Shown here piece by piece: positions 1 through 64,000 of a stretch of DNA of 64,000 bases. The position numbers were made by a program, and so were the translations under genes. The stretch spans positions 372,001-436,000 of the forward strand of contig NZ_JANIDW010000001.1 of the NCBI RefSeq assembly GCF_026385475.1. The letters are read 5' to 3'. Each line of letters starts with the position of its first letter. Positions within the stretch are counted from its first letter, which is position 1. A model generated the notes under the pieces. That model searched no databases and had not been told where the DNA came from. It saw only the letters and a program-made list of their open reading frames with translations. The stretch comes from Bombella saccharophila. Its GTDB lineage: Bacteria; Pseudomonadota; Alphaproteobacteria; Acetobacterales; Acetobacteraceae.

Positions 1-774
1 GGTGGGCAGGTTGTCTCTGAGGAAGTTGGCATCAAGCTGGAATCTGTAACGCTGGATATGCTTGGCACAGCCAAGAAGGTGCATATCGATAAAGAGAACA
101 CCACCATCGTTGAGGGTGCTGGTGCGGCAGAGGCTATCAAGGGCCGTTGTGCACAAATCCGCTCTCAGATTGAGGCCACAACCTCCGATTATGACCGCGA
201 GAAGCTGCAAGAGCGTTTGGCTAAGCTTGCTGGTGGCGTTGCTGTCATCCGCGTTGGTGGTAGCACCGAGGTTGAGGTGAAGGAGCGTAAAGACCGCGTG
301 GATGACGCCCTGCACGCAACCCGCGCTGCGGTTGAGGAAGGCATCGTCCCCGGTGGTGGTACGGCTCTGGCCCGTGCAAGCTTGCTGTTTGATGATCTCT
401 CCTTCGAGAATGACGATCAGCGCGCTGGTGCCCATATTGTGCGCAAGGCTCTTCAAGCTCCGCTGCGTCAGATTGCCCATAATGCGGGTGAAGATGGTGC
501 CGTGATTGCTGGTAAGGTGCTGGAGCTGAGCAACTATAACGAGGGCTTTGATGCTCAGAAGGGTGAGTATAAGGACCTCGTAGCGGCTGGTATTATCGAC
601 CCGACAAAGGTTGTGCGTACGGCTCTGCAAGATGCAGCCTCCGTTGCTGGCCTGCTCATCACCACCGAGGCTATGGTTGCCGAGCGTCCGGAGAAGAAGT
701 CCGATGATGCTGCTGGTGCCGGTATGGGTGGCATGGGCGGAATGGGTGGCATGGGGGGTATGGGCGGCTTCTAA
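1..774 (+). CDS. groEL: Chaperonin GroEL, C-terminal part (5' end outside window)
   Basis: The reading frame is open from base 1, so the gene is cut by the window edge; 257 residues remain of about 545. GroEL is the 60-kDa subunit of the double-ring ATP-dependent protein-folding chamber and works with GroES in the cytoplasm. The remaining part covers the end of the apical domain, the intermediate domain and the C-terminal equatorial domain, including the family stretch [12 protein letters not shown] and a GGM-repeat tail ([10 protein letters not shown], ending GF) that lines the cavity floor. groES should lie upstream, outside the window. Three hairpins follow the stop codon, the last with a T-run. 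The identification is certain. Confidence 0.98.
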
Positions 775-790
775 TCGCTCATTCTTCCCC

Positions 791-832
791 ATCCCGGTCA
801 TGTGGCCGGGATGGCCACCTGTCACGACAGGT
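791..832 (+). other. Two hairpins directly after groEL
   Basis: There are two perfect short inverted repeats in tandem: ATCCCGG/CCGGGAT with an 8-nt loop (791-812) and ACCTGT/ACAGGT with a 4-nt loop (817-832). Neither is followed by a T-run. They stand in front of the true terminator-like hairpin at 839-873 and may protect the 3' end of the groEL mRNA. The role is inferred. Confidence 0.45.
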
Positions 833-838
833 CAAAAG

Positions 839-873
839 AAAAGCCCTGTTCCTTGCCGGAGCGGGGCTTTTTT
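839..873 (+). terminator. Rho-independent terminator of groEL, probably bidirectional
   Basis: The stem AAAGCCC/GGGCTTT (840-846 with 864-870) is followed by a run of six T on the plus strand. Read on the minus strand it is followed by TTTTCTTTT, so it can also end the convergent helicase transcript, whose stop codon is at 893-895. Confidence 0.85.
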
Positions 874-892
874 CATGCGTTGTTTTTGTGCG

Positions 893-3871
893 TTATGGGT
901 TAAGAAACCCATTAATATCCTCCAACGCTTCAGCAAGAGGGAGCCTTTGGATGGGCACTCCCTCGGGGAAGGCGGAGAGTAAGCGGGAGGGCATGCGGCG
1001 GTCTAAAATAATGAACACGCCGCGGTCATCCGCACGGCGAATAAGCCGCCCAAAGGCTTGTTGTAGGCGCATCCGGGTGATGAGGTCGTCATAATCACCC
1101 GGCCTGCCGCCGGAGAGATGGCGGCGGCGTTCACGGTGGAGGATATCGGGCCGTGGCCAAGGGGTGCGCTCTAACACGACCATACGCAGGGCCTCACCGG
1201 GGACATCCACGCCATCGCGCATCGCATCTGTGCCGAGTAAGCAGCTATTGGTCTCGGTGCGGAAAACATCCACCAAGGTGGCGTTATTCATCGCATCAAT
1301 ATGCTGGGCATAGAGGGGGATGTGTTTCATCCCCAAAGGTTCATGAATACGGCGATGAACCTCTTTAAGCCGATTAATGGCGGTAAATAACCCTAACGCG
1401 CCGCCATGAGCAACTTCAAAAAGGGCTTGGAAGGCTTGCGCCTGCGCGGCAGGGCCTTTGGCGAGGTCGGTAATGATGTAAGCGCGGGTTTGATGGGCGT
1501 AATCAAAGGGACTCATTAAAGAAGCCCGCATAGGCGGCTTGAGGAAATGCGTCGTCCCTAGCCGCCTTTCAGCGCGTTCCCAGCCGTCTTTTTCATCATC
1601 ATCAGCTTTGCGGTCCCGCAATGTTGCAGAGGTAATAAGCAGCCCGTGGGTGGTGCTTTGCAGTGTGCTGGCAAAGGGGATGGTAGGGTCTAACCAATGG
1701 CGGTTGAGGGCAATGTCATGCCCCTCTTGCCCAAAGCGTGCCGTGGGTAAGGGTTCGCGATGGATGAAGTCCACAAAGGTGGGGAGTGTTGGGCTGAGGG
1801 GAGAGCTTGCAAGGATAGAGCGCAACATACTAATCCACCCCTGCAAACGGGAGAGGGCACGGCGGTAGAGGCTGCGTATTGCGCCTTCCACCCGTTGTTG
1901 AAAAGCGGTGTCGAGCTCCTCTTGGTCTTCCAACGCCTCGCGAAGAATACGCAGGATGTCATCAAGTGGGGTGACAATCGCTTGCAGAGCGGTAAGGAGG
2001 GCCTCGGTTTGGTCTTTCAGAGTCGGGGGAATGGGGTGGAGGTCACATTCTTGCCGTGCATAGGCTCCATGCTCGCCTCGTGTTTGTAGGCTGATTTCTG
2101 CCAAGCGGGCATCAAGATGGGTATCAAGAGATTGGAGAAAAGCCTCTGCTGGTTGTTGTGCTGCGGCATCATCTAGGTTGGCTTCATGCTCGGCTTCCAT
2201 AATAGGAGCATTGAGGCGGTTTTGCCGTGCCTCATGGAGCCGGTCGCTCCAACCGGGGCGGGGTAAGCCTTGCTGCGTGGCATAGACCAGTTTTTGGAAG
2301 GGGTCTTTTAGGGCAGGGAGAGCCTCTATGAGGTCCTCCATCCGGCGTAATAAGCCGCGTGCGCGAGAGCGGCTCCCTTCCGCACCGAGAATCCAACGCC
2401 GTAGCTCTGCGGTTTCTAACCCGGAGAAGGTGAGGGAGAAGGCACTATCGGCGGCATCGGGGATGTGATGGCCTTCATCAAATACATAACGGGAGGGGAT
2501 GCCGTTTTCATCGGGCAAATTGCCGGGGGCAAGCTCTTGGGGGAGGAGGGCATTCCATGCCGCTTGGGAGAGGACGAGCGCATGATTAGCGATGACGAAT
2601 TGGGCATGATGGGCGCGGCGTATGCCATGCTCAATAAAGCAGCTTTGATAATGTGGGCAGGCCGAATGGATGCACTCACCGCGCCGGTCTGCCAGCATAT
2701 TTAATAAACCACGTTGAAACAGCTCCCCAAACCAGCCGGGGAGGTCGCCACCCATGAGGTCACCATCCTGCGTATGCTCAGCCCAAAGGGCGAGAAAGAT
2801 AAGTGGGATAAGGCCATGTTGCTCATGCGGGGGGCGGTTAAGCCACGCATTTGTGAGGTCTTCCAAGTTTAAAAGGCAAAGATAATTCTCACGTCCTTTA
2901 CGGATGACGGCTTGCTCCCGCCGCTCTATTGGGTCGGGATAGAGGCGGGTGAGTTCTTGCTCAATTTGGCGTTGTAGATGGCGTGTGTAGGTGCTGACCC
3001 ATACCGCCCCATCGTTCTTTTCCGCCCATAAGCTGGCTGGGGCGATATAGCCCATCGTTTTGCCTGTGCCTGTTCCAGCCTCGGCCAACATGATGTTGGG
3101 GGCGTTGGCAATATCGCGTGGGGCAAAAGCATAGCTGGCAGCGGAGGCAAAATCCGCTTGGCCGGGCCGTGGCTCTGCCGTGTGACCGAGCAAGGTGGCG
3201 AGGCGTTTGCGGGCCTCTTGCGGGTCCACCGGTTGGCTAGCGGCTTGGGGGCGAGGCGCGCGCTCCTCCCATTGGGGGAGACGTTTCCATATTTTCAGCG
3301 CATCAATCTCTTGCGCGCGGTTGGGGGGTGTTGTGTCAGGCGATGGCGGAAGGGCCTGTGTGACGATGTCATGCCAGCTCCACCCTGCTTGCTTTAGGGA
3401 GGGAAGAAGGAGGCGAATTGTGGCAAGGTGATGAGGTGGACGCGAGGGGAGGTCATCAAGCAGCTTCTGCGCGATTTCATAAAGGCTATCAGCTTGGAGG
3501 GGCTGTGTATCCTCGGGGGCGATGAGGCCAAGCTCTAAGGCGAGGCCACGGGCGGTAGGGGTAACATTACGCGCAGGATGAATGAGAAGGAAAAGCTCCA
3601 GCAGGTCTAACCACGGGGCTGGTGGGGGTTCTGGCGGGAGGTCCAACAGGCGTAGCGTGGCCGGGCCGTGGATGAGCAAAGGCGGGGGAAGCTGGCGTAA
3701 TGTGCTGCGCAGCTCCTCTAACGGTAAGTCCAGCATTTCCCCATCAGGTGTGATGAGGGAGGATAAGCCATGGCGGGCAATGAGAGCCGGGGCATCAAAA
3801 AAGGAGTGAAAAAGGCTGGGCATTGCTGCTACCATACACGCGAATGGTCTTTTCTGCGAGAGAGAAGACAT
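893..3871 (-). CDS. DinG/XPD-family ATP-dependent DNA helicase with Fe-S cluster motif
   Basis: This is a 992-residue superfamily 2 helicase of the DinG/YoaA (XPD-like) group, 5'-3' helicases that resolve R-loops, D-loops or forked DNA. Visible motifs: Walker A AEAGTGTGKT (264-273), DEGHH box (465-469), and between them Cys332, Cys400, Cys405 and Cys411 in the spacing expected for the family's 4Fe-4S cluster. The C-terminal helicase half holds the ITSATL motif and a QAFGRLIRR motif VI. About 250 residues precede Walker A, an N-terminal extension of unknown role. The ATG at 3871 has a strong upstream GAGGGAGG; ATGs at 3835 and 3823 are alternatives. It is divergent from lysK with 60 bp between starts. 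The exact substrate cannot be read from sequence. Confidence 0.9.
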   Translation of the reverse strand: MSSLSQKRPFACMVAAMPSLFHSFFDAPALIARHGLSSLITPDGEMLDLPLEELRSTLRQLPPPLLIHGPATLRLLDLPPEPPPAPWLDLLELFLLIHPARNVTPTARGLALELGLIAPEDTQPLQADSLYEIAQKLLDDLPSRPPHHLATIRLLLPSLKQAGWSWHDIVTQALPPSPDTTPPNRAQEIDALKIWKRLPQWEERAPRPQAASQPVDPQEARKRLATLLGHTAEPRPGQADFASAASYAFAPRDIANAPNIMLAEAGTGTGKTMGYIAPASLWAEKNDGAVWVSTYTRHLQRQIEQELTRLYPDPIERREQAVIRKGRENYLCLLNLEDLTNAWLNRPPHEQHGLIPLIFLALWAEHTQDGDLMGGDLPGWFGELFQRGLLNMLADRRGECIHSACPHYQSCFIEHGIRRAHHAQFVIANHALVLSQAAWNALLPQELAPGNLPDENGIPSRYVFDEGHHIPDAADSAFSLTFSGLETAELRRWILGAEGSRSRARGLLRRMEDLIEALPALKDPFQKLVYATQQGLPRPGWSDRLHEARQNRLNAPIMEAEHEANLDDAAAQQPAEAFLQSLDTHLDARLAEISLQTRGEHGAYARQECDLHPIPPTLKDQTEALLTALQAIVTPLDDILRILREALEDQEELDTAFQQRVEGAIRSLYRRALSRLQGWISMLRSILASSPLSPTLPTFVDFIHREPLPTARFGQEGHDIALNRHWLDPTIPFASTLQSTTHGLLITSATLRDRKADDDEKDGWERAERRLGTTHFLKPPMRASLMSPFDYAHQTRAYIITDLAKGPAAQAQAFQALFEVAHGGALGLFTAINRLKEVHRRIHEPLGMKHIPLYAQHIDAMNNATLVDVFRTETNSCLLGTDAMRDGVDVPGEALRMVVLERTPWPRPDILHRERRRHLSGGRPGDYDDLITRMRLQQAFGRLIRRADDRGVFIILDRRMPSRLLSAFPEGVPIQRLPLAEALEDINGFLNP

Positions 3872-3892
3872 GCCTCCCTCGCATTAGGATAC

Positions 3893-3921
3893 TTGACCCG
3901 TAGAGTGTGGCTTCATAATTA
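3893..3921 (+). promoter_or_regulatory. Probable sigma70 promoter of lysK
   Basis: TTGACC at 3893-3898 matches the -35 consensus at 5 of 6 positions. A 17-bp spacer leads to TAATTA at 3916-3921; an overlapping CATAAT at 3914-3919 is a better -10 but has only a 15-bp spacer. Either choice puts the transcript start within about 3-8 bases of the lysK ATG at 3932, so the message would be almost leaderless. Confidence 0.45.
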
Positions 3922-3931
3922 CCGTGGGATT

Positions 3932-5548
3932 ATGACAAAACATTCACCGTCTTCTCAGACTGATTCGTCCCTTCCCAAGCTCTGGCCGTTTGAGGAAGCC
4001 CGCAAGCTCGCCGCCCGAGTGGCAGAGAGGGACCCTAGCAAACCGGTCTTGATGGAGACAGGTTATGGCCCCTCTGGTCTGCCGCATATTGGCACATTTG
4101 GCGAGGTAGCGCGGACAACATGGGTTCGTCAGGCATTTGAGGAGCTTACAGGCCGTAAGACCCGGCTCTTGGCGTTCTCTGATGATATGGATGCTTTGCG
4201 TAAAGTGCCGGGCAATGTGCCACAACAAGAGATGTTGGCAGAGCATCTCGGCTTGCCCCTCTCACGTATTCCTGATCCTTTTGGTACGCATGAAAGCTTT
4301 GCGGCCCATAATAATGCTCGCCTGCGTCAGTTTTTAGATGCCTTTGGCTTTGATTACGAATTCGCCTCAGCCACTGATTATTACACCTCCGGCATTTTCG
4401 ATGCGGCTTTGAAGCGTGTTCTGGAGGAGCATGATCGCATTATTGAGGTCATCGCCCCTACATTGGGGAAGGAACGCCGCGCGACTTATTCCCCCGTGCT
4501 GCCCATCCATCCAGAGACGGGCCGTGTCATGCAGGTGCCCATCATCAGTGTGAATCCTGATGCTGGTACAGTGGCTTGGAAGGATGAGGACGGCAAGAGC
4601 TTTGAGACCTCTGTGTATGGCGGCCAGGCCAAAATGCAATGGAAGGCGGATTGGGCCATGCGCTGGTACGCCTTAGGGGTCGATTACGAGATGTCCGGTA
4701 AGGACCTCATCGATAGTGTGAAGCTTTCATCCAAAATCTGCCGTATTTTGGGAAAAGAGCCGCCGCTAAATCTGACCTATGAGCTGTTCCTTGATGCTCA
4801 TGGGCAGAAGATTAGTAAGTCCAAAGGTAATGGCCTCTCGGTAGAGGAGTGGCTGCGCTATGGCCCGGCGGAAAGTTTGGCGCATTATATGTTCCAACAA
4901 CCTACGCGGGCGAAGCGGCTTTACACCGATATGATTCCGCGTGCTACGGATGAATATTTGGCTCTTGTGCAAAAGGGCGAGCAGCAAACAGCGGAGGAGT
5001 TCCGCTCTAATCCGGTTTGGTTTGTGCATGATGGGACGTTACGCCCGCAAGATACCAGCCCGGTTTCCTTCACAGCTCTGTTGAATCTGGCTAGTGTGGC
5101 GAATGCGCGGGAGGTGGAGACGTTATGGAAGTTCCTGCGCCGTTATGATGCGTCTCTCTCGCCAGAGACACATCCTTATGTGGCGCGGTTGGTGCAACAT
5201 GCGTTGGATTATTTTAATGAACGCGTCCGCCCGACAAAGGTCTTCCGTGCCCCAATGGAGACAGAGCGCAAAGCGTTGGAGGATCTTGCCGCCACGCTAA
5301 AGACTGTACCCGAGACGGCCAGCCCGGATGATGTGCAAAATGTCGTCTTTGAAGTGGGTAAGCGGTATTTTGCCAAGCCAGAGCTGCGGTCATGGTTCGG
5401 TTGTTTATATGAGGTCCTACTGGGCCAGAAGGAAGGGCCGCGCTTTGGCATTTTTGCAGCACTCTTTGGGCTGAAAGAAACCATTGCTTTGATTGATGAA
5501 GCTCTAGCGCGCCCTGTAGATGCCCATGCTGGAGAGGCTGAAGGCTAA
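3932..5548 (+). CDS. lysK: Lysyl-tRNA synthetase, class I
   Basis: This 538-residue enzyme charges tRNA-Lys with lysine in the cytoplasm. It is the class I form (LysK), found in archaea and in alphaproteobacteria among other bacteria, not the common class II LysS. Signature motifs are visible: GPSGLPHIGTFGE, containing the HIGH-type motif, near residue 40, and ISKSKGNG, the KMSKS-type motif, about two thirds of the way along. The frame is open further upstream, but homology to the LysK N-terminus (KLWPFEEARKLA) and the promoter position support the ATG at 3932. There is no clear Shine-Dalgarno sequence. The next gene starts one or two bases after the stop or overlaps it, so they are probably co-transcribed. 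No class II lysS is in the window. Confidence 0.95.
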   Translation: MTKHSPSSQTDSSLPKLWPFEEARKLAARVAERDPSKPVLMETGYGPSGLPHIGTFGEVARTTWVRQAFEELTGRKTRLLAFSDDMDALRKVPGNVPQQEMLAEHLGLPLSRIPDPFGTHESFAAHNNARLRQFLDAFGFDYEFASATDYYTSGIFDAALKRVLEEHDRIIEVIAPTLGKERRATYSPVLPIHPETGRVMQVPIISVNPDAGTVAWKDEDGKSFETSVYGGQAKMQWKADWAMRWYALGVDYEMSGKDLIDSVKLSSKICRILGKEPPLNLTYELFLDAHGQKISKSKGNGLSVEEWLRYGPAESLAHYMFQQPTRAKRLYTDMIPRATDEYLALVQKGEQQTAEEFRSNPVWFVHDGTLRPQDTSPVSFTALLNLASVANAREVETLWKFLRRYDASLSPETHPYVARLVQHALDYFNERVRPTKVFRAPMETERKALEDLAATLKTVPETASPDDVQNVVFEVGKRYFAKPELRSWFGCLYEVLLGQKEGPRFGIFAALFGLKETIALIDEALARPVDAHAGEAEG

Positions 5549-5549
5549 G

Positions 5550-7595
5550 ATGGCCGAGCATGCCGGTACGCCGCAGGAGGAGCCTGCCCAAACGCCATGC
5601 TCTGTAAAGGGTAAATGGTTAAGGCGGTTGCTTACTCGGCTGCCTGCATTGGTCGGGTTGGTGCTGTTGGTTGCTGCCATTATTGTGATGTGGCGTGAGG
5701 TGCGGCATCTTTCCTTCCCCCAAATTATTGGGGGATTACGGGCTATCCCCGCTCTTAGTTTGTGGGAGGGGGCGGGGGCTACGCTGCTCTCTTATGGGAT
5801 TTTATCGTTTTACGATGGTCTTGCATGTCGCCATGTGGGGGCGGGTGTCTCATGGGGGCGTTCGGCCTTTGTGGCGTTTTGCTCCTATGTGTTGTCTCAT
5901 AATCTAGGCTGCGCTGCGATATCAGGCACGGCGGTGCGCTATAGGCTGTATCGCAATTGGGGCGTATCGGGGCGAAAGATTGCCTCCATCGTTGCGTTTT
6001 GTTCAATTACATATTGGCTGGGGATGATTGGCTTAGTTGGGGTTATTTTGCTCACTCAGCCGGGCATTATCCCTTATATTCGCACGATGCCGCTTTGGGT
6101 GCCTAAGCTTGCCGGGGGTGGTTGCTTTGCTGTTTTGCTGGCTTATGTGCTCATCCCATGCTGGAAGCGTGAGATAACGCTTTATAAATGGACTTTGCCG
6201 CTCCCTACATGGCGTATCGGGCTGGGGCAGATTCTTGCGAGTATGGCCGATATGTCCGCCACGGCTTTGATCGCCTGGTGCGTGATGGGTCCTTTGCCTG
6301 CGGGATGTAACCTAACCTTTGGCGGGTTCCTCGCGATTTATATCGGGGCTTATACAGCGGGGCTTTTGGCCAATGTTCCCGGGGGCCTCGGTGTGTTTGA
6401 TAGCACCATGATGCTGGCTCTCTCCCCGTGGTTTTCCATCCCCCATATTATGAGCGGCATCCTCGTTTTTCGCCTATTTTACTACATTATCCCCTTACTT
6501 GTGGCTGGGCTGATGTTCGCAGGGCATGAGTTAATGGTACGCGGGGCTCCCTTCCTAGCGCGCTTTGGGCGTGTTGTTGAGGCAAGCCAAGCGTTGCGTA
6601 CGTCGGAGGGGGACTTCTCTACCATCGTGGCAACGGGCAGTCAGGCTGTATTAGGCGTAGCATTGGTGCTGTATGGGCTGCTTACGCCTCTCCCTGCGTT
6701 TCGTTCCTCTCTAGAAGGCGGGCTCATGCAAGGTGCGGCCTTTCTTCTGGTAGTTGCTGGGGTGGTGTTGATCGCCCTCTCCACAGGGCTTTCGCGCCGG
6801 GTTGCACTGGCATGGCGGCTCTCGGTGATTGTGTTGAGCGGCACGGTAGGGGTGTTAATGCTACGGCAAGCCCATTGGGCCGTGTTTGCTGTGGTGATGG
6901 CTGTGTTAGTAACGTTAATCCCGTTTCGGAACGCTTATTACCGGCAGGCTTATTGGCGGGTAGAGCCATGTTCTCCCTTTATTCTTGCCCCTTTATCCTT
7001 ATGGCTTTGTGGTTTGGCAGGGGTGAGGTGGATTGCACGCCAACATCATTTAGGGCCGATTTGGTGGCGGGCGATGGTTTATGATGCCCATACAGCCATA
7101 GGCCGCTGGGTTTTGGGTGGCTCGGCTTTATGTTGTTTATTAGGGTTCGGCCTAGCTCTCCGGCGGGCACGTTTGCATGTGCAACCATGGACTTTGACGA
7201 TGAGGATTCGTTATGCCTGTTTGCAAGATGCACGTGCGGCTTTGTCTGTCCCTTTGGCGCGTGGGTTATCGCCAGATGGCATTATATTTGATGCAATGGG
7301 TAAAGCTGCGTGTGCGATGACTCAATTGCAGCTTTTCTTATTGTCAGAGCCTATTTTGTTATGTCTGGGAGGCGCTGTGGGGGCCTCTAAACAACGGGCT
7401 GGGGCGATTTGGCGATTACGCGATTATGCGGTGCAAGAAGGGTGTCGTTTGGCGATTCTTCAACATGGTGCAAGGCAGGCAGATATTTACCGCTCTATTG
7501 GCTTAGAGGCGTTCTCCCTGGAGGGGGAAGAAGGCTGGTTTCTCCTTTGCCATGTAGAAGATTATCTAGCCTTACGAAAAGTCATAGGGTTTTAA
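5550..7595 (+). CDS. MprF-like membrane protein with truncated synthase domain
   Basis: This is a 681-residue polytopic membrane protein related to MprF, the bifunctional enzyme that transfers lysine from Lys-tRNA to phosphatidylglycerol and flips the product. The N-terminal half (about 25-330) is the flippase domain, with NVPGGLGVFD, the family's conserved loop. More membrane segments run to about residue 550. The C-terminal region (about 560-681) matches only the first half of the synthase domain, including AIWRLRDYAVQEG and YRSIGLEAFSLEGEE. It then stops, lacking roughly 200 residues that hold the second, catalytic GNAT fold in full-length MprF (about 840-880 aa). No remnant lies in other frames downstream. 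The ATG at 5550 has GAAGG five bases upstream; ATGs at 5520 and 5526 would overlap lysK but lack such a site. It may be a flippase only. Confidence 0.8.
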   Translation: MAEHAGTPQEEPAQTPCSVKGKWLRRLLTRLPALVGLVLLVAAIIVMWREVRHLSFPQIIGGLRAIPALSLWEGAGATLLSYGILSFYDGLACRHVGAGVSWGRSAFVAFCSYVLSHNLGCAAISGTAVRYRLYRNWGVSGRKIASIVAFCSITYWLGMIGLVGVILLTQPGIIPYIRTMPLWVPKLAGGGCFAVLLAYVLIPCWKREITLYKWTLPLPTWRIGLGQILASMADMSATALIAWCVMGPLPAGCNLTFGGFLAIYIGAYTAGLLANVPGGLGVFDSTMMLALSPWFSIPHIMSGILVFRLFYYIIPLLVAGLMFAGHELMVRGAPFLARFGRVVEASQALRTSEGDFSTIVATGSQAVLGVALVLYGLLTPLPAFRSSLEGGLMQGAAFLLVVAGVVLIALSTGLSRRVALAWRLSVIVLSGTVGVLMLRQAHWAVFAVVMAVLVTLIPFRNAYYRQAYWRVEPCSPFILAPLSLWLCGLAGVRWIARQHHLGPIWWRAMVYDAHTAIGRWVLGGSALCCLLGFGLALRRARLHVQPWTLTMRIRYACLQDARAALSVPLARGLSPDGIIFDAMGKAACAMTQLQLFLLSEPILLCLGGAVGASKQRAGAIWRLRDYAVQEGCRLAILQHGARQADIYRSIGLEAFSLEGEEGWFLLCHVEDYLALRKVIGF

Positions 7596-7604
7596 ACTCG
7601 CCTC

Positions 7605-8162
7605 CTACACCTCTCCGACGAGCATAGCTGGGATGGCTGGATATTGCTCCAAAAGCTGGAAATGATCCTCTCCTTGAGAGAAGAGATGTTCCATCAAATA
7701 GAGGCGATCAACCATCATAGGTGAGCTACGGAAGAGGTTATGACGCTGCACCCATGTCATAAGGTCGGTCGGGGCGGCGGGGTCGAGCCGTGCAATGGTC
7801 ATTGCGGGGATGAAGGGGCGGCGCGATGGTGCAAAACCAGCGCGTCTTAGTAAGGTTGAGAGCTTCTTTTGGAAGGTAATGAGTGCTTGCTTGGGCGTTA
7901 TCCCAACGCTGAGCGTATCTTCAACGTCCCCTAAATGATGACCGACTTCCTGCAAGGTGATGGAAAAAGGCTCCCAGTGGAGATGGGAGAGCGTGGCATC
8001 TAGCTCTTCCAAAGCATGGCGTGCGGTGATTCGACCCAAAGTGTAGAGAGGAATCATACAATGTGCAGGCGGGAGCCAGCGTACCTCATCCAGGCTGTCA
8101 CGCAGCATGTTAAGTTCGTCTTGCATGGTAGCGGAGAGGGGGAGAGCGAGGAGGAAAGACAT
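7605..8162 (-). CDS. 2H-phosphoesterase-fold protein (ThpR/LigT-like), catalytic motifs lost
   Basis: This 185-residue protein resembles the RNA 2',3'-cyclic phosphodiesterase (ThpR/LigT, '2'-5' RNA ligase') family. The fold is recognisable from WLPPAHCMIPLYTLG (29-43), which aligns with the family's first HxT block, and PFIPAMTIARL (116-126), which aligns with the second. In the family each block carries a catalytic His-x-Thr/Ser. Here the first reads MIP, or at best HCM, and the second AMT, so the second His is Ala and the first Thr is missing. RNA phosphodiesterase activity is therefore unlikely. It is convergent with the MprF-like gene, 9 bp apart, and divergent from the BI-1 gene. Function is unknown; it may bind nucleotide or RNA without cleavage. 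Confidence 0.65.
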   Translation of the reverse strand: MSFLLALPLSATMQDELNMLRDSLDEVRWLPPAHCMIPLYTLGRITARHALEELDATLSHLHWEPFSITLQEVGHHLGDVEDTLSVGITPKQALITFQKKLSTLLRRAGFAPSRRPFIPAMTIARLDPAAPTDLMTWVQRHNLFRSSPMMVDRLYLMEHLFSQGEDHFQLLEQYPAIPAMLVGEV

Positions 8163-8273
8163 AGGGGTAGTGTAGTTTATCTTGACTTTAACAGGAAGGA
8201 CCCCACATCTTGCATAGGTTGGGGATGATGTATCCCTTTAGACTTATAGTTTAATTCCGGAACAGTAGGTATC

Positions 8274-9041
8274 ATGGCTTTCCATTCCGATTTTGGCTCC
8301 TCACGGGGATACTCGGCCGCTGCGGCGTTTGATGCTGGTTTGCGCGCTTATATGGTGCGCGTTTATAACTGGATGGCATTCGCTCTGTTTTTAACAGCCG
8401 TTACGGCTTATGCCGTGGTTCATACCTCTCTGCGGACGTTGTTTTTCCACGTGGTGCAGCGGGGAGACGAGTTTGTATTTGCCCCAACGGGCTTAGGTAT
8501 GGTGGGGGTTTTCGCGCCGCTCGCTTTTGTTCTTGTGCTGTCATTTGGGGTTAATCGTCTCTCTCGCTCAACTGCGCAGATGCTTTTTGTGCTCTATAGT
8601 GTTGCTATGGGCATTAGCATGGCCTCTATATTGATGGCCTATACTGGGGCTTCTGTTGTGCGGACCTTCTTCATTACGGCATCGCTTTATGGTGTGATGT
8701 CCCTATGGGGCTATGTCACGAAGCGCTCTCTAACGGGGATGGGTTCTTTCCTAATGATGGGCCTGATTGGCCTTATTATTGCCTCTCTTGTGGCGCTGTT
8801 TATCCCCTCACAAGGGATGACAACGGTGATCTCCTTCATCGGGGTGCTGATTTTTGTAGGTTTTACGGCTTACGACACCCAGCGTATTAAGCTCTCTTAT
8901 CAGAGTTACGCCTCGGCTTGGCCAGCTGAAGCATTGGAGAAGATGAGCGTGTATGATGCGCTCTCTATGTACCTAAACTTTGTTAATCTTTTTCAGTTTC
9001 TTCTTCAATTTACTGGGACGAGATCAGGTGGTCGTGACTGA
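8274..9041 (+). CDS. Bax inhibitor-1 (BI-1/YccA) family membrane protein
   Basis: This is a 255-residue integral membrane protein with about seven hydrophobic segments, of the UPF0005/BI-1 family (YccA, YbhL, TMBIM). Family features are FTAYDTQRIK before the last segments and SMYLNFVNLFQFLL at the C-terminus. Bacterial members are described as pH-sensitive calcium leak channels or as partners and inhibitors of the FtsH protease; the sequence does not decide which applies here. The ATG is preceded by AGTAGG. The gene appears to be transcribed alone, since a strong terminator follows at 9075-9099. The AYDTQ aspartate is present. Confidence 0.88.
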   Translation: MAFHSDFGSSRGYSAAAAFDAGLRAYMVRVYNWMAFALFLTAVTAYAVVHTSLRTLFFHVVQRGDEFVFAPTGLGMVGVFAPLAFVLVLSFGVNRLSRSTAQMLFVLYSVAMGISMASILMAYTGASVVRTFFITASLYGVMSLWGYVTKRSLTGMGSFLMMGLIGLIIASLVALFIPSQGMTTVISFIGVLIFVGFTAYDTQRIKLSYQSYASAWPAEALEKMSVYDALSMYLNFVNLFQFLLQFTGTRSGGRD

Positions 9042-9074
9042 CTTTAGAAGAGTCGGAACATTGCATAAAATAAG

Positions 9075-9099
9075 AAAGGGGCAGAGCTGCCCCTTTTTT
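9075..9099 (+). terminator. Terminator of the BI-1 family gene
   Basis: AAAGGGGCAG and CTGCCCCTTT pair with a very short loop, followed by a T-run. It is a classical strong rho-independent terminator 34 bp after the stop codon. Confidence 0.9.
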
Positions 9100-9100
9100 G

Positions 9101-9129
9101 TTGCGATTTTTTGCGATTAGGAGGATAAT
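9101..9129 (+). promoter_or_regulatory. Possible sigma70 promoter in the gap before cyoA
   Basis: TTGCGA (9101-9106) and GATAAT (9124-9129) are separated by 17 bp, matching 4 of 6 and 5 of 6 consensus bases. The block TTGCGATT occurs twice, at 9101 and 9111. Nothing large is coded downstream before the terminator at 9215-9239, so it may drive a short RNA. An alternative reading of the same bases is AGGAGG at 9119-9124 followed by a three-codon ORF (ATG at 9128, stop at 9137-9139). Confidence 0.35.
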
Positions 9130-9135
9130 GAGAAA

Positions 9136-9239
9136 TTAAAAGTCACAGACTCTATTTTATGATGTCATTGTGATGAATTATAAGAAATGGCGGATAGCCG
9201 GTCTTTTTACAAAGAAAGACTGGTACAGTCTTTTTTTTT
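9136..9239 (+). ncRNA. Candidate small RNA of about 100 nt between BI-1 and cyoA
   Basis: This interval runs from the start predicted from the promoter-like pair at 9101-9129 to the terminator-like hairpin at 9215-9239. It lies between the terminator of the upstream gene and the cyo operon and has no credible ORF. It matches no RNA family I recognise. The call rests only on the promoter plus terminator arrangement, so it is tentative. The rest of the 434-bp gap (9240-9475) holds the cyo leader, with an inverted repeat at 9422-9439 and no gene. Confidence 0.3.
9215..9239 (+). terminator. Second terminator-like hairpin in the gap before cyoA
   Basis: AAAGACTG and CAGTCTTT pair around GTA and are followed by T's, giving a run of nine to ten. 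It lies 116 bp after the BI-1 terminator, so it probably ends a separate short transcript or insulates the cyo operon. Confidence 0.7.
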
Positions 9240-9421
9240 GTTAAAATTGACCCCTTGTAATCTCGTTCATTCCGGCTGATTAAAAGTGGCGACACTGGGG
9301 CGTTTTTACGTTCCATATTTCATTGAGTACGAGGGAGGGGTCTCCCTTGTTGTCAGGATACGAACGGGAAAGGCACATATAAGATGACAACGTTCGATGG
9401 TGCTTGCGCCGTCCTGACTGT

Positions 9422-9439
9422 GTCAGAAAGTGTTCTGAC
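9422..9439 (+). promoter_or_regulatory. Inverted repeat in the cyo leader
   Basis: GTCAGAA and TTCTGAC form a perfect 7-bp dyad around AGTG, 36 bp upstream of the cyoA start. It could be an operator for a redox or growth-phase regulator, or an mRNA hairpin. No known binding consensus is recognised. Confidence 0.35.
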
Positions 9440-9475
9440 CCCTTTGTGGCAGAATAACAGATAGAGGCAGGATCC

Positions 9476-10471
9476 ATGAAAAGACTCTTGCGATTTTTCC
9501 CGGCGTTGCCTGCATTAATGCTGTCAGGCTGTACGGTTGATCTGCTTCAACCTGCAGGTCCGATCGGGGAAGGTAATCGCGACATGATGGTGCTTGAATG
9601 GGCCGTCATGATGTGCGTTGTGGTTCCGGTAATCATTGCGACTCTTATATTTGCTTGGAAGTATCGGGCATCTAATGAGAAGGCGGAATATTTACGGAAC
9701 TGGTCACACTCAAACAAGATTGAAGTGTTTATTTGGGGTGTACCCATTCTCATTATTCTTGTTTTGAGTGGATTTAATTATTGGAGTACGCATTATTACG
9801 ACCCATATAAGCCAATCTCTAAAGAGATGCTGGCTAAAGTTGGGGCACCTGATGCGAAACCGCTCCGTGTTGAAGTGGTCTCTCTGGACTGGAAATGGTT
9901 GTTCATTTACCCAGACCTTGGGATTGCTACCATCAATGAGCTTGATGTCCCCACAAAGACACCTCTGGATTTCCGGATTACGTCTGACAGTGTGATGACA
10001 TCCTTCTTCATCCCCCAGCTTGGGTCTCAGATCTACAGCATGGCAGGTATGGAGACACAGCTCCACTTGCTTGCAAGCCGTCCGGGTAATTATCAGGGTG
10101 AGGCTGCTCAATATACAGGGCCAGGCTTCTCCGATATGCGCTTCCGTACGATTGCTATGCCCCAAGAGCAGTTTGATGCATGGGTGCAGAGCGTCCACAA
10201 CAGTGAAAATCCGTTCGTAGCTAAAGAGGCACTGGACTCACAAAGCTATCCGAAATACCAGGCGCCGCCGGCTATCTCTAACGAGGTCGCACCGAAACCG
10301 GCTCCTGTTCTGTATTTCTCCAGCGTGCAGTCTGGGTTGTTTGAAAGCATTGTTGCAAAATACAATGTTGGCAGCAAAGCCCATGAGAAAGATAGCAAAC
10401 CTATGGGCAATATGCCTATGGACATGCATTCTGACTCCCATATGGCTGCGCCTTCTAATACCGGCATGTGA
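9476..10471 (+). CDS. cyoA: Cytochrome bo3 ubiquinol oxidase subunit II
   Basis: This is a 331-residue lipoprotein subunit of the quinol-oxidising, proton-pumping heme-copper terminal oxidase. The N-terminus MKRLLRFF...LSGC is a lipoprotein signal with a lipobox ending at Cys19. Two membrane helices follow (about 38-58 and 78-98), then the periplasmic cupredoxin-like domain with [12 protein letters not shown] and [16 protein letters not shown]. The Cu-A ligands of cytochrome c oxidases are absent, as expected for a quinol oxidase. The tail is His/Met-rich ([13 protein letters not shown]), an unusual but not decisive feature. The start has GGCAGGA upstream. It is first of four genes, cyoABCD, the oxidase typical of acetic acid bacteria. 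Confidence 0.97.
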
Positions 10472-10485
10472 GGACTGATCTAAAG

Positions 10486-12483
10486 ATGCTCGGAAAACTT
10501 ACCCTTTCTGCCATACCGTATGATGTGCCAATTCTAGTTGGTACATTTATTGGTGTGGCCGTGATCGGGATTGCCGTCCTTGCGGCAGTCACTTACTTCA
10601 AAAAATGGGGTTATCTGTGGCGCGAGTGGTTAACCACCGTTGACCATAAGAAGCTCGCCATCATGTACGTTATTCTTGGCCTTGTCATGCTTGTGCGTGG
10701 CTTTGCCGATGCGTTGATGATGCGTACACAGCTTGCCCTTGCTTACGCAGGTAACCCTGGTTATCTACCACCGCACCATTACGACCAGGTCTTTTCTGCC
10801 CATGGTACGATCATGATTTTCTTCATGGCCATGGTGATGATGCAGGCTTTGTTCAATTTTGTGGTGCCTTTGCAAATTGGTGCGCGCGACGTTGCATTCC
10901 CGCTGATTAACTCAATCAGCTTCTATATGACGTTGGTTAGTGCCATTCTCATCAATGTGTCTCTCTTCATTGGTGAGTTCTCCAATGTTGGTTGGCTCGG
11001 CTACCCGCCGATCTCCGAGTTGCAGTTTAACCCTGGCGTTGGTGTGGATTATTACATCTGGTCTGTGCAGATTTCCGGTATCGGGACGCTGCTGACAGGG
11101 ATGAACTTCCTAACAACTATTGTTAAATTGCGCGCCCCCGGCATGAAGTGGATGCACATCCCTGTCTTTACATGGACAGCCTTCTTCGCGTGCATCATGA
11201 TCCTGACGACCTTCCCGGTCTTGACGGTCTCCATGGCATTGCTGGCGTTGGATCGTTATTTGGGGATGCACTTCTTCACCAATGATGGTGGTGGTAGTGT
11301 TATGCTCTACCTCAACCTGATCTGGTCTTGGGGCCATCCTGAAGTTTACATCCTTATTCTGCCTGCTTTTGGTGTATTTTCCGAAATTGCAGCGACCTTC
11401 TCTGGCAAGCCTCTCTTTGGTTATGCCACGATGGTTATCGCAACGGGGATTATTACCTTCCTGGGTAGCATTGTATGGGTGCATCACTTCTTTACGATGG
11501 GCTCTGGTGCGGATGTAAACACCTTCTTCGGTATTATGACGATGTTCATCGCTGTGCCGACAGGTGTGAAGATCTTCAACTGGCTCTTCACCATGTATAA
11601 GGGGCGTGTACGCTTCGAAGGTCCAATGAACTGGATTGTCGGCTTCATGATCACCTTCTCCATCGGTGGTATGACTGGTGTGATGATGGCGATGCCTGCA
11701 GCGGACTGGGTGATTCATAACTCCCTCTTCTTGGTGGCGCACTTCCATAACGTGATTATCGGTGGTGTGTTCTTTGGTTATGTCGCTGGTCTGAGCTACT
11801 GGTTCCCGAAGGCTTTCGGCTTCAAGATGCGTGATGTATGGGGCAAATGGGCGTTCCGTTTTTGGTTCGTTGGTTTCTATCTGTCCTTTATGCCGCTCTA
11901 TGTTGTTGGTCTGGAGGGGATGACCCGCCGTATGAACCATTATGACAATCCGAACTGGCACCCTTGGCTGCTGGTGGCTTGTGTTGGTGTGTTCGTTCTG
12001 GCTGCTGGTGTGGCTTGTCAGGTTATCCAATTTGTTTTTGCAGCGTTTGACGCTGTGAATAAGAAGCCGGATGCACTTGACCTTACAGGCGATAACTGGG
12101 GCTCAGGCCGTACGTTGGAATGGTCTTTGCCTTCCCCTGTACCGCATTATAACTTTGCTCGTCTGCCAGTCGTTCGCGGTTTGGATACATTCCATATCGA
12201 GAAGGAACTGGGACGCCCAGCGCCACTAGCTGAGCTGGAGCCGATCCATATGCCAAAATATTCTGCCATTGGTCCTGTTTTGGGTGCCTGTGCGCTGGTT
12301 ATTGGCTTTGCGTTGGTCTGGCATATCTGGTGGGCCGTTGTTGCGGGGATGATCGTATCCTTCTTTGCGCTGGTTCATCGTAGTGCGAATTTGGATGTGG
12401 ACTTCTACGTAACGGTAGAGGAGATCCGCGCTGATGAAGAAGCTTTTGCCAAGCGGCTTGCTGCTGCTCAGGCGGCAGAGTAA
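10486..12483 (+). CDS. cyoB: Cytochrome bo3 ubiquinol oxidase subunit I
   Basis: This 665-residue catalytic subunit carries heme b, heme o3 and CuB and pumps protons in the cytoplasmic membrane. Family motifs are visible: [32 protein letters not shown] (CuB His and cross-linked Tyr), HHFFTMG and [11 protein letters not shown] (heme ligands). Its length matches the E. coli protein (663). The frame is open from an ATG at 10468 that overlaps the cyoA stop, but the ATG at 10486 gives [13 protein letters not shown], which matches the CyoB N-terminus (MFGKLSLDAVPF in E. coli), and GAGGA lies 11 bp upstream. Co-transcribed with cyoA and cyoC. Confidence 0.97.
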
Positions 12484-12492
12484 AGGGAGGCG

Positions 12493-13116
12493 ATGAAAAC
12501 CATGTCTTACGACACAATGCACGCGCCCGTTGCTCATAGCGAGGAGCATGAGCATCATCAGCAAGAAACCACAATTTTTGGTTTCTGGGTCTATTTGATG
12601 ACAGATTGTATCATTTTCGGCACGTTATTTGCCGTCTTTGCTACACTTTGCCATCACTTTGCTGGGGGACCGACAGGGAAAGAGCTGTTCGACATCAAGA
12701 ATGTTGAGATCGAAACAGCCATCTTGTTGCTTTCCTCCATCACCTATGGCTTTGCGTCCATCAATGCGCATAAGAAGAACAAAGGTGCCGTGTTGGTTTG
12801 GCTATTGCTGACCTTCATCCTTGGTGTTTCCTTTGTCACTCTTGAGATTAAAGAGTTCCATGAGCTTGTGGCTCGTGGGGCAGGGCCGGATCAATCCGCG
12901 TTCTTGTCATCCTTCTTTACGCTGGTGGGGACACATGGGCTGCATGTCACAATTGGCCTGATCTGGATGTTCGTTCTGTTCTTCCAGATTATGGGCAAGC
13001 AGGGGCTTAGCAGCCGGATGCAAACGAAACTGACATGCCTGAGCTTATTCTGGCATTTCCTTGATATCGTTTGGATTTGTGTCTTTTCCTTCGTCTACCT
13101 GGGGAGTGTTGTCTAA
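12493..13116 (+). CDS. cyoC: Cytochrome bo3 ubiquinol oxidase subunit III
   Basis: This is a 207-residue membrane subunit with five hydrophobic segments after a His-rich N-terminus (HSEEHEHHQQE), which is typical of CyoC. Conserved features are GFWVYLMTDCIIFGTLF, VTLEIKEFHEL and FWHFLDIVWICVF. Subunit III stabilises the oxidase core in the membrane. AGGGAGG lies directly upstream; the ATG at 12502 is an alternative start with wider spacing. It is nine bases downstream of cyoB, and its stop codon overlaps the cyoD start (TAATG). Confidence 0.96.
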   Translation: MKTMSYDTMHAPVAHSEEHEHHQQETTIFGFWVYLMTDCIIFGTLFAVFATLCHHFAGGPTGKELFDIKNVEIETAILLLSSITYGFASINAHKKNKGAVLVWLLLTFILGVSFVTLEIKEFHELVARGAGPDQSAFLSSFFTLVGTHGLHVTIGLIWMFVLFFQIMGKQGLSSRMQTKLTCLSLFWHFLDIVWICVFSFVYLGSVV

Positions 13117-13454
13117 TGAGCGAAAATCATATGACATCGCACGAAGGTGAGAGCCACGGCTCTTACGGCTCCTATATTGTCGGGTTTGTTCTTGCTGTTA
13201 TCCTGACAGTGGCTTCTTTTGCCACTGTCTTGAGCAAGGCTTTCTCCTTCTGGCAGACGATTGCCATCCTTGGTGTGTTGGCTGCCATTCAGGTGGTTGT
13301 TCATCTGATCTTCTTCCTCCATATGGGGGTGAAGAGCTTGTCGCAGCGGCATAATCTGGCAGCTTTCATTGTGACTGCTTTGATGGTGCTGATCGTGATT
13401 GCTGGTTATCTGTTTGTTCTCTGGGATGCCCAGATGAATATGATGCCCAGCTAA
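13116..13454 (+). CDS. cyoD: Cytochrome bo3 ubiquinol oxidase subunit IV
   Basis: This 112-residue small subunit has three membrane helices, close to the 109 residues of E. coli CyoD. The conserved segment AAIQVVVHLIFFLHMG is present. The start ATG shares its A with the cyoC stop codon (TAATG), pointing to translational coupling; an upstream in-frame ATG within cyoC is rejected. The operon ends here with a terminator. cyoE, encoding the heme O synthase needed by this oxidase, is not next in line and must lie elsewhere. Confidence 0.96.
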   Translation: MSENHMTSHEGESHGSYGSYIVGFVLAVILTVASFATVLSKAFSFWQTIAILGVLAAIQVVVHLIFFLHMGVKSLSQRHNLAAFIVTALMVLIVIAGYLFVLWDAQMNMMPS

Positions 13455-13482
13455 AAGCTGCGCTATATCTCTTTGAGATGAG

Positions 13483-13516
13483 AAAAGCCGGTGGGGGTAA
13501 CTCCACCGGCTTTTTT
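13483..13516 (+). terminator. Terminator of the cyo operon
   Basis: AAAAGCCGGTGG pairs with CCACCGGCTTTT, followed by a T-run. On the minus strand the stem is followed by TTTT as well, so it can back up the fdxA terminator. Confidence 0.9.
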
Positions 13517-13540
13517 ATGGCTATATTTTATAGGGCGATT

Positions 13541-13580
13541 AAAAAAATACCCTGAAAGGAAGGAGACCTCTCAGGGTATT
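13541..13580 (-). terminator. Terminator of fdxA
   Basis: AATACCCTGA (13546-13555) and TCAGGGTATT (13571-13580) form a perfect 10-bp stem. Read on the minus strand it ends in a run of seven T (the A-run at 13541-13547), about 26 bp after the fdxA stop codon. Confidence 0.88.
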
Positions 13581-13605
13581 ATACGACGACCTTTAAAAAG
13601 AAGGG

Positions 13606-13938
13606 TTAGTCTTTATGAGGCTCTTCAGAGAGCATCTCGCGCTTGCCTTCTTTGCCGTTCCATTCTTCACAATCGGCTGGAGGGGTGCCTTTTTGGGTTA
13701 TGTTAGGCCAAATGGAAGAATATTTGGCGTTAATCTCCATCCAGTCCGCAGAGCGTTCATCACTATCGGGGAAGATGGCTTCTGCGGGGCATTCAGGCTC
13801 GCAGACGCCACAATCAATACATTCATCGGGATTGATAACGAGGAAGTTCTCACCTGCGTAGAAGCAGTCAACAGGGCAAACTTCCACACAATCCATAAAC
13901 TTGCAGCGCACGCAGTTTTCTGTGACCACATAGGTCAT
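13606..13938 (-). CDS. fdxA: FdxA-type 7Fe-8S ferredoxin
   Basis: This 110-residue soluble electron-transfer protein has Cys patterns typical of a 3Fe-4S plus 4Fe-4S ferredoxin: [17 protein letters not shown] and [12 protein letters not shown]. The C-terminal extension after about residue 60 ([16 protein letters not shown]) is characteristic of the alphaproteobacterial FdxA family. The start at MTYVVTENC is chosen because it matches the family and has GGAGA nine bases upstream; the frame extends 21 codons further without support. In many alphaproteobacteria fdxA follows the helicase/S4 pair, as here. Its redox partner is unknown. Confidence 0.95.
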
Positions 13939-14040
13939 GATTGCCGTCTCCGGTTTGGTGTTACAGGCCAGCCGAACGGCCCCTCTTAAATATTCCAGCA
14001 CAGATATGCCGAATGATGGGGGGCTTTTGCAAGTCTATTG

Positions 14041-14334
14041 TCAGGAATTACCGCTCTTTTCCTCAAGTTCTTCATAGAGAAGGGCGGCTTCTTTAGCGGG
14101 GCCGCGCCGCTCGCCAAGTTGTATAACGCGCCAAATACAGACCTTTTCGTCCCGGTGGGGGGAGGCAAAACTCACAATATCGCCAATATGGAGGTGTGCG
14201 TGGGTTTTGTGCGTTCTTTGGCCATTAATGCGGACACGCCCCTTGCGGATGAAGGCAGCACAAAGGCCGCGCGTTTTGGCAAGCCGCGTGTAATAAAGCC
14301 AGAGATCTAGCCGTTGATGTGGCTCTGTACTCAT
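14041..14334 (-). CDS. S4-domain RNA-binding protein, HSP15-like
   Basis: This is a 97-residue protein with an N-terminal S4 domain: QRLDLWLYYTRLAKTR, then GLCAAFIRKGRVRINGQR. It resembles HSP15 (HslR), which binds free 50S subunits carrying nascent chain-tRNA and helps recycle them. The C-terminus is basic and then acidic. Its start overlaps the stop of the upstream helicase as ATGA, so translation is likely coupled. The role in ribosome rescue is inferred from the family. Confidence 0.85.
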   Translation of the reverse strand: MSTEPHQRLDLWLYYTRLAKTRGLCAAFIRKGRVRINGQRTHKTHAHLHIGDIVSFASPHRDEKVCIWRVIQLGERRGPAKEAALLYEELEEKSGNS

Positions 14335-16886
14335 GAGGAGGGGCGCATAGCCCAGTTTTGGAGGGCAGCAAAGGGGGAGTCGGCCACGGCGCGTTGGGGC
14401 TTGCGGGCCTTTTTTGTGCGCGTTGGGGCTGTTTTATGTTTATGCGGGCGTCCTAGAATAATGAGGGGCGCAGCAGGCCCATAGCGTGTTTCCTCTAAAG
14501 CTTGTGGAGGATGGTGGGCAATGCCAAGCCCTTTTAGGAGGGCGGGGAGAAGGGCGGCTTTCACCCCAAGGGAGGAGGCGAGCGTGGGGGGAATGAGCTG
14601 GTTATGGCGGGGTGGTTTGCCATGAGGGCGAAGGAGACGCAGGAGCGCGTCTAATTTATCGAGTCGTATATGGACAGGGCCGGCATTCTGCCATCCGGGT
14701 GGTGGGGTGGGATAATCTGCGGTGGGTAGGCAGATAGACCCGGCATGAGGGATACGATACTCCCGTCCATGCCAGATGGTATGAAGCAGGCTCATCATAG
14801 GGAGATAGGCTGGTTTAAACAGGCGTGGGCAGTAAATAAATTGCTCCCCAATCTGTACACCGTGATGATGGAGGAAGCGTTTTTCTTCGCGCGAGATTGC
14901 GCGGTCCTCTGGCAAGGTTGGTGTTGTGCCGCCATCTTTACGCAAACGATACGCTAAACCGCGTAATGAGGCCGTCTTTTGGAGGTGCGCTTCCATCTGA
15001 AAGAAGGGGGCGAGTGTTTTGCGCAGCAGTGCGTTGACGAGCGTATGAAGATGTTCCTGTACTTGGCGGCTCTGATATGTATCGCGAAACTCCCCCGGTA
15101 GAAGCTGGCTATGGGGGCTAAAGAGGTCCTCGCCACGGGTCAGGCTGGCGATATGCGCGCCTTCCCAATGGATATGCCCAGCCTCCGTGATGTGCAGAGC
15201 GGTCATCTCTTGTTGGAGGAAGTAGCGTATCCGCGCGGGCATTGCGTGGTGGAGGGCACGTTTGCCTGCTTTGAGGAGTAATGCACTCTCTTGAGGGTCC
15301 GCCGTGGCGTCCAGATTCATACCAAAACCGGTGATACGACCAATCTCATGGCCTTCCACAAGGATGCGATTTTGGGGCGTTATGGCATAGAGGGCCTCAA
15401 CACGTTGCCCGGTGTCCGAGCGGCGGAGCAGGGCCGTGGCACGTTTATTGACAAAACGTTCTTTCAGCCTCTCATGTAATGTATCAGAGAGACGGTCCTC
15501 CACTGTGCGGCAGCGATCTTGCCAATGGCGGCTTTGGGGCATCCAGCCTGTCCGAGCGGCGATGTAAGCGCAGACACGCACACCAGAGAGCCTGTGCATG
15601 AGCGTATCCATATCGCCATCAAGCCGGTCAAGCCCGCGTAATTGGCCTTCCATCCACGCAGGGGGGATGCGGTGATGTTTTAAGAGGTCGAGAAATAAAC
15701 GGCCACAAAGGCGGGTATGGCTACCATCACCAAGCTTGCGGAAGTCTGGTATCTGGCAGACTTCCCATAGGAGAGTTGTGGCCTTTGTACCGCGTGCAGC
15801 AGCGCGAATATCCTCCATCTGCATCAAGCCGGTGAGGACATCAAGGTCCGAAGCTGTGCGCCCGGTGATGAGGCCGGGGCGCGGGGGTTTACGCATCAAG
15901 CTGTGATACAGCGTTTCAGGAGAGCTATAATCTAGGGCCGTTTGCCGCCAATAAAGGGCGCGTAATGGTTCAAACTTATGGTCCTCCACAGCCTTGATGA
16001 GCTCTTGGCTCATAGGTGGGCAAGAGCCCGTGGTGCCGAAGGTGCCATCACGCATCCCACGGCCTGCTCGCCCGGTGATTTGAGCCACTTCTTGCGGGGT
16101 TAGAGCACGGGAGGCAAGGCCGTCAAACTTATGCAAGGCTGCAAGGGCAACATGGTCCACATCCATATTCAGCCCCATCCCGATGGCATCAGTCGCTACG
16201 AGATAATCAACATCGCGATTTTGATAGAGGGCGACTTGGGCATTGCGTGTTCTAGGGCTGAGGCGGCCCATAATAATCGCACAGCCCCCGCGCTTTTGGC
16301 GGATGGCCTCGGCAATGGCGTAAACCTCCGTGGCGGAGAAAGCTACAATGGCAGAGCGCGGGGGTAAGCGTGTGAGATTCACCGGCCCTATATTGGTAAG
16401 GTGGGAGAGACGGGCGCGGGTCTCAATCGTAATGGAGGGGATAAGCTGTTTGAGCAAGCCGCGAATGGTCTCCGCACCGAGGAAGAGCGTCTCCCCCGTC
16501 CCTCGCGCATGGAGGAGGCGGTCGGTGAAAATATGCCCGCGATCAGGATCCGCAGCGAGCTGGATTTCATCAATAGCGATGAACTCCACTTTGCGGTCCA
16601 GCGGCATTGCTTCCACTGTGCAAGAGAACCAACGTGCATGGGGAGGGATAATCTTTTCCTCCCCTGTGAGGAGGGCGACATGGCGTTCGCCTTTTAGTTT
16701 GACGAGCCGTTCGTAATTTTCGCGCGCAAGCAGGCGGAGGGGGAAGCCGATAATCCCACTCTGATGCGCCATCATACGGGTGAGGGCGTAATGGGTCTTA
16801 CCGGTATTGGTCGGCCCTAAAATCGCATGAATAAGCCGTGGGGGCTGGCCCGCCGCAGGCATAAAGGAGGAAGAACGTGCTGTCAT
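14331..16886 (-). CDS. SUV3-like DExH RNA/DNA helicase
   Basis: This is an 851-residue superfamily 2 helicase related to mitochondrial SUV3, the degradosome helicase. Motifs: Walker A GPTNTGKT (24-31), DEIQ box (106-109), FSATEVYAIAEAI, the TDAIGMGLNMDV block and motif VI QITGRAGRG (about 270-278). The long C-terminal half is less conserved, with a Lys/Arg-rich tail (HKHKTAPTRTKKARKP), probably RNA-binding. The frame can begin at a TTG at 16922; the ATG at 16886 gives a normal SUV3 start, though neither has a clear ribosome binding site. It is coupled by ATGA to the S4 gene and divergent from the aminopeptidase. The alphaproteobacterial members are largely uncharacterised. Confidence 0.88.
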   Translation of the reverse strand: MTARSSSFMPAAGQPPRLIHAILGPTNTGKTHYALTRMMAHQSGIIGFPLRLLARENYERLVKLKGERHVALLTGEEKIIPPHARWFSCTVEAMPLDRKVEFIAIDEIQLAADPDRGHIFTDRLLHARGTGETLFLGAETIRGLLKQLIPSITIETRARLSHLTNIGPVNLTRLPPRSAIVAFSATEVYAIAEAIRQKRGGCAIIMGRLSPRTRNAQVALYQNRDVDYLVATDAIGMGLNMDVDHVALAALHKFDGLASRALTPQEVAQITGRAGRGMRDGTFGTTGSCPPMSQELIKAVEDHKFEPLRALYWRQTALDYSSPETLYHSLMRKPPRPGLITGRTASDLDVLTGLMQMEDIRAAARGTKATTLLWEVCQIPDFRKLGDGSHTRLCGRLFLDLLKHHRIPPAWMEGQLRGLDRLDGDMDTLMHRLSGVRVCAYIAARTGWMPQSRHWQDRCRTVEDRLSDTLHERLKERFVNKRATALLRRSDTGQRVEALYAITPQNRILVEGHEIGRITGFGMNLDATADPQESALLLKAGKRALHHAMPARIRYFLQQEMTALHITEAGHIHWEGAHIASLTRGEDLFSPHSQLLPGEFRDTYQSRQVQEHLHTLVNALLRKTLAPFFQMEAHLQKTASLRGLAYRLRKDGGTTPTLPEDRAISREEKRFLHHHGVQIGEQFIYCPRLFKPAYLPMMSLLHTIWHGREYRIPHAGSICLPTADYPTPPPGWQNAGPVHIRLDKLDALLRLLRPHGKPPRHNQLIPPTLASSLGVKAALLPALLKGLGIAHHPPQALEETRYGPAAPLIILGRPHKHKTAPTRTKKARKPQRAVADSPFAALQNWAMRPSS

Positions 16887-16960
16887 GGGTGGAATGATCT
16901 TGCGTGAATGCGATAAAAGCAAGACATTCTCTATAAGAGTTTTTTGGTGGAATGGTTTTT

Positions 16961-18370
16961 ATGTCTAATGCCCCTTTTTTGCCCCTGTGCGCTCCCTGTG
17001 ATGGGGAGGAGACGTACCCGCTTCATATCGTAGAAGCGGGGGAGTCTGCTGCGCTTTCCGCTCTGTTAGGGCGTGATGAGCCTTTTTTGCGCGCGCAAGG
17101 CTTTGAAGGACGTGCGGGGGATTTTACCCTTTTGCCGGGTAAGGAGGGGATTGCCGGAGCGGTATTTTGCATCAAGCCTACGGCAGGGCCTATGCCTTAT
17201 GGGGCTTTGCCAGCAAAATTGCCAGAGGGGCGTTGGGTTCCGCAGTTTCATCCGCAGGTTCAGGGGCAAGACACAAGGGCGGCTTTGGAGGAGCTCATTC
17301 TTGGCTTCTGCTTAGGGGCGTATCAGTATCATCTAAAGGGGGCTGCCCAACATACCCCCAAAGCGCAGCCTAAATTATGCATCGCCGCAGAATATGGGCG
17401 CGAGGCGCGTCTCCTTGCGCGGGCGGCGTGGCTGGGGCGTGACCTGATTAATAGCCCGGCGAATCTGATGGGCCCTGCGGAATTAGCGGCGGCAGCCCGT
17501 CACATGCTGGAGGAACGTGGGGCCTGTGTTGAGCTGATAGAAGGGGAGGCATTAAGACAAGCGTACCCATGCCTTGCCGCTGTGGGGGCGGGCTCGGACC
17601 GGGAGGCTGTTGTGGTGGTCGGGCAAAAACCCGGGCGGAGCAAAGCAGCCCCGCGCCTCTCTTTAGTGGGTAAAGGCGTGTGTTTTGATACAGGCGGTTA
17701 TGACCTCAAGCCCGGCTCCTCCATGGCGAAGATGAAGAAGGATATGGGTGGAGCGACATTGATGCTCGCCCTGGCCTGCGCGATTATGGAGGCGGAGCTA
17801 GATGTCGCTTTGGAGATTCGCCTTGGTTGTGTGGAGAATAGTATCTCCGGCCATGCGATGCGGCCGGGGGATGTGTTGACCACGCGGAAAGGGCTGCGGG
17901 TAGAGGTCGGCAATACGGATGCAGAAGGGCGTTTGGTTCTAGCTGACCTCTTGACAGAGGCCGCAGAGAGCCAGCCGGACCTCATCATAGATGCCGCAAC
18001 GCTTACCGGGGCTGCGCGTGTGGCTTTGGGGCCAGATTTACCCGCCCTTTTTAGTAATGATGATGCATTAGCGGCGCATATTCTTGCCGCTGGGCGTCAT
18101 GCGCATGACCCGCTTTGGCAGCTCCCATTATGGGCTGATTATGATGAATGGATGGATAGCCCCATTGCTGATTGTAACAATCTTTCCTCTCGGCCTATGG
18201 CCGGGGCGATTACAGCGGCGTTATTCCTCCAACGCTTCGTCCCAGAGGGGCAGAGATGGGCGCATATTGATACTTATGGATGGAATGATAACGCACGCCC
18301 CGGCCGGCCTATGGGGGGTGAGGTGCTAGCTTTAAGGGCGTTGTTCCGTGCGGTTTCGGAAGGTTTCTAA
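16961..18370 (+). CDS. M17-family leucyl aminopeptidase
   Basis: This 469-residue cytosolic metallopeptidase removes N-terminal residues from peptides. The catalytic domain shows the two-metal site: VGKGVCFDTGGYDLKP (Lys238, Asp243), MKKDMGGA, and NTDAEGRL (318-325, with the Asp, Glu and Arg ligands), followed by DAATLTGAARVALG. The N-terminal domain is short and divergent, as in the PepB/'leucyl aminopeptidase family' group rather than classical PepA. The ATG at 16961 is preferred because GGTGG lies ten bases upstream; the ATG at 16952 is too close to that site. It is divergent from the SUV3-like helicase, with 74 bp between starts. Transcribed alone as far as can be seen. Confidence 0.9.
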   Translation: MSNAPFLPLCAPCDGEETYPLHIVEAGESAALSALLGRDEPFLRAQGFEGRAGDFTLLPGKEGIAGAVFCIKPTAGPMPYGALPAKLPEGRWVPQFHPQVQGQDTRAALEELILGFCLGAYQYHLKGAAQHTPKAQPKLCIAAEYGREARLLARAAWLGRDLINSPANLMGPAELAAAARHMLEERGACVELIEGEALRQAYPCLAAVGAGSDREAVVVVGQKPGRSKAAPRLSLVGKGVCFDTGGYDLKPGSSMAKMKKDMGGATLMLALACAIMEAELDVALEIRLGCVENSISGHAMRPGDVLTTRKGLRVEVGNTDAEGRLVLADLLTEAAESQPDLIIDAATLTGAARVALGPDLPALFSNDDALAAHILAAGRHAHDPLWQLPLWADYDEWMDSPIADCNNLSSRPMAGAITAALFLQRFVPEGQRWAHIDTYGWNDNARPGRPMGGEVLALRALFRAVSEGF

Positions 18371-18614
18371 AAAGTAATGATTCGTTATAGCGTGTATAAC
18401 TGGCTGTTTTTATTCATTTTTAATGAGGTTTGTCTTTAGGAATAGCAGCCCTGCGTTGGGCGTGGTTGTTATTTCGATACATAAGCGTCACAAATTAGAA
18501 TAGGACTAAGTAGAAATCGCAAATATGATGTATCCCACCGGCCAGCGGGGAGGGCGTATATGCGCTAACTGGCAGAGGGTAAGTCGCGTTGTAAAAGGGC
18601 GAAAGAGAGTTTTT

Positions 18615-19016
18615 ATGAGTCGAAATGGCGATAACCGCATGTTGCAGCTTTTGCGCGATACGATTGTGTCCACCGTGCGCGGTGATGGGCCGGATCTTTC
18701 TGCGCGGCAATTATCTGTGTTTTTGAGTTGTTATTTGGATGATGGGGCTCATACCGTTCGGGGCTTAGCACAGTCTTTGAATGTTTCTAAACCCGCTATC
18801 ACCCGTGCGTTGGACCGGTTGAGCGAGCTTGATTTAGCACGCCGTAAGGTGGACCCGTTGGACCGCCGCTCCATTCTTGTTCAACGGACGTTGAAAGGCT
18901 CTGCCTATCTGCGTGGGTTGCGGGATGTGATGGAGGAAGCCTGCGGGGAGGAGATTATCCTCCGTAAAGCGGCTCGTCCGGCTGTAGCATCCTTCCAAGC
19001 GCGTCGGGCTGGGTAA
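18615..19016 (+). CDS. MarR-family transcriptional regulator
   Basis: This is a 133-residue winged helix-turn-helix protein. The HTH region reads TVRGLAQSLNVSKPAITRALDRL and the wing contains KVDPLDRRSILVQRT, both typical of MarR repressors. An upstream in-frame ATG at 18525 is possible, but the ATG at 18615 is preceded by AAGAGAG and gives the usual size. It is eight bases upstream of the sugar aminotransferase gene, so it may control it or simply share its transcript. The ligand is unknown. The 244-bp stretch before it has only a weak AT-rich dyad (GTTATA/TATAAC, 18384-18400) and no gene. Confidence 0.85.
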   Translation: MSRNGDNRMLQLLRDTIVSTVRGDGPDLSARQLSVFLSCYLDDGAHTVRGLAQSLNVSKPAITRALDRLSELDLARRKVDPLDRRSILVQRTLKGSAYLRGLRDVMEEACGEEIILRKAARPAVASFQARRAG

Positions 19017-19024
19017 GTATCCTG

Positions 19025-20173
19025 GTGGGGGCTGTTCCCTTTTTGGACCTTCCTGCCCAGCAGCGGCGTCTTGGTGCGGCGTTGCGGGAGCGGATGGAGC
19101 GGGTCTTAACCCATTGTCGCTTCGTAATGGGGCCGGAGGTTGTAGAGCTTGAGGCGCGTTTGGCTCTTTATGGGGGGGCGCGTCATGCTGTGGCTGTCTC
19201 CTCCGGTACAGATGCGCTTTTAACCGTCCTCATGGCGGAGGGAATTGGGCCGGGGATGGCGGTGTTCCTACCTGCTTTTACATACACGGCCACGGCAGAG
19301 GTTGTTCTGTTATTAGGCGCGAAGCCGGTTTTTGTGGATGTGGAGGCGGATAGCTTCCAACTTTCTCTTGCCTCCTTGCAGGCGCGTGTTGCCGCGGTAA
19401 AGCAAGCGGGAGAGGTGGTGCCAAAGGCGATTATCGGGGTTGATTTATTTGGCCAACCTGCCCCGTGGGATGCGCTAAAGAGTTTTGCCACACAAGAGGG
19501 CCTAACCCTCATTGCGGATTGCGCTCAATCCTTTGGTGCGGCCTATAAGGGGCGGAAGTTGGGGCATGAGGCCATGGCTACGACTCTGTCTTTCTTCCCA
19601 TCTAAGCCGCTAGGTTGTTATGGCGATGGCGGGGCTATCCTTACTGATGATGATGATAAGGCGGCTCTTTACCGCTCCTTGCGCAGCCATGGGGAGGGGC
19701 AACAACGCTATGAGGTGCAGCGCATTGGCCTTAATGCGCGGTTAGATAGCCTGCAAGCGGCGGTTCTCTTGAGCAAGTTGGATGTGTTTGAGGAGGAGCT
19801 GCAACGGCGTGAGGCTGTGGCACGCGCTTATGATGCAGGCTTGCCCTCTCTCATCACCTCACCTGCACGTGTGGCAGAAAGCCAGAGTGCATGGGCAGTC
19901 TATTGTGTGAAGCTACCCTCGCTATCTTTGCGTGAGTCTTTAAGGCAACATCTCACACAAGCGCAGATTGCAACGGCTATTTATTATCCCAAACCATTGC
20001 ATCATCAGCCAGCCTATCAGGCGTGCCATGATGGGGTTCCTTTACCTGTGTCGGAATCGTTAGGGGAGTATGTCTTGGCCCTGCCAATCCATCCTGACCT
20101 TACCGATGAGGCCGTAGATTATGTGATAAGAGAGAGTCAAACATGGGCGAGAGAGCAGCATGAAGCAGAATGA
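19025..20173 (+). CDS. DegT/DnrJ/EryC1/StrS-family sugar aminotransferase
   Basis: This 382-residue PLP enzyme transfers an amino group to a nucleotide-linked keto-sugar. The family block SFFPSKPLGCYGDGGA is intact, with PLP lysine Lys194; DCAQSFGA (cofactor Asp) and SSGTDALL are also present. Such enzymes make amino sugars for lipopolysaccharide, capsule or glycoproteins. No other nucleotide-sugar gene lies alongside it, so the product is unknown; WbpE/ArnB-like specificities are possible. Translation probably starts at a GTG (19025), eight bases after the MarR stop, with a weak ribosome binding site. The 3' end overlaps the next gene by 14 bp, suggesting an operon. Confidence 0.88.
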   Translation: MGAVPFLDLPAQQRRLGAALRERMERVLTHCRFVMGPEVVELEARLALYGGARHAVAVSSGTDALLTVLMAEGIGPGMAVFLPAFTYTATAEVVLLLGAKPVFVDVEADSFQLSLASLQARVAAVKQAGEVVPKAIIGVDLFGQPAPWDALKSFATQEGLTLIADCAQSFGAAYKGRKLGHEAMATTLSFFPSKPLGCYGDGGAILTDDDDKAALYRSLRSHGEGQQRYEVQRIGLNARLDSLQAAVLLSKLDVFEEELQRREAVARAYDAGLPSLITSPARVAESQSAWAVYCVKLPSLSLRESLRQHLTQAQIATAIYYPKPLHHQPAYQACHDGVPLPVSESLGEYVLALPIHPDLTDEAVDYVIRESQTWAREQHEAE

Positions 20174-20576
20174 CGAATATCTTCTTATGTTTGCGGCGAT
20201 TGTGATTATTCCTGTTGTGGTGATTTGGTATTTTGCGTGGCCTATTTTGCGCCCGTGGTCCCTCCCAACGGTTGTTCATGGCACGGTAGAGCAGGCTCAG
20301 CAGCAGCGCAGCCTCACTGAGGATGAAGTAAAGGCGATGAATCTTTGGGTGCAACAGTATCGGACAGGCTGGGGGGTCTCAGGTGAGGTTCCCCCTAAGA
20401 ATATGCCCGCGCTCGCTGTGTATCAGATGAGCAGTGCAGAGGGCCGCTTTGTCATTCTCTCCGCATGGCATTTTAAGCATGGGGATGATGTTGTGGGGAT
20501 ACAAACCCGACCGGGGGGCGCATATAGGATGCGCTCCTTCGATCGTGGGACCCTCCACTTGCCGGGCCTTCCTTAA
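20160..20576 (+). CDS. Small membrane-anchored protein of unknown function
   Basis: This is a 138-residue protein that I do not recognise. It has one N-terminal membrane segment (about residues 8-28, LMFAAIVIIPVVVIWYFAWP) and then a soluble domain of about 100 residues without cysteine or obvious catalytic motifs (for example VQQYRTGWGVSGEVPP and SAWHFKHGDDVVG). The start overlaps the aminotransferase by 14 bp with GAGAG upstream, so it is very likely expressed with it. The C-terminal domain probably faces the periplasm. Function may relate to envelope sugar chemistry, but this is only positional inference. Confidence 0.7.
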   Translation: MKQNDEYLLMFAAIVIIPVVVIWYFAWPILRPWSLPTVVHGTVEQAQQQRSLTEDEVKAMNLWVQQYRTGWGVSGEVPPKNMPALAVYQMSSAEGRFVILSAWHFKHGDDVVGIQTRPGGAYRMRSFDRGTLHLPGLP

Positions 20577-20586
20577 AAAGGAGGCC
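20565..20586 (+). other. Hairpin at the end of the MarR/aminotransferase unit
   Basis: GGCCTTCCTT and AAGGAGGCC pair with one bulge around AAA, overlapping the stop codon of the small membrane protein gene. The downstream T-run is weak (TTGCTTT). It is the only terminator-like structure between this gene and the convergent permease gene. Confidence 0.4.
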
Positions 20587-20595
20587 TTGCTTTCC

Positions 20596-21819
20596 TCAGG
20601 TGGAGGGAGGCGGGGTGGGTTTATCTTTTTCCTTTTGTTCGGTCTCTTGTTTGTTAGCAGCTGCTTTTTCTTGAGCGTTTTGGGCAGCCTCTTTGGGGGT
20701 GAGTTCGTTTGTCTCCAATTGGGTTTTGGTGGCATCTTCCAGCGGGGGCATGGCTTTATCAAAAACAGCGAGGAGGGCTGCGGTGATGGGGGAAGCCAGC
20801 ACGAGCCCCGGCACCCCAAGGATGGAGCCAAAAACACTTTGGGAGAGGATGGCTAGTGCAGGGGGCATATGGACTGCACGCCGTTGGATGAGCGGGGCGA
20901 GGATATTGCCTTCACAAAATTGGATAACGCTATAGAGGATGGCCACGAATAAAACTTCATGCGTGCCAAGAGAGAGGCTGATGAGCAAGGCAGGCACCGC
21001 CCCTAAAATCGCGCCGATATAGGGGATGAAGTTGCACAACCCTGCGACAACGCCCAAAGCGAGAGCGAGGGGCATCCCGATGAGATATAGCCCAATACCG
21101 GAGAAAAGCCCTACGGCGAGCATGTCCAACGCTTGGCCTGCGGTCCATGCCCATAAAGTATTGCCTGCGCTATAGAGGAGCGTGCGTGTGGCTTCGCGTT
21201 GGTAAGGGGGGATGAGACGGAGGAAGCCGTTGATGTAAAGAGATGGTGAGACGGCAAAGTAAAAGGCGGCGATTAAAACAACAAAAATCGTACCGATTAA
21301 GCCAACCGCGCTGCCGAGCAACCCGGTCACGGAGCCTGCAATTCCAAAGCCAAAACTACTGAGAGAGGCCGTTTTGTCGTTCCCGCCGAAGGAGGCCGGT
21401 AAATGGTCGAGCACCATCTGGCCAATTGTGGTTTGGGAGAGGTGGGAGCGGAGATCGCTTGATTGCACAACAAGAGCATTCTTCAGGCTGATGAATTGCT
21501 CCCCCATAGAGGGGCCACTGCTCCAAACAAGAGCAGCAAAAAGCCCAACGATACTAAAGGCCACGATGCTAATTGCGATTGTATAAGGGATGAAGGGTAA
21601 GCGACGGCGGAGGATACGTGCAAGCCCATGCAGAACAATGGCCATTAATACGGCTGCGAAGAGAACCGCTAAGACCTCTCCCATCAACCAAACAGCCAGC
21701 ATAATGAGAGAAAGACAAAGCGTGAGACGCATAATGCCATAAATGCGGTCCAACGCGGTGGTGGGTGTTTGTTGGGCTGCGGGAGTCGGCGGGCGGTTGA
21801 AGAAGAAGGGCATGGGCAT
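20596..21819 (-). CDS. AI-2E family (PerM/YdiK-like) membrane transporter
   Basis: This is a 407-residue membrane protein of the AI-2 exporter superfamily (TqsA, YdiK, PerM). It has paired N-terminal helices (about 32-80), a helical extramembrane region, and a C-terminal cluster of helices with the family block CNFIPYIGAILGAVPALL and GNILAPLIQRR. Substrates are uncertain: TqsA affects autoinducer-2 export, and other members have been linked to sodium/proton exchange. The last 45 residues form a charged, Ala/Lys/Glu-rich cytoplasmic tail (KEAAQNAQEKAAANKQE) ending in PPPST. The ATG at 21819 has AGGA five bases upstream. It lies 59 bp after the ABC-F gene on the same strand. Confidence 0.85.
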   Translation of the reverse strand: MPMPFFFNRPPTPAAQQTPTTALDRIYGIMRLTLCLSLIMLAVWLMGEVLAVLFAAVLMAIVLHGLARILRRRLPFIPYTIAISIVAFSIVGLFAALVWSSGPSMGEQFISLKNALVVQSSDLRSHLSQTTIGQMVLDHLPASFGGNDKTASLSSFGFGIAGSVTGLLGSAVGLIGTIFVVLIAAFYFAVSPSLYINGFLRLIPPYQREATRTLLYSAGNTLWAWTAGQALDMLAVGLFSGIGLYLIGMPLALALGVVAGLCNFIPYIGAILGAVPALLISLSLGTHEVLFVAILYSVIQFCEGNILAPLIQRRAVHMPPALAILSQSVFGSILGVPGLVLASPITAALLAVFDKAMPPLEDATKTQLETNELTPKEAAQNAQEKAAANKQETEQKEKDKPTPPPST

Positions 21820-21878
21820 AGGCGTCCTGCAACGGGCGGTGAGTTGGTGTGCTATAATGTGGGTTATTTAATGGTGGG

Positions 21879-23801
21879 TCAATTTGTGGCTTGCTCTAAT
21901 TCGTCTTGGGCTTCTAGCCATTGTAGTTCGGTCTCCTCTTGTTTTTGGCGGACAAGGGCGAGGTCGCTATTTAATGTGGCGATGTCTCCAGCGTGGTTTG
22001 CTTGGTAAAGGGCGGGGTCTGCTAATTTCGCTTCAAGCTGTTCTTTGGCTTTTTCCAAGCGGGAGAGGCGGGTTTCCAGCTCCCGAATCTTACGGCGGAG
22101 GGGGGCAAGCTGGCGGGTTTGCTCTTTGCGTTGGGCACGTTGTTGGTTTTTATCAGGCGTTGTGGCGGCTTGTGCGCCGTGTGCAGCGGGGGAGGAGGCT
22201 TGTCGCGTTGCCTCTAAAGCGTGTTTAGCGCGGGCCTCTAACCAGAGGCGGTAATCACTCATATCTCCGTCAAAAGGGGTGATAGTCCCGTTTGCGGCGA
22301 TCCAAAGCTGCTCAGCTACGGATTCGACTAAATGACTATCATGGCTGATGAGGATGACGGCCCCTTCAAAAGCACTGAGAGCGCGGATGAGTGCATCGCG
22401 GGCATCGAGGTCTAAATGGTTGGTTGGCTCATCTAATATGAGTAGATGAGGGGCGTGACGTGTGGCAAGGGCGAGGAGGAGGCGGGCTTTCTCCCCACCA
22501 GAGAGGTTGCGGATGGGTGTTTCGGCACGTTCAGCATCGAGCCCAAAACGGGCTAGTTGGGCACGCACTTGCGGGGGTGTGGCATCTTTTAACGTGCGGG
22601 CCATATGTTGGATGGGGGTTTCATCCACAATAAGCTCATCTGTTTGATGTTGGGCGAAATAACCAACCCGCAAGCGTGATGAAGGCTGAAATACCCCTCC
22701 CATAGGGATGAGCTGACCGGCGAGTAATTTGGCGAAGGTTGATTTGCCATGCCCATTTTGCCCCAGTAGGGCGATGCGGTCCTCACTATCAAGCCGTAAA
22801 GAGAGATGGTGAAGAATCGTGCGCTCCCCATATCCGACAGAGACATCCTCTAATGTGAGCATGGGAGGCGGGAGCGGGCCGGGGTCGGGGAAGGTGAAAT
22901 GGGTAGGGGTATCCTCCACGACTGAATCAATTTGTGGCAAGCGGGCGAGGGCTTTTAAGCGAGATTGCGCTTGTTTGGCTTTGGTCGCTTTGGCACGGAA
23001 GCGCGCCACAAAGGCTTCCATCTTCGCACGTTGGTCTGCCAGTTTTTCCGCTTGGCGATTTTGTTGGAGCTTCTGCTCGGTGCGGATTTGGACAAAACGC
23101 TCATAGCCGCCGGGGGTAAGGGAGAGCTTTTTTTGCTCTAAATGGGCAATGGCTTGCACGCTGTTATCTAGTAACGCACGGTCATGGCTGACAATTAACG
23201 CTGCACCGGGGAAGCGGCTTAGCCAATTTTCCAGCCATAATGTGGCTTCAATATCCAGATGGTTTGTTGGTTCATCAAGGAGCAGAAGGTCAGGGGCGAG
23301 GAATAAGGCACTGGCAAGGGCAACGCGCATCCGCCAACCACCGGAGAAGTCATTGACCGGGCGATGTTGGGCCGCTTGGTCAAAGCCTAACCCGGCGAGG
23401 ATTGTACTAGCACGCGCTGGGGCAGTATGGGCATCAATAGCGAGTAAGCGCTCATGCACATCAGCAAGGCGGGTAGGGTCAGTTGTGGTTTCGGCCTCGG
23501 TGAGGAGGCGGGTGCGTTCCTCATGGCTGTTAAGAACGGTCTCTAATAAGGACAGCTCGCCAGAAGGTGTTTCCTGCTTGACCCGCCCCATCGTGGCACG
23601 GCCAGAGAGGGTAATGCTGCCGCCATCTGGGGCGATGTCCCCGGCGATGGCCGCCAGCAGCGTGGACTTCCCCGCTCCATTATGGCCGATGAGCCCGATG
23701 CGTTTACCCGGCTCAATAGTGAGGGAGGCTTGCTCTAGCAGGGTACGGCCTGCGATGCGTAAGGTAAGGTCGGTGATGGAAAGCAGGCTCAACGCACACA
23801 C
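21879..23801 (-). CDS. ABC-F family ATP-binding protein
   Basis: This 640-residue soluble protein has two ABC ATPase domains and no membrane segments. Domain 1: Walker A GHNGAGKST, signature FSGGWRMR, Walker B LLLDEP. Domain 2: Walker A GQNGHGKST, signature LSGGEKAR, Walker B LLILDEP. Between them lies a basic helical linker (about 245-310), and the C-terminus is a coiled coil (KIRELETRLSRLEKAKEQLE), as in Uup and YheS. ABC-F proteins bind the ribosomal E site and relieve stalled translation. A GTG at 23801 begins the frame, with a TTG three codons later; the ribosome binding site is weak. Divergent from ndk. Confidence 0.92.
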   Translation of the reverse strand: MCALSLLSITDLTLRIAGRTLLEQASLTIEPGKRIGLIGHNGAGKSTLLAAIAGDIAPDGGSITLSGRATMGRVKQETPSGELSLLETVLNSHEERTRLLTEAETTTDPTRLADVHERLLAIDAHTAPARASTILAGLGFDQAAQHRPVNDFSGGWRMRVALASALFLAPDLLLLDEPTNHLDIEATLWLENWLSRFPGAALIVSHDRALLDNSVQAIAHLEQKKLSLTPGGYERFVQIRTEQKLQQNRQAEKLADQRAKMEAFVARFRAKATKAKQAQSRLKALARLPQIDSVVEDTPTHFTFPDPGPLPPPMLTLEDVSVGYGERTILHHLSLRLDSEDRIALLGQNGHGKSTFAKLLAGQLIPMGGVFQPSSRLRVGYFAQHQTDELIVDETPIQHMARTLKDATPPQVRAQLARFGLDAERAETPIRNLSGGEKARLLLALATRHAPHLLILDEPTNHLDLDARDALIRALSAFEGAVILISHDSHLVESVAEQLWIAANGTITPFDGDMSDYRLWLEARAKHALEATRQASSPAAHGAQAATTPDKNQQRAQRKEQTRQLAPLRRKIRELETRLSRLEKAKEQLEAKLADPALYQANHAGDIATLNSDLALVRQKQEETELQWLEAQDELEQATN

Positions 23802-23903
23802 TCAGCAGGGAAAGATGAAAAAAGATGGCTCTAACCCTATCAGGAACTGCTTTTTTCCTCTAGGGGAAGTTGGAGATAGAGGGCTCTTTATAAGGAGGGA
23901 CTT

Positions 23904-24326
23904 ATGGCTCTGGAACGTACATTATCCATCATCAAACCGGATGCAACACGCCGTAACCTGACAGGCAAGGTGAATACTGTTTTTGAGGAAGCTGGCCTGC
24001 GTATTGTAGCCCAAAAGCGTATTCAGCTGACAGAGAAGCAAGCCGGGGCTTTTTATGAGGTCCATAAGGAGCGCCCCTTCTTTGGGGAGCTTGTGTCTTT
24101 TATGTGCTCCGCGCCGGTTGTTGTGCAGGTGCTAGAGGGCGAGAACGCCGTGGCGCATCATCGTGAGGTGATGGGCGCGACCAACCCCGCCGAGGCGGCT
24201 GAAGGGACTGTGCGTAAGCTTTATGCTCAAAGCATTGGTGAGAACTCCGTTCATGGCTCTGATAGCCTTGAGAATGCTAAGCGTGAGATTAGCTTCTTCT
24301 TTGCGGAGACGGAAATCCTGCCCTGA
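23904..24326 (+). CDS. ndk: Nucleoside diphosphate kinase
   Basis: This 140-residue cytoplasmic enzyme exchanges the gamma phosphate between nucleoside tri- and diphosphates through a phosphohistidine. It has the full family length, with [11 protein letters not shown] at the N-terminus, GATNPAEA in the middle, and the active-site block [12 protein letters not shown] carrying the catalytic His. A perfect AAGGAGG sits upstream of the ATG. It is a single-gene unit, divergent from the ABC-F gene and closed by a strong terminator. Confidence 0.98.
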
Positions 24327-24365
24327 TGAAGCAGTGGAGTTAGCATGATGTTTGGACATGCTGTG

Positions 24366-24394
24366 AAGGGGAGCCATTATGGCTCCCCTTTTTT
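24366..24394 (+). terminator. Terminator of ndk
   Basis: AAGGGGAGCC and GGCTCCCCTT form a perfect 10-bp stem around ATTAT, followed by T's. It acts on the plus strand only; the minus strand lacks a T-run after the stem. Confidence 0.92.
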
Positions 24395-24405
24395 ATGCTT
24401 GGCTT

Positions 24406-24993
24406 TTAGGTGTGGCGTTGTGTGATGAAGTGCTTGAGCGTTTCGGGATAGAGGCGGTGTTCTTGCTCCAAAACGCGGGCGGCGAGGGCATCAGCATCAT
24501 CATGGGGCAGGACAGGGACGCGCGCTTGGGCAAGGATGGGGCCTTCATCCACCCCATCGGTGACGAGGTGAATGGTACAACCATGCTCTTTAGCACCTGC
24601 TTTTAGGGCGGCTTCATGCGTATGGAGGCCGGGAAACGCAGGAAGCAAGCTGGGATGAATATTAATCATCCGCCCCTGCCATTGCTGGACAAGCCAAGGG
24701 GTGAGAACGCGCATATAGCCTGCAAGGCAGATTAATTCCGCACCAGAGGCCCGCACGGCTTCATCTATGGCACGTTCATGCGCCTCACGGTCCTTCCCAT
24801 AGTTTTTATGGGGGATACAGAGCGTTTTAATCCCTGCCTTGCGAGCGGTGTCTAACCCAGCGGCATCGGCCTTATTGCTTAGAACAAGGACAATTTTAGC
24901 TGGGAAGTCCGGGCGGGCGCAGGCCTCCATTAACGCGAGCATATTACTACCGCGCCCGCTAATGAGGATAGCGATGGGGGTTTTCGTCACCAT
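24406..24993 (-). CDS. purN: Phosphoribosylglycinamide formyltransferase
   Basis: This 195-residue enzyme formylates GAR with 10-formyl-tetrahydrofolate, the third step of purine synthesis. Motifs: ISGRGSNM (phosphate-binding), LAGYMRVL, and INIHPSLLPAFPG, which holds the catalytic Asn-Ile-His, followed by GCTIHLVTDGVDEGPIL with the catalytic Asp. The ATG at 24993 is preferred; a TTG at 25005 overlapping the purM stop as TTGA is possible. It is in an operon with purM on the minus strand, as in many proteobacteria. Confidence 0.96.
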   Translation of the reverse strand: MVTKTPIAILISGRGSNMLALMEACARPDFPAKIVLVLSNKADAAGLDTARKAGIKTLCIPHKNYGKDREAHERAIDEAVRASGAELICLAGYMRVLTPWLVQQWQGRMINIHPSLLPAFPGLHTHEAALKAGAKEHGCTIHLVTDGVDEGPILAQARVPVLPHDDADALAARVLEQEHRLYPETLKHFITQRHT

Positions 24994-25001
24994 AAATCGC
25001 T

Positions 25002-26060
25002 TCAATCCAGATTTAATGGCGCAGTGAGGCGGAAAGCTGTGGTGCTGCGGACAACACGGCCAATCAGCATGGCGTCTTCATCCAGCTTTTCCAATTCCGT
25101 CATGAGTTTTTCGGGTTCGCTGGTGATGAGAACCATACCAATCCCGCAATTAAAGACTTTGAGCATTTCATCTTCAGATACAGGGCCTTGCTCGGCAAGC
25201 CATGAGAATACACCGGGGAGTGGCCAGCTTTGCCCATCTACTTCCACACCGAGTCCTTCTGGCAGGACACGTGGCAGATTGCCCGGCAGGCCACCGCCTG
25301 TGATATGCGCGCAGCCATTGAGGAGCTTCTTCTCATGTAAGGCAAGCACGGTTTTGACATAAAGCCGTGTGGGGGTCAGGAAGGCTTCTGCCAAAGTTTG
25401 CTTTGGTGAGAAGGGGGCGGGGTCCTTCCAGCTTAGACCAGAGGACTCCACAATATGACGAACGAGGGAGAACCCGTTGGAATGTACCCCAGAGGAGGGC
25501 AGAGCGATGAGACTATCGCCCTCGCGAATGGTGGCAGGTAACATAGCGTCACGCTCTGCTGCCCCAACGCTGAAGCCGGCGAGGTCATAATGGCCTTTGC
25601 CGTAAAGGCCCGGCATCTCCGCTGTTTCCCCCCCAACGAGGGCGCAGCCACTTTCCTTACAGGCTGCGGCAATCCCTTTAATAATCCGCTCTGCCACGGA
25701 GACGGAGAGATGACCTGTTGCCATATAATCAAGGAAGAAAAGCGGCTGTGCCCCTTGGACGATGAGGTCATTAACGCACATAGCGACTAAGTCGATGCCG
25801 ATTTCATCATGCAAGCCGCTCTCGATAGCGAGGAGGAGCTTTGTGCCCACGCCATCTGTACAGCTGACGAGGACAGGGTCCTTTAACCCAGCGGCTTTGG
25901 GGTCAAACAGGGCACCAAACCCACCAAGCCCGCCCATAACACCGGGGCGATTGGTTGCCTTGGCCGCGGGCTTGATGGCGTCAACCAGAGCATCTCCGGC
26001 TTCAATATCAACACCGGCGGCTGCATAACTTGCGCTGGAGGGGGGAGGGGTCTTGGTCAT
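25002..26060 (-). CDS. purM: Phosphoribosylformylglycinamidine cyclo-ligase
   Basis: This 352-residue AIR synthetase closes the imidazole ring in purine synthesis (fifth step) using ATP. Family motifs: SYAAAGVDIEAGD at the N-terminus, GGFGALFD, SCTDGVGTKL (nucleotide and substrate binding), GGETAEMPG and HITGGGLPGNLPRVLP. Length is normal. It is first of the purMN operon and divergent from hda with 112 bp between starts, an arrangement frequently seen in alphaproteobacteria. Confidence 0.97.
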   Translation of the reverse strand: MTKTPPPSSASYAAAGVDIEAGDALVDAIKPAAKATNRPGVMGGLGGFGALFDPKAAGLKDPVLVSCTDGVGTKLLLAIESGLHDEIGIDLVAMCVNDLIVQGAQPLFFLDYMATGHLSVSVAERIIKGIAAACKESGCALVGGETAEMPGLYGKGHYDLAGFSVGAAERDAMLPATIREGDSLIALPSSGVHSNGFSLVRHIVESSGLSWKDPAPFSPKQTLAEAFLTPTRLYVKTVLALHEKKLLNGCAHITGGGLPGNLPRVLPEGLGVEVDGQSWPLPGVFSWLAEQGPVSEDEMLKVFNCGIGMVLITSEPEKLMTELEKLDEDAMLIGRVVRSTTAFRLTAPLNLD

Positions 26061-26172
26061 GGAGAGAGGCTATCCCTGCTGGTTGATGCTGGCCTCTTTA
26101 TAGAGCATCCTGCACGAAGACGGAATGTAGGGCGTATGAAATCATTTAAGCGAATAGGCTGAGAGGGCATAT

Positions 26173-26904
26173 ATGGGGGAAAAGAGAGAGCCGGACACGC
26201 CCCTTAGCGTACAGGCACAACTTGCGTTGGACTTGCAACAAGGGCGGCATTTTTCAGCAGAGCGTTTTATTGCGGGGGGCTCTAACGCTTCAGCACGGGC
26301 GTGGTTAGCACGGCCTCAATGGCCAGAAGGGCGGTTGTGGCTATGGGGGCCTGTGGGTACAGGTAAGACGCATTTGCTCCATATATGGGCGGCAGAACAG
26401 GAAGCGATTCTGTTTGAGGCAGCGTCACTGTCATGCGATCACGAGGGTGCGTTGCGTGTTGAGGGGCGTGTTTTAGAGGCTGCCATTGCCCCTTTAGCCA
26501 TTGATCATCTGGAAAACTTAAAAGATGAAGTTGCCTTGCTGCATGTACTTAATCGTGCTCATGCGGCAGGGCAGCGTGTGTTGATGGCCTCGCGTTATCC
26601 TCCTGCACGGGGTGATTTTGCCCTGCCTGACCTTGCAAGCCGGTTGCGCGCAACTGTTACAGCGGGTTTGGAGGAACCAGAGGATGATGTACGGGCGACC
26701 TTATTGTTGTCTCTATTAGCGGAGCGTCAGCTTGTTGTCCCACAATCGGTGACAGATTGGCTATGGCGGCGGCTCCCCCGGACGGGGGGTGCGTTGGTAC
26801 AAGCCGTACAACGTCTTGATAAAGCAGCGATGGCGCGAGGGAGTGCGATTACACGGATGTTGGCAGTGGATGTGCTTAAAGACCTATTAAAAGAGGAGGA
26901 GTAA
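26173..26904 (+). CDS. hda: DnaA-related regulatory inactivator, Hda-like
   Basis: This 243-residue AAA+ protein is homologous to the ATPase domain of DnaA but lacks the DNA-binding domain IV. It contains a clamp-binding-type N-terminus (QAQLALDLQQ, fitting a beta-clamp motif near residues 15-22) and Walker A GPVGTGKTHLLH (59-70). The Walker B region reads LAIDHLENL and the sensor region SRYPPARGDFALPDLASRL. Hda with the DNA-loaded clamp triggers ATP hydrolysis by DnaA and so limits re-initiation. The Walker B motif has His in place of the second acidic residue (IDHLE rather than IDDLE), a change also seen in Hda-like proteins. The position between purM and ppk is typical for alphaproteobacteria. 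Confidence 0.88.
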   Translation: MGEKREPDTPLSVQAQLALDLQQGRHFSAERFIAGGSNASARAWLARPQWPEGRLWLWGPVGTGKTHLLHIWAAEQEAILFEAASLSCDHEGALRVEGRVLEAAIAPLAIDHLENLKDEVALLHVLNRAHAAGQRVLMASRYPPARGDFALPDLASRLRATVTAGLEEPEDDVRATLLLSLLAERQLVVPQSVTDWLWRRLPRTGGALVQAVQRLDKAAMARGSAITRMLAVDVLKDLLKEEE

Positions 26905-27056
26905 TCGGTACGATCAATGCTGCTATATTTAGTTTGATGGAAGGTAAATAAAATCCTCCAGAAGGATTGCTATGTTGGAAGAATGGTTGTTGTAATGATT
27001 TTCACGTTCAGGTGTCCCCGTCGGGATGCTGCTAAGACGTTTGGAGGAGAACTGAC

Positions 27057-29219
27057 GTGACTGACAGAGCCGATTCCACACATCATGAGGGATATGCAGC
27101 GGCGAAGGGTCTGCATAAATATCACCATTTAGCGTTTATCAATAGGGAATTGTCCTGGTTGGATTTTAACCAGCGTGTTCTGGAAGAAGCGGAAGATCTG
27201 TCCAATCCCCTTTTGGAGCGGGTGCGTTTCCTCTCCATTAGTGCGGGGAATATGGACGAATTTTATGCTGTTCGTGTTGCTGGGTTGATAGATCAGGTCC
27301 ATGATGGAGCTACGAAAAAAAGTGTTGATGGTCTGACACCGACACAGCAGCTAGAGACGGTGCGTTACCAAGCATGGTGTATGCAACAAGAGCAGCAGCG
27401 CATTTGGCACGGCTTGCGTGCGGAATTGGCCAAAGAAAATATTGTCATCGAGTCGATCGATAAGCTGCATCATCTTGATAAAGCATGGTTAAAGGAATAT
27501 TTTGAGGGACAGGTTTACCCTGTCCTGACGCCGGTGGATTTAAATCCAACACATCCTCTGCCATTTATTCCAAGTGGGGGGCAGGCTTTGGTGCTGCGTC
27601 TTAGGGAGACTGATTCGCACAAGCACAAAGCAGATGGTTTAGTTGTGATGCCGCCACAGCTTCCGCGTTTTATCCGTTTGCCGGATAAGCAGGGGGTCAT
27701 CCGTTTTATAGCATTGGAATATGTGATTGCTCATTTCTCCAAGTCGCTTTTCCCTGGGATGCATAGTGTCCCTACAGGGATGATGCGTATCGTGCGGAAT
27801 TTGGACGTTGAGCTTGAGGAAGATGCAGAGGATTTGCTCAATAACTTTGAGAATGCGGTAAAGGAGCGCCGACGTGGTGCGTGCATCCATTTAGAGGTGG
27901 AAGGGACTATCCCTAAGCATGTCATCCGTAAGTTGGGGTTAGAGCGTGATGAAGTCGTCTTGTTACCCAAGATGGCTGGTATGGGCGATGTGAAACAGCT
28001 TATTGTGTCTGACCGGCCGGAGCTGCTTTTTCCCCCCTTTCATGCTGCTATGCCCCAACGTGTGGTGGATCATGGCGGGGATTGTTTTGCCACTATCAAA
28101 GAAAAAGATTTGGTGGTTCAGCATCCTTACGAGAGTTACGATGTTGTTGTGCATTTCCTCCAACAGGCGGCGCAAGACCCAGATGTTATTTCCATTAAGC
28201 AGTCTATTTATCGGACATCGCATGATAGCCCGATTGTTCATGCGTTGATTGCCGCTGTTGAAGCAGGTAAGTCCGTTACGGCCGTGGTGGAATTGCGTGC
28301 TCGGTTTGATGAGGAGGCCAATATCCGTCTAGCGCGTGCACTGGAGACACGGGGTGTGCAGGTTGTTTATGGTCTGGCTGCGTATAAGACCCATGCGAAG
28401 ATGATTCTCGTTGTCCGGCGGGAGGGAGAACGACTGCAATCTTACGCTCATTTTGGGACGGGGAATTATCATCCTAGCACGGCGAAGATTTACACGGATA
28501 TTTCCTTCTTTACGTGTAATCCTGTGTTGGTGGAGGATGCGGCCCGGCTTTTCAATTATACAACGGGCTGTGCGGAACCTCATTTGCAAGCTCTTTGCTG
28601 CTCTCCTCTGACGATTCGTCCTAAATTGGAGGAGCTAGTCCATGCGGAGATGGAGCATGCTCGTGCAGGGCGTCCAGCGCAGATTTGGCTGAAAATGAAT
28701 AGCTTAGTGGACCCGCAATTGATCGAGCTGCTCTATGATGCCTCACAAGCGGGTGTGTCTATTAAGGCAGTGGTACGGGGTATTTGCTGTTTGCGTCCTG
28801 GTGTGAAGGGCCTTTCTGATAATATTGAGGTCCATTCCATCGTCGGGCGTTACCTGGAACATGCACGTGTCTTTGCCTTTGGGAATGGCCAGGCGCTTCC
28901 TTCAGAGAGCGCTAAGCTGTATATCTCCTCGGCAGACTGGATGAAGCGCAATATGGATCGGCGGATTGAGGCGATGGTTCCCATTACTGACCCTGCTGCC
29001 CATGCTCATATTCTCAATCAGATCATGGTTGTGAATTTGCGTGATACATTGCGGAGTTGGAAGATGACCCCAGAGGGTAAGTGGGAGCGTATGGCTCCAG
29101 GTAGTGAGCCTCTTTGTGCCCATGATTATTTCATGGCTCATCCCTCTCCTGCTTATGGGGCGGCGAGTGCCCCTGTAGCACCTGGGTCTCGTGCTGGGGC
29201 AGCAGTACAGGAGTCGTAA
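27057..29219 (+). CDS. ppk1: Polyphosphate kinase 1
   Basis: This 720-residue enzyme reversibly polymerises the gamma phosphate of ATP into polyphosphate at the membrane periphery. Domains in order: N-terminal domain beginning FINRELSWLDFNQRVLEEA (28-46), head domain, and two C-terminal phospholipase-D-like domains. The phosphorylated His is His446 in YKTHAKMILVVRR, followed by HFGTGNYHPSTAKIYTD. A GTG start is supported by GGAGGAG eight bases upstream. A short dyad AATCCT/AGGATT (26952-26968) lies in the 152-bp leader; no Pho box is evident. It is followed after two bases by ppx, so synthesis and degradation of polyP share one transcript. Confidence 0.97.
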   Translation: MTDRADSTHHEGYAAAKGLHKYHHLAFINRELSWLDFNQRVLEEAEDLSNPLLERVRFLSISAGNMDEFYAVRVAGLIDQVHDGATKKSVDGLTPTQQLETVRYQAWCMQQEQQRIWHGLRAELAKENIVIESIDKLHHLDKAWLKEYFEGQVYPVLTPVDLNPTHPLPFIPSGGQALVLRLRETDSHKHKADGLVVMPPQLPRFIRLPDKQGVIRFIALEYVIAHFSKSLFPGMHSVPTGMMRIVRNLDVELEEDAEDLLNNFENAVKERRRGACIHLEVEGTIPKHVIRKLGLERDEVVLLPKMAGMGDVKQLIVSDRPELLFPPFHAAMPQRVVDHGGDCFATIKEKDLVVQHPYESYDVVVHFLQQAAQDPDVISIKQSIYRTSHDSPIVHALIAAVEAGKSVTAVVELRARFDEEANIRLARALETRGVQVVYGLAAYKTHAKMILVVRREGERLQSYAHFGTGNYHPSTAKIYTDISFFTCNPVLVEDAARLFNYTTGCAEPHLQALCCSPLTIRPKLEELVHAEMEHARAGRPAQIWLKMNSLVDPQLIELLYDASQAGVSIKAVVRGICCLRPGVKGLSDNIEVHSIVGRYLEHARVFAFGNGQALPSESAKLYISSADWMKRNMDRRIEAMVPITDPAAHAHILNQIMVVNLRDTLRSWKMTPEGKWERMAPGSEPLCAHDYFMAHPSPAYGAASAPVAPGSRAGAAVQES

Positions 29220-29221
29220 GG

Positions 29222-30739
29222 ATGGTAGAAAACACAGCGCAACGGGGGACTGCTCGTCAGTCCCGCCGGGCGGCGATTGTGGACCTCGGTTCTAACTCGG
29301 TACGGATGGTCGTGTATGAGGGGGTCGCGCGTAACCCCGTTCCCATTTTTAACGAGAAAGCAACATTGCGGCTTGGTGCCGGATTAGAGGCAACAGGCTT
29401 GCTAAGTGAGGAAGGCATCGAGCGCGCGCTGGAGGTTTTGGCTCGTTATCAGGTTATTGGCCAGGCGATGGGGGTGCAGCCCTTTGATGTCTTGGCAACA
29501 GCGGCCGTACGGGATGCGCGTAATGGGGCAGAGTTTGTCCGAGCGGCTCAGATGCGGATGCCTGGGGCACGTTTTCGCGTCCTAAATGGGGAAGAAGAAG
29601 CTGATTATTCTGCCACGGGGGTCTTGTGCGCATTGCCGGCGGCAGATGGTATCGTGGCTGATATTGGCGGAGGCTCTTTAGAGCTGATTCGTGTACGTGA
29701 TGGTGCCTATTTTGATGCTGGAACAACGCCTCTTGGGGTGATTCGTCTTAGAGAACGCTCGGAGGATGATTTAGAGAAGGCCGCGGCGATTGCGCGTAAA
29801 ACATTGGCCGATGTCGCGTGGTTAGAGGATGCGAAGGGCAAGCCGCTTTATTTAGTCGGTGGGGCGTTTCGTGCCTTAGCGCGTTTGCATATGGCGCGGA
29901 CGGATTATCCATTGAATATGGTCCATCTCTTCTGTCTTAACCGCCAAGAGGCTGTCGAGATGGCTGAATGGATTACAGGGGCCAGCCGTAAGCAGATGGA
30001 AAAGATAGGGAATGTCCCCCGCAAACGGATGGTGGACGCTCCTTTTGCTGCACAAGTGCTGTTAGCGTTGCTCGATAAAACGGATGCGCCAGAAGTTATC
30101 TTCAGTGCAGAAGGGCTGCGTGAAGGGTGGTACATGCGCGAGGTTGCCGCTTGTGTAGCCGATGAAGAGCCGATGGAGGCTCTTGCAGGCGAGATGGCAG
30201 GGCGATTAGGGCGGAATGCATCCTTTGCTGGGCCATTACATGCGTGGTTAGCACCGGTCTTTTTATTTGGGTTGGGATGGAAGGACGACGCTTTCCTTTC
30301 CTTACAATTTAGATTGGCTTGTATGGTCTCGGATATTGGCTCCTATGACCATCCGCAATATAGGGCGGAGCAAACATATCGACGGCTTTTATATTGTCAC
30401 GGGGTGGGTTTTTCGCATGAATCGCGCGCCTTTCTTGCCCTCGTGTTAGCTGGACGATACGACATGGACCGGGAAAGCCCTGTTCTAGAGCCGTCGCGTC
30501 GTTTGTTGAGTAAGGAATATTATGAGGCGGCTATTCGGTTAGGGCAGGCATTCCGGCTTGTTTATATGCTCTGTGCAGGCACGGAAGTGTTGCTGGAGGA
30601 GACGCATCTAGCCTTAAAGGATGAGGATCAGCTGGTTCTTAATCTACATGGTAGCCGTTTGCGCTCTGGTGGTAATGCTGTATCGCGCCAGTTGAGCCGG
30701 TTAGCTGAATCTCTAGGGGTGGAGGCTGATTTGCGTTAG
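29222..30739 (+). CDS. ppx: Ppx/GppA exopolyphosphatase
   Basis: This 505-residue member of the ASKHA-fold Ppx/GppA family releases phosphate from the ends of polyphosphate, or hydrolyses pppGpp in GppA forms. It shows the phosphate-binding loops AIVDLGSNSVRMVVYEG (about 19-35) and VADIGGGSLELI, and the catalytic-region segment LNGEEEADYSATG. The C-terminal half is an HD-like helical domain. Sequence alone does not separate Ppx from GppA activity, but its position two bases after ppk favours exopolyphosphatase. The ribosome binding site (TAAGG) overlaps the ppk stop codon. Its stop overlaps the next start (TAGTG). Confidence 0.93.
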   Translation: MVENTAQRGTARQSRRAAIVDLGSNSVRMVVYEGVARNPVPIFNEKATLRLGAGLEATGLLSEEGIERALEVLARYQVIGQAMGVQPFDVLATAAVRDARNGAEFVRAAQMRMPGARFRVLNGEEEADYSATGVLCALPAADGIVADIGGGSLELIRVRDGAYFDAGTTPLGVIRLRERSEDDLEKAAAIARKTLADVAWLEDAKGKPLYLVGGAFRALARLHMARTDYPLNMVHLFCLNRQEAVEMAEWITGASRKQMEKIGNVPRKRMVDAPFAAQVLLALLDKTDAPEVIFSAEGLREGWYMREVAACVADEEPMEALAGEMAGRLGRNASFAGPLHAWLAPVFLFGLGWKDDAFLSLQFRLACMVSDIGSYDHPQYRAEQTYRRLLYCHGVGFSHESRAFLALVLAGRYDMDRESPVLEPSRRLLSKEYYEAAIRLGQAFRLVYMLCAGTEVLLEETHLALKDEDQLVLNLHGSRLRSGGNAVSRQLSRLAESLGVEADLR

Positions 30740-31467
30740 TGCCAGTGGTGAATGTTACGCCATCTCGTTCGGCCGTGGTTCTTCTAATGGGAGGGGCCAC
30801 GGCTTTGTTATGTGGGGTGATGTTGTGTCTTTTTTATTGGCATTATCAAAGTGGAGCTTTGTGGCGTATTGTCCAACATTGTGCGGTGGATGCGGCGCAT
30901 CGTCCTTGTACTATATACAAAGCGAAGGATGGTTATGCCGTGCTAAAAGCACGGGAGGGACAGGGGCAGTATCTTCTTTTACCGACCCAACCTATACGCG
31001 GCATTGAGGCTGATCCTTTATTACATGCCGACACGCCACCTTATGTGCAGCAGGCATGGGAGCAACGTCATTTTGTTGCGTATGCTTATGGTATTCCCAT
31101 AGCTGATGAACGATTTTTATTAGCGATTAACTCTCGTTGGGCACGAAGCCAAGAGCAGCTTCATATTCATATAGATTGTATGAGGGAGGATGTACGGCAA
31201 ATACTGGCCCACATACCGCGTGAGGCTCGTGCGGGAGAGGTGCGTCTCTTGGGGCATATGTACCGGTGGTGGCGTGTCCCCACCCTAGAGCCGCCTGCGT
31301 TGCAAATGGTTTCTTTTTTCCCAAAAGGCGCGGATGAAAGAGAGCGCGGTCGGTATGGTGTGGCAGTTATTGCCTCGCAAGGGGCGTTTCTCTTACTCCG
31401 TAATCGTGCTGGAGGGATGGGCTGGGGGTATGCTGAGGAGCTGCAGGACCATCAATGCCGCCCATAA
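30739..31467 (+). CDS. cdh: CDP-diacylglycerol pyrophosphatase
   Basis: This 242-residue enzyme of the HIT-like superfamily hydrolyses CDP-diacylglycerol to CMP and phosphatidic acid. One N-terminal membrane anchor (about residues 12-34) places the catalytic part outside the cytoplasm. The match to E. coli Cdh is clear along the length: LWRIVQHC, YLLLPTQPIRGIE, LLAINSRWARSQEQLHIHIDC with the HIT-type histidines at 142-146, and the terminal AEELQDHQC. Translation starts at a GTG sharing a base with the ppx stop (TAGTG), so it is coupled to the polyphosphate operon, an unusual partner for this gene. It ends 14 bp before the convergent TIGR02302 gene. Confidence 0.9.
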   Translation: MPVVNVTPSRSAVVLLMGGATALLCGVMLCLFYWHYQSGALWRIVQHCAVDAAHRPCTIYKAKDGYAVLKAREGQGQYLLLPTQPIRGIEADPLLHADTPPYVQQAWEQRHFVAYAYGIPIADERFLLAINSRWARSQEQLHIHIDCMREDVRQILAHIPREARAGEVRLLGHMYRWWRVPTLEPPALQMVSFFPKGADERERGRYGVAVIASQGAFLLLRNRAGGMGWGYAEELQDHQCRP

Positions 31468-31481
31468 CGGGTTGAGAGGGT

Positions 31482-34151
31482 TTAATGCGGCTGGCGCAGT
31501 GGGGCGAGCAGACGGTTGAGGTAATCTAGCTCACTTTGCGGGCGTGTGCGGTCTGAAGCGCGGCGTTGGAGCTCACGTTCAATATCATGGGCACGGTTAT
31601 TTTCATGGTCAGGTATATGCGCATCCGAGTCAGGGCTATCATCTAGCTTCCGCCCGAGCGGGTCTCGGTTTTGAGGTTGTTTTTCCTCCTCTGGCTCGTC
31701 ATTATCCTGATCTTGCCCCCCATTAGGGTCATCTGTGGGGGAGGTCCCTACGCTGCCATTAGGGTCCTCCGTTGGGTTAGAAGAGGGTGGGGGGATGAAG
31801 CCGAGATGACCTTTGGCCTGCTTCTGCATTTCCGTTTGATTATGCTTCATCTCATGACGTGCTTTGGAGAGATCATCCAAAACAGTTTGGATGGCTTTGA
31901 TACTGATATCATCCTGCCGATTTGCCAAATTATGTAGTACAGGCCCCATATCTGCTTCGGCTTTTACAAGATTAGGCATTTTCTTTTTTGTTAAGACTTC
32001 ACCGCGTTTATTTAAGATATGGACAAGGTGGCGTAGGGCATATTGCGTGGCATGATCCTGCCTACGGTCATCAGCGTGGTTTAGAAGGGCTGTGTGCTCA
32101 AGCGGAGTGGTCGGAGGCGGAGCCGCGTCTCGTGGGGCCATGCCTAATTGATTGAGTAATTCTGCCGTGGACATCTGAGAGACGTCCTTATGTTGCTCTG
32201 TTGTCATCGGGGATGATTGCTCGGCAGCGAGGCGTTTTTGGGCATGGTTGAGCAGGTTTGTCTCTTCCCGGATAAGGTCGCGTAGGGCCATACGTTGGCT
32301 TCGTGCTTCTGCTTGGGCCTGCATAGAGGCTGCGAGAGTTTGCATGTCTGGCAACGTTGCTTGGCGCATTTGTTCAGCAGGCTCTAGCATAGCTTGGAGA
32401 TGGTCTAAAGCTTGTGGGATATGCCCTGCTAGCGCGTCAGCTTGCACTTGCCCGGCAAGGCGTGTCCAAGGCATGCCGTTTCCATCAGGCATAGGCATAA
32501 TGAGTCCGTTGCGGTTCGCTTTTTGAAAGATAAACGCCAGATGCTGGTCTAGGGCGTCTTTAAGGCGGTCCAACTCGTCATGTAAGGCGTTTTGCTCATG
32601 CAGCGAGGGGGGGATAGGCTGCTGAGCCAAAGCGCGTAAATGCAGTTGTACCGCATTTTGTAATGCGCGGACATGGAGCATAGAGAGGGCAATCATTTGC
32701 CCATCATGCTGGCGATCCTCATTATATAGTGCATCAAACCAAAGCTGCTCAATAACATCTGCTGTGGAGAGACCTATGCGAATTTGGTTTTGCAGTGCGA
32801 TGAGGGGGAATGCAACATCGTTAGGTAAAGCGAGGTCTGTGAGTAGCTGGAGCGTATGGGCTGTTTGGGTAAGGTCATCTTGCCCGCTGGCAAGGCGTAA
32901 CCGCAAAGCAAGCAGGGCGCGGCTAATGGGGTTGTGGAAGGGACGATGTCCTAGCTTAAATGTCTGAGTTGCGGAGCAAGCCCATTTGCCAGAACTGCTT
33001 TGTGCGCAGAGCCGGCCTACGACGTGCAATCCTGCAAAGGGGTTTTTTGAGAGATCAAGTCGCGTGGTGGTGTTAGCTTTAAGGGTATGAGGTTTTAAAG
33101 GGAGTGGAATAAGTATTTCATGCGCTTTATCTGGGGCATGAGAAGGGGGGATGATGGGATGTAGCTGTACATTTAGGGCAATAACGCCATGCGGTTGGGA
33201 GACAGCCCAAGGGATATTGGTGTGCCAATCATCTTTGTCTTGTGTACCAGCTTTGCCATCCCAGCGTATGTCAGGGGGGGTATCGCGGCTAATTTGTACT
33301 GACCAACGGCTCAGTATCCGGCCACGATAGGTTAAAATGAGTGTGTGGCTGTTATGGAGGGTGGCCTCAACCTGCCATTCTCCAGAAGGAAGATGGCTAT
33401 AATGGGCGTGAACTTTGCCGCGTAAGGAAGGGCGACTTGCTGCGTCCCCTACAAGGATATGCAGCATTGCACCTTCTGGTAGGGAGAGTGGGGGCATGTG
33501 TGGGGTAAGAAAAACCGGTGCCCCAGGCGCATAATGCGGTTGATTGATCCATGCTTGGAGGGAGGGGAGCGGTGCAGCATCGTCATCATGGCCGGGGAGG
33601 AAGCCTGCTTTTAGGCGTAAGCCTAGTTGTGGCCCTGCTAGGGCTGCGAGGCTAGCAAGGCTGATAAGAAGCAAAAGAGCGGTTAGTCGCTCACCCCAAT
33701 GATGGAAGAAACGCGGCGGACGGAGGGAAATGGTCTCTAATGCCGTAAGCAGCCTTTGGCGGTGGAGAGCCCATATATACCCTGTATGATGCTTTTGCTC
33801 ATCAGATAATGTGTCAAGAAGGGCGGGTCGGTCTGTCAGAGCTGCGAGAGGATGAAAGGCGAGCCCAGCATCGCGGGCAATGCGTTGGTCGATCGCCTCC
33901 ATTGAGGGAGGTGGCTCATGATGAAGGGCGTATCCCACCCAAAGAATCATCCCCCCAAAGAGGATGAACTCTAGCACAAAATGAAGATAATCCGGCAGGG
34001 ATTGCGGAAGGTGGAGGCAGGCAGCACACCCCCATAGCCCGATAAGCAGTACAAGCCAGCGCAGATAGTGCCACACACGCTCCACCTGCAACCGGCGGGC
34101 GGCTTTCCGCTTGAGGCGCGCAAATTGGGGGGGGAGGAGTTGGGCCTTCAC
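31482..34151 (-). CDS. TIGR02302/DUF4175 family membrane protein
   Basis: This is an 889-residue protein of a family known from alphaproteobacteria but without assigned function. Two membrane segments near the N-terminus (about 33-75) and a third near 168-190 anchor a large, mostly helical extracytoplasmic or cytoplasmic part with several Gln/His/Leu-rich coiled-coil stretches. Residues after about 780 are low-complexity and acidic (PTDDPNGGQDQDNDEPEEE), followed by the family's conserved terminus RRASDRTRPQSELDYLNRLL. A GTG start lies five bases after the lysA stop, so the two are co-transcribed, as in many alphaproteobacterial genomes. An envelope role is suspected only from topology. Confidence 0.85.
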   Translation of the reverse strand: MKAQLLPPQFARLKRKAARRLQVERVWHYLRWLVLLIGLWGCAACLHLPQSLPDYLHFVLEFILFGGMILWVGYALHHEPPPSMEAIDQRIARDAGLAFHPLAALTDRPALLDTLSDEQKHHTGYIWALHRQRLLTALETISLRPPRFFHHWGERLTALLLLISLASLAALAGPQLGLRLKAGFLPGHDDDAAPLPSLQAWINQPHYAPGAPVFLTPHMPPLSLPEGAMLHILVGDAASRPSLRGKVHAHYSHLPSGEWQVEATLHNSHTLILTYRGRILSRWSVQISRDTPPDIRWDGKAGTQDKDDWHTNIPWAVSQPHGVIALNVQLHPIIPPSHAPDKAHEILIPLPLKPHTLKANTTTRLDLSKNPFAGLHVVGRLCAQSSSGKWACSATQTFKLGHRPFHNPISRALLALRLRLASGQDDLTQTAHTLQLLTDLALPNDVAFPLIALQNQIRIGLSTADVIEQLWFDALYNEDRQHDGQMIALSMLHVRALQNAVQLHLRALAQQPIPPSLHEQNALHDELDRLKDALDQHLAFIFQKANRNGLIMPMPDGNGMPWTRLAGQVQADALAGHIPQALDHLQAMLEPAEQMRQATLPDMQTLAASMQAQAEARSQRMALRDLIREETNLLNHAQKRLAAEQSSPMTTEQHKDVSQMSTAELLNQLGMAPRDAAPPPTTPLEHTALLNHADDRRQDHATQYALRHLVHILNKRGEVLTKKKMPNLVKAEADMGPVLHNLANRQDDISIKAIQTVLDDLSKARHEMKHNQTEMQKQAKGHLGFIPPPSSNPTEDPNGSVGTSPTDDPNGGQDQDNDEPEEEKQPQNRDPLGRKLDDSPDSDAHIPDHENNRAHDIERELQRRASDRTRPQSELDYLNRLLAPLRQPH

Positions 34152-34156
34152 GAGCG

Positions 34157-35482
34157 TTAGGGGCGGGCTAACCAGCTAGGGACAACGTCTTGTGCGAGAA
34201 GCTCATCAAGCGTTTGGCGTTTACGGATGACGGCCTCTTGGCCATTACTAATCATGATTTGTGCTGCAAAAGGACGAGAATTATAGGTCGAGCTCATCAC
34301 TGTGCCATAAGCTCCTGCATCTAAAAGGGCAATAAGGTCGCCTTTTTTAAGAGGTGGTAAGGTACGTTGACGGGCGAAAATATCGCTGCTTTCACAAATC
34401 GGGCCAACAACATCAACGCGTTCTTCAAGCGTGTCTGTAGGTGGGGCGTGTAAGGGTAAGATACCATGCCATGAATCATACATAGCGGGGCGAACAAGGT
34501 CATTCATCCCGGCATCAATGATGACAAAACGGCGCGCTGCCTCTTTAACATCAATAACGCGCGCAAGCAGCACCCCCGCCGGGGCTGCGAGCCAACGGCC
34601 CGGTTCGATATGAAGGTGAACGTCCAATCCCCCCAATGTCTCGGCAATGACCTTAGCCCAGAGCGCAGGCGGGGGAGCGTCCTCACCACGATAGGCGATG
34701 CCAAGCCCGCCGCCGCAATCAATATCGGTGACAGATAAACCATCTGCGCGGAGGGTCTTAACGAGCTCCGCAATGCGTTCATACCCTTTGCGGAAGGGGG
34801 CTTCCGCCAGCATTTGGCTACCGAGATGGACCGCTAGACCGACAAGCTCCACCCCCTTCATCTCCTGTTGTGTGCGGCGATATAAGGCAGGGATGAGGTT
34901 ATAAGCGATGCCAAACTTATCTTCAGCGCGTCCGGTTGTGATTTTACTATGGGTTTGGGCATCAATATCGGGATTAACGCGGAAGGCAACGCGCACACGT
35001 TGTTGAAGGGTCTCGGCAAGGTGGTTGATGCGGGTTAGTTCTTCAATACTTTCGATATTGATTTGGCCTATGTTTTGCTGGATGGCATAGGTCAATTCGT
35101 CATCAGTTTTACCGATTCCCGAAAAGACGATATGGCGCGCTTTCATCCCCGCTGTAAGGGCGCGCTTTAGCTCCCCCCCGCTGACAACATCCGCGCCAAA
35201 GCCACATTGTGCGAGGACGCTTAAGCAGGCTTGATGATCCTGCGCTTTTACGGCGAAATGATAGCCCATAGATAGGCCGCGCTCGTTAAAAGCGGCCTGC
35301 ACGTTATGCGCACGTTGGCGCAATGTGTCGGCACTGATAACCCAGCTTGGCGTACCATAACGCTCAGCAAGGGGGGCTAGGGCTGTTCCATCCATCATTA
35401 AACCCTGCTTGTTGTCATAATGCAGGTTGGGATGAGTCGCGAGGAGGCGATGGAAGGTCGGGTCTGAAGCTGTGGACGTCAT
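34157..35482 (-). CDS. lysA: Diaminopimelate decarboxylase
   Basis: This 441-residue fold-type III PLP enzyme removes CO2 from meso-diaminopimelate, the last step of lysine synthesis. Motifs: YHFAVKAQ with the PLP lysine, GFGADVVSGGEL, HLGSQ, DCGGGLGIAY, EPGRWLAAPAG, and the subunit-shared VGPICESSD active-site Cys segment. Length is slightly longer than usual (about 420). It is upstream of the TIGR02302 gene in an operon and divergent from the glycosyltransferase-like gene, with 183 bp between starts. No lysine riboswitch is recognisable upstream. Confidence 0.96.
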   Translation of the reverse strand: MTSTASDPTFHRLLATHPNLHYDNKQGLMMDGTALAPLAERYGTPSWVISADTLRQRAHNVQAAFNERGLSMGYHFAVKAQDHQACLSVLAQCGFGADVVSGGELKRALTAGMKARHIVFSGIGKTDDELTYAIQQNIGQINIESIEELTRINHLAETLQQRVRVAFRVNPDIDAQTHSKITTGRAEDKFGIAYNLIPALYRRTQQEMKGVELVGLAVHLGSQMLAEAPFRKGYERIAELVKTLRADGLSVTDIDCGGGLGIAYRGEDAPPPALWAKVIAETLGGLDVHLHIEPGRWLAAPAGVLLARVIDVKEAARRFVIIDAGMNDLVRPAMYDSWHGILPLHAPPTDTLEERVDVVGPICESSDIFARQRTLPPLKKGDLIALLDAGAYGTVMSSTYNSRPFAAQIMISNGQEAVIRKRQTLDELLAQDVVPSWLARP

Positions 35483-35556
35483 GCCTGCATGATTACAGAC
35501 CAGTAGCGTAAATGGGAAGATGTCTCTTGTAGGGAAAGACCTTATCTTTGGTGCAA

Positions 35557-35581
35557 AGAGCAGGGAGAATGCTCTGTTTTT
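35557..35581 (+). terminator. Terminator-like hairpin in the leader of the glycosyltransferase-like gene
   Basis: AGAGCA and TGCTCT form a 6-bp stem with a 7-nt loop, followed by GTTTTT. It lies 85 bp before the start of the gene at 35666 and after the divergent lysA start, with no coding sequence ahead of it on this strand. It may be an attenuator or end a short leader RNA. Confidence 0.4.
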
Positions 35582-35665
35582 GAAATTATTTATTTAATAA
35601 AAGAGATTAGTCTTTAGGAAATGCAGAGATGTTAGCCTCTCAAAAAGGAAGGGTATTAATATATT

Positions 35666-36901
35666 ATGAATAAAAGAAAGATATTAGTTACATTTGCGGG
35701 TCGTAAGGACCGTATGGGACTTTTAAAGAAGCATGTTTCGTCCTTATTAGATGCGGGGTTGTTGGATGAATGGCATGTTTGGGATTTTACAAGGACGGAA
35801 CAGGACCGTGCTTATATTTCATCACATTATGGTCCTGTACGTTTTTTAAGGCCGGAAGCGGGGTATCATTCTGTTGGGATGATAGAGCGTGGTGCAGAGC
35901 GAGATTATTCTTTTATGGCGGCATCAGATGTGCATGTCGCTATTAAAACAGCCGGGCATGATCAATTTTTGGAATATGTGATTGGGGGGTGGCAGAATCG
36001 TGGCTCGATGATTCGGCAGTTAGATGAGGCGGCTTTCTCAACTTATGAGCGGGGGGAGGGGCAATGTCTGCATCAAGCTAGTACGCCGTCTGTTTTATGT
36101 GGGCAGCTTAAAGATAAGCTACGGGTTTATCTGACGGATGAGGGTAAGCTTGGTGTCACTGTTTCTGGCTATAAATTCCCAGAACTGCCCTTGCGGGGTG
36201 ATATTGGGAAGGTAGAGATTTTTTTACGTGGTGGGTTCGGAAGCTCAATAGAACGTCTCAATCTATCAGAAAAAGTGAGCCGCTTTATTGGGGATAAAGG
36301 GTGCCAGAAGCCATATTGGCAGGCTTATCAATATTATGTGGAGCGTTATGAGGCGTATAAAGAGGCCATTTTCTTAAAATGTGATGATGATATTATTTAT
36401 CTGCAAGAAGAGCGGGTGGCTGACTTTATACGCTGTATTGAAGAGCGAACCGATAAATTCCTCATCTCAGCCAATGTCGTGAATAATGGTGTCTGTGCTT
36501 ATCTTCAGCAACAAGCCGGGCATTTGCCGCAGGCTCTTGGGGCTTTTGAAAATCCTGAACAGGGCTTTGGAGGGACCTTATGGCAAGATGGGCAAAAAGC
36601 TTATAACTTGCACCGTCATTTTATAGCGCAAGGTAAGCCTTCTTTTCCGTTAGGGGAGGCTTTGATGGATGTGGAGGCGCGTCTTTCCATCAATTTCATC
36701 GGTTGGCGGGGAGAGATGTTGCGTTACATGCAAATAACGCCGCAAGATGACGATGAGCATATGCTAAGCGTTGTTCTGCCACGGTTTCTTGGTAAAAAGG
36801 TGGCGATTTTCTCGGACTTCATGGTCAGCCATCTCAGCTTCTTCCCGCAAGAAGCCGCTGTGAAAGCTGATGAAATCATCAAGCTGTATGATACTGCATA
36901 A
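35666..36901 (+). CDS. Glycosyltransferase-like protein with inserted PF12248-like domain
   Basis: This 411-residue cytoplasmic protein starts with KILVTFAGRKDRMGLL and carries KCDDDIIYL (238-246), a DxD-type motif of GT-A glycosyltransferases, where aspartates bind the metal and nucleotide sugar. Between these parts, residues about 78-197 resemble the farnesoic acid O-methyltransferase-like (PF12248) beta domain of animal proteins: DVHVAIKTAG, EYVIGGWQNRGSMIR (103-117) and VYLTDEGKLGVTVSG. That domain is thought to bind ligands, not to catalyse methylation. The gene is AT-richer than its neighbours, with an AAGGAAGGG site 12 bases before the ATG. It ends six bases from a tRNA-Arg gene. Acceptor and donor are unknown; transfer from elsewhere is possible. 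Confidence 0.65.
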   Translation: MNKRKILVTFAGRKDRMGLLKKHVSSLLDAGLLDEWHVWDFTRTEQDRAYISSHYGPVRFLRPEAGYHSVGMIERGAERDYSFMAASDVHVAIKTAGHDQFLEYVIGGWQNRGSMIRQLDEAAFSTYERGEGQCLHQASTPSVLCGQLKDKLRVYLTDEGKLGVTVSGYKFPELPLRGDIGKVEIFLRGGFGSSIERLNLSEKVSRFIGDKGCQKPYWQAYQYYVERYEAYKEAIFLKCDDDIIYLQEERVADFIRCIEERTDKFLISANVVNNGVCAYLQQQAGHLPQALGAFENPEQGFGGTLWQDGQKAYNLHRHFIAQGKPSFPLGEALMDVEARLSINFIGWRGEMLRYMQITPQDDDEHMLSVVLPRFLGKKVAIFSDFMVSHLSFFPQEAAVKADEIIKLYDTA

Positions 36902-36907
36902 GGAGAT

Positions 36908-36984
36908 TGGTGCACCCGGGAGGACTCGAACCTCCAACCCCCAGATTCGTAGTCTGGTGCTCTATCCAATTGAGCTACGGGTGC
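36908..36984 (-). tRNA. tRNA-Arg (anticodon ACG), copy 2 in transcript order
   Basis: This 77-base tRNA is on the minus strand and has the 3' CCA encoded. It has a perfect 7-bp acceptor stem (GCACCCG/CGGGTGC), the D stem GCTC/GAGC, anticodon stem CCAGA/TCTGG with loop CTACGAA giving anticodon ACG, and T stem GGAGG/CCTCC with loop TTCGAGT. A34 would be edited to inosine to read CGU, CGC and CGA. It is identical to the copy at 37015-37091, 30 bp away. Confidence 0.97.
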
Positions 36985-37014
36985 AATGCCCGATTACACC
37001 GGGGCATGAACCAC
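36985..37014 (-). other. Hairpin-forming spacer between the two tRNA-Arg genes
   Basis: The 30-bp spacer contains ATGCCC and GGGCAT arms on the transcribed strand, so the precursor would fold a hairpin between the two tRNAs. It may guide RNase processing. Confidence 0.4.
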
Positions 37015-37091
37015 TGGTGCACCCGGGAGGACTCGAACCTCCAACCCCCAGATTCGTAGTCTGGTGCTCTATCCAATTGAGCTACGGGTGC
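37015..37091 (-). tRNA. tRNA-Arg (anticodon ACG), copy 1 in transcript order
   Basis: It is identical base for base to the tRNA at 36908-36984, including the encoded CCA. The pair is transcribed toward the glycosyltransferase-like gene and probably from one promoter in the 37092-37185 interval. Tandem identical copies indicate a recent duplication or gene conversion. Confidence 0.97.
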
Positions 37092-37132
37092 GCTGTGTTG
37101 AGGAGGCTTCTATCCGGTCTTGTAGGAAGGTG

Positions 37133-37175
37133 CAACCCTACTGAAAGGCTTTTTTATATATTTTCAGTAGGGTTG
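37133..37175. repeat. Perfect 14-bp inverted repeat upstream of the tRNA-Arg pair
   Basis: CAACCCTACTGAAA (37133-37146) and TTTCAGTAGGGTTG (37162-37175) are exact complements around a 15-nt AT-rich loop. The repeat lies between the lipoprotein stop and the tRNA 5' end. No T-run follows on either strand, but the loop itself is T-rich. It is the longest perfect dyad I found in the window and may be a terminator of the lipoprotein transcript or a control element. Confidence 0.6.
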
Positions 37176-37185
37176 GTGGTGGGAT

Positions 37186-37563
37186 TTAGCGGCGCGTTAA
37201 GGTGATATGGGCGTGGCAGCGTGGGGTTGTAAAGTTCCCGCCAATGGCTGTCCCGACCGGGTAACCCTCAAAAACCTGCCGATAGGGTGTGTTGTTCATC
37301 CCTTGGTCAACGAGTTCTGCATGATAGCTTTGTTGGCCTTGCTGATACGTGCCGCGCAGGACGGAGGATGTCATACCGGGGTTAAAGACAATATCCTTCC
37401 CACGGATGCGCAGAGAAGAGACATTCTTTGTAGGGCAGATTCCTTCATCCGTAACAAGCTTACCCACCCATGTGCCATATGGGTCATGCGCAGGGTCTGG
37501 CAGGGAGGAGCAAGCACCAAGGAGGACAAGACCAAAGAGATAGGGGAGAGGAGTAAGACGCAT
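37186..37563 (-). CDS. Small lipoprotein of unknown function
   Basis: This is a 125-residue predicted outer- or inner-membrane lipoprotein. The N-terminus MRLTPLPYLFGLVLLGACSS is a lipoprotein signal with lipobox LGAC. The mature part is about 105 residues with features of a small beta-structure (YGTWVGKLVTDEGICP, GTYQQGQQSYHAELVDQG) and two cysteines outside the lipobox (in GICP and PRCH) that could form a disulfide. An ATG 21 bases upstream is possible, but neither start has a good ribosome binding site; the one chosen gives the cleaner signal. I do not recognise the family. Confidence 0.75.
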   Translation of the reverse strand: MRLTPLPYLFGLVLLGACSSLPDPAHDPYGTWVGKLVTDEGICPTKNVSSLRIRGKDIVFNPGMTSSVLRGTYQQGQQSYHAELVDQGMNNTPYRQVFEGYPVGTAIGGNFTTPRCHAHITLTRR

Positions 37564-37653
37564 AGGCAAGACTCGAAATTGCATTTTTAGGATAAAGCCG
37601 CTGGAAAATAAGGATGACCTTGGCGGCCTGTCGTCCTATAGAGATAGCACGAA

Positions 37654-39288
37654 ATGACTATTGTGCCATATCCAGCAGGCGAGGCCCGGACCGTGACGCA
37701 GAAAAGCGCAGAGACTCTTCACCATCTTGATGAAACCCTCCATGAGGACCGTATCCTGATTTTGGATTTCGGTAGCCAAGTGACCCAGCTCATCGCCCGG
37801 CGCGTGCGGGAAAGTGGCGTTTATTGCGAGATATGGCCTTTTACCTCCACATTGGAGAAGATTCGCGCTTTTAACCCGCGTGGGATTATCCTCTCTGGTA
37901 GTCCCGCTAGTGTGCGTGATGATAATGCACCAACCCTACCAGATGGTGTGTTGGAGCTTGGCCGCCCTATTTTAGGAATCTGCTACGGCCAGCAAGTATT
38001 GTGCCACACACTTGGCGGGCGTGTGGAGACGCATGATCATCGTGAGTTTGGCCGCGCTTATATTGATGTCGCGGAGGAATGTGCGCTCTTTCATGGCCTG
38101 TGGGCACAAGGTGGGCGTGAGCAAGTATGGATGAGCCATGGGGACCGCGTTACGGCTCTCCCCCCCGGGTTTAAGGCCGTTGCTTATTCCGAAGGTGCGC
38201 CATTTGCCATCATCGCTAATGAGGAACGGCGAATCTATGGCGTGCAATTCCACCCGGAGGTTGTTCATACCCCCCACGGGGCGGAGCTGATTCGCAACTT
38301 TACGCATGATGTGGCGGGCTGTTCTGGCACATGGACAATGGCGGGTTTTCGTGACCTAGAGATTGCCCGCATCCGCAAGCAGGTGGGTGATGGCAAGGTG
38401 ATTTGTGGCCTATCTGGTGGGGTGGATAGCTCTGTTGCGGCGAAGTTGATCCATGATGCGATTGGCGATCAGCTAACCTGCATCTTCGTGGATCCCGGTA
38501 TTTTACGGGCCGGGGAAGCGGATGAGGTGGTAAAGACCTTTCGAGATCGCTTTAACATTCAGCTCGTTCATCGGGATGCTTCCGACTTGTTCCTCGGTGA
38601 GTTGGCAGGGGTTACGGACCCGGAGGTAAAGCGTAAGACCATTGGCCGCTTGTTCATTGAGGTGTTTGAGCAAGAGGCAGCGAAGCTGGGGGGCGCACAA
38701 TTCCTCGCGCAAGGGACATTGTACCCGGATGTGATTGAGAGTGTCAGCTTTAATGGTGGGCCATCTGTGACGATTAAGTCCCATCATAATGTGGGTGGCT
38801 TGCCAGAGCGGATGAATATGGAGTTGGTTGAGCCGCTGCGTGAACTCTTTAAGGATGAGGTGCGTGCTTTAGGCCGTGAGATTGGCGTGCCAGAGCATAT
38901 TGTGGGGCGGCATCCCTTCCCCGGGCCGGGGCTGGCTATTCGCATCCCCGGGGATATCACGCGGGAGAAGCTGGACCTTTTACGCAAGGTAGATAGCATC
39001 TATCTGGAGGAAATCCGTAAGGCTGGCTTGTATGACGAGATTTGGCAGGCTTTTGCTGTCCTGCTGCCTGTGCGTACAGTCGGTGTGATGGGTGATGACC
39101 GCACTTACGACCAAGCTTGCGCCTTGCGTGCCGTCACTAGCACGGATGGCATGACGGCGGAGGTCTATCCTTTTAGCTTCGAGTTCCTCAACCGTGTTGC
39201 AGGGCGCATCGTGAATGAAGTCCGCGGTATTAATCGCGTAACTTACGACATCACCTCCAAACCCCCAGGCACGATCGAATGGGAGTGA
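37654..39288 (+). CDS. guaA: GMP synthase (glutamine-hydrolysing)
   Basis: This 544-residue enzyme converts XMP to GMP using glutamine and ATP. The N-terminal class I glutamine amidotransferase domain (to about 230) has the nucleophile in [10 protein letters not shown] and the His-Glu pair in [12 protein letters not shown]. The ATP-pyrophosphatase domain has the P-loop [10 protein letters not shown], and the C-terminal dimerisation domain ends KPPGTIEWE. The first 30 residues exceed the E. coli protein; a GTG at 37693 with GAGG upstream is an alternative start nearer family length. No guanine riboswitch is visible. Transcribed alone. Confidence 0.97.
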
Positions 39289-39329
39289 GCGGGGCATAAC
39301 GCCGTGCAGAGGGGTGTTTTATGTCTTCC

Positions 39330-39362
39330 AACCCTGCCCCGCTTTTCTGGCAGGGCAGGGTT
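39330..39362 (+). other. Strong hairpin after guaA
   Basis: AACCCTGCCC and GGGCAGGGTT form a perfect 10-bp stem 41 bp after the guaA stop. No T-run follows, so it is not a textbook terminator, but it may end or stabilise the guaA message. Its position also argues against the upstream in-frame ATG (39321) of the next gene. Confidence 0.5.
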
Positions 39363-39443
39363 GCTCTCTATAAGGGCATTTTTTGGGGGAATGAGGGTGA
39401 ATACGGCTTGCCCAAATGCTCATCCCTTGGCAGGGATAAGGGG

Positions 39444-40319
39444 ATGAGAGTGTTTGTTCCTTTTTCCCACAAGTTATTTAAGCAAGGGGTTGTGCCCTTT
39501 GCGGTGGTGGCCTTGTCACTTGGGGGGCCTGCTTATGGGGTGGGGCAGGAGCAAGACGAGTCTCAAAAAAACCATCGCGTTCATCACCATGGCAAACATC
39601 ATGCAGGGGCGCAGGCTCATGCAAAGGGAGATGTTGCCGTTGGTAAGGGGCACACCCGCGCAACAAAGCATGGGAGTGTCCATCATCGTGCGTTGGAGCG
39701 TAAGGCGGCCGCTGCTGCAGCGGCGGCAAGTGCTGCAAAAGCTGCTCATTCTGCTCCGCCAGCCGTGCCCGATAATATAGGGACGGAGACGAAATTGCCG
39801 CTCCCACGTTTTGCCTCTATGCGGGCGGACCGTGTGTATATGCGGCGTGGCCCAGGCGAGCGGTACCCGATTGATTGGGTGTATCATCGTCGTGGGTATC
39901 CGGTAAAAATTGAGCGTGAATTTGGCGTCTGGCGTCTTGTAGAGGACTCAGATGGCCAGAAGGGATGGGTCCATCAGGTCACACTGCATGGCAGCCGTTC
40001 CTTCCTTATACCTGGCTCCTCGTCCTATGATGAGGATGCGTCTAAAGTTTCGATCACGGGGCATGCTGATTCTCGTATTGTGGCCTATCGGTCCGCGGGA
40101 GAGGTAGCACGGGGTCAGAATCGTGACGTCCCGCTGATGAGCTCGGAGAAGCCTGATCATAAGATTGTTGCCTTGCTAGAGCCTGGCACGGTTGGAAAGA
40201 TTAAGGCTTGTCCACAGGGTTTATCATGGTGTCATGTTACAGTCAGGGGCTATGACGGGTGGGTTGAACGCCGCCTGTTATGGGGGCTTCTACCCGATGA
40301 AATCATTCAGCCTGACTGA
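39444..40319 (+). CDS. Exported SH3-like domain protein
   Basis: This is a 291-residue protein with an N-terminal signal peptide (MRVFVPFSHKLFKQG then a hydrophobic core ending GGPAYG). A His/Lys/Ala-rich low-complexity segment follows (about 35-105, including NHRVHHHGKHHAG and a run of seven Ala). Then come two bacterial SH3-like domains, the first with MRADRVYMRRGPGERYPIDW and GWVHQVTLHG, the second ending VRGYDGWVERRLLWG. Such domains often bind cell-wall peptides or act in periplasmic assembly. The frame is open from 39321, but that start lies ahead of a hairpin and lacks a signal sequence; the ATG at 39444 is preferred. It lies 24 bp before pyk, so co-transcription is likely. Confidence 0.82.
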   Translation: MRVFVPFSHKLFKQGVVPFAVVALSLGGPAYGVGQEQDESQKNHRVHHHGKHHAGAQAHAKGDVAVGKGHTRATKHGSVHHRALERKAAAAAAAASAAKAAHSAPPAVPDNIGTETKLPLPRFASMRADRVYMRRGPGERYPIDWVYHRRGYPVKIEREFGVWRLVEDSDGQKGWVHQVTLHGSRSFLIPGSSSYDEDASKVSITGHADSRIVAYRSAGEVARGQNRDVPLMSSEKPDHKIVALLEPGTVGKIKACPQGLSWCHVTVRGYDGWVERRLLWGLLPDEIIQPD

Positions 40320-40343
40320 CCAAATGAAAAGTCGAGGAATGTT

Positions 40344-41708
40344 ATGACAGCCAACATCCATCATCGCCGCACGCGGATTGTTGCGACCCTCGGGCCGGCT
40401 TCACAGACTGCTGAGCAGATTCTTAATCTTGCTAAGACTGGTGTGAATGTTTTCCGCCTGAACTTCTCCCACGGTGCTCATGATGAGCATGCCGCCCGCC
40501 ACAAAGCTGTGCGCGAGGCTGAGGCCAAGCTGGGGCGTCCTCTGGCTGTTCTGGCGGACTTCCAGGGCCCCAAATTGCGCGTTGGCGTGTTTAAAGACGG
40601 GCCGGTTGAGTTGAAGGTCGGGCAGAAGTTTAACCTAGACCTTGATAAGGCTCCGGGTGATGCTCATCGCGTTAACTTGCCACACCCAGAGATTATCTCT
40701 GCTATTGATGTCGGTCATCGTCTGTTGCTGGATGATGGTAAGCTGGCCCTGCGTGTCACTAAGAAGAACAAAGACTCTCTGGAGACTGAGGTCCTCGTTG
40801 GTGGGAAGCTTTCCGAGCGTAAGGGCGTGAACGTCCCTGACGTTGCTCTGCCAATCCCTGCTCTGACAGAGAAGGACCATAAGGACCTTCAATTCGCCCT
40901 TTCCATCGGGGTGGATTTGATTGCCCTCTCCTTCGTGCAGCGTCCGGCTGATATTCAAGAAGCACGCGACATCGTTAAGGGCCGCGCTTGGATCATCACC
41001 AAGCTGGAAAAACCACAAGCTGTTGAGTGCCTTGAGGAAATCATCCGTCTCTCTGATGGTCTGATGGTGGCTCGTGGGGACCTTGGTGTGGAGCTGCCTG
41101 CTGAGGATGTGCCTGTGATTCAGAAGCGCGCCATTAATGAGGCACGCCGTCAGGGTCGCCCGGTCATCGTGGCAACACAGATGATGGAGAGCATGATCTC
41201 CAGCCCAGTGGCAACGCGCGCAGAAGTCTCTGACGTTGCAAATGCCGTTTATGATGGTGCCGATGCTGTTATGCTCTCTGCTGAGAGTGCGGCTGGCTCT
41301 TTCGGGCCGGAAGCTGTGGCAACGATGGTGCGTGTCACCTCCCGCGTGGAGCAGGACCCAGAATGGCGCGCCCGTATGGACCGTATGCGCCCGGTTGCTG
41401 AGCATACCATCCAAGGGGCACAGGCTAAGTCTGCCTTTGATGTAGCGCGTAATGCGCGTGCGGAGGCTCTGGCTGTGCATACAGAGAATGGCCGTAGTGC
41501 TGTGCTGGTCTCTCGTGAGCGTCCGCATGAGCCTGTTGTGGCTCTGACCAACGCGGAGACATCACGTCGTCTCTGTGTGGTGTGGGGTGTGTTCCCGAAG
41601 GTTGTCTCCAGCAAGGATGATGTGAAGGCTGTTGGCGAGTTCGCTAAGAGCGGTGAGCATGTTGTTCTGCTCGACAGCTCCAAGAACCTGCGTATTGTTA
41701 AGGTCTAA
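40344..41708 (+). CDS. pyk: Pyruvate kinase
   Basis: This 454-residue glycolytic enzyme makes pyruvate and ATP from phosphoenolpyruvate and ADP. Motifs: RRTRIVATLGPAS, NVFRLNFSHG, ADFQGPKLRVG, the catalytic ITKLEKPQAVE with its active-site Lys, MVARGDLGVELP and VATQMMESMI. The C-terminal domain is slightly short relative to E. coli PykF (470). GAGGA lies five bases before the ATG. Two hairpins follow, the second a strong terminator. In acetic acid bacteria, glycolysis is often incomplete, so the enzyme probably serves the Entner-Doudoroff or lower glycolytic route; this is inference. Confidence 0.96.
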   Translation: MTANIHHRRTRIVATLGPASQTAEQILNLAKTGVNVFRLNFSHGAHDEHAARHKAVREAEAKLGRPLAVLADFQGPKLRVGVFKDGPVELKVGQKFNLDLDKAPGDAHRVNLPHPEIISAIDVGHRLLLDDGKLALRVTKKNKDSLETEVLVGGKLSERKGVNVPDVALPIPALTEKDHKDLQFALSIGVDLIALSFVQRPADIQEARDIVKGRAWIITKLEKPQAVECLEEIIRLSDGLMVARGDLGVELPAEDVPVIQKRAINEARRQGRPVIVATQMMESMISSPVATRAEVSDVANAVYDGADAVMLSAESAAGSFGPEAVATMVRVTSRVEQDPEWRARMDRMRPVAEHTIQGAQAKSAFDVARNARAEALAVHTENGRSAVLVSRERPHEPVVALTNAETSRRLCVVWGVFPKVVSSKDDVKAVGEFAKSGEHVVLLDSSKNLRIVKV

Positions 41709-41727
41709 TCCCTACGGATTGCAGGTT

Positions 41728-41761
41728 ATCACCTCTGATGGTTTCAGTCGTCAGAGGTGAT
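41728..41761 (+). other. Hairpin after pyk, ahead of the terminator
   Basis: ATCACCTCTGA and TCAGAGGTGAT form a perfect 11-bp stem with a 12-nt loop and no T-run. It precedes the true terminator by a few bases and may protect the pyk mRNA from 3' exonucleases. Confidence 0.55.
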
Positions 41762-41767
41762 GAGACT

Positions 41768-41809
41768 AAAAGCCCCCGGCAGGGTTCATCCTCTGCTGGG
41801 GGCTTTTTT
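41768..41809 (+). terminator. Terminator of pyk, probably bidirectional
   Basis: AAAAGCCCCC and GGGGGCTTTT with inner pairs (CAG/CTG) are followed by a T-run. The opposite strand also shows TTTT after the stem, so it can serve the convergent tyrA transcript. Confidence 0.92.
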
Positions 41810-41838
41810 ATAATGGGGTCGTTATAGCGTGAGGGCGG

Positions 41839-42732
41839 TTAGTTTTGGGGCTCTGGCATCAAGCCGCGCCGAATATGCCGCCCGCGTTGGAGGTTTTGCA
41901 TTATGGCCTCGCTATCATCTTCTTGAATGGCTTTAACCATGCGATGCGCATCTTCCTCAAACCGCTTAAATGTGGCGAGGAGGACATCTTTATTGGTCAG
42001 GAAAATATCGCGCCACATAATCGGGTCGGATGCTGCAATGCGTGTAAAATCCCGAAAGCCAGAGGCCGCATATTCTAACACATCAGTTTGTAGGTCAGCC
42101 GAAAGCCGGTCTGCCGTGTTGCAGATAGTAAAGGCCAGTAAATGCGGCAAATGGCTCACAATGGCACATACTTGGTCGTGATATTGGTCGGTCATTTGCC
42201 GTGTGCGTGCCCCACAGCGGTGCCAAAAGGCCTCCATAAGCGCGATGGCCTCCGGTGCAGTGCCGGGGGGTGGGATGAGGAGCGTCCAACGGTCCTCAAA
42301 TAAGGTGGCAAAGCCAGCATCCGGGCCGGAATATTCCGTCCCTGCCATAGGATGGGCAGGGATGTAGCTTACCCCCTCGGGTAGGAGAGCGTGTATCTCT
42401 GGCCCTAAGCTGCTGCGTACAGAGGCGACATCACTTAGAATAGAACCGGGCTTCATATGGGGGAGGATAGTGGCGGCAACAGCTCTAATAGCCCCTGTTG
42501 GGATGCACAGAATCACAAGGTCAGACTGCGCCGCTGCCGCGATGAGGTCGGTTGTGGTCTCATCAGCGATGTTCAGCGCGGTCACGCGGTGGAGAACAGC
42601 CTCTTGGCAGTCCGCAGCGATGAGCTTTTGGGCGAGCGTGCCTGTTTGTCGGGCGCGGCGGAGGATGGAGGAGCCAATTAATCCCGGCCCAATGATGGTT
42701 ATGGTCTTAAGGAGAGGGGGGGTATCAGCCAT
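41839..42732 (-). CDS. tyrA: Prephenate/arogenate dehydrogenase
   Basis: This 297-residue NAD(P)-dependent enzyme oxidatively decarboxylates prephenate or arogenate toward tyrosine. It shows the Rossmann nucleotide loop IIGPGLIGSSI (13-23), SDVASVRSSL and AHPMAGTEYSGPDA with the substrate-binding His, and SHLPHLLAF. There is no chorismate mutase or ACT domain, so it is the monofunctional form. The start directly follows the stop of hpnL with no spacer base, suggesting co-transcription with a hopanoid gene. pheA, the other branch of the pathway, begins at the far end of the window. Confidence 0.93.
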   Translation of the reverse strand: MADTPPLLKTITIIGPGLIGSSILRRARQTGTLAQKLIAADCQEAVLHRVTALNIADETTTDLIAAAAQSDLVILCIPTGAIRAVAATILPHMKPGSILSDVASVRSSLGPEIHALLPEGVSYIPAHPMAGTEYSGPDAGFATLFEDRWTLLIPPPGTAPEAIALMEAFWHRCGARTRQMTDQYHDQVCAIVSHLPHLLAFTICNTADRLSADLQTDVLEYAASGFRDFTRIAASDPIMWRDIFLTNKDVLLATFKRFEEDAHRMVKAIQEDDSEAIMQNLQRGRHIRRGLMPEPQN

Positions 42733-43725
42733 TTAGGAACGCCGCTTTAAATGCCGGAACTCATAGAGCTGCCATAAGAGTAGGACAGGGATGCCGATGA
42801 CAATATCCCGCCCACGGCGTAGTAGGGAAATGCTCATGGCGATGTCGGCATTAATACCAAAGAGATGCCCTAAAGCAACATAACCAGCCTCTTGCACACC
42901 TAAAGAGCCGGGGATGAAAAAGCCAGCAGACATAATCCCGCAGACAACACCTTCAATCGCTAACGCATTGAGAAAGCTGCAATGCGCGCCAAGGAGAATG
43001 ATGGAGAGCCACGTCATAAAAGCACTGCCCACCCAGCAGAGAAGGTGCATCCCTGCGCCTAGTCCGATGCGTGCCGGGTTACCCCATAAGCCTTCCATAT
43101 AGGATTGGAAGTTCTCAGTATTATCGGCAAGGACATCGCGCCATTCTGCGGAGATATGTTTGGCAAAAAAGCGTGCAAGGGCTTGCAGGGCGTTCCCGCT
43201 GCGTTGCTGTGTCCAAATAAAACCAGCCACCCCGCAGGTGAGAAACACCATCCCAATACCAAGCGGCCACATAAACCGCCCCGCATCGGCCTGACCAATC
43301 AGGCATAGGAGGGCGATGATGATAAAGACAATCTGGCCCAAAACTTCGGTTGTAATATCGACAATATTTGCGGCAATGCCTTCCATCCAGCTAATGGGCT
43401 GCTCATTGGTGGTATGGCGGGCATGGCCAGCGGTTGTGGCACGGATGCCAAGGAGCATCCCGCCGAGTTGGGAGAAAGGCAAGCAGGCCGCTGCGGCATC
43501 TCGTACAAAACGTGAGGCGGTTAGCCGGGTAAAACTAATATCGGGGATGCTGCTCTTCCATGCGAAGCCGAGAAGAAAATTGACAGCGAGTTGGCAGAGA
43601 AGCAGCAGAAAAAAGCCCGAGAGGCCAATTTTAGCAAGGCTTAGGAGAATCGGATGTATCCCAGCCCGCAAGGTGAGGATGCAAAAGAGGGTAATTCCTG
43701 CCAGAGACAGGATGTAGGGGAGCAT
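42733..43725 (-). CDS. hpnL: HpnL-like flippase-type membrane protein
   Basis: This 330-residue integral membrane protein with about eight hydrophobic segments belongs to the lysylphosphatidylglycerol synthase TM-region (UPF0104) superfamily. The late motif AGFFIPGSLGVQEAGYVAL matches the family's PG-LG-E signature. Position divergent from hpnA identifies it as the HpnL type, proposed to move hopanoids or their precursors between membrane leaflets. The frame opens at a TTG (43734); the ATG at 43725 with GAAG upstream is preferred. It is a distant relative of the N-terminal half of the MprF-like protein at 5550-7595. tyrA follows immediately. Confidence 0.85.
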   Translation of the reverse strand: MLPYILSLAGITLFCILTLRAGIHPILLSLAKIGLSGFFLLLLCQLAVNFLLGFAWKSSIPDISFTRLTASRFVRDAAAACLPFSQLGGMLLGIRATTAGHARHTTNEQPISWMEGIAANIVDITTEVLGQIVFIIIALLCLIGQADAGRFMWPLGIGMVFLTCGVAGFIWTQQRSGNALQALARFFAKHISAEWRDVLADNTENFQSYMEGLWGNPARIGLGAGMHLLCWVGSAFMTWLSIILLGAHCSFLNALAIEGVVCGIMSAGFFIPGSLGVQEAGYVALGHLFGINADIAMSISLLRRGRDIVIGIPVLLLWQLYEFRHLKRRS

Positions 43726-43873
43726 TTTCTTCAAGATGGCCGCCGCAAGTCAATTTAGTTTGACCCCTTCTAGGCTACTCTGGGGGGAAGGTCCAATCAG
43801 AGGGGGCTTTACCGGCTATGCAGTGGGGGCTTATATCCCTCAAGATAATGCTGGTAGGAAGGAAAGAGCGGTT

Positions 43874-44881
43874 ATGGCAGAAGAAATCACCCTGATTACC
43901 GGTGCGACCGGCTTTGTAGGGTCCGCTGTGGCACGCGTTTTGCTAGAGCGCGGGCATAAGCTGCGTCTTTTTGTCCGCCATACATCAGACCGCAGCAATG
44001 TAGCGGACCTGCCGGTGGAGTTCGCTGTTGGGGACCTTTCCGACCAAGCGAGCATGGAGGCTGCGTTGGAGGGGGTATCCTATCTCTTTCATGTCGCAGC
44101 GGATTATCGGTTATGGGTGCCTGACCCTGATGCGATGATGCGCGCGAATGTGGAGGGTACGCGTAAGTTAATGCTCGCGGCTAAAAAAGCAGGTGTAAAG
44201 CGGGTTGTTTATTGTTCCTCCGTTGCAGCTCTTGCCACGGCTCGCAATGGGGTGCCGGCTACGGAATCATCCCCTGTGACGGAGGATCAGATTGTTGGGG
44301 CGTATAAACGCTCTAAATATCGTGCAGAGCAAGAGGTCTTGCGCCTTGTGCGGGAGGAAGGGCTGCCCGCGGTGATTGTAAATCCCTCCACCCCAGTCGG
44401 GCCACGCGATATTAAGCCAACTCCAACAGGGCAGATGATTCTTGATGCTGCTACAGGGCGTATGCCCGCTTATGTGGAGACGGGGTTGAATATCGTCCAT
44501 GTGGATGATGTTGCTGAAGGCCACGTCCTTGCTTTTGAGCGTGGGACGATTGGCGAGAAATATATTCTCGGCGGGGAGAATATCATGCTGGGGGACCTCT
44601 TTGGCATGGTAGCGGAGATTGTGCATAGAAAGCCCCCGCGCATCCAGCTCAAGCAATCATGGTTATATCCTGTTGCCTGTGTGTCGGAGCTATTAGCGCG
44701 CAGTTGTGGCATAGAGCCGCGCGTAACACGGGAGATGCTGGTGATGTCTAAGAAGCTGATGTTCTTCTCCTCAGAGAAAGCAGAGCGCGAGCTAGACTAC
44801 CGTCCCCGTGCGGCGCGTCAGGCCCTTACGGATGCGATTGCGTGGTTTAAAGCCCATAAATCAGGGCAGTTTTCAGCATGA
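43874..44881 (+). CDS. hpnA: Hopanoid-associated sugar epimerase-type protein HpnA
   Basis: This 335-residue extended short-chain dehydrogenase has the Rossmann loop ITGATGFVGSAVA (about 7-19), the catalytic YKRSKYRAE (Tyr-x3-Lys) and the NPSTPVGPRDIKPTPTG block typical of HpnA. HpnA lies in hopanoid clusters and is proposed to act on the hopanoid side chain or its sugar; its reaction is not firmly established. The frame extends 46 codons upstream, but the ATG at 43874 follows GGAAAGAG and begins the conserved region. It is first in the operon hpnA-C-D-E-shc-hpnG and divergent from hpnL. Confidence 0.93.
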   Translation: MAEEITLITGATGFVGSAVARVLLERGHKLRLFVRHTSDRSNVADLPVEFAVGDLSDQASMEAALEGVSYLFHVAADYRLWVPDPDAMMRANVEGTRKLMLAAKKAGVKRVVYCSSVAALATARNGVPATESSPVTEDQIVGAYKRSKYRAEQEVLRLVREEGLPAVIVNPSTPVGPRDIKPTPTGQMILDAATGRMPAYVETGLNIVHVDDVAEGHVLAFERGTIGEKYILGGENIMLGDLFGMVAEIVHRKPPRIQLKQSWLYPVACVSELLARSCGIEPRVTREMLVMSKKLMFFSSEKAERELDYRPRAARQALTDAIAWFKAHKSGQFSA

Positions 44882-44907
44882 TAACGGAGTCAGGCGGGGA
44901 GGGTTAT

Positions 44908-45777
44908 ATGCAAGAGCAAGAAGAGGCACGCCTGTGGGGGGCGCATGATGTTTCATCCTCAAAAGGGATGAAGGATGAGAACTTCCCGGTCGGGTCATTC
45001 CTCATTGCCCCGCGCGTGAGGCCGGCTGTCCATGCTTATTATCGTTTTGCGCGCATTGCTGATGATATGGTGGATAATGCCGAACTTTCTGCCACGCAAA
45101 AGGTGGACCGGCTGACAGCGTTGCGGGATGTCCTTTACGGGCGGCGGCGTCCGCCTGCTGGGCGTGCTGATGGGTGGAGTGCCGTTGTGCTACGCACTGT
45201 GCTGCAAGAGCATGGCCTACCTTTGGAGGTGGGGGGCGATTTAATCACCGCTTTTATTATGGATGCTGAGAAAGCCCGTTACGAGCATTGGTCGGAGCTT
45301 TTGCATTATTGTCGTTATTCCGCCAATCCTGTGGGGCGGTTTTTGCTGATGCTGCATAAGGAGAGTGAGGCGACATTCGGCCCTTCCGATGCGCTTTGCA
45401 CGGCGTTGCAAATTGTCAATCACATGCAGGATGTTAAGGGTGACCTTAAAACGCTGAATCGGTGTTATGTGCCTTTGCCTTGGTTGGCGGCAGAAAATGT
45501 GGGAATAGAGGACCTCCTCCTCGCGCGGAGTAAGCCGGGTGTGCGGCGCGTGTTTGACCAAATGCTCGCCCATGTTGATGCGTTAAATGAGGAAGCGGCC
45601 CGCCTGCCTGCTTTGGTAAAGGATCGCCGGATGCGCTTAGAGGCTGCGGTTATTGTTGCTTTATGCCGCCGTTTGAGCGCACGTTTACGCCATCAAGACC
45701 CGATAGCAGAGCGTGTAGCTCTCACCAAACTAGATGGCCTGCGCGCATTAAGCTGGGCGATGCAGTATATCCGTTGA
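44908..45777 (+). CDS. hpnC: Hydroxysqualene synthase HpnC
   Basis: This 289-residue trans-isoprenyl-diphosphate-synthase-fold enzyme converts presqualene diphosphate to hydroxysqualene in the bacterial HpnCDE route to squalene. It shows the first Asp-rich motif ARIADDMVDN (DDMVD at 52-56), SANPVGRFLL, and the second helix QIVNHMQDVKGDL. The N-terminal DENFPVGSFL is characteristic of HpnC. An ATG at 44878 overlaps the hpnA stop (ATGA), but the ATG at 44908 has GGGGAGGG five bases upstream and is preferred. The gap of 87 bp to hpnD contains a small hairpin. Confidence 0.93.
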   Translation: MQEQEEARLWGAHDVSSSKGMKDENFPVGSFLIAPRVRPAVHAYYRFARIADDMVDNAELSATQKVDRLTALRDVLYGRRRPPAGRADGWSAVVLRTVLQEHGLPLEVGGDLITAFIMDAEKARYEHWSELLHYCRYSANPVGRFLLMLHKESEATFGPSDALCTALQIVNHMQDVKGDLKTLNRCYVPLPWLAAENVGIEDLLLARSKPGVRRVFDQMLAHVDALNEEAARLPALVKDRRMRLEAAVIVALCRRLSARLRHQDPIAERVALTKLDGLRALSWAMQYIR

Positions 45778-45794
45778 GTTCTTTTAATGTGTAG

Positions 45795-45821
45795 CTCTTG
45801 GCCTAATATGGCCTTTAAGAG
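45795..45821 (+). other. Hairpin between hpnC and hpnD
   Basis: CTCTTGGCC and GGCC-TTT-AAGAG pair with a 3-nt bulge around TAATAT. There is no T-run. It may influence relative expression or stability within the operon. Confidence 0.3.
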
Positions 45822-45864
45822 TAAGACAGACTCACGCTAATGTTAGAAAAGTAAGAGGAAGGTT

Positions 45865-46749
45865 ATGGTCTCCACTCATCACAACGTGCCTCAAGGTCTG
45901 CCTTGTGCTCCATCGGACCTAAATTATGTGGAGGAGATCGTTAACCGTTCTGGCACATCCTTTGGTCGTGGGATGAAGATTCTACCCCCTATAAAGCGCG
46001 ATGGCATGTATGCGATCTACGCTTTCTGCCGGCTGGTGGATGATATTGCCGATGGTGATATCCCTCTGGATGACCCAGCCTTCGTTTTGGAGGGGTGGAA
46101 AGAGCGCATCGCTGCTTTGTATCAAGGCCATACAGAAGATGCGTTGGACCGTGTCCTTCATGCCGCGATTGAGCAATTCGGTTTGCAGCAAGATGATTTC
46201 ATCGCCGTGATTGAGGGGATGAAGATGGATTGCGGCGCGCCCATTATTGCGCCTGATGAAGCCACGTTGGATTTATATTGCGACCGTGTGGCCTCGGCTG
46301 TGGGGCGGCTTTCTGTTCGCATATTTGGCACGCCAGAGCCAGAGGGGGATGAGCTGGCTTATCATCTGGGGCGTGCGTTGCAGCTTACCAATATTTTGCG
46401 GGATGTCGCAGAGGATGCTTCCCGTGGGCGGCTTTATCTTCCTGCTGAGCTTTTGCAGCGTTATGGCGTTCCTGCTGACCCAGCAGAGGCTCTTTATGCT
46501 GTCGGGCTAGATGGGCTGTGCCGGATTATCGCAGGGCGGGCGGAAGACCATTTCCGCAAAGCTTATGCGGTGATGGCCCGTTGTCCTGCGGCAACGGTAC
46601 GGCCAGCGCGCATTATGGCAGCCTCATACCGCGTGACCTTAGCTGCACTCCGGCGGCGTGGTTGGAGTAACCCAGAGGCGCCTTTACGGGTCTGCTCGGT
46701 ATGGAAGAAGCTTTCCATGCTCTTAGCGGCCTTTGGGGTCTCGCTGTGA
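45865..46749 (+). CDS. hpnD: Presqualene diphosphate synthase HpnD
   Basis: This 294-residue enzyme joins two farnesyl diphosphates to presqualene diphosphate. Both Asp-rich motifs are present: YAFCRLVDDIADGD and LTNILRDVAEDASRGRLYLP, as in phytoene/squalene synthases. AGAGGAAGG precedes the ATG. The stop overlaps the start of hpnE (GTGA). The product is passed to HpnC and HpnE. Confidence 0.95.
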   Translation: MVSTHHNVPQGLPCAPSDLNYVEEIVNRSGTSFGRGMKILPPIKRDGMYAIYAFCRLVDDIADGDIPLDDPAFVLEGWKERIAALYQGHTEDALDRVLHAAIEQFGLQQDDFIAVIEGMKMDCGAPIIAPDEATLDLYCDRVASAVGRLSVRIFGTPEPEGDELAYHLGRALQLTNILRDVAEDASRGRLYLPAELLQRYGVPADPAEALYAVGLDGLCRIIAGRAEDHFRKAYAVMARCPAATVRPARIMAASYRVTLAALRRRGWSNPEAPLRVCSVWKKLSMLLAAFGVSL

Positions 46750-48038
46750 GCCATGTTCACATCATCGGTGGGGGGCTTGCTGGCCTTTCTGCCGCGGTGG
46801 AGCTTGCCCCCCAAGCGCAGGTAACACTTTATGAGGCTGGCCCTGCCTGTGGTGGGCGGGCACGGTCCTTCCATGATAAAGCGTTGGATTGCGTGATTGA
46901 TAATGGCAATCACCTCATTCTTTCAGCAAATCCCTATACATTTCGTTATTTGGACCTTTTAGGTGCGCGCGGTACGTTAAAAGGGCCGGGGAGGCCGCTT
47001 TTCCCGTGGTATGATTTAGAGGCGGACCTCTCTTGGGTCTTGCGGCTCTCTAAGGGGCGGATTCCCTTTTGGTTATTCCGTAAAGAGCATCGCGTGCCGG
47101 GGATGAGATGGGGGGATTTGATGGCCCTTCCGCGTTTGATGAAGGCTGATGACGATATGTGTGTGGGGGAATGTCTCTCACCAGGGGCATTGTCGCGCCG
47201 TCTGTTGGAGCCTTTGGCGGTCTCTGCGTTGAATACGGATATTGAGCAAGGAAGTGCCCGCTTGCTGGGCAATATCGTGCGGCAAACCTTAGCTAAGGGA
47301 GGGGCGGCATGTTGCCCTTGGACGGCTGCGCGTGGTTTGTCAGAAAGTTTCGTCACTCCGGCTATGGCTTATCTGGAGAGCTTTTATGCCCAAATATTAA
47401 CGGGGACGCGCGTATCCGCTTTGCGGGAAGAAGGAGGGCGCATTACGGCGTTAGAGACATCTGGCGGGGAGGTTCCCCTAGGGGCTGAAGATGTCGTTAT
47501 TCTCGCTGTACCGGCCCCTGTGGCTACGGGGTTGATGCCCTCTATTACCGGCCCTGATGCGTTTGAGAGCATTGCTAATGCGCATTATCGCTTGGCAGAG
47601 CCGCTTAAGCCCCATGCGGCATTGCGTGAGGCAGGCTTTATGGGGCTTGTCGGCGGTGTGGCGGAATGGGTCTTTCTGCATGATGAGGTTTTGTCTGTCA
47701 CAGTGAGTGCGGCGAACCGTTATGCAAGCTGGCAGAATGACGAGATGTTAGCCCATATGTGGCAGGAGCTTCAACAAGCGTTAAATCCTGCTTTACAGCA
47801 TCCTCTGCCAGAGGTAATGCCCGCTGCACGGTTGATCCGTGAAAAACGGGCCACCTTTGCAGCCACGCCAGAACAGGATAAGAAGCGGCCTGAGGCAAAA
47901 ACCTCATACGCTAATCTTGCTCTTGCGGGGGATTGGACGGATACCGGCCTGCCTTCAACGATTGAAGGGGCTATTAAATCTGGTCTTGCTGCAGTGGATG
48001 CGTTGGGTTTTCGTTCGGCCGTGAGTGATGTGGCATAA
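46746..48038 (+). CDS. hpnE: Hydroxysqualene dehydroxylase/desaturase-like HpnE
   Basis: This 430-residue FAD-dependent amine-oxidase-fold protein reduces hydroxysqualene to squalene. The N-terminal dinucleotide-binding motif reads VHIIGGGLAGLSAAVEL, followed by YEAGPACGGRARS. The C-terminal FAD motif reads LALAGDWTDTGLPSTIEGAIKSG. The frame can start at 46701, but the GTG at 46746 overlaps the hpnD stop by four bases, matches the family N-terminus and has GGGG upstream. Translational coupling to hpnD is likely. Confidence 0.93.
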   Translation: MSHVHIIGGGLAGLSAAVELAPQAQVTLYEAGPACGGRARSFHDKALDCVIDNGNHLILSANPYTFRYLDLLGARGTLKGPGRPLFPWYDLEADLSWVLRLSKGRIPFWLFRKEHRVPGMRWGDLMALPRLMKADDDMCVGECLSPGALSRRLLEPLAVSALNTDIEQGSARLLGNIVRQTLAKGGAACCPWTAARGLSESFVTPAMAYLESFYAQILTGTRVSALREEGGRITALETSGGEVPLGAEDVVILAVPAPVATGLMPSITGPDAFESIANAHYRLAEPLKPHAALREAGFMGLVGGVAEWVFLHDEVLSVTVSAANRYASWQNDEMLAHMWQELQQALNPALQHPLPEVMPAARLIREKRATFAATPEQDKKRPEAKTSYANLALAGDWTDTGLPSTIEGAIKSGLAAVDALGFRSAVSDVA

Positions 48039-48071
48039 GGCCGATATTGTGGAAAGTGGAGGAGAGATTCA

Positions 48072-50027
48072 GTGAGCGCGACGTTGTCCCGTCATAAAAT
48101 TGATGCCACAGCGGTGGAGCAAGCGGTTAAGGCCTCGCACACCGCTTTGGGCAAACGTCAAAAGGAAGATGGTCATTGGGTCTTCGAACTAGAGGCTGAT
48201 GCCACTATTCCTGCTGAATATGTCTTGCTGCGGCATTTTCTCGACCGGATAGATGAGCCTCTTGAGCAAAAAATAGGCGTGTATCTCCGGCGTATCCAAG
48301 GGGTGCATGGGGGCTGGCCTCTTTATACGGATGGGAAGTTCGACCTCTCAGCGAGCGTGAAGGCCTATTTCGCCCTCAAGATGATTGGCGATGATATTAA
48401 TGCCCCCCATATGCGCCGGGCGCGTGCGGCCATCCTCCAACATGGCGGGGCTGAGCGGAGTAACGTCTTTACGCGGATTCAACTCGCTTTATATGGGGAA
48501 GTGCCGTGGCATGCCGTCCCTGTTATGCCGATAGAGCTGATGTTACTGCCGCGGAAGGCCTTCTTTTCCGTCTGGAATATGTCTTATTGGTCTCGCACGG
48601 TCATTGCCCCGCTTTTGATTCTTGTGACGCGTAAACCAGTAGCGATTAATCCGCGTGGTGTGCATGTGCAGGAGCTATTTAAAACCCCCCCAGCACAGGT
48701 GAAGGATTGGATACGCGGGCCTTATCGCTCCATCTGGGGGCGGCTCTTTACCTATCTGGATAAAGCGTTGCGTCCTGTTGTGCCGCATATTCCACGCTCT
48801 ATCCATGCAAAAGCGATTCGGACGACCATTCAATTTGTGGAAGAACGGCTTAGTGCGGGTGGGTTAGGGGCTATTTACCCCGCCATGGCCAATGTTGTGA
48901 TGATGTATCGGGTCATGGGCGTGCCTGATGATGATCCACGGGCTGTAGAAGCTTGGCAAGCTGTGCAAGATTTGCTGGTTGTGAAGGACGATGAGGCTTA
49001 TTGCCAGCCGTGCGTCTCGCCTGTGTGGGATACGGGGCTTTCTGGCCTTGCGATGATGGAGGCGGCGACAGGCCCCAAAGCTGTACAGAATGCCGAGACA
49101 ATGGCTGCTTTGGAGAAGGCGGCGTCATGGTTGCGTGAACGGCAGATTCTCGATGTGAAAGGCGACTGGGCGATTAATACGCCGCATCTGCGCCCGGGTG
49201 GCTGGGCCTTTCAATATAAAAACGATTATTATCCTGATGTTGATGATACAGCCGTTGTCGGGATGTTGCTGCATCGGATGGACCCAGAGAAAAACGCTCC
49301 TGCGATTGAGCGCGCGCGGGAATGGATTATTGGGATGCAAAGCAGTAATGGCGGCTGGGGGGCGTTTGATATTGATAACGACCTTGAAGCTCTCAATCAC
49401 ATCCCGTTCTCAGATCATGGTGCGTTGTTGGACCCGCCAACGGTAGATGTCTCAGCACGTTGCATCTCCTTCCTAGCGCAGTTGGGGCACCCAGAGGATA
49501 AGGCGGTTATCCGTAAGGGGATCGACTATATTCGCAAAGAGCAGGAAGCCTCTGGTAGCTGGTTTGGCCGGTGGGGAACGAATTATATTTACGGGACATG
49601 GTCTGTATTATGTGCCTTGAATATTGCCGGTGTCCCTCATGATGACCCGATGATTCAACGCGCTGTTGCGTGGTTGGAAAGCGTGCAGAATGATGATGGC
49701 GGCTGGGGTGAGGATTGCGCCAGTTATGAGGGGGCTCCGCAAGGGGTGTATAAGGAGAGCCTACCAACCCAGACAGCATGGGCTACCCTTGGGCTTATGG
49801 CTGTTGGGCGGCAGGAAAGCGAGGCTGTGCAGCGCGGCATGGCCTATCTTACCCAAGCGCAAGATGAGGCTGGGGAATGGCACGAGGCCCCCTATAATGC
49901 TGTTGGCTTTCCTAAGGTCTTTTACCTGCGTTATCATGGCTATAAGCAATTCTTCCCGCTTATGGCTTTGTCGCGTTATCGCAATTTGGCCTCTAGTAAT
50001 TCGGGCCGGGTGGAGTACGGCTTTTAA
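48072..50027 (+). CDS. shc: Squalene-hopene cyclase
   Basis: This 651-residue membrane-associated enzyme cyclises squalene to hopene and hopanol. The protonating DxDD motif is DVDD at 389-392 (YYPDVDDTAVVG). Several QW repeats are visible, such as QSSNGGWGAFD and QNDDGGWGEDC, with the carboxy-terminal KVFYLRYHGYKQFFPL. Length matches the family (about 630-680). A GTG start is supported by GGAGGAG. Its stop shares bases with the hpnG start (TAATG). Confidence 0.97.
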   Translation: MSATLSRHKIDATAVEQAVKASHTALGKRQKEDGHWVFELEADATIPAEYVLLRHFLDRIDEPLEQKIGVYLRRIQGVHGGWPLYTDGKFDLSASVKAYFALKMIGDDINAPHMRRARAAILQHGGAERSNVFTRIQLALYGEVPWHAVPVMPIELMLLPRKAFFSVWNMSYWSRTVIAPLLILVTRKPVAINPRGVHVQELFKTPPAQVKDWIRGPYRSIWGRLFTYLDKALRPVVPHIPRSIHAKAIRTTIQFVEERLSAGGLGAIYPAMANVVMMYRVMGVPDDDPRAVEAWQAVQDLLVVKDDEAYCQPCVSPVWDTGLSGLAMMEAATGPKAVQNAETMAALEKAASWLRERQILDVKGDWAINTPHLRPGGWAFQYKNDYYPDVDDTAVVGMLLHRMDPEKNAPAIERAREWIIGMQSSNGGWGAFDIDNDLEALNHIPFSDHGALLDPPTVDVSARCISFLAQLGHPEDKAVIRKGIDYIRKEQEASGSWFGRWGTNYIYGTWSVLCALNIAGVPHDDPMIQRAVAWLESVQNDDGGWGEDCASYEGAPQGVYKESLPTQTAWATLGLMAVGRQESEAVQRGMAYLTQAQDEAGEWHEAPYNAVGFPKVFYLRYHGYKQFFPLMALSRYRNLASSNSGRVEYGF

Positions 50028-50656
50028 TGCTCGGCATTATTGTGGGATTAGCGCAAGAGGCCCGTTTGGCTGAACGCTATTTCCCTCATGCGAAAATCGC
50101 CCTTAGCCACGCGCATGAGGCAGGGGCGAAGCGGGCGGTTGCCTCCCTAAAAGAAGCCGGGGTGACGGAGCTGCTCTCCTTTGGCTGTGCAGGTGGGTTG
50201 GACCGAGCCTTAAAGCCGGGGACGATACAGCTTGCCGATTACGTTTTTGTTGAAGGGAAAAAATACCCGACCTCCCCAGCCTTAAACGCGCGTTTTGGGG
50301 CGGGGCAGGCGGTCATCGGCGGTGGGGTGTATCATAGCCCGATTATGCTCGATCGTGCGGCTGAAAAAGCCGCCTGCTTTACACGCAGCCAGTGTTCTAC
50401 AGTGGATATGGAGAGCGGGTTAGTGGCACAAGCGGGCCTGCCTTTTGCCGTGCTGCGTGTTGTGTGTGATGATGCGGGGCGAGACCTTCCTCCTGCAGCG
50501 CGCGATGGGCTGCGTGAGGGGCGCATTGATATTGCTGCGTTAATGGGGTCCCTAATACGCCATCCGCTGCAAATTGGTGCGCTTATCAGTTTAGGGCGCG
50601 ATGCTGCTCATGCACGGCGTGTTATGGAGCGGTTTTTACAAAAAATAACATCCTAG
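50027..50656 (+). CDS. hpnG: Hopanoid-associated nucleoside phosphorylase-type HpnG
   Basis: This 209-residue protein has the purine nucleoside phosphorylase/MTA nucleosidase fold. In hopanoid synthesis HpnG removes adenine from adenosylhopane to give ribosylhopane. It shows SFGCAGGLDRALKPG and the nucleosidase-type STVDMESGLVAQAG with the substrate-binding Met-Glu. Its start overlaps the shc stop. HpnH, which makes adenosylhopane, is not in the cluster and must be elsewhere. This is the last gene of the operon. Confidence 0.92.
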   Translation: MLGIIVGLAQEARLAERYFPHAKIALSHAHEAGAKRAVASLKEAGVTELLSFGCAGGLDRALKPGTIQLADYVFVEGKKYPTSPALNARFGAGQAVIGGGVYHSPIMLDRAAEKAACFTRSQCSTVDMESGLVAQAGLPFAVLRVVCDDAGRDLPPAARDGLREGRIDIAALMGSLIRHPLQIGALISLGRDAAHARRVMERFLQKITS

Positions 50657-50685
50657 CCTCAGCGGCAGCGCGGGAGGCTTGTTTT
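50655..50685 (+). terminator. Possible terminator of the hpn operon
   Basis: AGCCTC and GAGGCT form a 6-bp stem that overlaps the hpnG stop codon, followed by TGTTTT. The loop is GC-rich. The stem is short, so confidence is moderate. Confidence 0.5.
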
Positions 50686-50746
50686 CTGTCCCTCCCTCGC
50701 TTATAGGAGAGCTATCTTCCCTCGTAAGGGGGAGGTGTATTTCGCA

Positions 50747-50797
50747 CGCATAGCCCGCAATCACCTGGTGTTCCCGTTAAGGGAGCGTTGCTATGCG
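50747..50797 (+). promoter_or_regulatory. Structured leader upstream of rpsB
   Basis: CGCATAGC (50747-50754) pairs perfectly with GCTATGCG (50790-50797), enclosing a second hairpin GTTCCC/GGGAGC (50770-50786) and a weaker CAC/GTG hairpin. The fold ends 31 bp before the rpsB start. In E. coli, S2 represses its own operon through the mRNA leader; a similar role here is inference. Confidence 0.4.
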
Positions 50798-50828
50798 GAG
50801 GTTTAACCAGAGTTAGAGAGATTTTACG

Positions 50829-51617
50829 ATGGCAATGCCACAATTCACAATGCGTCAACTGCTTGAGGCTGGTGTTCATTTCGGTCACCATACCCGCCGT
50901 TGGAACCCTGCTATGGCACCGTATCTTTTCGGTGTGCGTAATCAGGTTCATATCATCGACCTTCAGCAGACTGTACCGCTGTTGGACCGCGCTTTGAAGC
51001 AAGTGCGTGACACGGTTGCTTCTGGTGGGCGTGTCCTATTTGTGGGGACAAAGCGCGCTGCAGCGGATCTCGTGGCAGAGGCAGCACAGCGTTGCGGCCA
51101 GTATTACGTGAATCACCGTTGGCTCGGTGGTATGTTGACGAACTGGAAGACCATCACCGGTTCCATTAAGCGTCTGCGCGGCATTGATGAGATGCTCGCT
51201 GGCGATACAACGGGCCTGACGAAGAAGGAAATCCTCGACATCACCCGTGATCGTGAGAAGCTGGAACGCTCCCTCGGTGGGATTAAGGATATGGGTGGCC
51301 TGCCGGACCTTCTGTTTGTGATTGATACAAACAAAGAGAAGCTGGCTGTTGAGGAAGCCAATAAGCTGGGCATCCCCGTGATCGCTGTGCTGGATAGCAA
51401 CTCCGACCCTAAGGGTGTGACCTTCCCCATCCCCGGTAACGATGATGCTATCCGCGCTATTGCAACTTATTGCGAGCTGATTTCCGGTGCTGTGCTGGAT
51501 GGTATCTCTGCCGAGCTGGCAGCATCTGGCCAGGATATTGGGGCTTCTGCGGAGCTGCCAGTGGAGGAGACTGCCGCTGTAGAGAAGGCCGAGGCTGCCG
51601 CTCCGACAGCTGGCTGA
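50829..51617 (+). CDS. rpsB: 30S ribosomal protein S2
   Basis: This 262-residue ribosomal protein is needed for late 30S assembly and S1 binding. Conserved blocks: [44 protein letters not shown] and [13 protein letters not shown]. The C-terminal tail of about 25 residues is Ala/Glu-rich, as in many alphaproteobacteria. AGAGAG lies eight bases before the ATG. tsf follows after 124 bp, the standard pairing. Confidence 0.98.
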
Positions 51618-51630
51618 GCTGTATAAAGTA

Positions 51631-51716
51631 AGCGTAGTATCTAGCCCTATGTGGGATGCTACGCTGCCTATGTGCGTATAGAGAGCCGCACAGCCGTGGG
51701 GTCCCCGTGGCTGTGC
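51631..51716 (+). other. Two hairpins between rpsB and tsf
   Basis: The first is AGCGTAG/CTACGCT enclosing CCC/GGG (51631-51665). The second is GCACAGCC/GGCTGTGC enclosing GGGG/CCCC (51688-51716). Neither has a strong T-run. They may act as partial attenuators or processing sites that set the S2 to EF-Ts ratio. Confidence 0.5.
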
Positions 51717-51741
51717 CGCTTGTTATTAGAGGTTAGAGACT

Positions 51742-52653
51742 ATGGCAGAGATTACAGCAGCAATGGTGCGCGAGCTGCGCGATGCAACAAGTGCCGGCAT
51801 GATGGATTGTAAAAAAGCCCTGACCGAAGCTAAGGGCGACATGCAAGCCGCGATTGACTGGTTGCGGAAGAAGGGCCTCTCCCAAGCCGCAAAGAAATCC
51901 GGCCGTGTGGCGGCTGAGGGTCTCGTTGCTGTAGCGGTTGAGGGCAAAAAGGCTGCTCTGGTTGAGGTGAACGCGGAGACGGACTTCGTTGCGCGTAATG
52001 ATGCCTTCCAGCAGGCTGTGGAAGATATCGCCAAAGTTGCGCTGAAGGTCGGTGATGATTTAGAGGCTGTTAAGGCCGCTAAAATGCCGTCTGGTCGTAC
52101 AGTGGCTGATGAGCTGACCCATCTTGTCGCAACAATCGGCGAGAATATGACCCTCCGCCGCGTGAGCGTGCTGAGCGTTCCTTCTGGCGTTGTGGCGAGC
52201 TATGTTCATGGTGCGCTGCGTCCGGGTGTTGGCCGCATCGGTGTGTTGGCTGCGATTGAGGCTCCTTCCGAGAGTGAGGCTCTGCTCACATTGGGTCGTC
52301 AGATTGGTATGCATGTTGCAGCCACCAGCCCGACCGCTCTGGATATTGATAGTGTGGATGCTGCTGCTGTGGCGCATGAGCGTAAGGTGCTGGAGGAGCA
52401 AGCCCGTAACTCTGGCAAGCCAGAAGCTATCATTGAGAAGATGGTCGATGGGCGCATCCGTAAGTTCTATGAGGAAGTGGTTCTTCTGGAGCAAGTCTGG
52501 GTGCATGACGGTGAGAGCCGCGTGAAGGAAGTTGTCAAAAAGGCTGGGGCAAAGCTGGTCGGCTTTACGCGCTTTAAACTCGGTGAAGGCATCGAGAAGG
52601 CTGAGACAGACTTCGCGGCTGAGGTCGCTGCGGCTTCTGGCCAAAAGAAATAA
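51742..52653 (+). CDS. tsf: Translation elongation factor Ts
   Basis: This 303-residue guanine-nucleotide exchange factor recycles EF-Tu. The N-terminal UBA-like part shows [22 protein letters not shown], and the core contains the TDFVARN signature. The C-terminal segment has [21 protein letters not shown]. Length is normal. It follows rpsB and ends with a terminator at 52678-52712. Confidence 0.98.
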
Positions 52654-52677
52654 ACCTTATTAGGGGTTTATGATGAG

Positions 52678-52712
52678 AAAAAGGCCTCCGTTACTATAGC
52701 GGGGGCTTTTTT
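52678..52712 (+). terminator. Terminator of rpsB-tsf
   Basis: AAAGGCCTCCG pairs imperfectly with CGGGGGCTTT, followed by a T-run. It lies about 25 bp after the tsf stop and 30 bp before recO. Confidence 0.8.
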
Positions 52713-52741
52713 CATGTTACGGCCCTAAAAGGGAGGGACGT

Positions 52742-53512
52742 ATGGAGTGGGAAGAGCCAGCGATTATTTTGCGGTTGTCCCTCCATGGTGAGAGCAGCTT
52801 ACGTGCTACGATATTGACGCAAAAGCGTGGTATGTATCATGCGTTGGTGCATGGGGGACGCTCTCGCCGGCAAACGGGTTTGTGGCAAGAGGGCAGCCTT
52901 ATCATGGCCCGCTGGAAAGCCCGCCTGCCAGAGCAGCTAGGCTATTTGACGGCAGAGCTTGTTAGGCCCAGCGCGTCTTTTCTGTTGGATTATCCCCTCG
53001 CTCTAACCTTGCTGAGCAGTGCGTGTAGCCTTTGTAGCGAGGCCCTTGCAGAACGTGAGCCGCATGAGATTCTCTTTTCCTCTCTGACGCATTTTTTAGG
53101 GGCTTTAAGTGTCTCCCCAGCTCAACCGCCTGTTGCGCTCTATTTGCGGTGGGAGCTGCTTTTGCTGCAAGAGCTCGGCTATGGCTTAACGCTGGATCGC
53201 TGCGCGGTTACGGGGGCGAGTGAGGGGCTTGCTTATGTCTCCCCCCGTACGGGGCGCGCTGTGAGTGAGGAGGGTGCAGGGGAGTGGAAGGATCGACTTC
53301 TCCCTCTGCCGTCCTTTTTATATGACGAGGAGGCCGAAGGCCGCGCAGCAGATTGGCTAGAAGGAGCCCAGCTGAGCGGTTATTTTCTGCAACGGGCCGT
53401 TTTTGCGACGCATCACCGCCCACTCCCTGCCGCGCGGGAGAGATTAATGACCGCTTTACAGCGGGCTGTTGCCGCTAGCAGCACTGGACATGAGGGCAAA
53501 GAGCGTGTCTAA
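52742..53512 (+). CDS. recO: DNA repair protein RecO
   Basis: This 256-residue protein mediates RecA loading with RecR in the RecF pathway. The N-terminal OB-fold region reads PAIILRLSLHGESSLRATILT and GGRSRRQTGLWQEGSL; the helical middle includes LRWELLLLQELGYGLTLDRC, a well-conserved RecO stretch. GGGAGGGA precedes the ATG. The usual RecO zinc cysteines are reduced: one Cys follows LDRC and the rest of the zinc-finger pattern is not evident. It lies 43 bp upstream of parC and is probably co-transcribed. Confidence 0.9.
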   Translation: MEWEEPAIILRLSLHGESSLRATILTQKRGMYHALVHGGRSRRQTGLWQEGSLIMARWKARLPEQLGYLTAELVRPSASFLLDYPLALTLLSSACSLCSEALAEREPHEILFSSLTHFLGALSVSPAQPPVALYLRWELLLLQELGYGLTLDRCAVTGASEGLAYVSPRTGRAVSEEGAGEWKDRLLPLPSFLYDEEAEGRAADWLEGAQLSGYFLQRAVFATHHRPLPAARERLMTALQRAVAASSTGHEGKERV

Positions 53513-53555
53513 CCTAGGGTGCCATCATAGCGAATGAGAACGAGCAGGAGAATTT

Positions 53556-55766
53556 ATGACGGGGGACCACGCCGGGCATATTGAAGATACACGGCTGGCA
53601 GAAGCGTTGAGCGAGCGTTATCTGGCCTATGCGATGTCCACTATCACATCGCGTTCCCTGCCGGATGTGCGCGATGGTCTTAAGCCCGTGCATCGGCGTT
53701 TGCTCTATGCGATGCAGCAGCTCAAGCTAGACCCAAGCTCTGGCTTTAAGAAATGCGCCCGCGTGGTGGGGGATGTGATTGGTAAGTTCCACCCCCATGG
53801 TGATGCCTCCGTTTATGATGCGTTAGTCCGCCTAGCGCAGGATTTTGCTGTGCGTTATCCCTTGGTGGAAGGGCAAGGCAATTTCGGCTCGATTGATGGC
53901 GATGGTGCAGCAGCCATGCGTTATACAGAAAGCCGAATGACAGAAACCGCGCGCATCATGCTGGAAGGTATTGGCGATAATGCGGTCGATTTCCGCCCGA
54001 CTTACGATAATGAGGACCAAGAGCCTGTTGTCTTGCCGGGGTTGTTCCCCAATTTGTTGGCTAATGGGGCGGCGGGGATTGCTGTGGGGATGGCCACAAG
54101 CATCCCCCCTCATAACGCGGCGGAACTTTACCAAGCCGCACGTTTATTAATTGAAAAACCAGATTGTACCATCGCGGAGCTTTTAGAGCTTGTCCAAGGG
54201 CCGGACTTCCCCACGGGAGGGCTATTGGTGGAGGACCGGGAGACGCTCATCCAAGCGTATGAGACAGGCCGGGGGAGTCTCCGCATCCGGGCGCGTTGGG
54301 TTGTAGAGAAAGGCCGCGCTGGGGCATGGAGCATCATCGTCTCGGAAATCCCCTATCAAGTGCAAAAGGGTAAGTTGATCGAAGATATCGCCAAGAAGAT
54401 GGAGGAGCGTAAGCTGCCCCTTCTGGCAGATGTGCGGGATGAAAGCACAACGGATATAAGATTGGTTTTGGAGCCCAAAACCCGTAATTGTGCCCCAGAA
54501 GTGCTGATGGAGACGCTCTTTAAACATACGATGTTGGAGAGCCGTTTTAGCTTGAATATGAATGTGCTGAGCCAAGGGAAGATCCCCGGGGTTTTGTCGC
54601 TAAAAGCGGTATTGCAGGCATGGTTAGAGCATGTTCATGAGGTTTTAATCCGCCGGACGCAGCACCGTTTGGATGCGGTATTGAAGCGGCTGGAGATTTT
54701 AGAAGGGTTTTTAAAGGTCTATTTAAATCTAGATGAGGTTATCCGACTCATTCGGGAGGAAGATGAGCCAAAACCCGCTTTGATGAAGGCGTTCTCCCTC
54801 AGTGAATTGCAAGCCGATTATGTGTTGAATATGCGTTTGCGGTCTCTGCGGCGTTTGGAAGAAATGGAGATACGTAAAGAGTGGGATGGCCTTGGGAAGG
54901 AACAAGCCACGTTGGAGGCCCTTTTAGGCTCTGAAAAACGCCGTTGGAGCCGGATCGGTAAAGACCTCCAAAAAATGCAGGCTCTTTTTGAAGGGGGAGC
55001 TTATGGGGCTCGCCGCACCATTATAGGGGAAGCCCCTGCAACTATTGATACGTCCGCCGCCCTTGCGGTGGAGCGGGAGCCTGTGACGGTTCTACTCTCG
55101 CAAGAAGGGTGGATCCGTGCGGTAAAGGGGCATGGGCATGATGTAGCGAATCATCGCTTTAAGGAAGGCGATGGGCTGGCTTATGCTGTGGAATGTCAGA
55201 GTACGGACCGCCTGTGCATGATGGCAGCAGGAGGCCGCGCTTTTACGTTAAAAGTGGCAGACCTGCCGCGTGGTCGTGGTTTTGGCCAGCCGGTGCGTAC
55301 TTTGGCAGACCTTGCCCAAGAGGACCAACCGGTGGCTCTCTTTGCATTAGGTGATGATGAGAGCCGCTATATGCTGACAAGCAGTGATGGGCGCGGGATG
55401 CAGGTTTCAGCCGGGAATCTCGCAGCTGAGAAGCGGACAGGGCGGCAGGTCTTTAATCTGCGCGATGGGGCTGTGGTGCAGTATGTCCTCCCAGCGGAGG
55501 GAACCCATGTTTTGTGCCTGACAACCAATAAGCGCGCGCTGATTTTCCCATTGGAGCAAGTGGCCGAAGTGGCAAAAGGCGGGGGAGTGAGTTTGCAAAA
55601 ACTGGCTGCCGGGGCAAGTTTAAAGCAAGTCCGGCTCTTTTGCCTTGATGAAGGGCTGATATGGCAAGATGGCCAACGGGCACGCTCGCCAGAGGATTTA
55701 TCACCGCTTGTGGGGCGTCGTGGGAGTGCTGGCCGGGTCGCACCGCAATGGATGTTACGGCGTTAA
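53556..55766 (+). CDS. parC: DNA topoisomerase IV subunit A
   Basis: This 736-residue breakage-reunion subunit of topoisomerase IV decatenates daughter chromosomes with ParE. N-terminal motifs include [21 protein letters not shown], the quinolone-determining [17 protein letters not shown] (80-96) and the catalytic Tyr123 in [10 protein letters not shown] coiled-coil and then a beta-pinwheel C-terminal domain (from about 490) follow. The position matching Ser80 of E. coli ParC is Ala84, with Asp88 matching Glu84. The start has GCAGGAG six bases upstream. ParC rather than GyrA is favoured by the short C-terminal domain lacking a clear GyrA box. parE is not in the window. Confidence 0.93.
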
Positions 55767-55785
55767 GAGAGGGGGGCGGCCCTAT

Positions 55786-57207
55786 ATGGCATCGTTCTTT
55801 TCAGTCTCTTTTTGGCTTGGTGCGCTGCATATTGCGTTCTCGCTCGGTATTACAGCGCATGTGTTGCTAACAAAACGGGACACGGCCGCTGCGACAGGGT
55901 GGATCGGCATTTGCTGGTTTATGCCCTATATGGGGCCTATCCTATATTTATGCCTCGGTATTAATCGGGTGCGGCGGCGCGCGCAAAAATTGCGGGAATA
56001 TACTAGCCCGGAGGAAACCGCCTTCCTCGCTAAATGGACGCATGATGCTCAAGATAGTTTCATGAATCCGTTGATTAAGATGTTGGATGGCTTGACGGGC
56101 TTACCCTTATTGAAGGGGAATCAGGTTGAGTGTCTTCATAATGGTGACCAAGCCTACCCGCATATGTTGGAGAGTATTCATCAGGCGGAGCGGTCCATCC
56201 TCTTATGCTCTTACATTTTTCGGTATGATAAAATTGGTCGCCAATTTGTAGATGCCCTTGCCACAGCGCAGCAGCGCGGTGTTGAGGTGCGTGTGTTGGT
56301 GGATGGGATTGGCAGTGGCTATCTCTATAGCCCCATTATCAAGCAGTTGCGACAACGTCATATACGCTGTGCGCGTTTTATGCATTCGCTATGGCCGTGG
56401 CGGATGCCTTTTGTCAATTTGCGGGATCATCGTAAGATTTTGGTGGTGGATGGCCGTGTTGGCTATATGGGCGGGCTAAATATTGGGGATGAAAATTGCC
56501 TCAATAACGCTACCCACCGCCGTATGCCGGTGGCAGATACACATTTCCGCCTAGAAGGCCCCGTTGTACAGCAGTTATCAGAAGTCTTTATTAAAGATTG
56601 GGCGTTTACAACGCGGGAGGAGCTGGACGGCGAGCGTTACTTCCCAGACCCCGTTGCAGCAGGGGATATTCCTGCACGGGTTGTGACATCTGGGCCGGAT
56701 ATGGAGGTGGAGCTTATAGAATATACCATCCTCCAAGCCATTATTTTGGCACGGTATCATGTTTGTTTCATGACGCCTTATTTCATCCCCGATGATCGTT
56801 TTGCAACAGCGTTAGAATTAGCCGCACTGCGTGGTGTGGTGATTGATATTGTTGTGCCGCATAGAAGTAATCATCCTATCACCGATTATGCGCGTGATGC
56901 ATGTTTGCGGCAGTTGGTACAGGCTGGTTGTCGTGTTTGGTTAGGTGCGCCGCCCTTTAATCATTCCAAATTAATGACAGTCGATACGATGTGGAGCTTT
57001 GTCGGTAGCGCGAATTTGGATAGGCGGTCATTGCGGCTCAATTTTGAGAGCAACATAACATTGCATGATGAGGCAACCGCCGCTCATTTGGAGGGCTTCA
57101 TCCTAGCCCATTGTAACGACAGGCTTACCTTGTCGGATATTGAGGTATGGCCGTTGGTGACAAGGTTGCGTAATGGGGTATGTCGGCTCTTTCTCCCTTA
57201 CCTTTAA
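55786..57207 (+). CDS. cls: Cardiolipin synthase (phospholipase D family)
   Basis: This 473-residue membrane enzyme condenses two phosphatidylglycerols, or PG and another phospholipid, to cardiolipin. Two N-terminal membrane helices (about 5-60) are followed by two PLD domains with HxKxxxxD motifs: HRKILVVDGRVGYMGGLNIGD and HSKLMTVDTMWSFVGSANLD. The size is close to E. coli ClsA (486). The ATG at 55786 follows AGAGGGG and is 19 bp after the parC stop; an in-frame ATG inside parC is rejected. The last 83 bp overlap, tail to tail, the convergent EEP-family gene. Confidence 0.94.
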   Translation: MASFFSVSFWLGALHIAFSLGITAHVLLTKRDTAAATGWIGICWFMPYMGPILYLCLGINRVRRRAQKLREYTSPEETAFLAKWTHDAQDSFMNPLIKMLDGLTGLPLLKGNQVECLHNGDQAYPHMLESIHQAERSILLCSYIFRYDKIGRQFVDALATAQQRGVEVRVLVDGIGSGYLYSPIIKQLRQRHIRCARFMHSLWPWRMPFVNLRDHRKILVVDGRVGYMGGLNIGDENCLNNATHRRMPVADTHFRLEGPVVQQLSEVFIKDWAFTTREELDGERYFPDPVAAGDIPARVVTSGPDMEVELIEYTILQAIILARYHVCFMTPYFIPDDRFATALELAALRGVVIDIVVPHRSNHPITDYARDACLRQLVQAGCRVWLGAPPFNHSKLMTVDTMWSFVGSANLDRRSLRLNFESNITLHDEATAAHLEGFILAHCNDRLTLSDIEVWPLVTRLRNGVCRLFLPYL

Positions 57208-57874
57208 GGGGGAGAAAGGTTTCCACTTCATCATGAGGGTAAAGGGTGACGGCAATAGGCCGGTGGTCCGAGCCAAAACGGGGATAAGCGCGATGGCTTA
57301 GGGCTGAGAAGCCACGTGTTAGGCAGCGATCCAGTCGGAGGGGGACTTTATCGAGCATCCGATGTGTTTGTTCACGCGGGCCGACATCTTTAAAGCCACG
57401 GAGCATAGCAGGCCCAACTTGGTTAAAATCCCCCATAATGATGGCGCGCTCTGAGAGTTCTTGCCGGATAAGGCGTAGCTGGCGGCGGTTGAGGATGGGG
57501 CCGTGGGAGAGATGCACATTGGCGATTGTAAAGGGGCCGAAGCCAATATCAAACTCCAATAATTGTGCCGAGCGATGAGCGACTAGCCCCGGTTGGAGCA
57601 TGTGCAGCCGGGGCGGGGTTTGGAAGGGGAAGCGACTCCAACAAGCTGTCCCATGCACACGCCCCTCGGAAGCGAGGCGGCTATAATGACCACCAACGAG
57701 GTCTGGTAAGCGGTTTGTAAAAGGGCGACATTCTTGCATCAGTAAAATATCAGCCTTGGTTGTACGCAGTAGCAGGCGAATATCCTCTAGCGTGGCTCCA
57801 TCTTCATGGAAGAGATTCCAACTAACGAGCCGAAGATAGGAGGTAGAGGGTATTGTCGAATCCTGCATGAACAT
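57125..57874 (-). CDS. Endonuclease/exonuclease/phosphatase (EEP) family protein
   Basis: This is a 249-residue metal-dependent phosphodiesterase of the DNase I/EEP fold. Catalytic motifs are visible: SWNLFHEDG (Asn), LMQECR (Glu), ANVHLSHGP, MGDFNQVGP (Asp, Asn) and GSDHRPIAV (Asp, His). Family members cleave DNA, RNA, inositol phosphates or phospholipids; the target here is unknown. The ATG at 57874 with AGGA upstream is preferred over far-upstream starts that would run into metC. There is no signal peptide. The 83-bp convergent overlap with cls covers its last 27 codons, after the core motifs. Confidence 0.85.
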   Translation of the reverse strand: MFMQDSTIPSTSYLRLVSWNLFHEDGATLEDIRLLLRTTKADILLMQECRPFTNRLPDLVGGHYSRLASEGRVHGTACWSRFPFQTPPRLHMLQPGLVAHRSAQLLEFDIGFGPFTIANVHLSHGPILNRRQLRLIRQELSERAIIMGDFNQVGPAMLRGFKDVGPREQTHRMLDKVPLRLDRCLTRGFSALSHRAYPRFGSDHRPIAVTLYPHDEVETFLPLKGKGERADIPHYATLSPTAIPQYPTR

Positions 57875-58005
57875 GGCCTGAATCCTAGCAATGGGAACCA
57901 CCATTCTATACTGATTTGGGGTGTAAAAGACAGTATGAAGCGCATTGGGTAGTTTAGATATAGGCGGCACGCTATAAGAGATGGCATGAATCCAGCAAGG
58001 GAGCT

Positions 58006-59247
58006 GTGCCGGTGGGTATGGAAAAGACACCATCATCTGAATCATCAGAGCGCATTATTGGGGCTGGTTGGCAGAAATTAGCGACCTTTTTAACCCATGC
58101 AGGGCGGCAAAAGCCGGGGCGCGATGGTAGTTTTGTGAATCCACCTATCGAGCGTGGCTCTACTGTAGTGTTCCCCACTGTGGCGGATATGGAGGCCCAA
58201 GGGGCACGGGCTTATGAGCATGAGCTTGTTTATGGGGCGATGGGTAACCCCGTTCAGCATGAGTTAGAGCGCGTTATTGCTGCGCTAGAGGGCGGGCAGC
58301 ATACGCAGGTTGTTAATTCTGGCCTAGCTGCTTGCACAGTAGCCTTGCTCGCTTTTTTAAAGGGCGGGGATCATCTCTTATTACCCGATTCGGTTTATGG
58401 GCCGACACGGCGTTTTGCGGTTAATTTTTTGGCCCGCTTTGGGGTGGAAACCAGCTTTTATCCCCCGCGTGCGAACGAGGCTGAATTGCGGGCTTATATG
58501 AAGCCTCATACAGCGGTCATCTTTGCAGAAAGCCCCGGAAGCCATACATTTGAGGTCCAAGATATTCCCCTGTTAGCGCGGATGGCACATGGGGTGGGGG
58601 CACGCTTATTGCTGGATAATACATGGGGGATTGGGGCGTTTCAGCCTTTTACCCATGGGGTGGATGTGTCCATCCAAGCCTTGACGAAATACCCCGCAGG
58701 TCATGCCGATGTGATTTTGGGGGCGATTACGGTTCAAAAACCAGAGGATTGGCGGGCCTTGCGCCGTGCAGCGATTGAGCTTGGGGCCTGTGGCGCACCA
58801 GATGAGTGCTGGCTGACGTTACGCGGTTTAAAAACGATGGCCGTGCGTTTGGCACAACAAGCCCGCTCTGCCTACGCGTTAGCGCAATGGTTGGAGAGCC
58901 GGCCAGAGGTTGCTTGTGTGCGTCATCCTGCTCTGCCTTCTTGTCCTGGTCATGCGTTTTGGAAGAGGGATTTCCAAGATGCAAGTGGGCTATTTGGTGT
59001 GGAATTAGCAGCGGGCATCACGCAAGAGGCGATGATTGCCATGCTGGATGGGCTAAAATTGTTCAGCATTGGTGCTAGTTGGGGCGGGTATGAGAGCCTC
59101 GTTCTACCTACCTCAGGCGGTTTAACGCGCCATCATGAAGAGGGCTTCCCCAGCGGGGCGGCCTTTCGTATCCAGGTGGGGTTGGAGGCTGTGGAGGACC
59201 TTCAAGCCGACCTTGCTCGTGGCCTTGCAGGATTGGCGGTAAAATAG
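58006..59247 (+). CDS. metC: Cystathionine beta-lyase
   Basis: This 413-residue fold-type I PLP enzyme cleaves cystathionine to homocysteine for methionine synthesis. The PLP-lysine block reads QALTKYPAGHADVILGA, and other conserved parts are RGSTVVFP, YGAMGNPVQHELE and LLLDNTWG. MetC is favoured over other Cys/Met-metabolism enzymes because of the SIGASWGGYESLVLP block near the C-terminus. Start codons at GTG 58006, GTG 58012 and ATG 58018 are all possible; AAGGGAG at 57997 fits the first two. It is divergent from the EEP gene with 131 bp between. No SAM riboswitch was recognised there. Confidence 0.92.
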   Translation: MPVGMEKTPSSESSERIIGAGWQKLATFLTHAGRQKPGRDGSFVNPPIERGSTVVFPTVADMEAQGARAYEHELVYGAMGNPVQHELERVIAALEGGQHTQVVNSGLAACTVALLAFLKGGDHLLLPDSVYGPTRRFAVNFLARFGVETSFYPPRANEAELRAYMKPHTAVIFAESPGSHTFEVQDIPLLARMAHGVGARLLLDNTWGIGAFQPFTHGVDVSIQALTKYPAGHADVILGAITVQKPEDWRALRRAAIELGACGAPDECWLTLRGLKTMAVRLAQQARSAYALAQWLESRPEVACVRHPALPSCPGHAFWKRDFQDASGLFGVELAAGITQEAMIAMLDGLKLFSIGASWGGYESLVLPTSGGLTRHHEEGFPSGAAFRIQVGLEAVEDLQADLARGLAGLAVK

Positions 59248-59263
59248 GCTTTTATGGCGGGTG

Positions 59264-60760
59264 TTAAAGCGCATTACGGTAAGAGAGAGCCTCGGCCACG
59301 TGCTGTTTTTGTACGGTGGTGGCTGCGTCTAAATCTGCAATGGTGCGGGCTACGCGGAACATGCGCGTAATACCACGATGAGAGAGTTTCATCCGTAGGG
59401 CGGCTTGCTCGGCAAGGGTACGGGCTTCGTCCTCAAAGGCGAAGCCTTCTGGTGGCATAGCAGCATTACACGCCCCTTGCCGGGCGATTTGGCGGTCATA
59501 AGCTTGTTGGACACGCGCGCGTACTTCTGCACTGCTCTCACCCGTAGGGGCGCGGCTGATCTCTAGTGGGGAGAGGGAGTGGATATGGACGCATAAATCC
59601 ATGCGGTCCATCATCGGGCCGGAGATGCGGGCAGTGTATTCTTGCGCACAACGAGGGGCTTTTTTACAAGCGCGTTCGGCATCATGAACATAGCCGCACC
59701 GGCAGGGATTCATCGCCGCGATGAGTTGGAAACGCGCTGGATATTGCGTATGCCGTGCCGCGCGGGAGATGGTTACTTCCCCTGTTTCAACAGGTTGGCG
59801 CAAACCTTCCAGACAATTACGGGGGAACTCGGGGAGTTCATCAAGGAAAAGAACGCCATTGTGAGCGAGGCTAATATCGCCGGGCATAGCTTTAGGACCG
59901 CCGCCAACGAGGGCAGGGAGGGTCGTGTTATGATGCGGTGCGCGATAAGGCGGGCGGTTGATGAGCCTACCCGCCGGTAATAGCCCGCTAATGCTATGGA
60001 TGCGGCTCGTCTCTAGCATTTCAGCAGGGGTAAGCTCAGGCAGGATGCTCGGTAGGCGGCTTGCTAGCATGGATTTGCCAGAGCCCGGCGGGCCAGACAT
60101 CAGCAGGGAATGACGCCCCGCTGCGGCAATCTCCAACACACGGCGTGCTTGCATCATGCCCTTAACATCTTTGAGGTCCGGCCCGTAATCGGGAGGTTGT
60201 GGCGTGGGTGGAGGCTCTGGCGGGAGGGGTTGTTCTTTGCGAAGATGGCCAATGAGTGCCTTAAGGGTCGGGGCAGCAATAATGTTAAGCTCTGGATGGC
60301 CCCAACGGGCTTCTGCCCCTTGAGAGGCCGGGCAGATTAAGCCACGCTCCTGGCTGACAGCCGCTAATGCCGCACAAAGAACGCCCCTAACAGGGTTTAT
60401 CGTGCCATCTAAGGCGACTTCCCCTAAGGCGGTGAGCGGGGCTGTGGCCTCTGGTGGGATGACGCCCATCGCGACAAGGACGCCTAGCGCAATAGGGAGG
60501 TCGAAATGCGCGCCCTCTTTGGGGAGGTCTGCTGGTGTGAGATTAACAAGGATGCGCTTAGGGGGGAGGGCAAGCCCCATAGCGGAGAGGGCAGCCCGTA
60601 CACGCTCGCGTGATTCCGCAATAGCGCGGGCGGGCATACCAACGATGATGAAAGACGGTAACCCGCTGGAGATTTGCACCTCCACCATGACCGGCAAAGC
60701 ATCAATCCCCATAAAAGTGAAGCTTTGGATGCGGGCAAGGGAAGGAGGCGTAACCGCCAT
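59264..60760 (-). CDS. comM: YifB/ComM family Mg-chelatase-like AAA+ ATPase
   Basis: This 498-residue protein begins with the Lon-like ChlI domain (SLARIQSFTFMGIDALPVMVE; LPSFIIVGMPARAIAESRERV). The AAA+ part follows with Walker A GPPGSGKSMLA (about 220), Walker B GVLFLDELPEF, and a C-terminal helical domain. ComM is a hexameric helicase that extends branch migration during natural transformation. Four cysteines near the middle (CRCGY, ACKKAPRC) form a possible zinc site, usual in the family. It is convergent with metC and 97 bp downstream of serA. Confidence 0.94.
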   Translation of the reverse strand: MAVTPPSLARIQSFTFMGIDALPVMVEVQISSGLPSFIIVGMPARAIAESRERVRAALSAMGLALPPKRILVNLTPADLPKEGAHFDLPIALGVLVAMGVIPPEATAPLTALGEVALDGTINPVRGVLCAALAAVSQERGLICPASQGAEARWGHPELNIIAAPTLKALIGHLRKEQPLPPEPPPTPQPPDYGPDLKDVKGMMQARRVLEIAAAGRHSLLMSGPPGSGKSMLASRLPSILPELTPAEMLETSRIHSISGLLPAGRLINRPPYRAPHHNTTLPALVGGGPKAMPGDISLAHNGVLFLDELPEFPRNCLEGLRQPVETGEVTISRAARHTQYPARFQLIAAMNPCRCGYVHDAERACKKAPRCAQEYTARISGPMMDRMDLCVHIHSLSPLEISRAPTGESSAEVRARVQQAYDRQIARQGACNAAMPPEGFAFEDEARTLAEQAALRMKLSHRGITRMFRVARTIADLDAATTVQKQHVAEALSYRNAL

Positions 60761-60800
60761 AACGCTAGGATTCCGTCATATAGGGGCTTGTGGGACGATA

Positions 60801-60835
60801 CCCCGCCATCATAGGCGTATTCATGATGGGCGGGG
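60801..60835 (-). other. Strong hairpin between serA and comM
   Basis: CCCCGCCATCAT and ATGATGGGCGGGG pair along 12 bp with one bulged G. No T-run follows on the minus strand. It may be a terminator-like or stabilising element at the end of serA. Confidence 0.45.
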
Positions 60836-60857
60836 CTGATAGAGAGGCGAGGCCCCT

Positions 60858-62120
60858 TTACGCGCTCATGAGCGGGCGGATAGAGCGGGCCCGTAACGTC
60901 CCTTTCAAACCGCGAAGCTGCTCGAGCAGGGCTTTCTCCAATGTGGGGATGTCCTGCCCCGGCTGAGCCTCAGCCTCGGTGACGACATAGCCAAGCTCGC
61001 CATCTGTTTGGAGGAACTGCGCTGTGAGGTTGCAGGCCGACTTCGCAAAAATATCGTTGATTTGCCCTAAAATACCCGGCTGATTGGCATGGACGTGCAT
61101 AAAGCGCATCCCACCGGGGCGTTCGCCAAGCTGTACTTGCGGGAAATTGACCGCCCCGATGGTTGAGCCAACATCGGAATATTCCACCAGCTTTTGGGCG
61201 ACTTCCACACCGATGCGCTCTTGTGCTTCCATCGTGGAGCCACCAATATGAGGGGTGAGCAACACATTCTCTAGCCCTTGCAGCGGAGTGGTAAAACGCT
61301 CTTGGCTGCTTTTTGGCTCGACAGGGAAAACATCAATCGCAGCCCCCATCAAATGCTTATCTTTGAGCGCGCGGGCGAGGGCCTCAAGGTCCACAACCGT
61401 ACCACGGGCATTATTGAGGAGGATGGAGTTAGGCTTCATCGCACGGATTTCTGCCTCGCCAATCATGTCCTTTGTCTCCGGTGTTTCAGGAACATGCAGG
61501 GTGACAATATCGGACTGGCTTAGCAATTCCTCCAATGAGGCAACGGCGATGGCGTTCCCATGGGGCAAGCGCGGGGCAATATCGTAATAAAGTACGCGCA
61601 GGCCGAAGGATTCCGCTAAAACAGAAAGCTGAGAGCCGATGGAGCCATAGCCAACAATGCCGACTGTCTTGCCGCGTACTTCCCATGCATTGGCGGCGGA
61701 TTTCTCCCATCCACCTTGATGGCAGGCTTCCGAGCGGGAGGGGATGCGGCGGAGGAGCATCACAATCTCGCCCATGACCAGCTCCGCAACGGAGCGCGTA
61801 TTGCTAAAAGGTGCGTTAAAGACAGGAATACCGGCCATGCGCGCGGCATTAAGGTCCACCTGATTGGTCCCAATGCAGAAGCAGCCAATCGCCATCAGGC
61901 GGTTAGCAGAATGGATAATCTCGGCTGTAAGGCGTGTACGACTGCGGATGCCGACCATATGGACGCCATCAAGAGCCTCTTTAAGGGCATCACCCTCCAA
62001 AGCCCCTTTTAAGCGGGTAACAGAGGCATAGCCTTGTTGCTCTAGGTAATTAACCGCACTGTCATGAATCCCTTCCAACAGAAGGATTTTAATACGGTCT
62101 TTAGCGAGGGAGAGGGTCAT
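60858..62120 (-). CDS. serA: D-3-phosphoglycerate dehydrogenase
   Basis: This 420-residue enzyme oxidises 3-phosphoglycerate, the first step of serine synthesis. The substrate domain starts DRIKILLLEGIHDSAV; the Rossmann loop is VGIVGYGSIGSQL. The catalytic His lies in LLTPHIGGSTMEAQERI, and the C-terminal ACT domain (from about 345, RFMHVHANQPGILGQI) binds the feedback inhibitor serine. Length and layout match the E. coli type (410 aa), without the additional domain of the long (about 525 aa) SerA. The ATG at 62120 with GAGG nine bases upstream is chosen; the frame is open to 62255 and overlaps the upstream phosphatase gene. Confidence 0.95.
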   Translation of the reverse strand: MTLSLAKDRIKILLLEGIHDSAVNYLEQQGYASVTRLKGALEGDALKEALDGVHMVGIRSRTRLTAEIIHSANRLMAIGCFCIGTNQVDLNAARMAGIPVFNAPFSNTRSVAELVMGEIVMLLRRIPSRSEACHQGGWEKSAANAWEVRGKTVGIVGYGSIGSQLSVLAESFGLRVLYYDIAPRLPHGNAIAVASLEELLSQSDIVTLHVPETPETKDMIGEAEIRAMKPNSILLNNARGTVVDLEALARALKDKHLMGAAIDVFPVEPKSSQERFTTPLQGLENVLLTPHIGGSTMEAQERIGVEVAQKLVEYSDVGSTIGAVNFPQVQLGERPGGMRFMHVHANQPGILGQINDIFAKSACNLTAQFLQTDGELGYVVTEAEAQPGQDIPTLEKALLEQLRGLKGTLRARSIRPLMSA

Positions 62121-62203
62121 AGCGGGTAACCTCATCATAAAGGCGGGTGCCAACATGAGCGCGGCACGAAAGGAATCGTTCTTTATCTGTAACGGACAGC
62201 GCG

Positions 62204-62998
62204 TTAAGAGGAAAGGGCTTCTATCGCCTCCTGATGGAGGGTTGGGTTGGCACAAGCGAGGATAGTGCCATCACTTTCTAGTGTTAAAGCATTGCCTGCC
62301 CAATCTGTTACGCAGCCACCGGCCCCCGTGATGATGGGCAAAAGAGGCCCCCAATCCCACGGTTTGAGTGTATCTTCTGCGATGATGTCGATATGACCTA
62401 AACAGAGCAGCCCGTAAGCGTAAGCATCACCACCCCATGAGGTCCGGCGCGTTTGTTTTTGGAGTTTTTGGAAGCATTGATATTGCGCAGGGCGGAAGAT
62501 TTCTGGTGCGGTGCAGGAGAGTTCAGCCTCATGGAGGGGGACGTGCTGACATGTGCCGATATGGCCGGGCATGTGAGGGGCGTCATAACGGCTGGGTGCG
62601 CCTTCAACCCCTATCCAGCGTTCATTGGTTATTGGTTGGTCGATGAGCCCTAAAACAGGGCGGCCTTTGTAAAAGAGGGAGATTAAACTCGTAAAGCTGG
62701 GGCGGCCTGTCACAAAGGCGCGTGTGCCGTCTATAGGGTCTAAGACCCAGAGCCATTCATTATCTATCTGGCCAGAGTGTCCCGCTTCCTCTCCTAAGAT
62801 GGCATGATGGGGCACATGCTGGGTGAGGAGGGCCCGCATAGCAGCCTCAGCCTCTTGGTCAGCTTTGGTAACGGGACTGTCATCCTCTTTGGCATGAATA
62901 GCGAGTGACTGCCGAAAATAGGGAAGAATGACCCGCCGCGCGGCCTCGGCGCATTGTTGGGCGAGGGGAAGATAGTCAGAAAAAGCGGGGTGGGACAT
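62204..62998 (-). CDS. hisN: Inositol monophosphatase family, probable histidinol-phosphatase
   Basis: This is a 264-residue Mg-dependent phosphatase. Metal-binding motifs: EEAGH (Glu), WVLDPIDGTRAF (Asp-x-Ile-Asp-Gly-Thr) and KPWDWGPLLPIITGAGG. The block SWGGDAYAYGLLCLGHIDII resembles HisN-type histidinol phosphatases more than inositol monophosphatase or CysQ, so the histidine pathway is likely but not proven. It is 83 bp upstream of serA on the same strand and divergent from kdsB, 68 bp between starts. Confidence 0.85.
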   Translation of the reverse strand: MSHPAFSDYLPLAQQCAEAARRVILPYFRQSLAIHAKEDDSPVTKADQEAEAAMRALLTQHVPHHAILGEEAGHSGQIDNEWLWVLDPIDGTRAFVTGRPSFTSLISLFYKGRPVLGLIDQPITNERWIGVEGAPSRYDAPHMPGHIGTCQHVPLHEAELSCTAPEIFRPAQYQCFQKLQKQTRRTSWGGDAYAYGLLCLGHIDIIAEDTLKPWDWGPLLPIITGAGGCVTDWAGNALTLESDGTILACANPTLHQEAIEALSS

Positions 62999-63066
62999 AG
63001 GGCGGATATGCCTTTATTCTTACGGAGTAATTGACGAGACGCAGGGAGCGCGGCAATCAAGGACTC

Positions 63067-63816
63067 ATGCGAGCGATTATTGTCATCCCCTCCAGAATTG
63101 CCTCTACGCGGCTTCCACGCAAGGCTTTGGCTTTAATTGATGGCGAGGTGATGATTGTTCATGTCGCCCGGCGTGCTGTGGCGGCTGGGTTGGGGCCGGT
63201 TTTAGTCGCTGCGGGCGATGATGAGATTAGCGCGGCTGTCTCCCATCTTCCCGGTGTGGAGGTGGTTTTAACAGATCCCGCTTTACCCAGTGGCTCGGAC
63301 CGTGTGCAAGCGGCGTTGGCTGTTTATGACCCTCACGAACATTACGATTCTGTCGTTAATCTCCAAGGGGACCTCCCTTTGATAGACCCCCAGATGATTG
63401 CAAAATCATTGCGCCCTTTAGAGGATGAGCAGTTTGCAATTGGCACCTTAGTGGCCCCTGTGCAGAGCGAGGCTGAAGCTAAAGCCGAGTCGGTTGTGAA
63501 GGTAGCCTGTGCGTTTCAGCATGATGATGCTGTAGCGCGGGCCTTATATTTTTCGCGCTCTGTGATTCCGTGGGGGGGTGGGCCTTTATGGCATCATGTA
63601 GGGGTGTATGCATGGCGGCGTAAGGCTTTAGCGCAATTTGTGAGATTGTCGCCTTCCTTGTTAGAAAAACGCGAACGTTTGGAGCAATTACGCGCTTTAG
63701 AGGCTGGCATGGCGGTCGGCTGTGTGCAGGTGGCTCATGCTCCGTTAGGTGTGGATACAGCCGAGGATTTAGCGCGGGTCAGGGCGCATCTGGGGGAGAG
63801 AGCATCATGCCGGTAA
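63067..63816 (+). CDS. kdsB: 3-deoxy-manno-octulosonate cytidylyltransferase
   Basis: This 249-residue enzyme activates Kdo with CTP for lipopolysaccharide inner-core synthesis. Motifs: IVIPSRIASTRLPRKAL at the N-terminus, PSGSDRV, NLQGDLPLIDP and HHVGVYAWRRKAL, all typical of KdsB. The start with AAGGA just upstream is preferred over an ATG 12 codons earlier. The 3' end overlaps pheA by 10 bp, so the two are co-transcribed. The gene implies a Gram-negative envelope with Kdo. Confidence 0.96.
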   Translation: MRAIIVIPSRIASTRLPRKALALIDGEVMIVHVARRAVAAGLGPVLVAAGDDEISAAVSHLPGVEVVLTDPALPSGSDRVQAALAVYDPHEHYDSVVNLQGDLPLIDPQMIAKSLRPLEDEQFAIGTLVAPVQSEAEAKAESVVKVACAFQHDDAVARALYFSRSVIPWGGGPLWHHVGVYAWRRKALAQFVRLSPSLLEKRERLEQLRALEAGMAVGCVQVAHAPLGVDTAEDLARVRAHLGERASCR

Positions 63817-64000
63817 TTGCATTTCAGGGCCGACCGGGTGCGTATTCCGACCTTGCATGCCGTGCAACCCGGCCGGGCTGGGTTACCCTACCATGCCGCA
63901 GCTTTGCCGAGACGATTGAGGCCGTGCGGGATGGGCAAGCAGATGAGGGGCTTTTACCATGTGAGAACTCTCTTGCTGGGCGTGTGGCGGAGATTCATGC
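63807..64000 (+). CDS. pheA: Prephenate dehydratase, N-terminal part (3' end outside window)
   Basis: The frame is open from the ATG at 63807 to the window edge, giving 64 codons. The translation begins MPVIAFQGRPGAYSDLACR and includes EGLLPCENSLAGRV, the prephenate dehydratase substrate-domain motifs. The enzyme makes phenylpyruvate for phenylalanine. It lacks a chorismate mutase domain at the N-terminus, so it is the monofunctional form; the ACT domain would lie beyond the edge. The start overlaps kdsB by 10 bp. Confidence 0.92.
   Translation, partial: MPVIAFQGRPGAYSDLACRATRPGWVTLPCRSFAETIEAVRDGQADEGLLPCENSLAGRVAEIH

Follow-up and report, generated by a model that had tools for sequence, protein, structure and literature searches.

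What kind of enzyme is encoded by a single gene lodged beside two tRNA genes in Bombella saccharophila, a bee-associated acetic acid bacterium, and what might be the task of the PF12248 (Methyltransf_FA) domain within it, given that this domain is known chiefly from proteins of arthropods and other animals? The gene lies on the forward strand of the window, the stretch of 64,000 nucleotides that was analysed here, starts with ATG at position 35666, ends at 36901 and encodes a protein of 411 amino acids. The original prediction described it as AT-richer than its neighbours and as abutting tRNA genes, and both descriptions are accurate: the G–C content of the gene is 0.456 (GC3, 0.427) versus 0.534–0.552 (GC3, 0.50–0.58) in four neighbouring genes, and a tRNA-Arg gene starts 6 bp beyond its stop codon. 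The NCBIfam search with the 411-aa protein gave no credible match, and the PDB sequence and profile searches returned noise only. Together with 26 homologues, the protein forms an alignment of 27 sequences (A1), and the tree of this family has long branches. The AlphaFold2 model of the whole protein, built with 27 alignment rows, has a pLDDT of 90.6 and a pTM of 0.90. The parts of the gene are as follows:

35666–36901, + strand: gene of a GT-A glycosyltransferase with an inserted PF12248/galectin-fold domain (ORF, PF12248, phrog_4447, AlphaFold, structural matches)
35666–35851, + strand: N-terminal segment of the GT-A core, residues 1–62, with invariant TFAGR and DEWHVWDF (insert-less alignment; model)
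35852–36277, + strand: inserted galectin-fold (PF12248) domain, residues 63–204 (PF12248; fold of the segment alone; PDB galectins; absent in phage and G035 homologues)
35972–36016, + strand: best-conserved motif of the insert, residues 103–117, EYVIGGWQNRGSMIR (alignment conservation)
36278–36898, + strand: C-terminal segment of the GT-A core, residues 205–411 (alignment; model; structural matches)

A galectin-fold domain inserted into a GT-A core

In the Pfam search with the whole protein, PF12248 matched residues 82–168 with an E-value of 1.2e-5 and 25.5 bits, the gathering score of the family being 24.2, and the insert segment searched alone reached 28.5 bits (E-value, 1.5e-6). All of the 27 sequences of A1 match PF12248 at a reporting limit of E up to 1 (best E-value, 3.1e-15); thus, the modest score of the single sequence reflects divergence rather than chance. 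The embedded PF12248-like domain that had been proposed is therefore real, its match exceeding the curated cut-off. The proposed bounds (residues 78–197) proved to be too short, as model and alignment place the insert at about residues 63–204, where the AlphaFold model has the separate beta domain that had been expected, a beta-sandwich.

Folded alone, residues 63–204 gave a model with a pLDDT of 89.4. The best 50 matches of this model in the PDB are all galectins (Z, 10.5–11.2), and in these alignments 116–121 of the 142 residues are superposed with an rmsd of 2.6–3.3 Å and about 6–14% identity. The sugar-binding motifs of galectins are HxNPR and WxxExR. Neither of them was found when the sequence of the insert was inspected, nor was HxNxR, and the sole Trp of the insert stands in WQNRGS. 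Thus, the insert has a galectin fold, but it is not a galectin.

A methyltransferase reading of the PF12248 part was rejected, since the predicted fold is a beta-sandwich like that of galectins and includes no methyltransferase fold of the Rossmann type. The Pfam family name, and nothing else, would make this part a farnesoic acid O-methyltransferase, a function that is hardly credible for it. The literature on PF12248, judged by title and abstract, contained nothing on bacteria or glycosyltransferases, and carriers of the family were found in 3 out of 349 Pseudomonadota genomes, the genome of the window included. In another bacterial context, PF12248 occurs in a protein of 233 aa (L054:1462–2163, − strand) from another alphaproteobacterial family; this protein lacks a glycosyltransferase part, and its N-terminus is signal-like.

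Homologues lacking the insert are the mycobacteriophage glycosyltransferases L031 and L032, and a protein (L003) from the Acetobacteraceae genome G035. The catalytic motifs AGR/GGR, E(W/Y)H(V/L)W, DDD/DDL, VNN, SIN, DE and H(L/F)(S/T)(F/Y) are common to them and the 411-aa protein. As such homologues exist, the galectin-fold domain is a true insertion, and it is placed within the GT-A core. A gene for a fused GT2 and TylF-type methyltransferase (L031:2726–3988) adjoins one of the phage homologues. The best viral structural match was a 565-aa protein of pithovirus LCPAC201 annotated as ‘macrocin-O-methyltransferase’ (BFVD A0A481Z534; E-value, 1.7e-11; 448 columns), which may share the architecture of a GT-A core with a beta domain.

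Given the galectin fold of the model, recognition of the acceptor by the insert, as suggested in the original prediction, is plausible, and a lectin activity would be in keeping with this fold. An unlikely alternative is that the insert binds no sugar and serves as a module for structure or oligomerisation. The absence of the galectin sugar-binding motifs and the mean conservation of the insert, lower than that of the core (0.56 versus 0.71), agree with such a module, as does the fungal galactofuranosyltransferase GfsA, whose extra beta-domains take part in dimerisation (PMC11538602). However, residues H90, E103, G107–W109, N111, R117 and T140–P141 are at least 90% conserved and look like a functional site; at least 90% conservation is also seen for V105.

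Candidate catalytic residues and structural relatives

The glycosyltransferase nature of the protein had initially been deduced from its N-terminus and DDD motif. Structural matches to GT-A enzymes and a match to the phrog_4447 profile (‘glycosyltransferase’; residues 217–354; E-value, 1.2e-23) supported this assignment, and the DDD motif proved to be invariant. The Pfam search, in which the insert was matched, revealed no family over the catalytic core; thus, the core appears to represent a little-described glycosyltransferase lineage. Three candidate sites were identified in it:

36383–36391, + strand: DDD, residues 240–242, putative metal and nucleotide-sugar site (invariant; aligns with the acidic motif in homologues lacking the insert)
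36752–36757, + strand: D363–E364, putative general base (invariant; kept in phage and G035 homologues; GlfT2-like spacing)
36830–36832, + strand: H389, putative third metal ligand (invariant; kept in insert-less homologues; analogy to H396 of GlfT2)

Residues D240–D242, D363–E364 and H389 are invariant in the 27 sequences of A1. VIA-align comparison of the predicted model showed that the core resembles Chlorella virus hyaluronan synthase (HAS; Z, 12.7; 225 residues; 4.2 Å), human B4GALNT1 (Z, 12.3; 180 residues; 3.5 Å) and Nocardia GlfT2 (Z, 11.1; 193 residues; 3.2 Å). GlfT2 was not matched when the A1 profile was searched against PDB sequences. In GlfT2, manganese is held by D256/D258 and H396, with D372 acting as the base; equivalent residues are present in the fungal GfsA (PMC11538602). 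The distances D240–D363 and D363–H389 are 123 and 26 residues, respectively, versus 116 and 24 in GlfT2. By this analogy, in which residue equivalence is based on order and spacing and not on superposed coordinates, D240–D242 and H389 would serve as metal ligands and D363–E364 as the base, as in GlfT2.

Gene neighbourhoods and the likely sugar donor

Outside the Acetobacteraceae, 25 loci (L008–L030 and plasmids L033 and L034) were surveyed. The survey revealed that the glycosyltransferase with a galectin-fold domain is a conserved family in Rhizobiales, and that in rhizobia and other Hyphomicrobiales it is part of a conserved cassette composed of a giant Ser/Thr-rich ALTTAQ-repeat protein, an OGT-like GT41, the glycosyltransferase with the insert, and glf (UDP-galactopyranose mutase). 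ALTTAQ-repeat (PF20080) and TPR-GT41 genes adjoin the glycosyltransferase gene in 19 of the 25 loci, and glf, too, is found within the fetched flanks of 17 of these 19; in L024, a glf copy lies across the ALTTAQ gene, on its other side. In the cassette, the glycosyltransferase gene is followed on the same strand, after some tens of bases, by glf; in L085, the gene after glf encodes an epimerase and, judged by its sequence, is probably galE. The partnerless loci L012, L014 and L017 of Rhizobiaceae are extra copies, and both of the two genomes with a partnerless locus that were checked have a full cassette with its own glycosyltransferase elsewhere (L085, L086). ALTTAQ-repeat (PF20080) genes are located at:

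L019:94–5157, − strand
L034:2317–5748
L025:1533–5762

These genes always have GT41, and usually glf, next to them. The ALTTAQ proteins (n = 3) are 1143–1687 aa in length, contain about 27–28% Ser and Thr, and have no Trp. Such a composition would suit O-glycosylation, and GT41 may be the enzyme that modifies these proteins. The literature search found no paper naming ALTTAQ. Both GT41 and ALTTAQ are absent from all of the 11 Bombella genomes searched.

Genome-wide tests of 11 further carrier genomes detected glf in 10, the exception being a genome that is 72% complete, versus a base rate of 9% (13 out of 142) in Alphaproteobacteria. Since the carriers are not independent, and Nocardia uses glf for its cell wall, this co-occurrence is support rather than proof. 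The genome of the window has glf as well, in a cluster (L067:7847–18197; contig C1, about 852–862 kb) with GT8, GT2/GT92-like and sugar-binding-region glycosyltransferase genes. The same cluster encodes several similar proteins of about 217 aa, unassigned to a family, which read like ERVWFFDCFGHIISY. A UDP-galactofuranose (UDP-Galf) pool is therefore available in Bombella. As glf was also found in seven of the eight Bombella species without the glycosyltransferase gene, this pool has another user there.

The fold does not choose the donor, because HAS and B4GALNT1 match it as well as GlfT2 does. Consequently, the same GT-A enzyme with its galectin-fold acceptor domain might instead use a pyranosyl donor (UDP-Gal, UDP-GlcNAc or UDP-GalNAc), with the cassette glf serving another transferase. 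This is rather doubtful, though worth serious consideration: the top structural matches include enzymes using UDP-GlcNAc (HAS) and UDP-GalNAc (B4GALNT1), and glf is kept by Bombella species devoid of the gene, but GT41 and the glycosyltransferase with the insert are the only cassette transferases beside the closely following glf, and glf is present in nearly all carriers, far above its base rate. Taken together, the similarity of the core to GlfT2, the order of the active-site residues, which is like that of GlfT2 and GfsA, the adjoining glf in 17 loci, and the genome-wide co-occurrence speak with fair confidence for galactofuranose as the sugar transferred. The literature search joining galactofuranose, glycoproteins and Alphaproteobacteria found nothing.

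Within the Acetobacteraceae, the architecture is rare: a survey of 200 genomes gave matches in five, one of which (G035) is without the insert. The gene is present in three of the 11 Bombella genomes, two of them of the species of the window and one of a second species, and the proteins of the two species share 87% identity. The insertion site in the window is bordered by the following genes:

34157–35482, − strand: putative lysA (diaminopimelate decarboxylase), one border (ORF; named by its sequence; border conserved in Bombella)
36908–36984, − strand: tRNA-Arg(ACG), the other border (ARAGORN)
37015–37091, − strand: second tRNA-Arg(ACG), identical to the first (ARAGORN)

In seven of the eight gene-less Bombella genomes, lysA and the tRNA-Arg pair are about 80–110 bp apart, one such empty site having been aligned directly; G006 is gene-less too. 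This closeness indicates the insertion or loss of a single gene. Insertion is favoured because of the AT-rich composition and scattered relatives of the gene, and the Bombella copy was probably gained horizontally. A search for direct repeats flanking the gene turned up, besides the two tRNA genes, a single weak match of 25 nt.

In a Commensalibacter-like relative of low G–C content (G353), an intact copy is flanked on either side by the duplicated terminal part of an M16-type peptidase gene (L064:6073–6372 and 8163–8462), the two repeats being 99% identical over 300 nt, as if this copy had arrived by recombination that duplicated its border. The second copy of G353 (L065; G353:C1:129286–130510) is broken, its N-terminal half being interrupted by four stop codons.

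It is improbable that the Bombella gene is a recent passenger of little or no function. Its presence is patchy, it has no cassette partners, promoter and terminator scans at the gene gave nothing beyond shuffles, and one of the copies in a relative is degraded, all of which would fit a passenger. Against this, three Bombella genomes carry the gene at the same site with an unbroken frame, the proteins of the two species are 87% identical, and the invariant core residues are all kept.

Our preferred explanation, to which we attach moderate probability, is that the protein is an inverting, metal-dependent galactofuranosyltransferase, the galectin-fold insert of which recognises a glycan acceptor, and that the solitary Bombella copy acts on another surface glycan. 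The core (about residues 1–62 and 205–411) would bind the nucleotide sugar via a divalent metal on DDD (240–242) and H389, with D363/E364 as the general base of an inverting transfer. The donor would most likely be UDP-Galf, while the insert (about residues 63–204) would most likely hold the acceptor, a glycan already present on a protein or a surface polymer. In rhizobia, this acceptor would be the sugar placed by the neighbouring GT41 on the ALTTAQ-repeat protein; in Bombella, which has neither, the glycosyltransferase would decorate another surface glycan on its own. The wider proposal is a tentative one, namely that these genes constitute an undescribed bacterial protein O-glycosylation system, in which GT41 adds a first sugar to Ser/Thr of the ALTTAQ protein, the second enzyme reads this sugar by its galectin-fold domain and adds Galf supplied by the adjacent glf, and Bombella, Saccharibacter and the Commensalibacter-like relative use the second enzyme alone on another acceptor.

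Comparison with known systems

The galectin fold, the evidence for insertion, the conserved family with its cassette, and the galactofuranose hypothesis are additions to the original prediction. The system of the rhizobial relatives is more interesting than the Bombella copy, and the cassette offers a testable proposal for the modification of ALTTAQ-repeat proteins. A lectin-fold module within the catalytic fold of a glycosyltransferase is an unusual route to acceptor choice, and the literature search for a galectin-like bacterial glycosyltransferase found none. The galectin fold also provides a structural identity for the misnamed ‘farnesoic acid O-methyltransferase’ domain, which bears on its function in animals. 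With Pfam PF12248, the protein shares a sequence match over the curated cut-off, and all members of the glycosyltransferase family match PF12248 too, whereas here the domain resides inside a glycosyltransferase. The insert is likewise similar to galectins in its predicted fold, but lacks HxNPR and WxxExR and is located inside an enzyme.

With GlfT2 of Nocardia and Mycobacterium, the protein shares the GT-A core, as well as DDD, a putative acidic base and a His residue that appear in an identical order at similar spacing. However, GlfT2 is about 624 residues long, compared to 411 here, was not hit by the A1 profile among PDB sequences, and the insert described here is in another place and of another kind. 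The mycobacteriophage glycosyltransferases of PHROG 4447 are homologous in the core (E-value, 1.2e-23) and have the catalytic motifs in common, but are devoid of the insert. The GT31 enzyme GfsA is alike by description, combining a GT-A core with a beta-sandwich and a similar catalytic set (PMC11538602), although its beta domain is formed by the N and C termini, whereas that of the Bombella enzyme is inserted. HMW1C glycosylation systems are described as modifying an adhesin (PMC3012730), and the likeness to such HMW1C/OGT-type GT41 systems lies in the rhizobial GT41 encoded beside a giant surface-like repeat protein. In comparison with them, the rhizobial cassette adds the galectin-fold glycosyltransferase and glf and would have the ALTTAQ-repeat protein as its substrate, while Bombella carries the galectin-fold enzyme without GT41.
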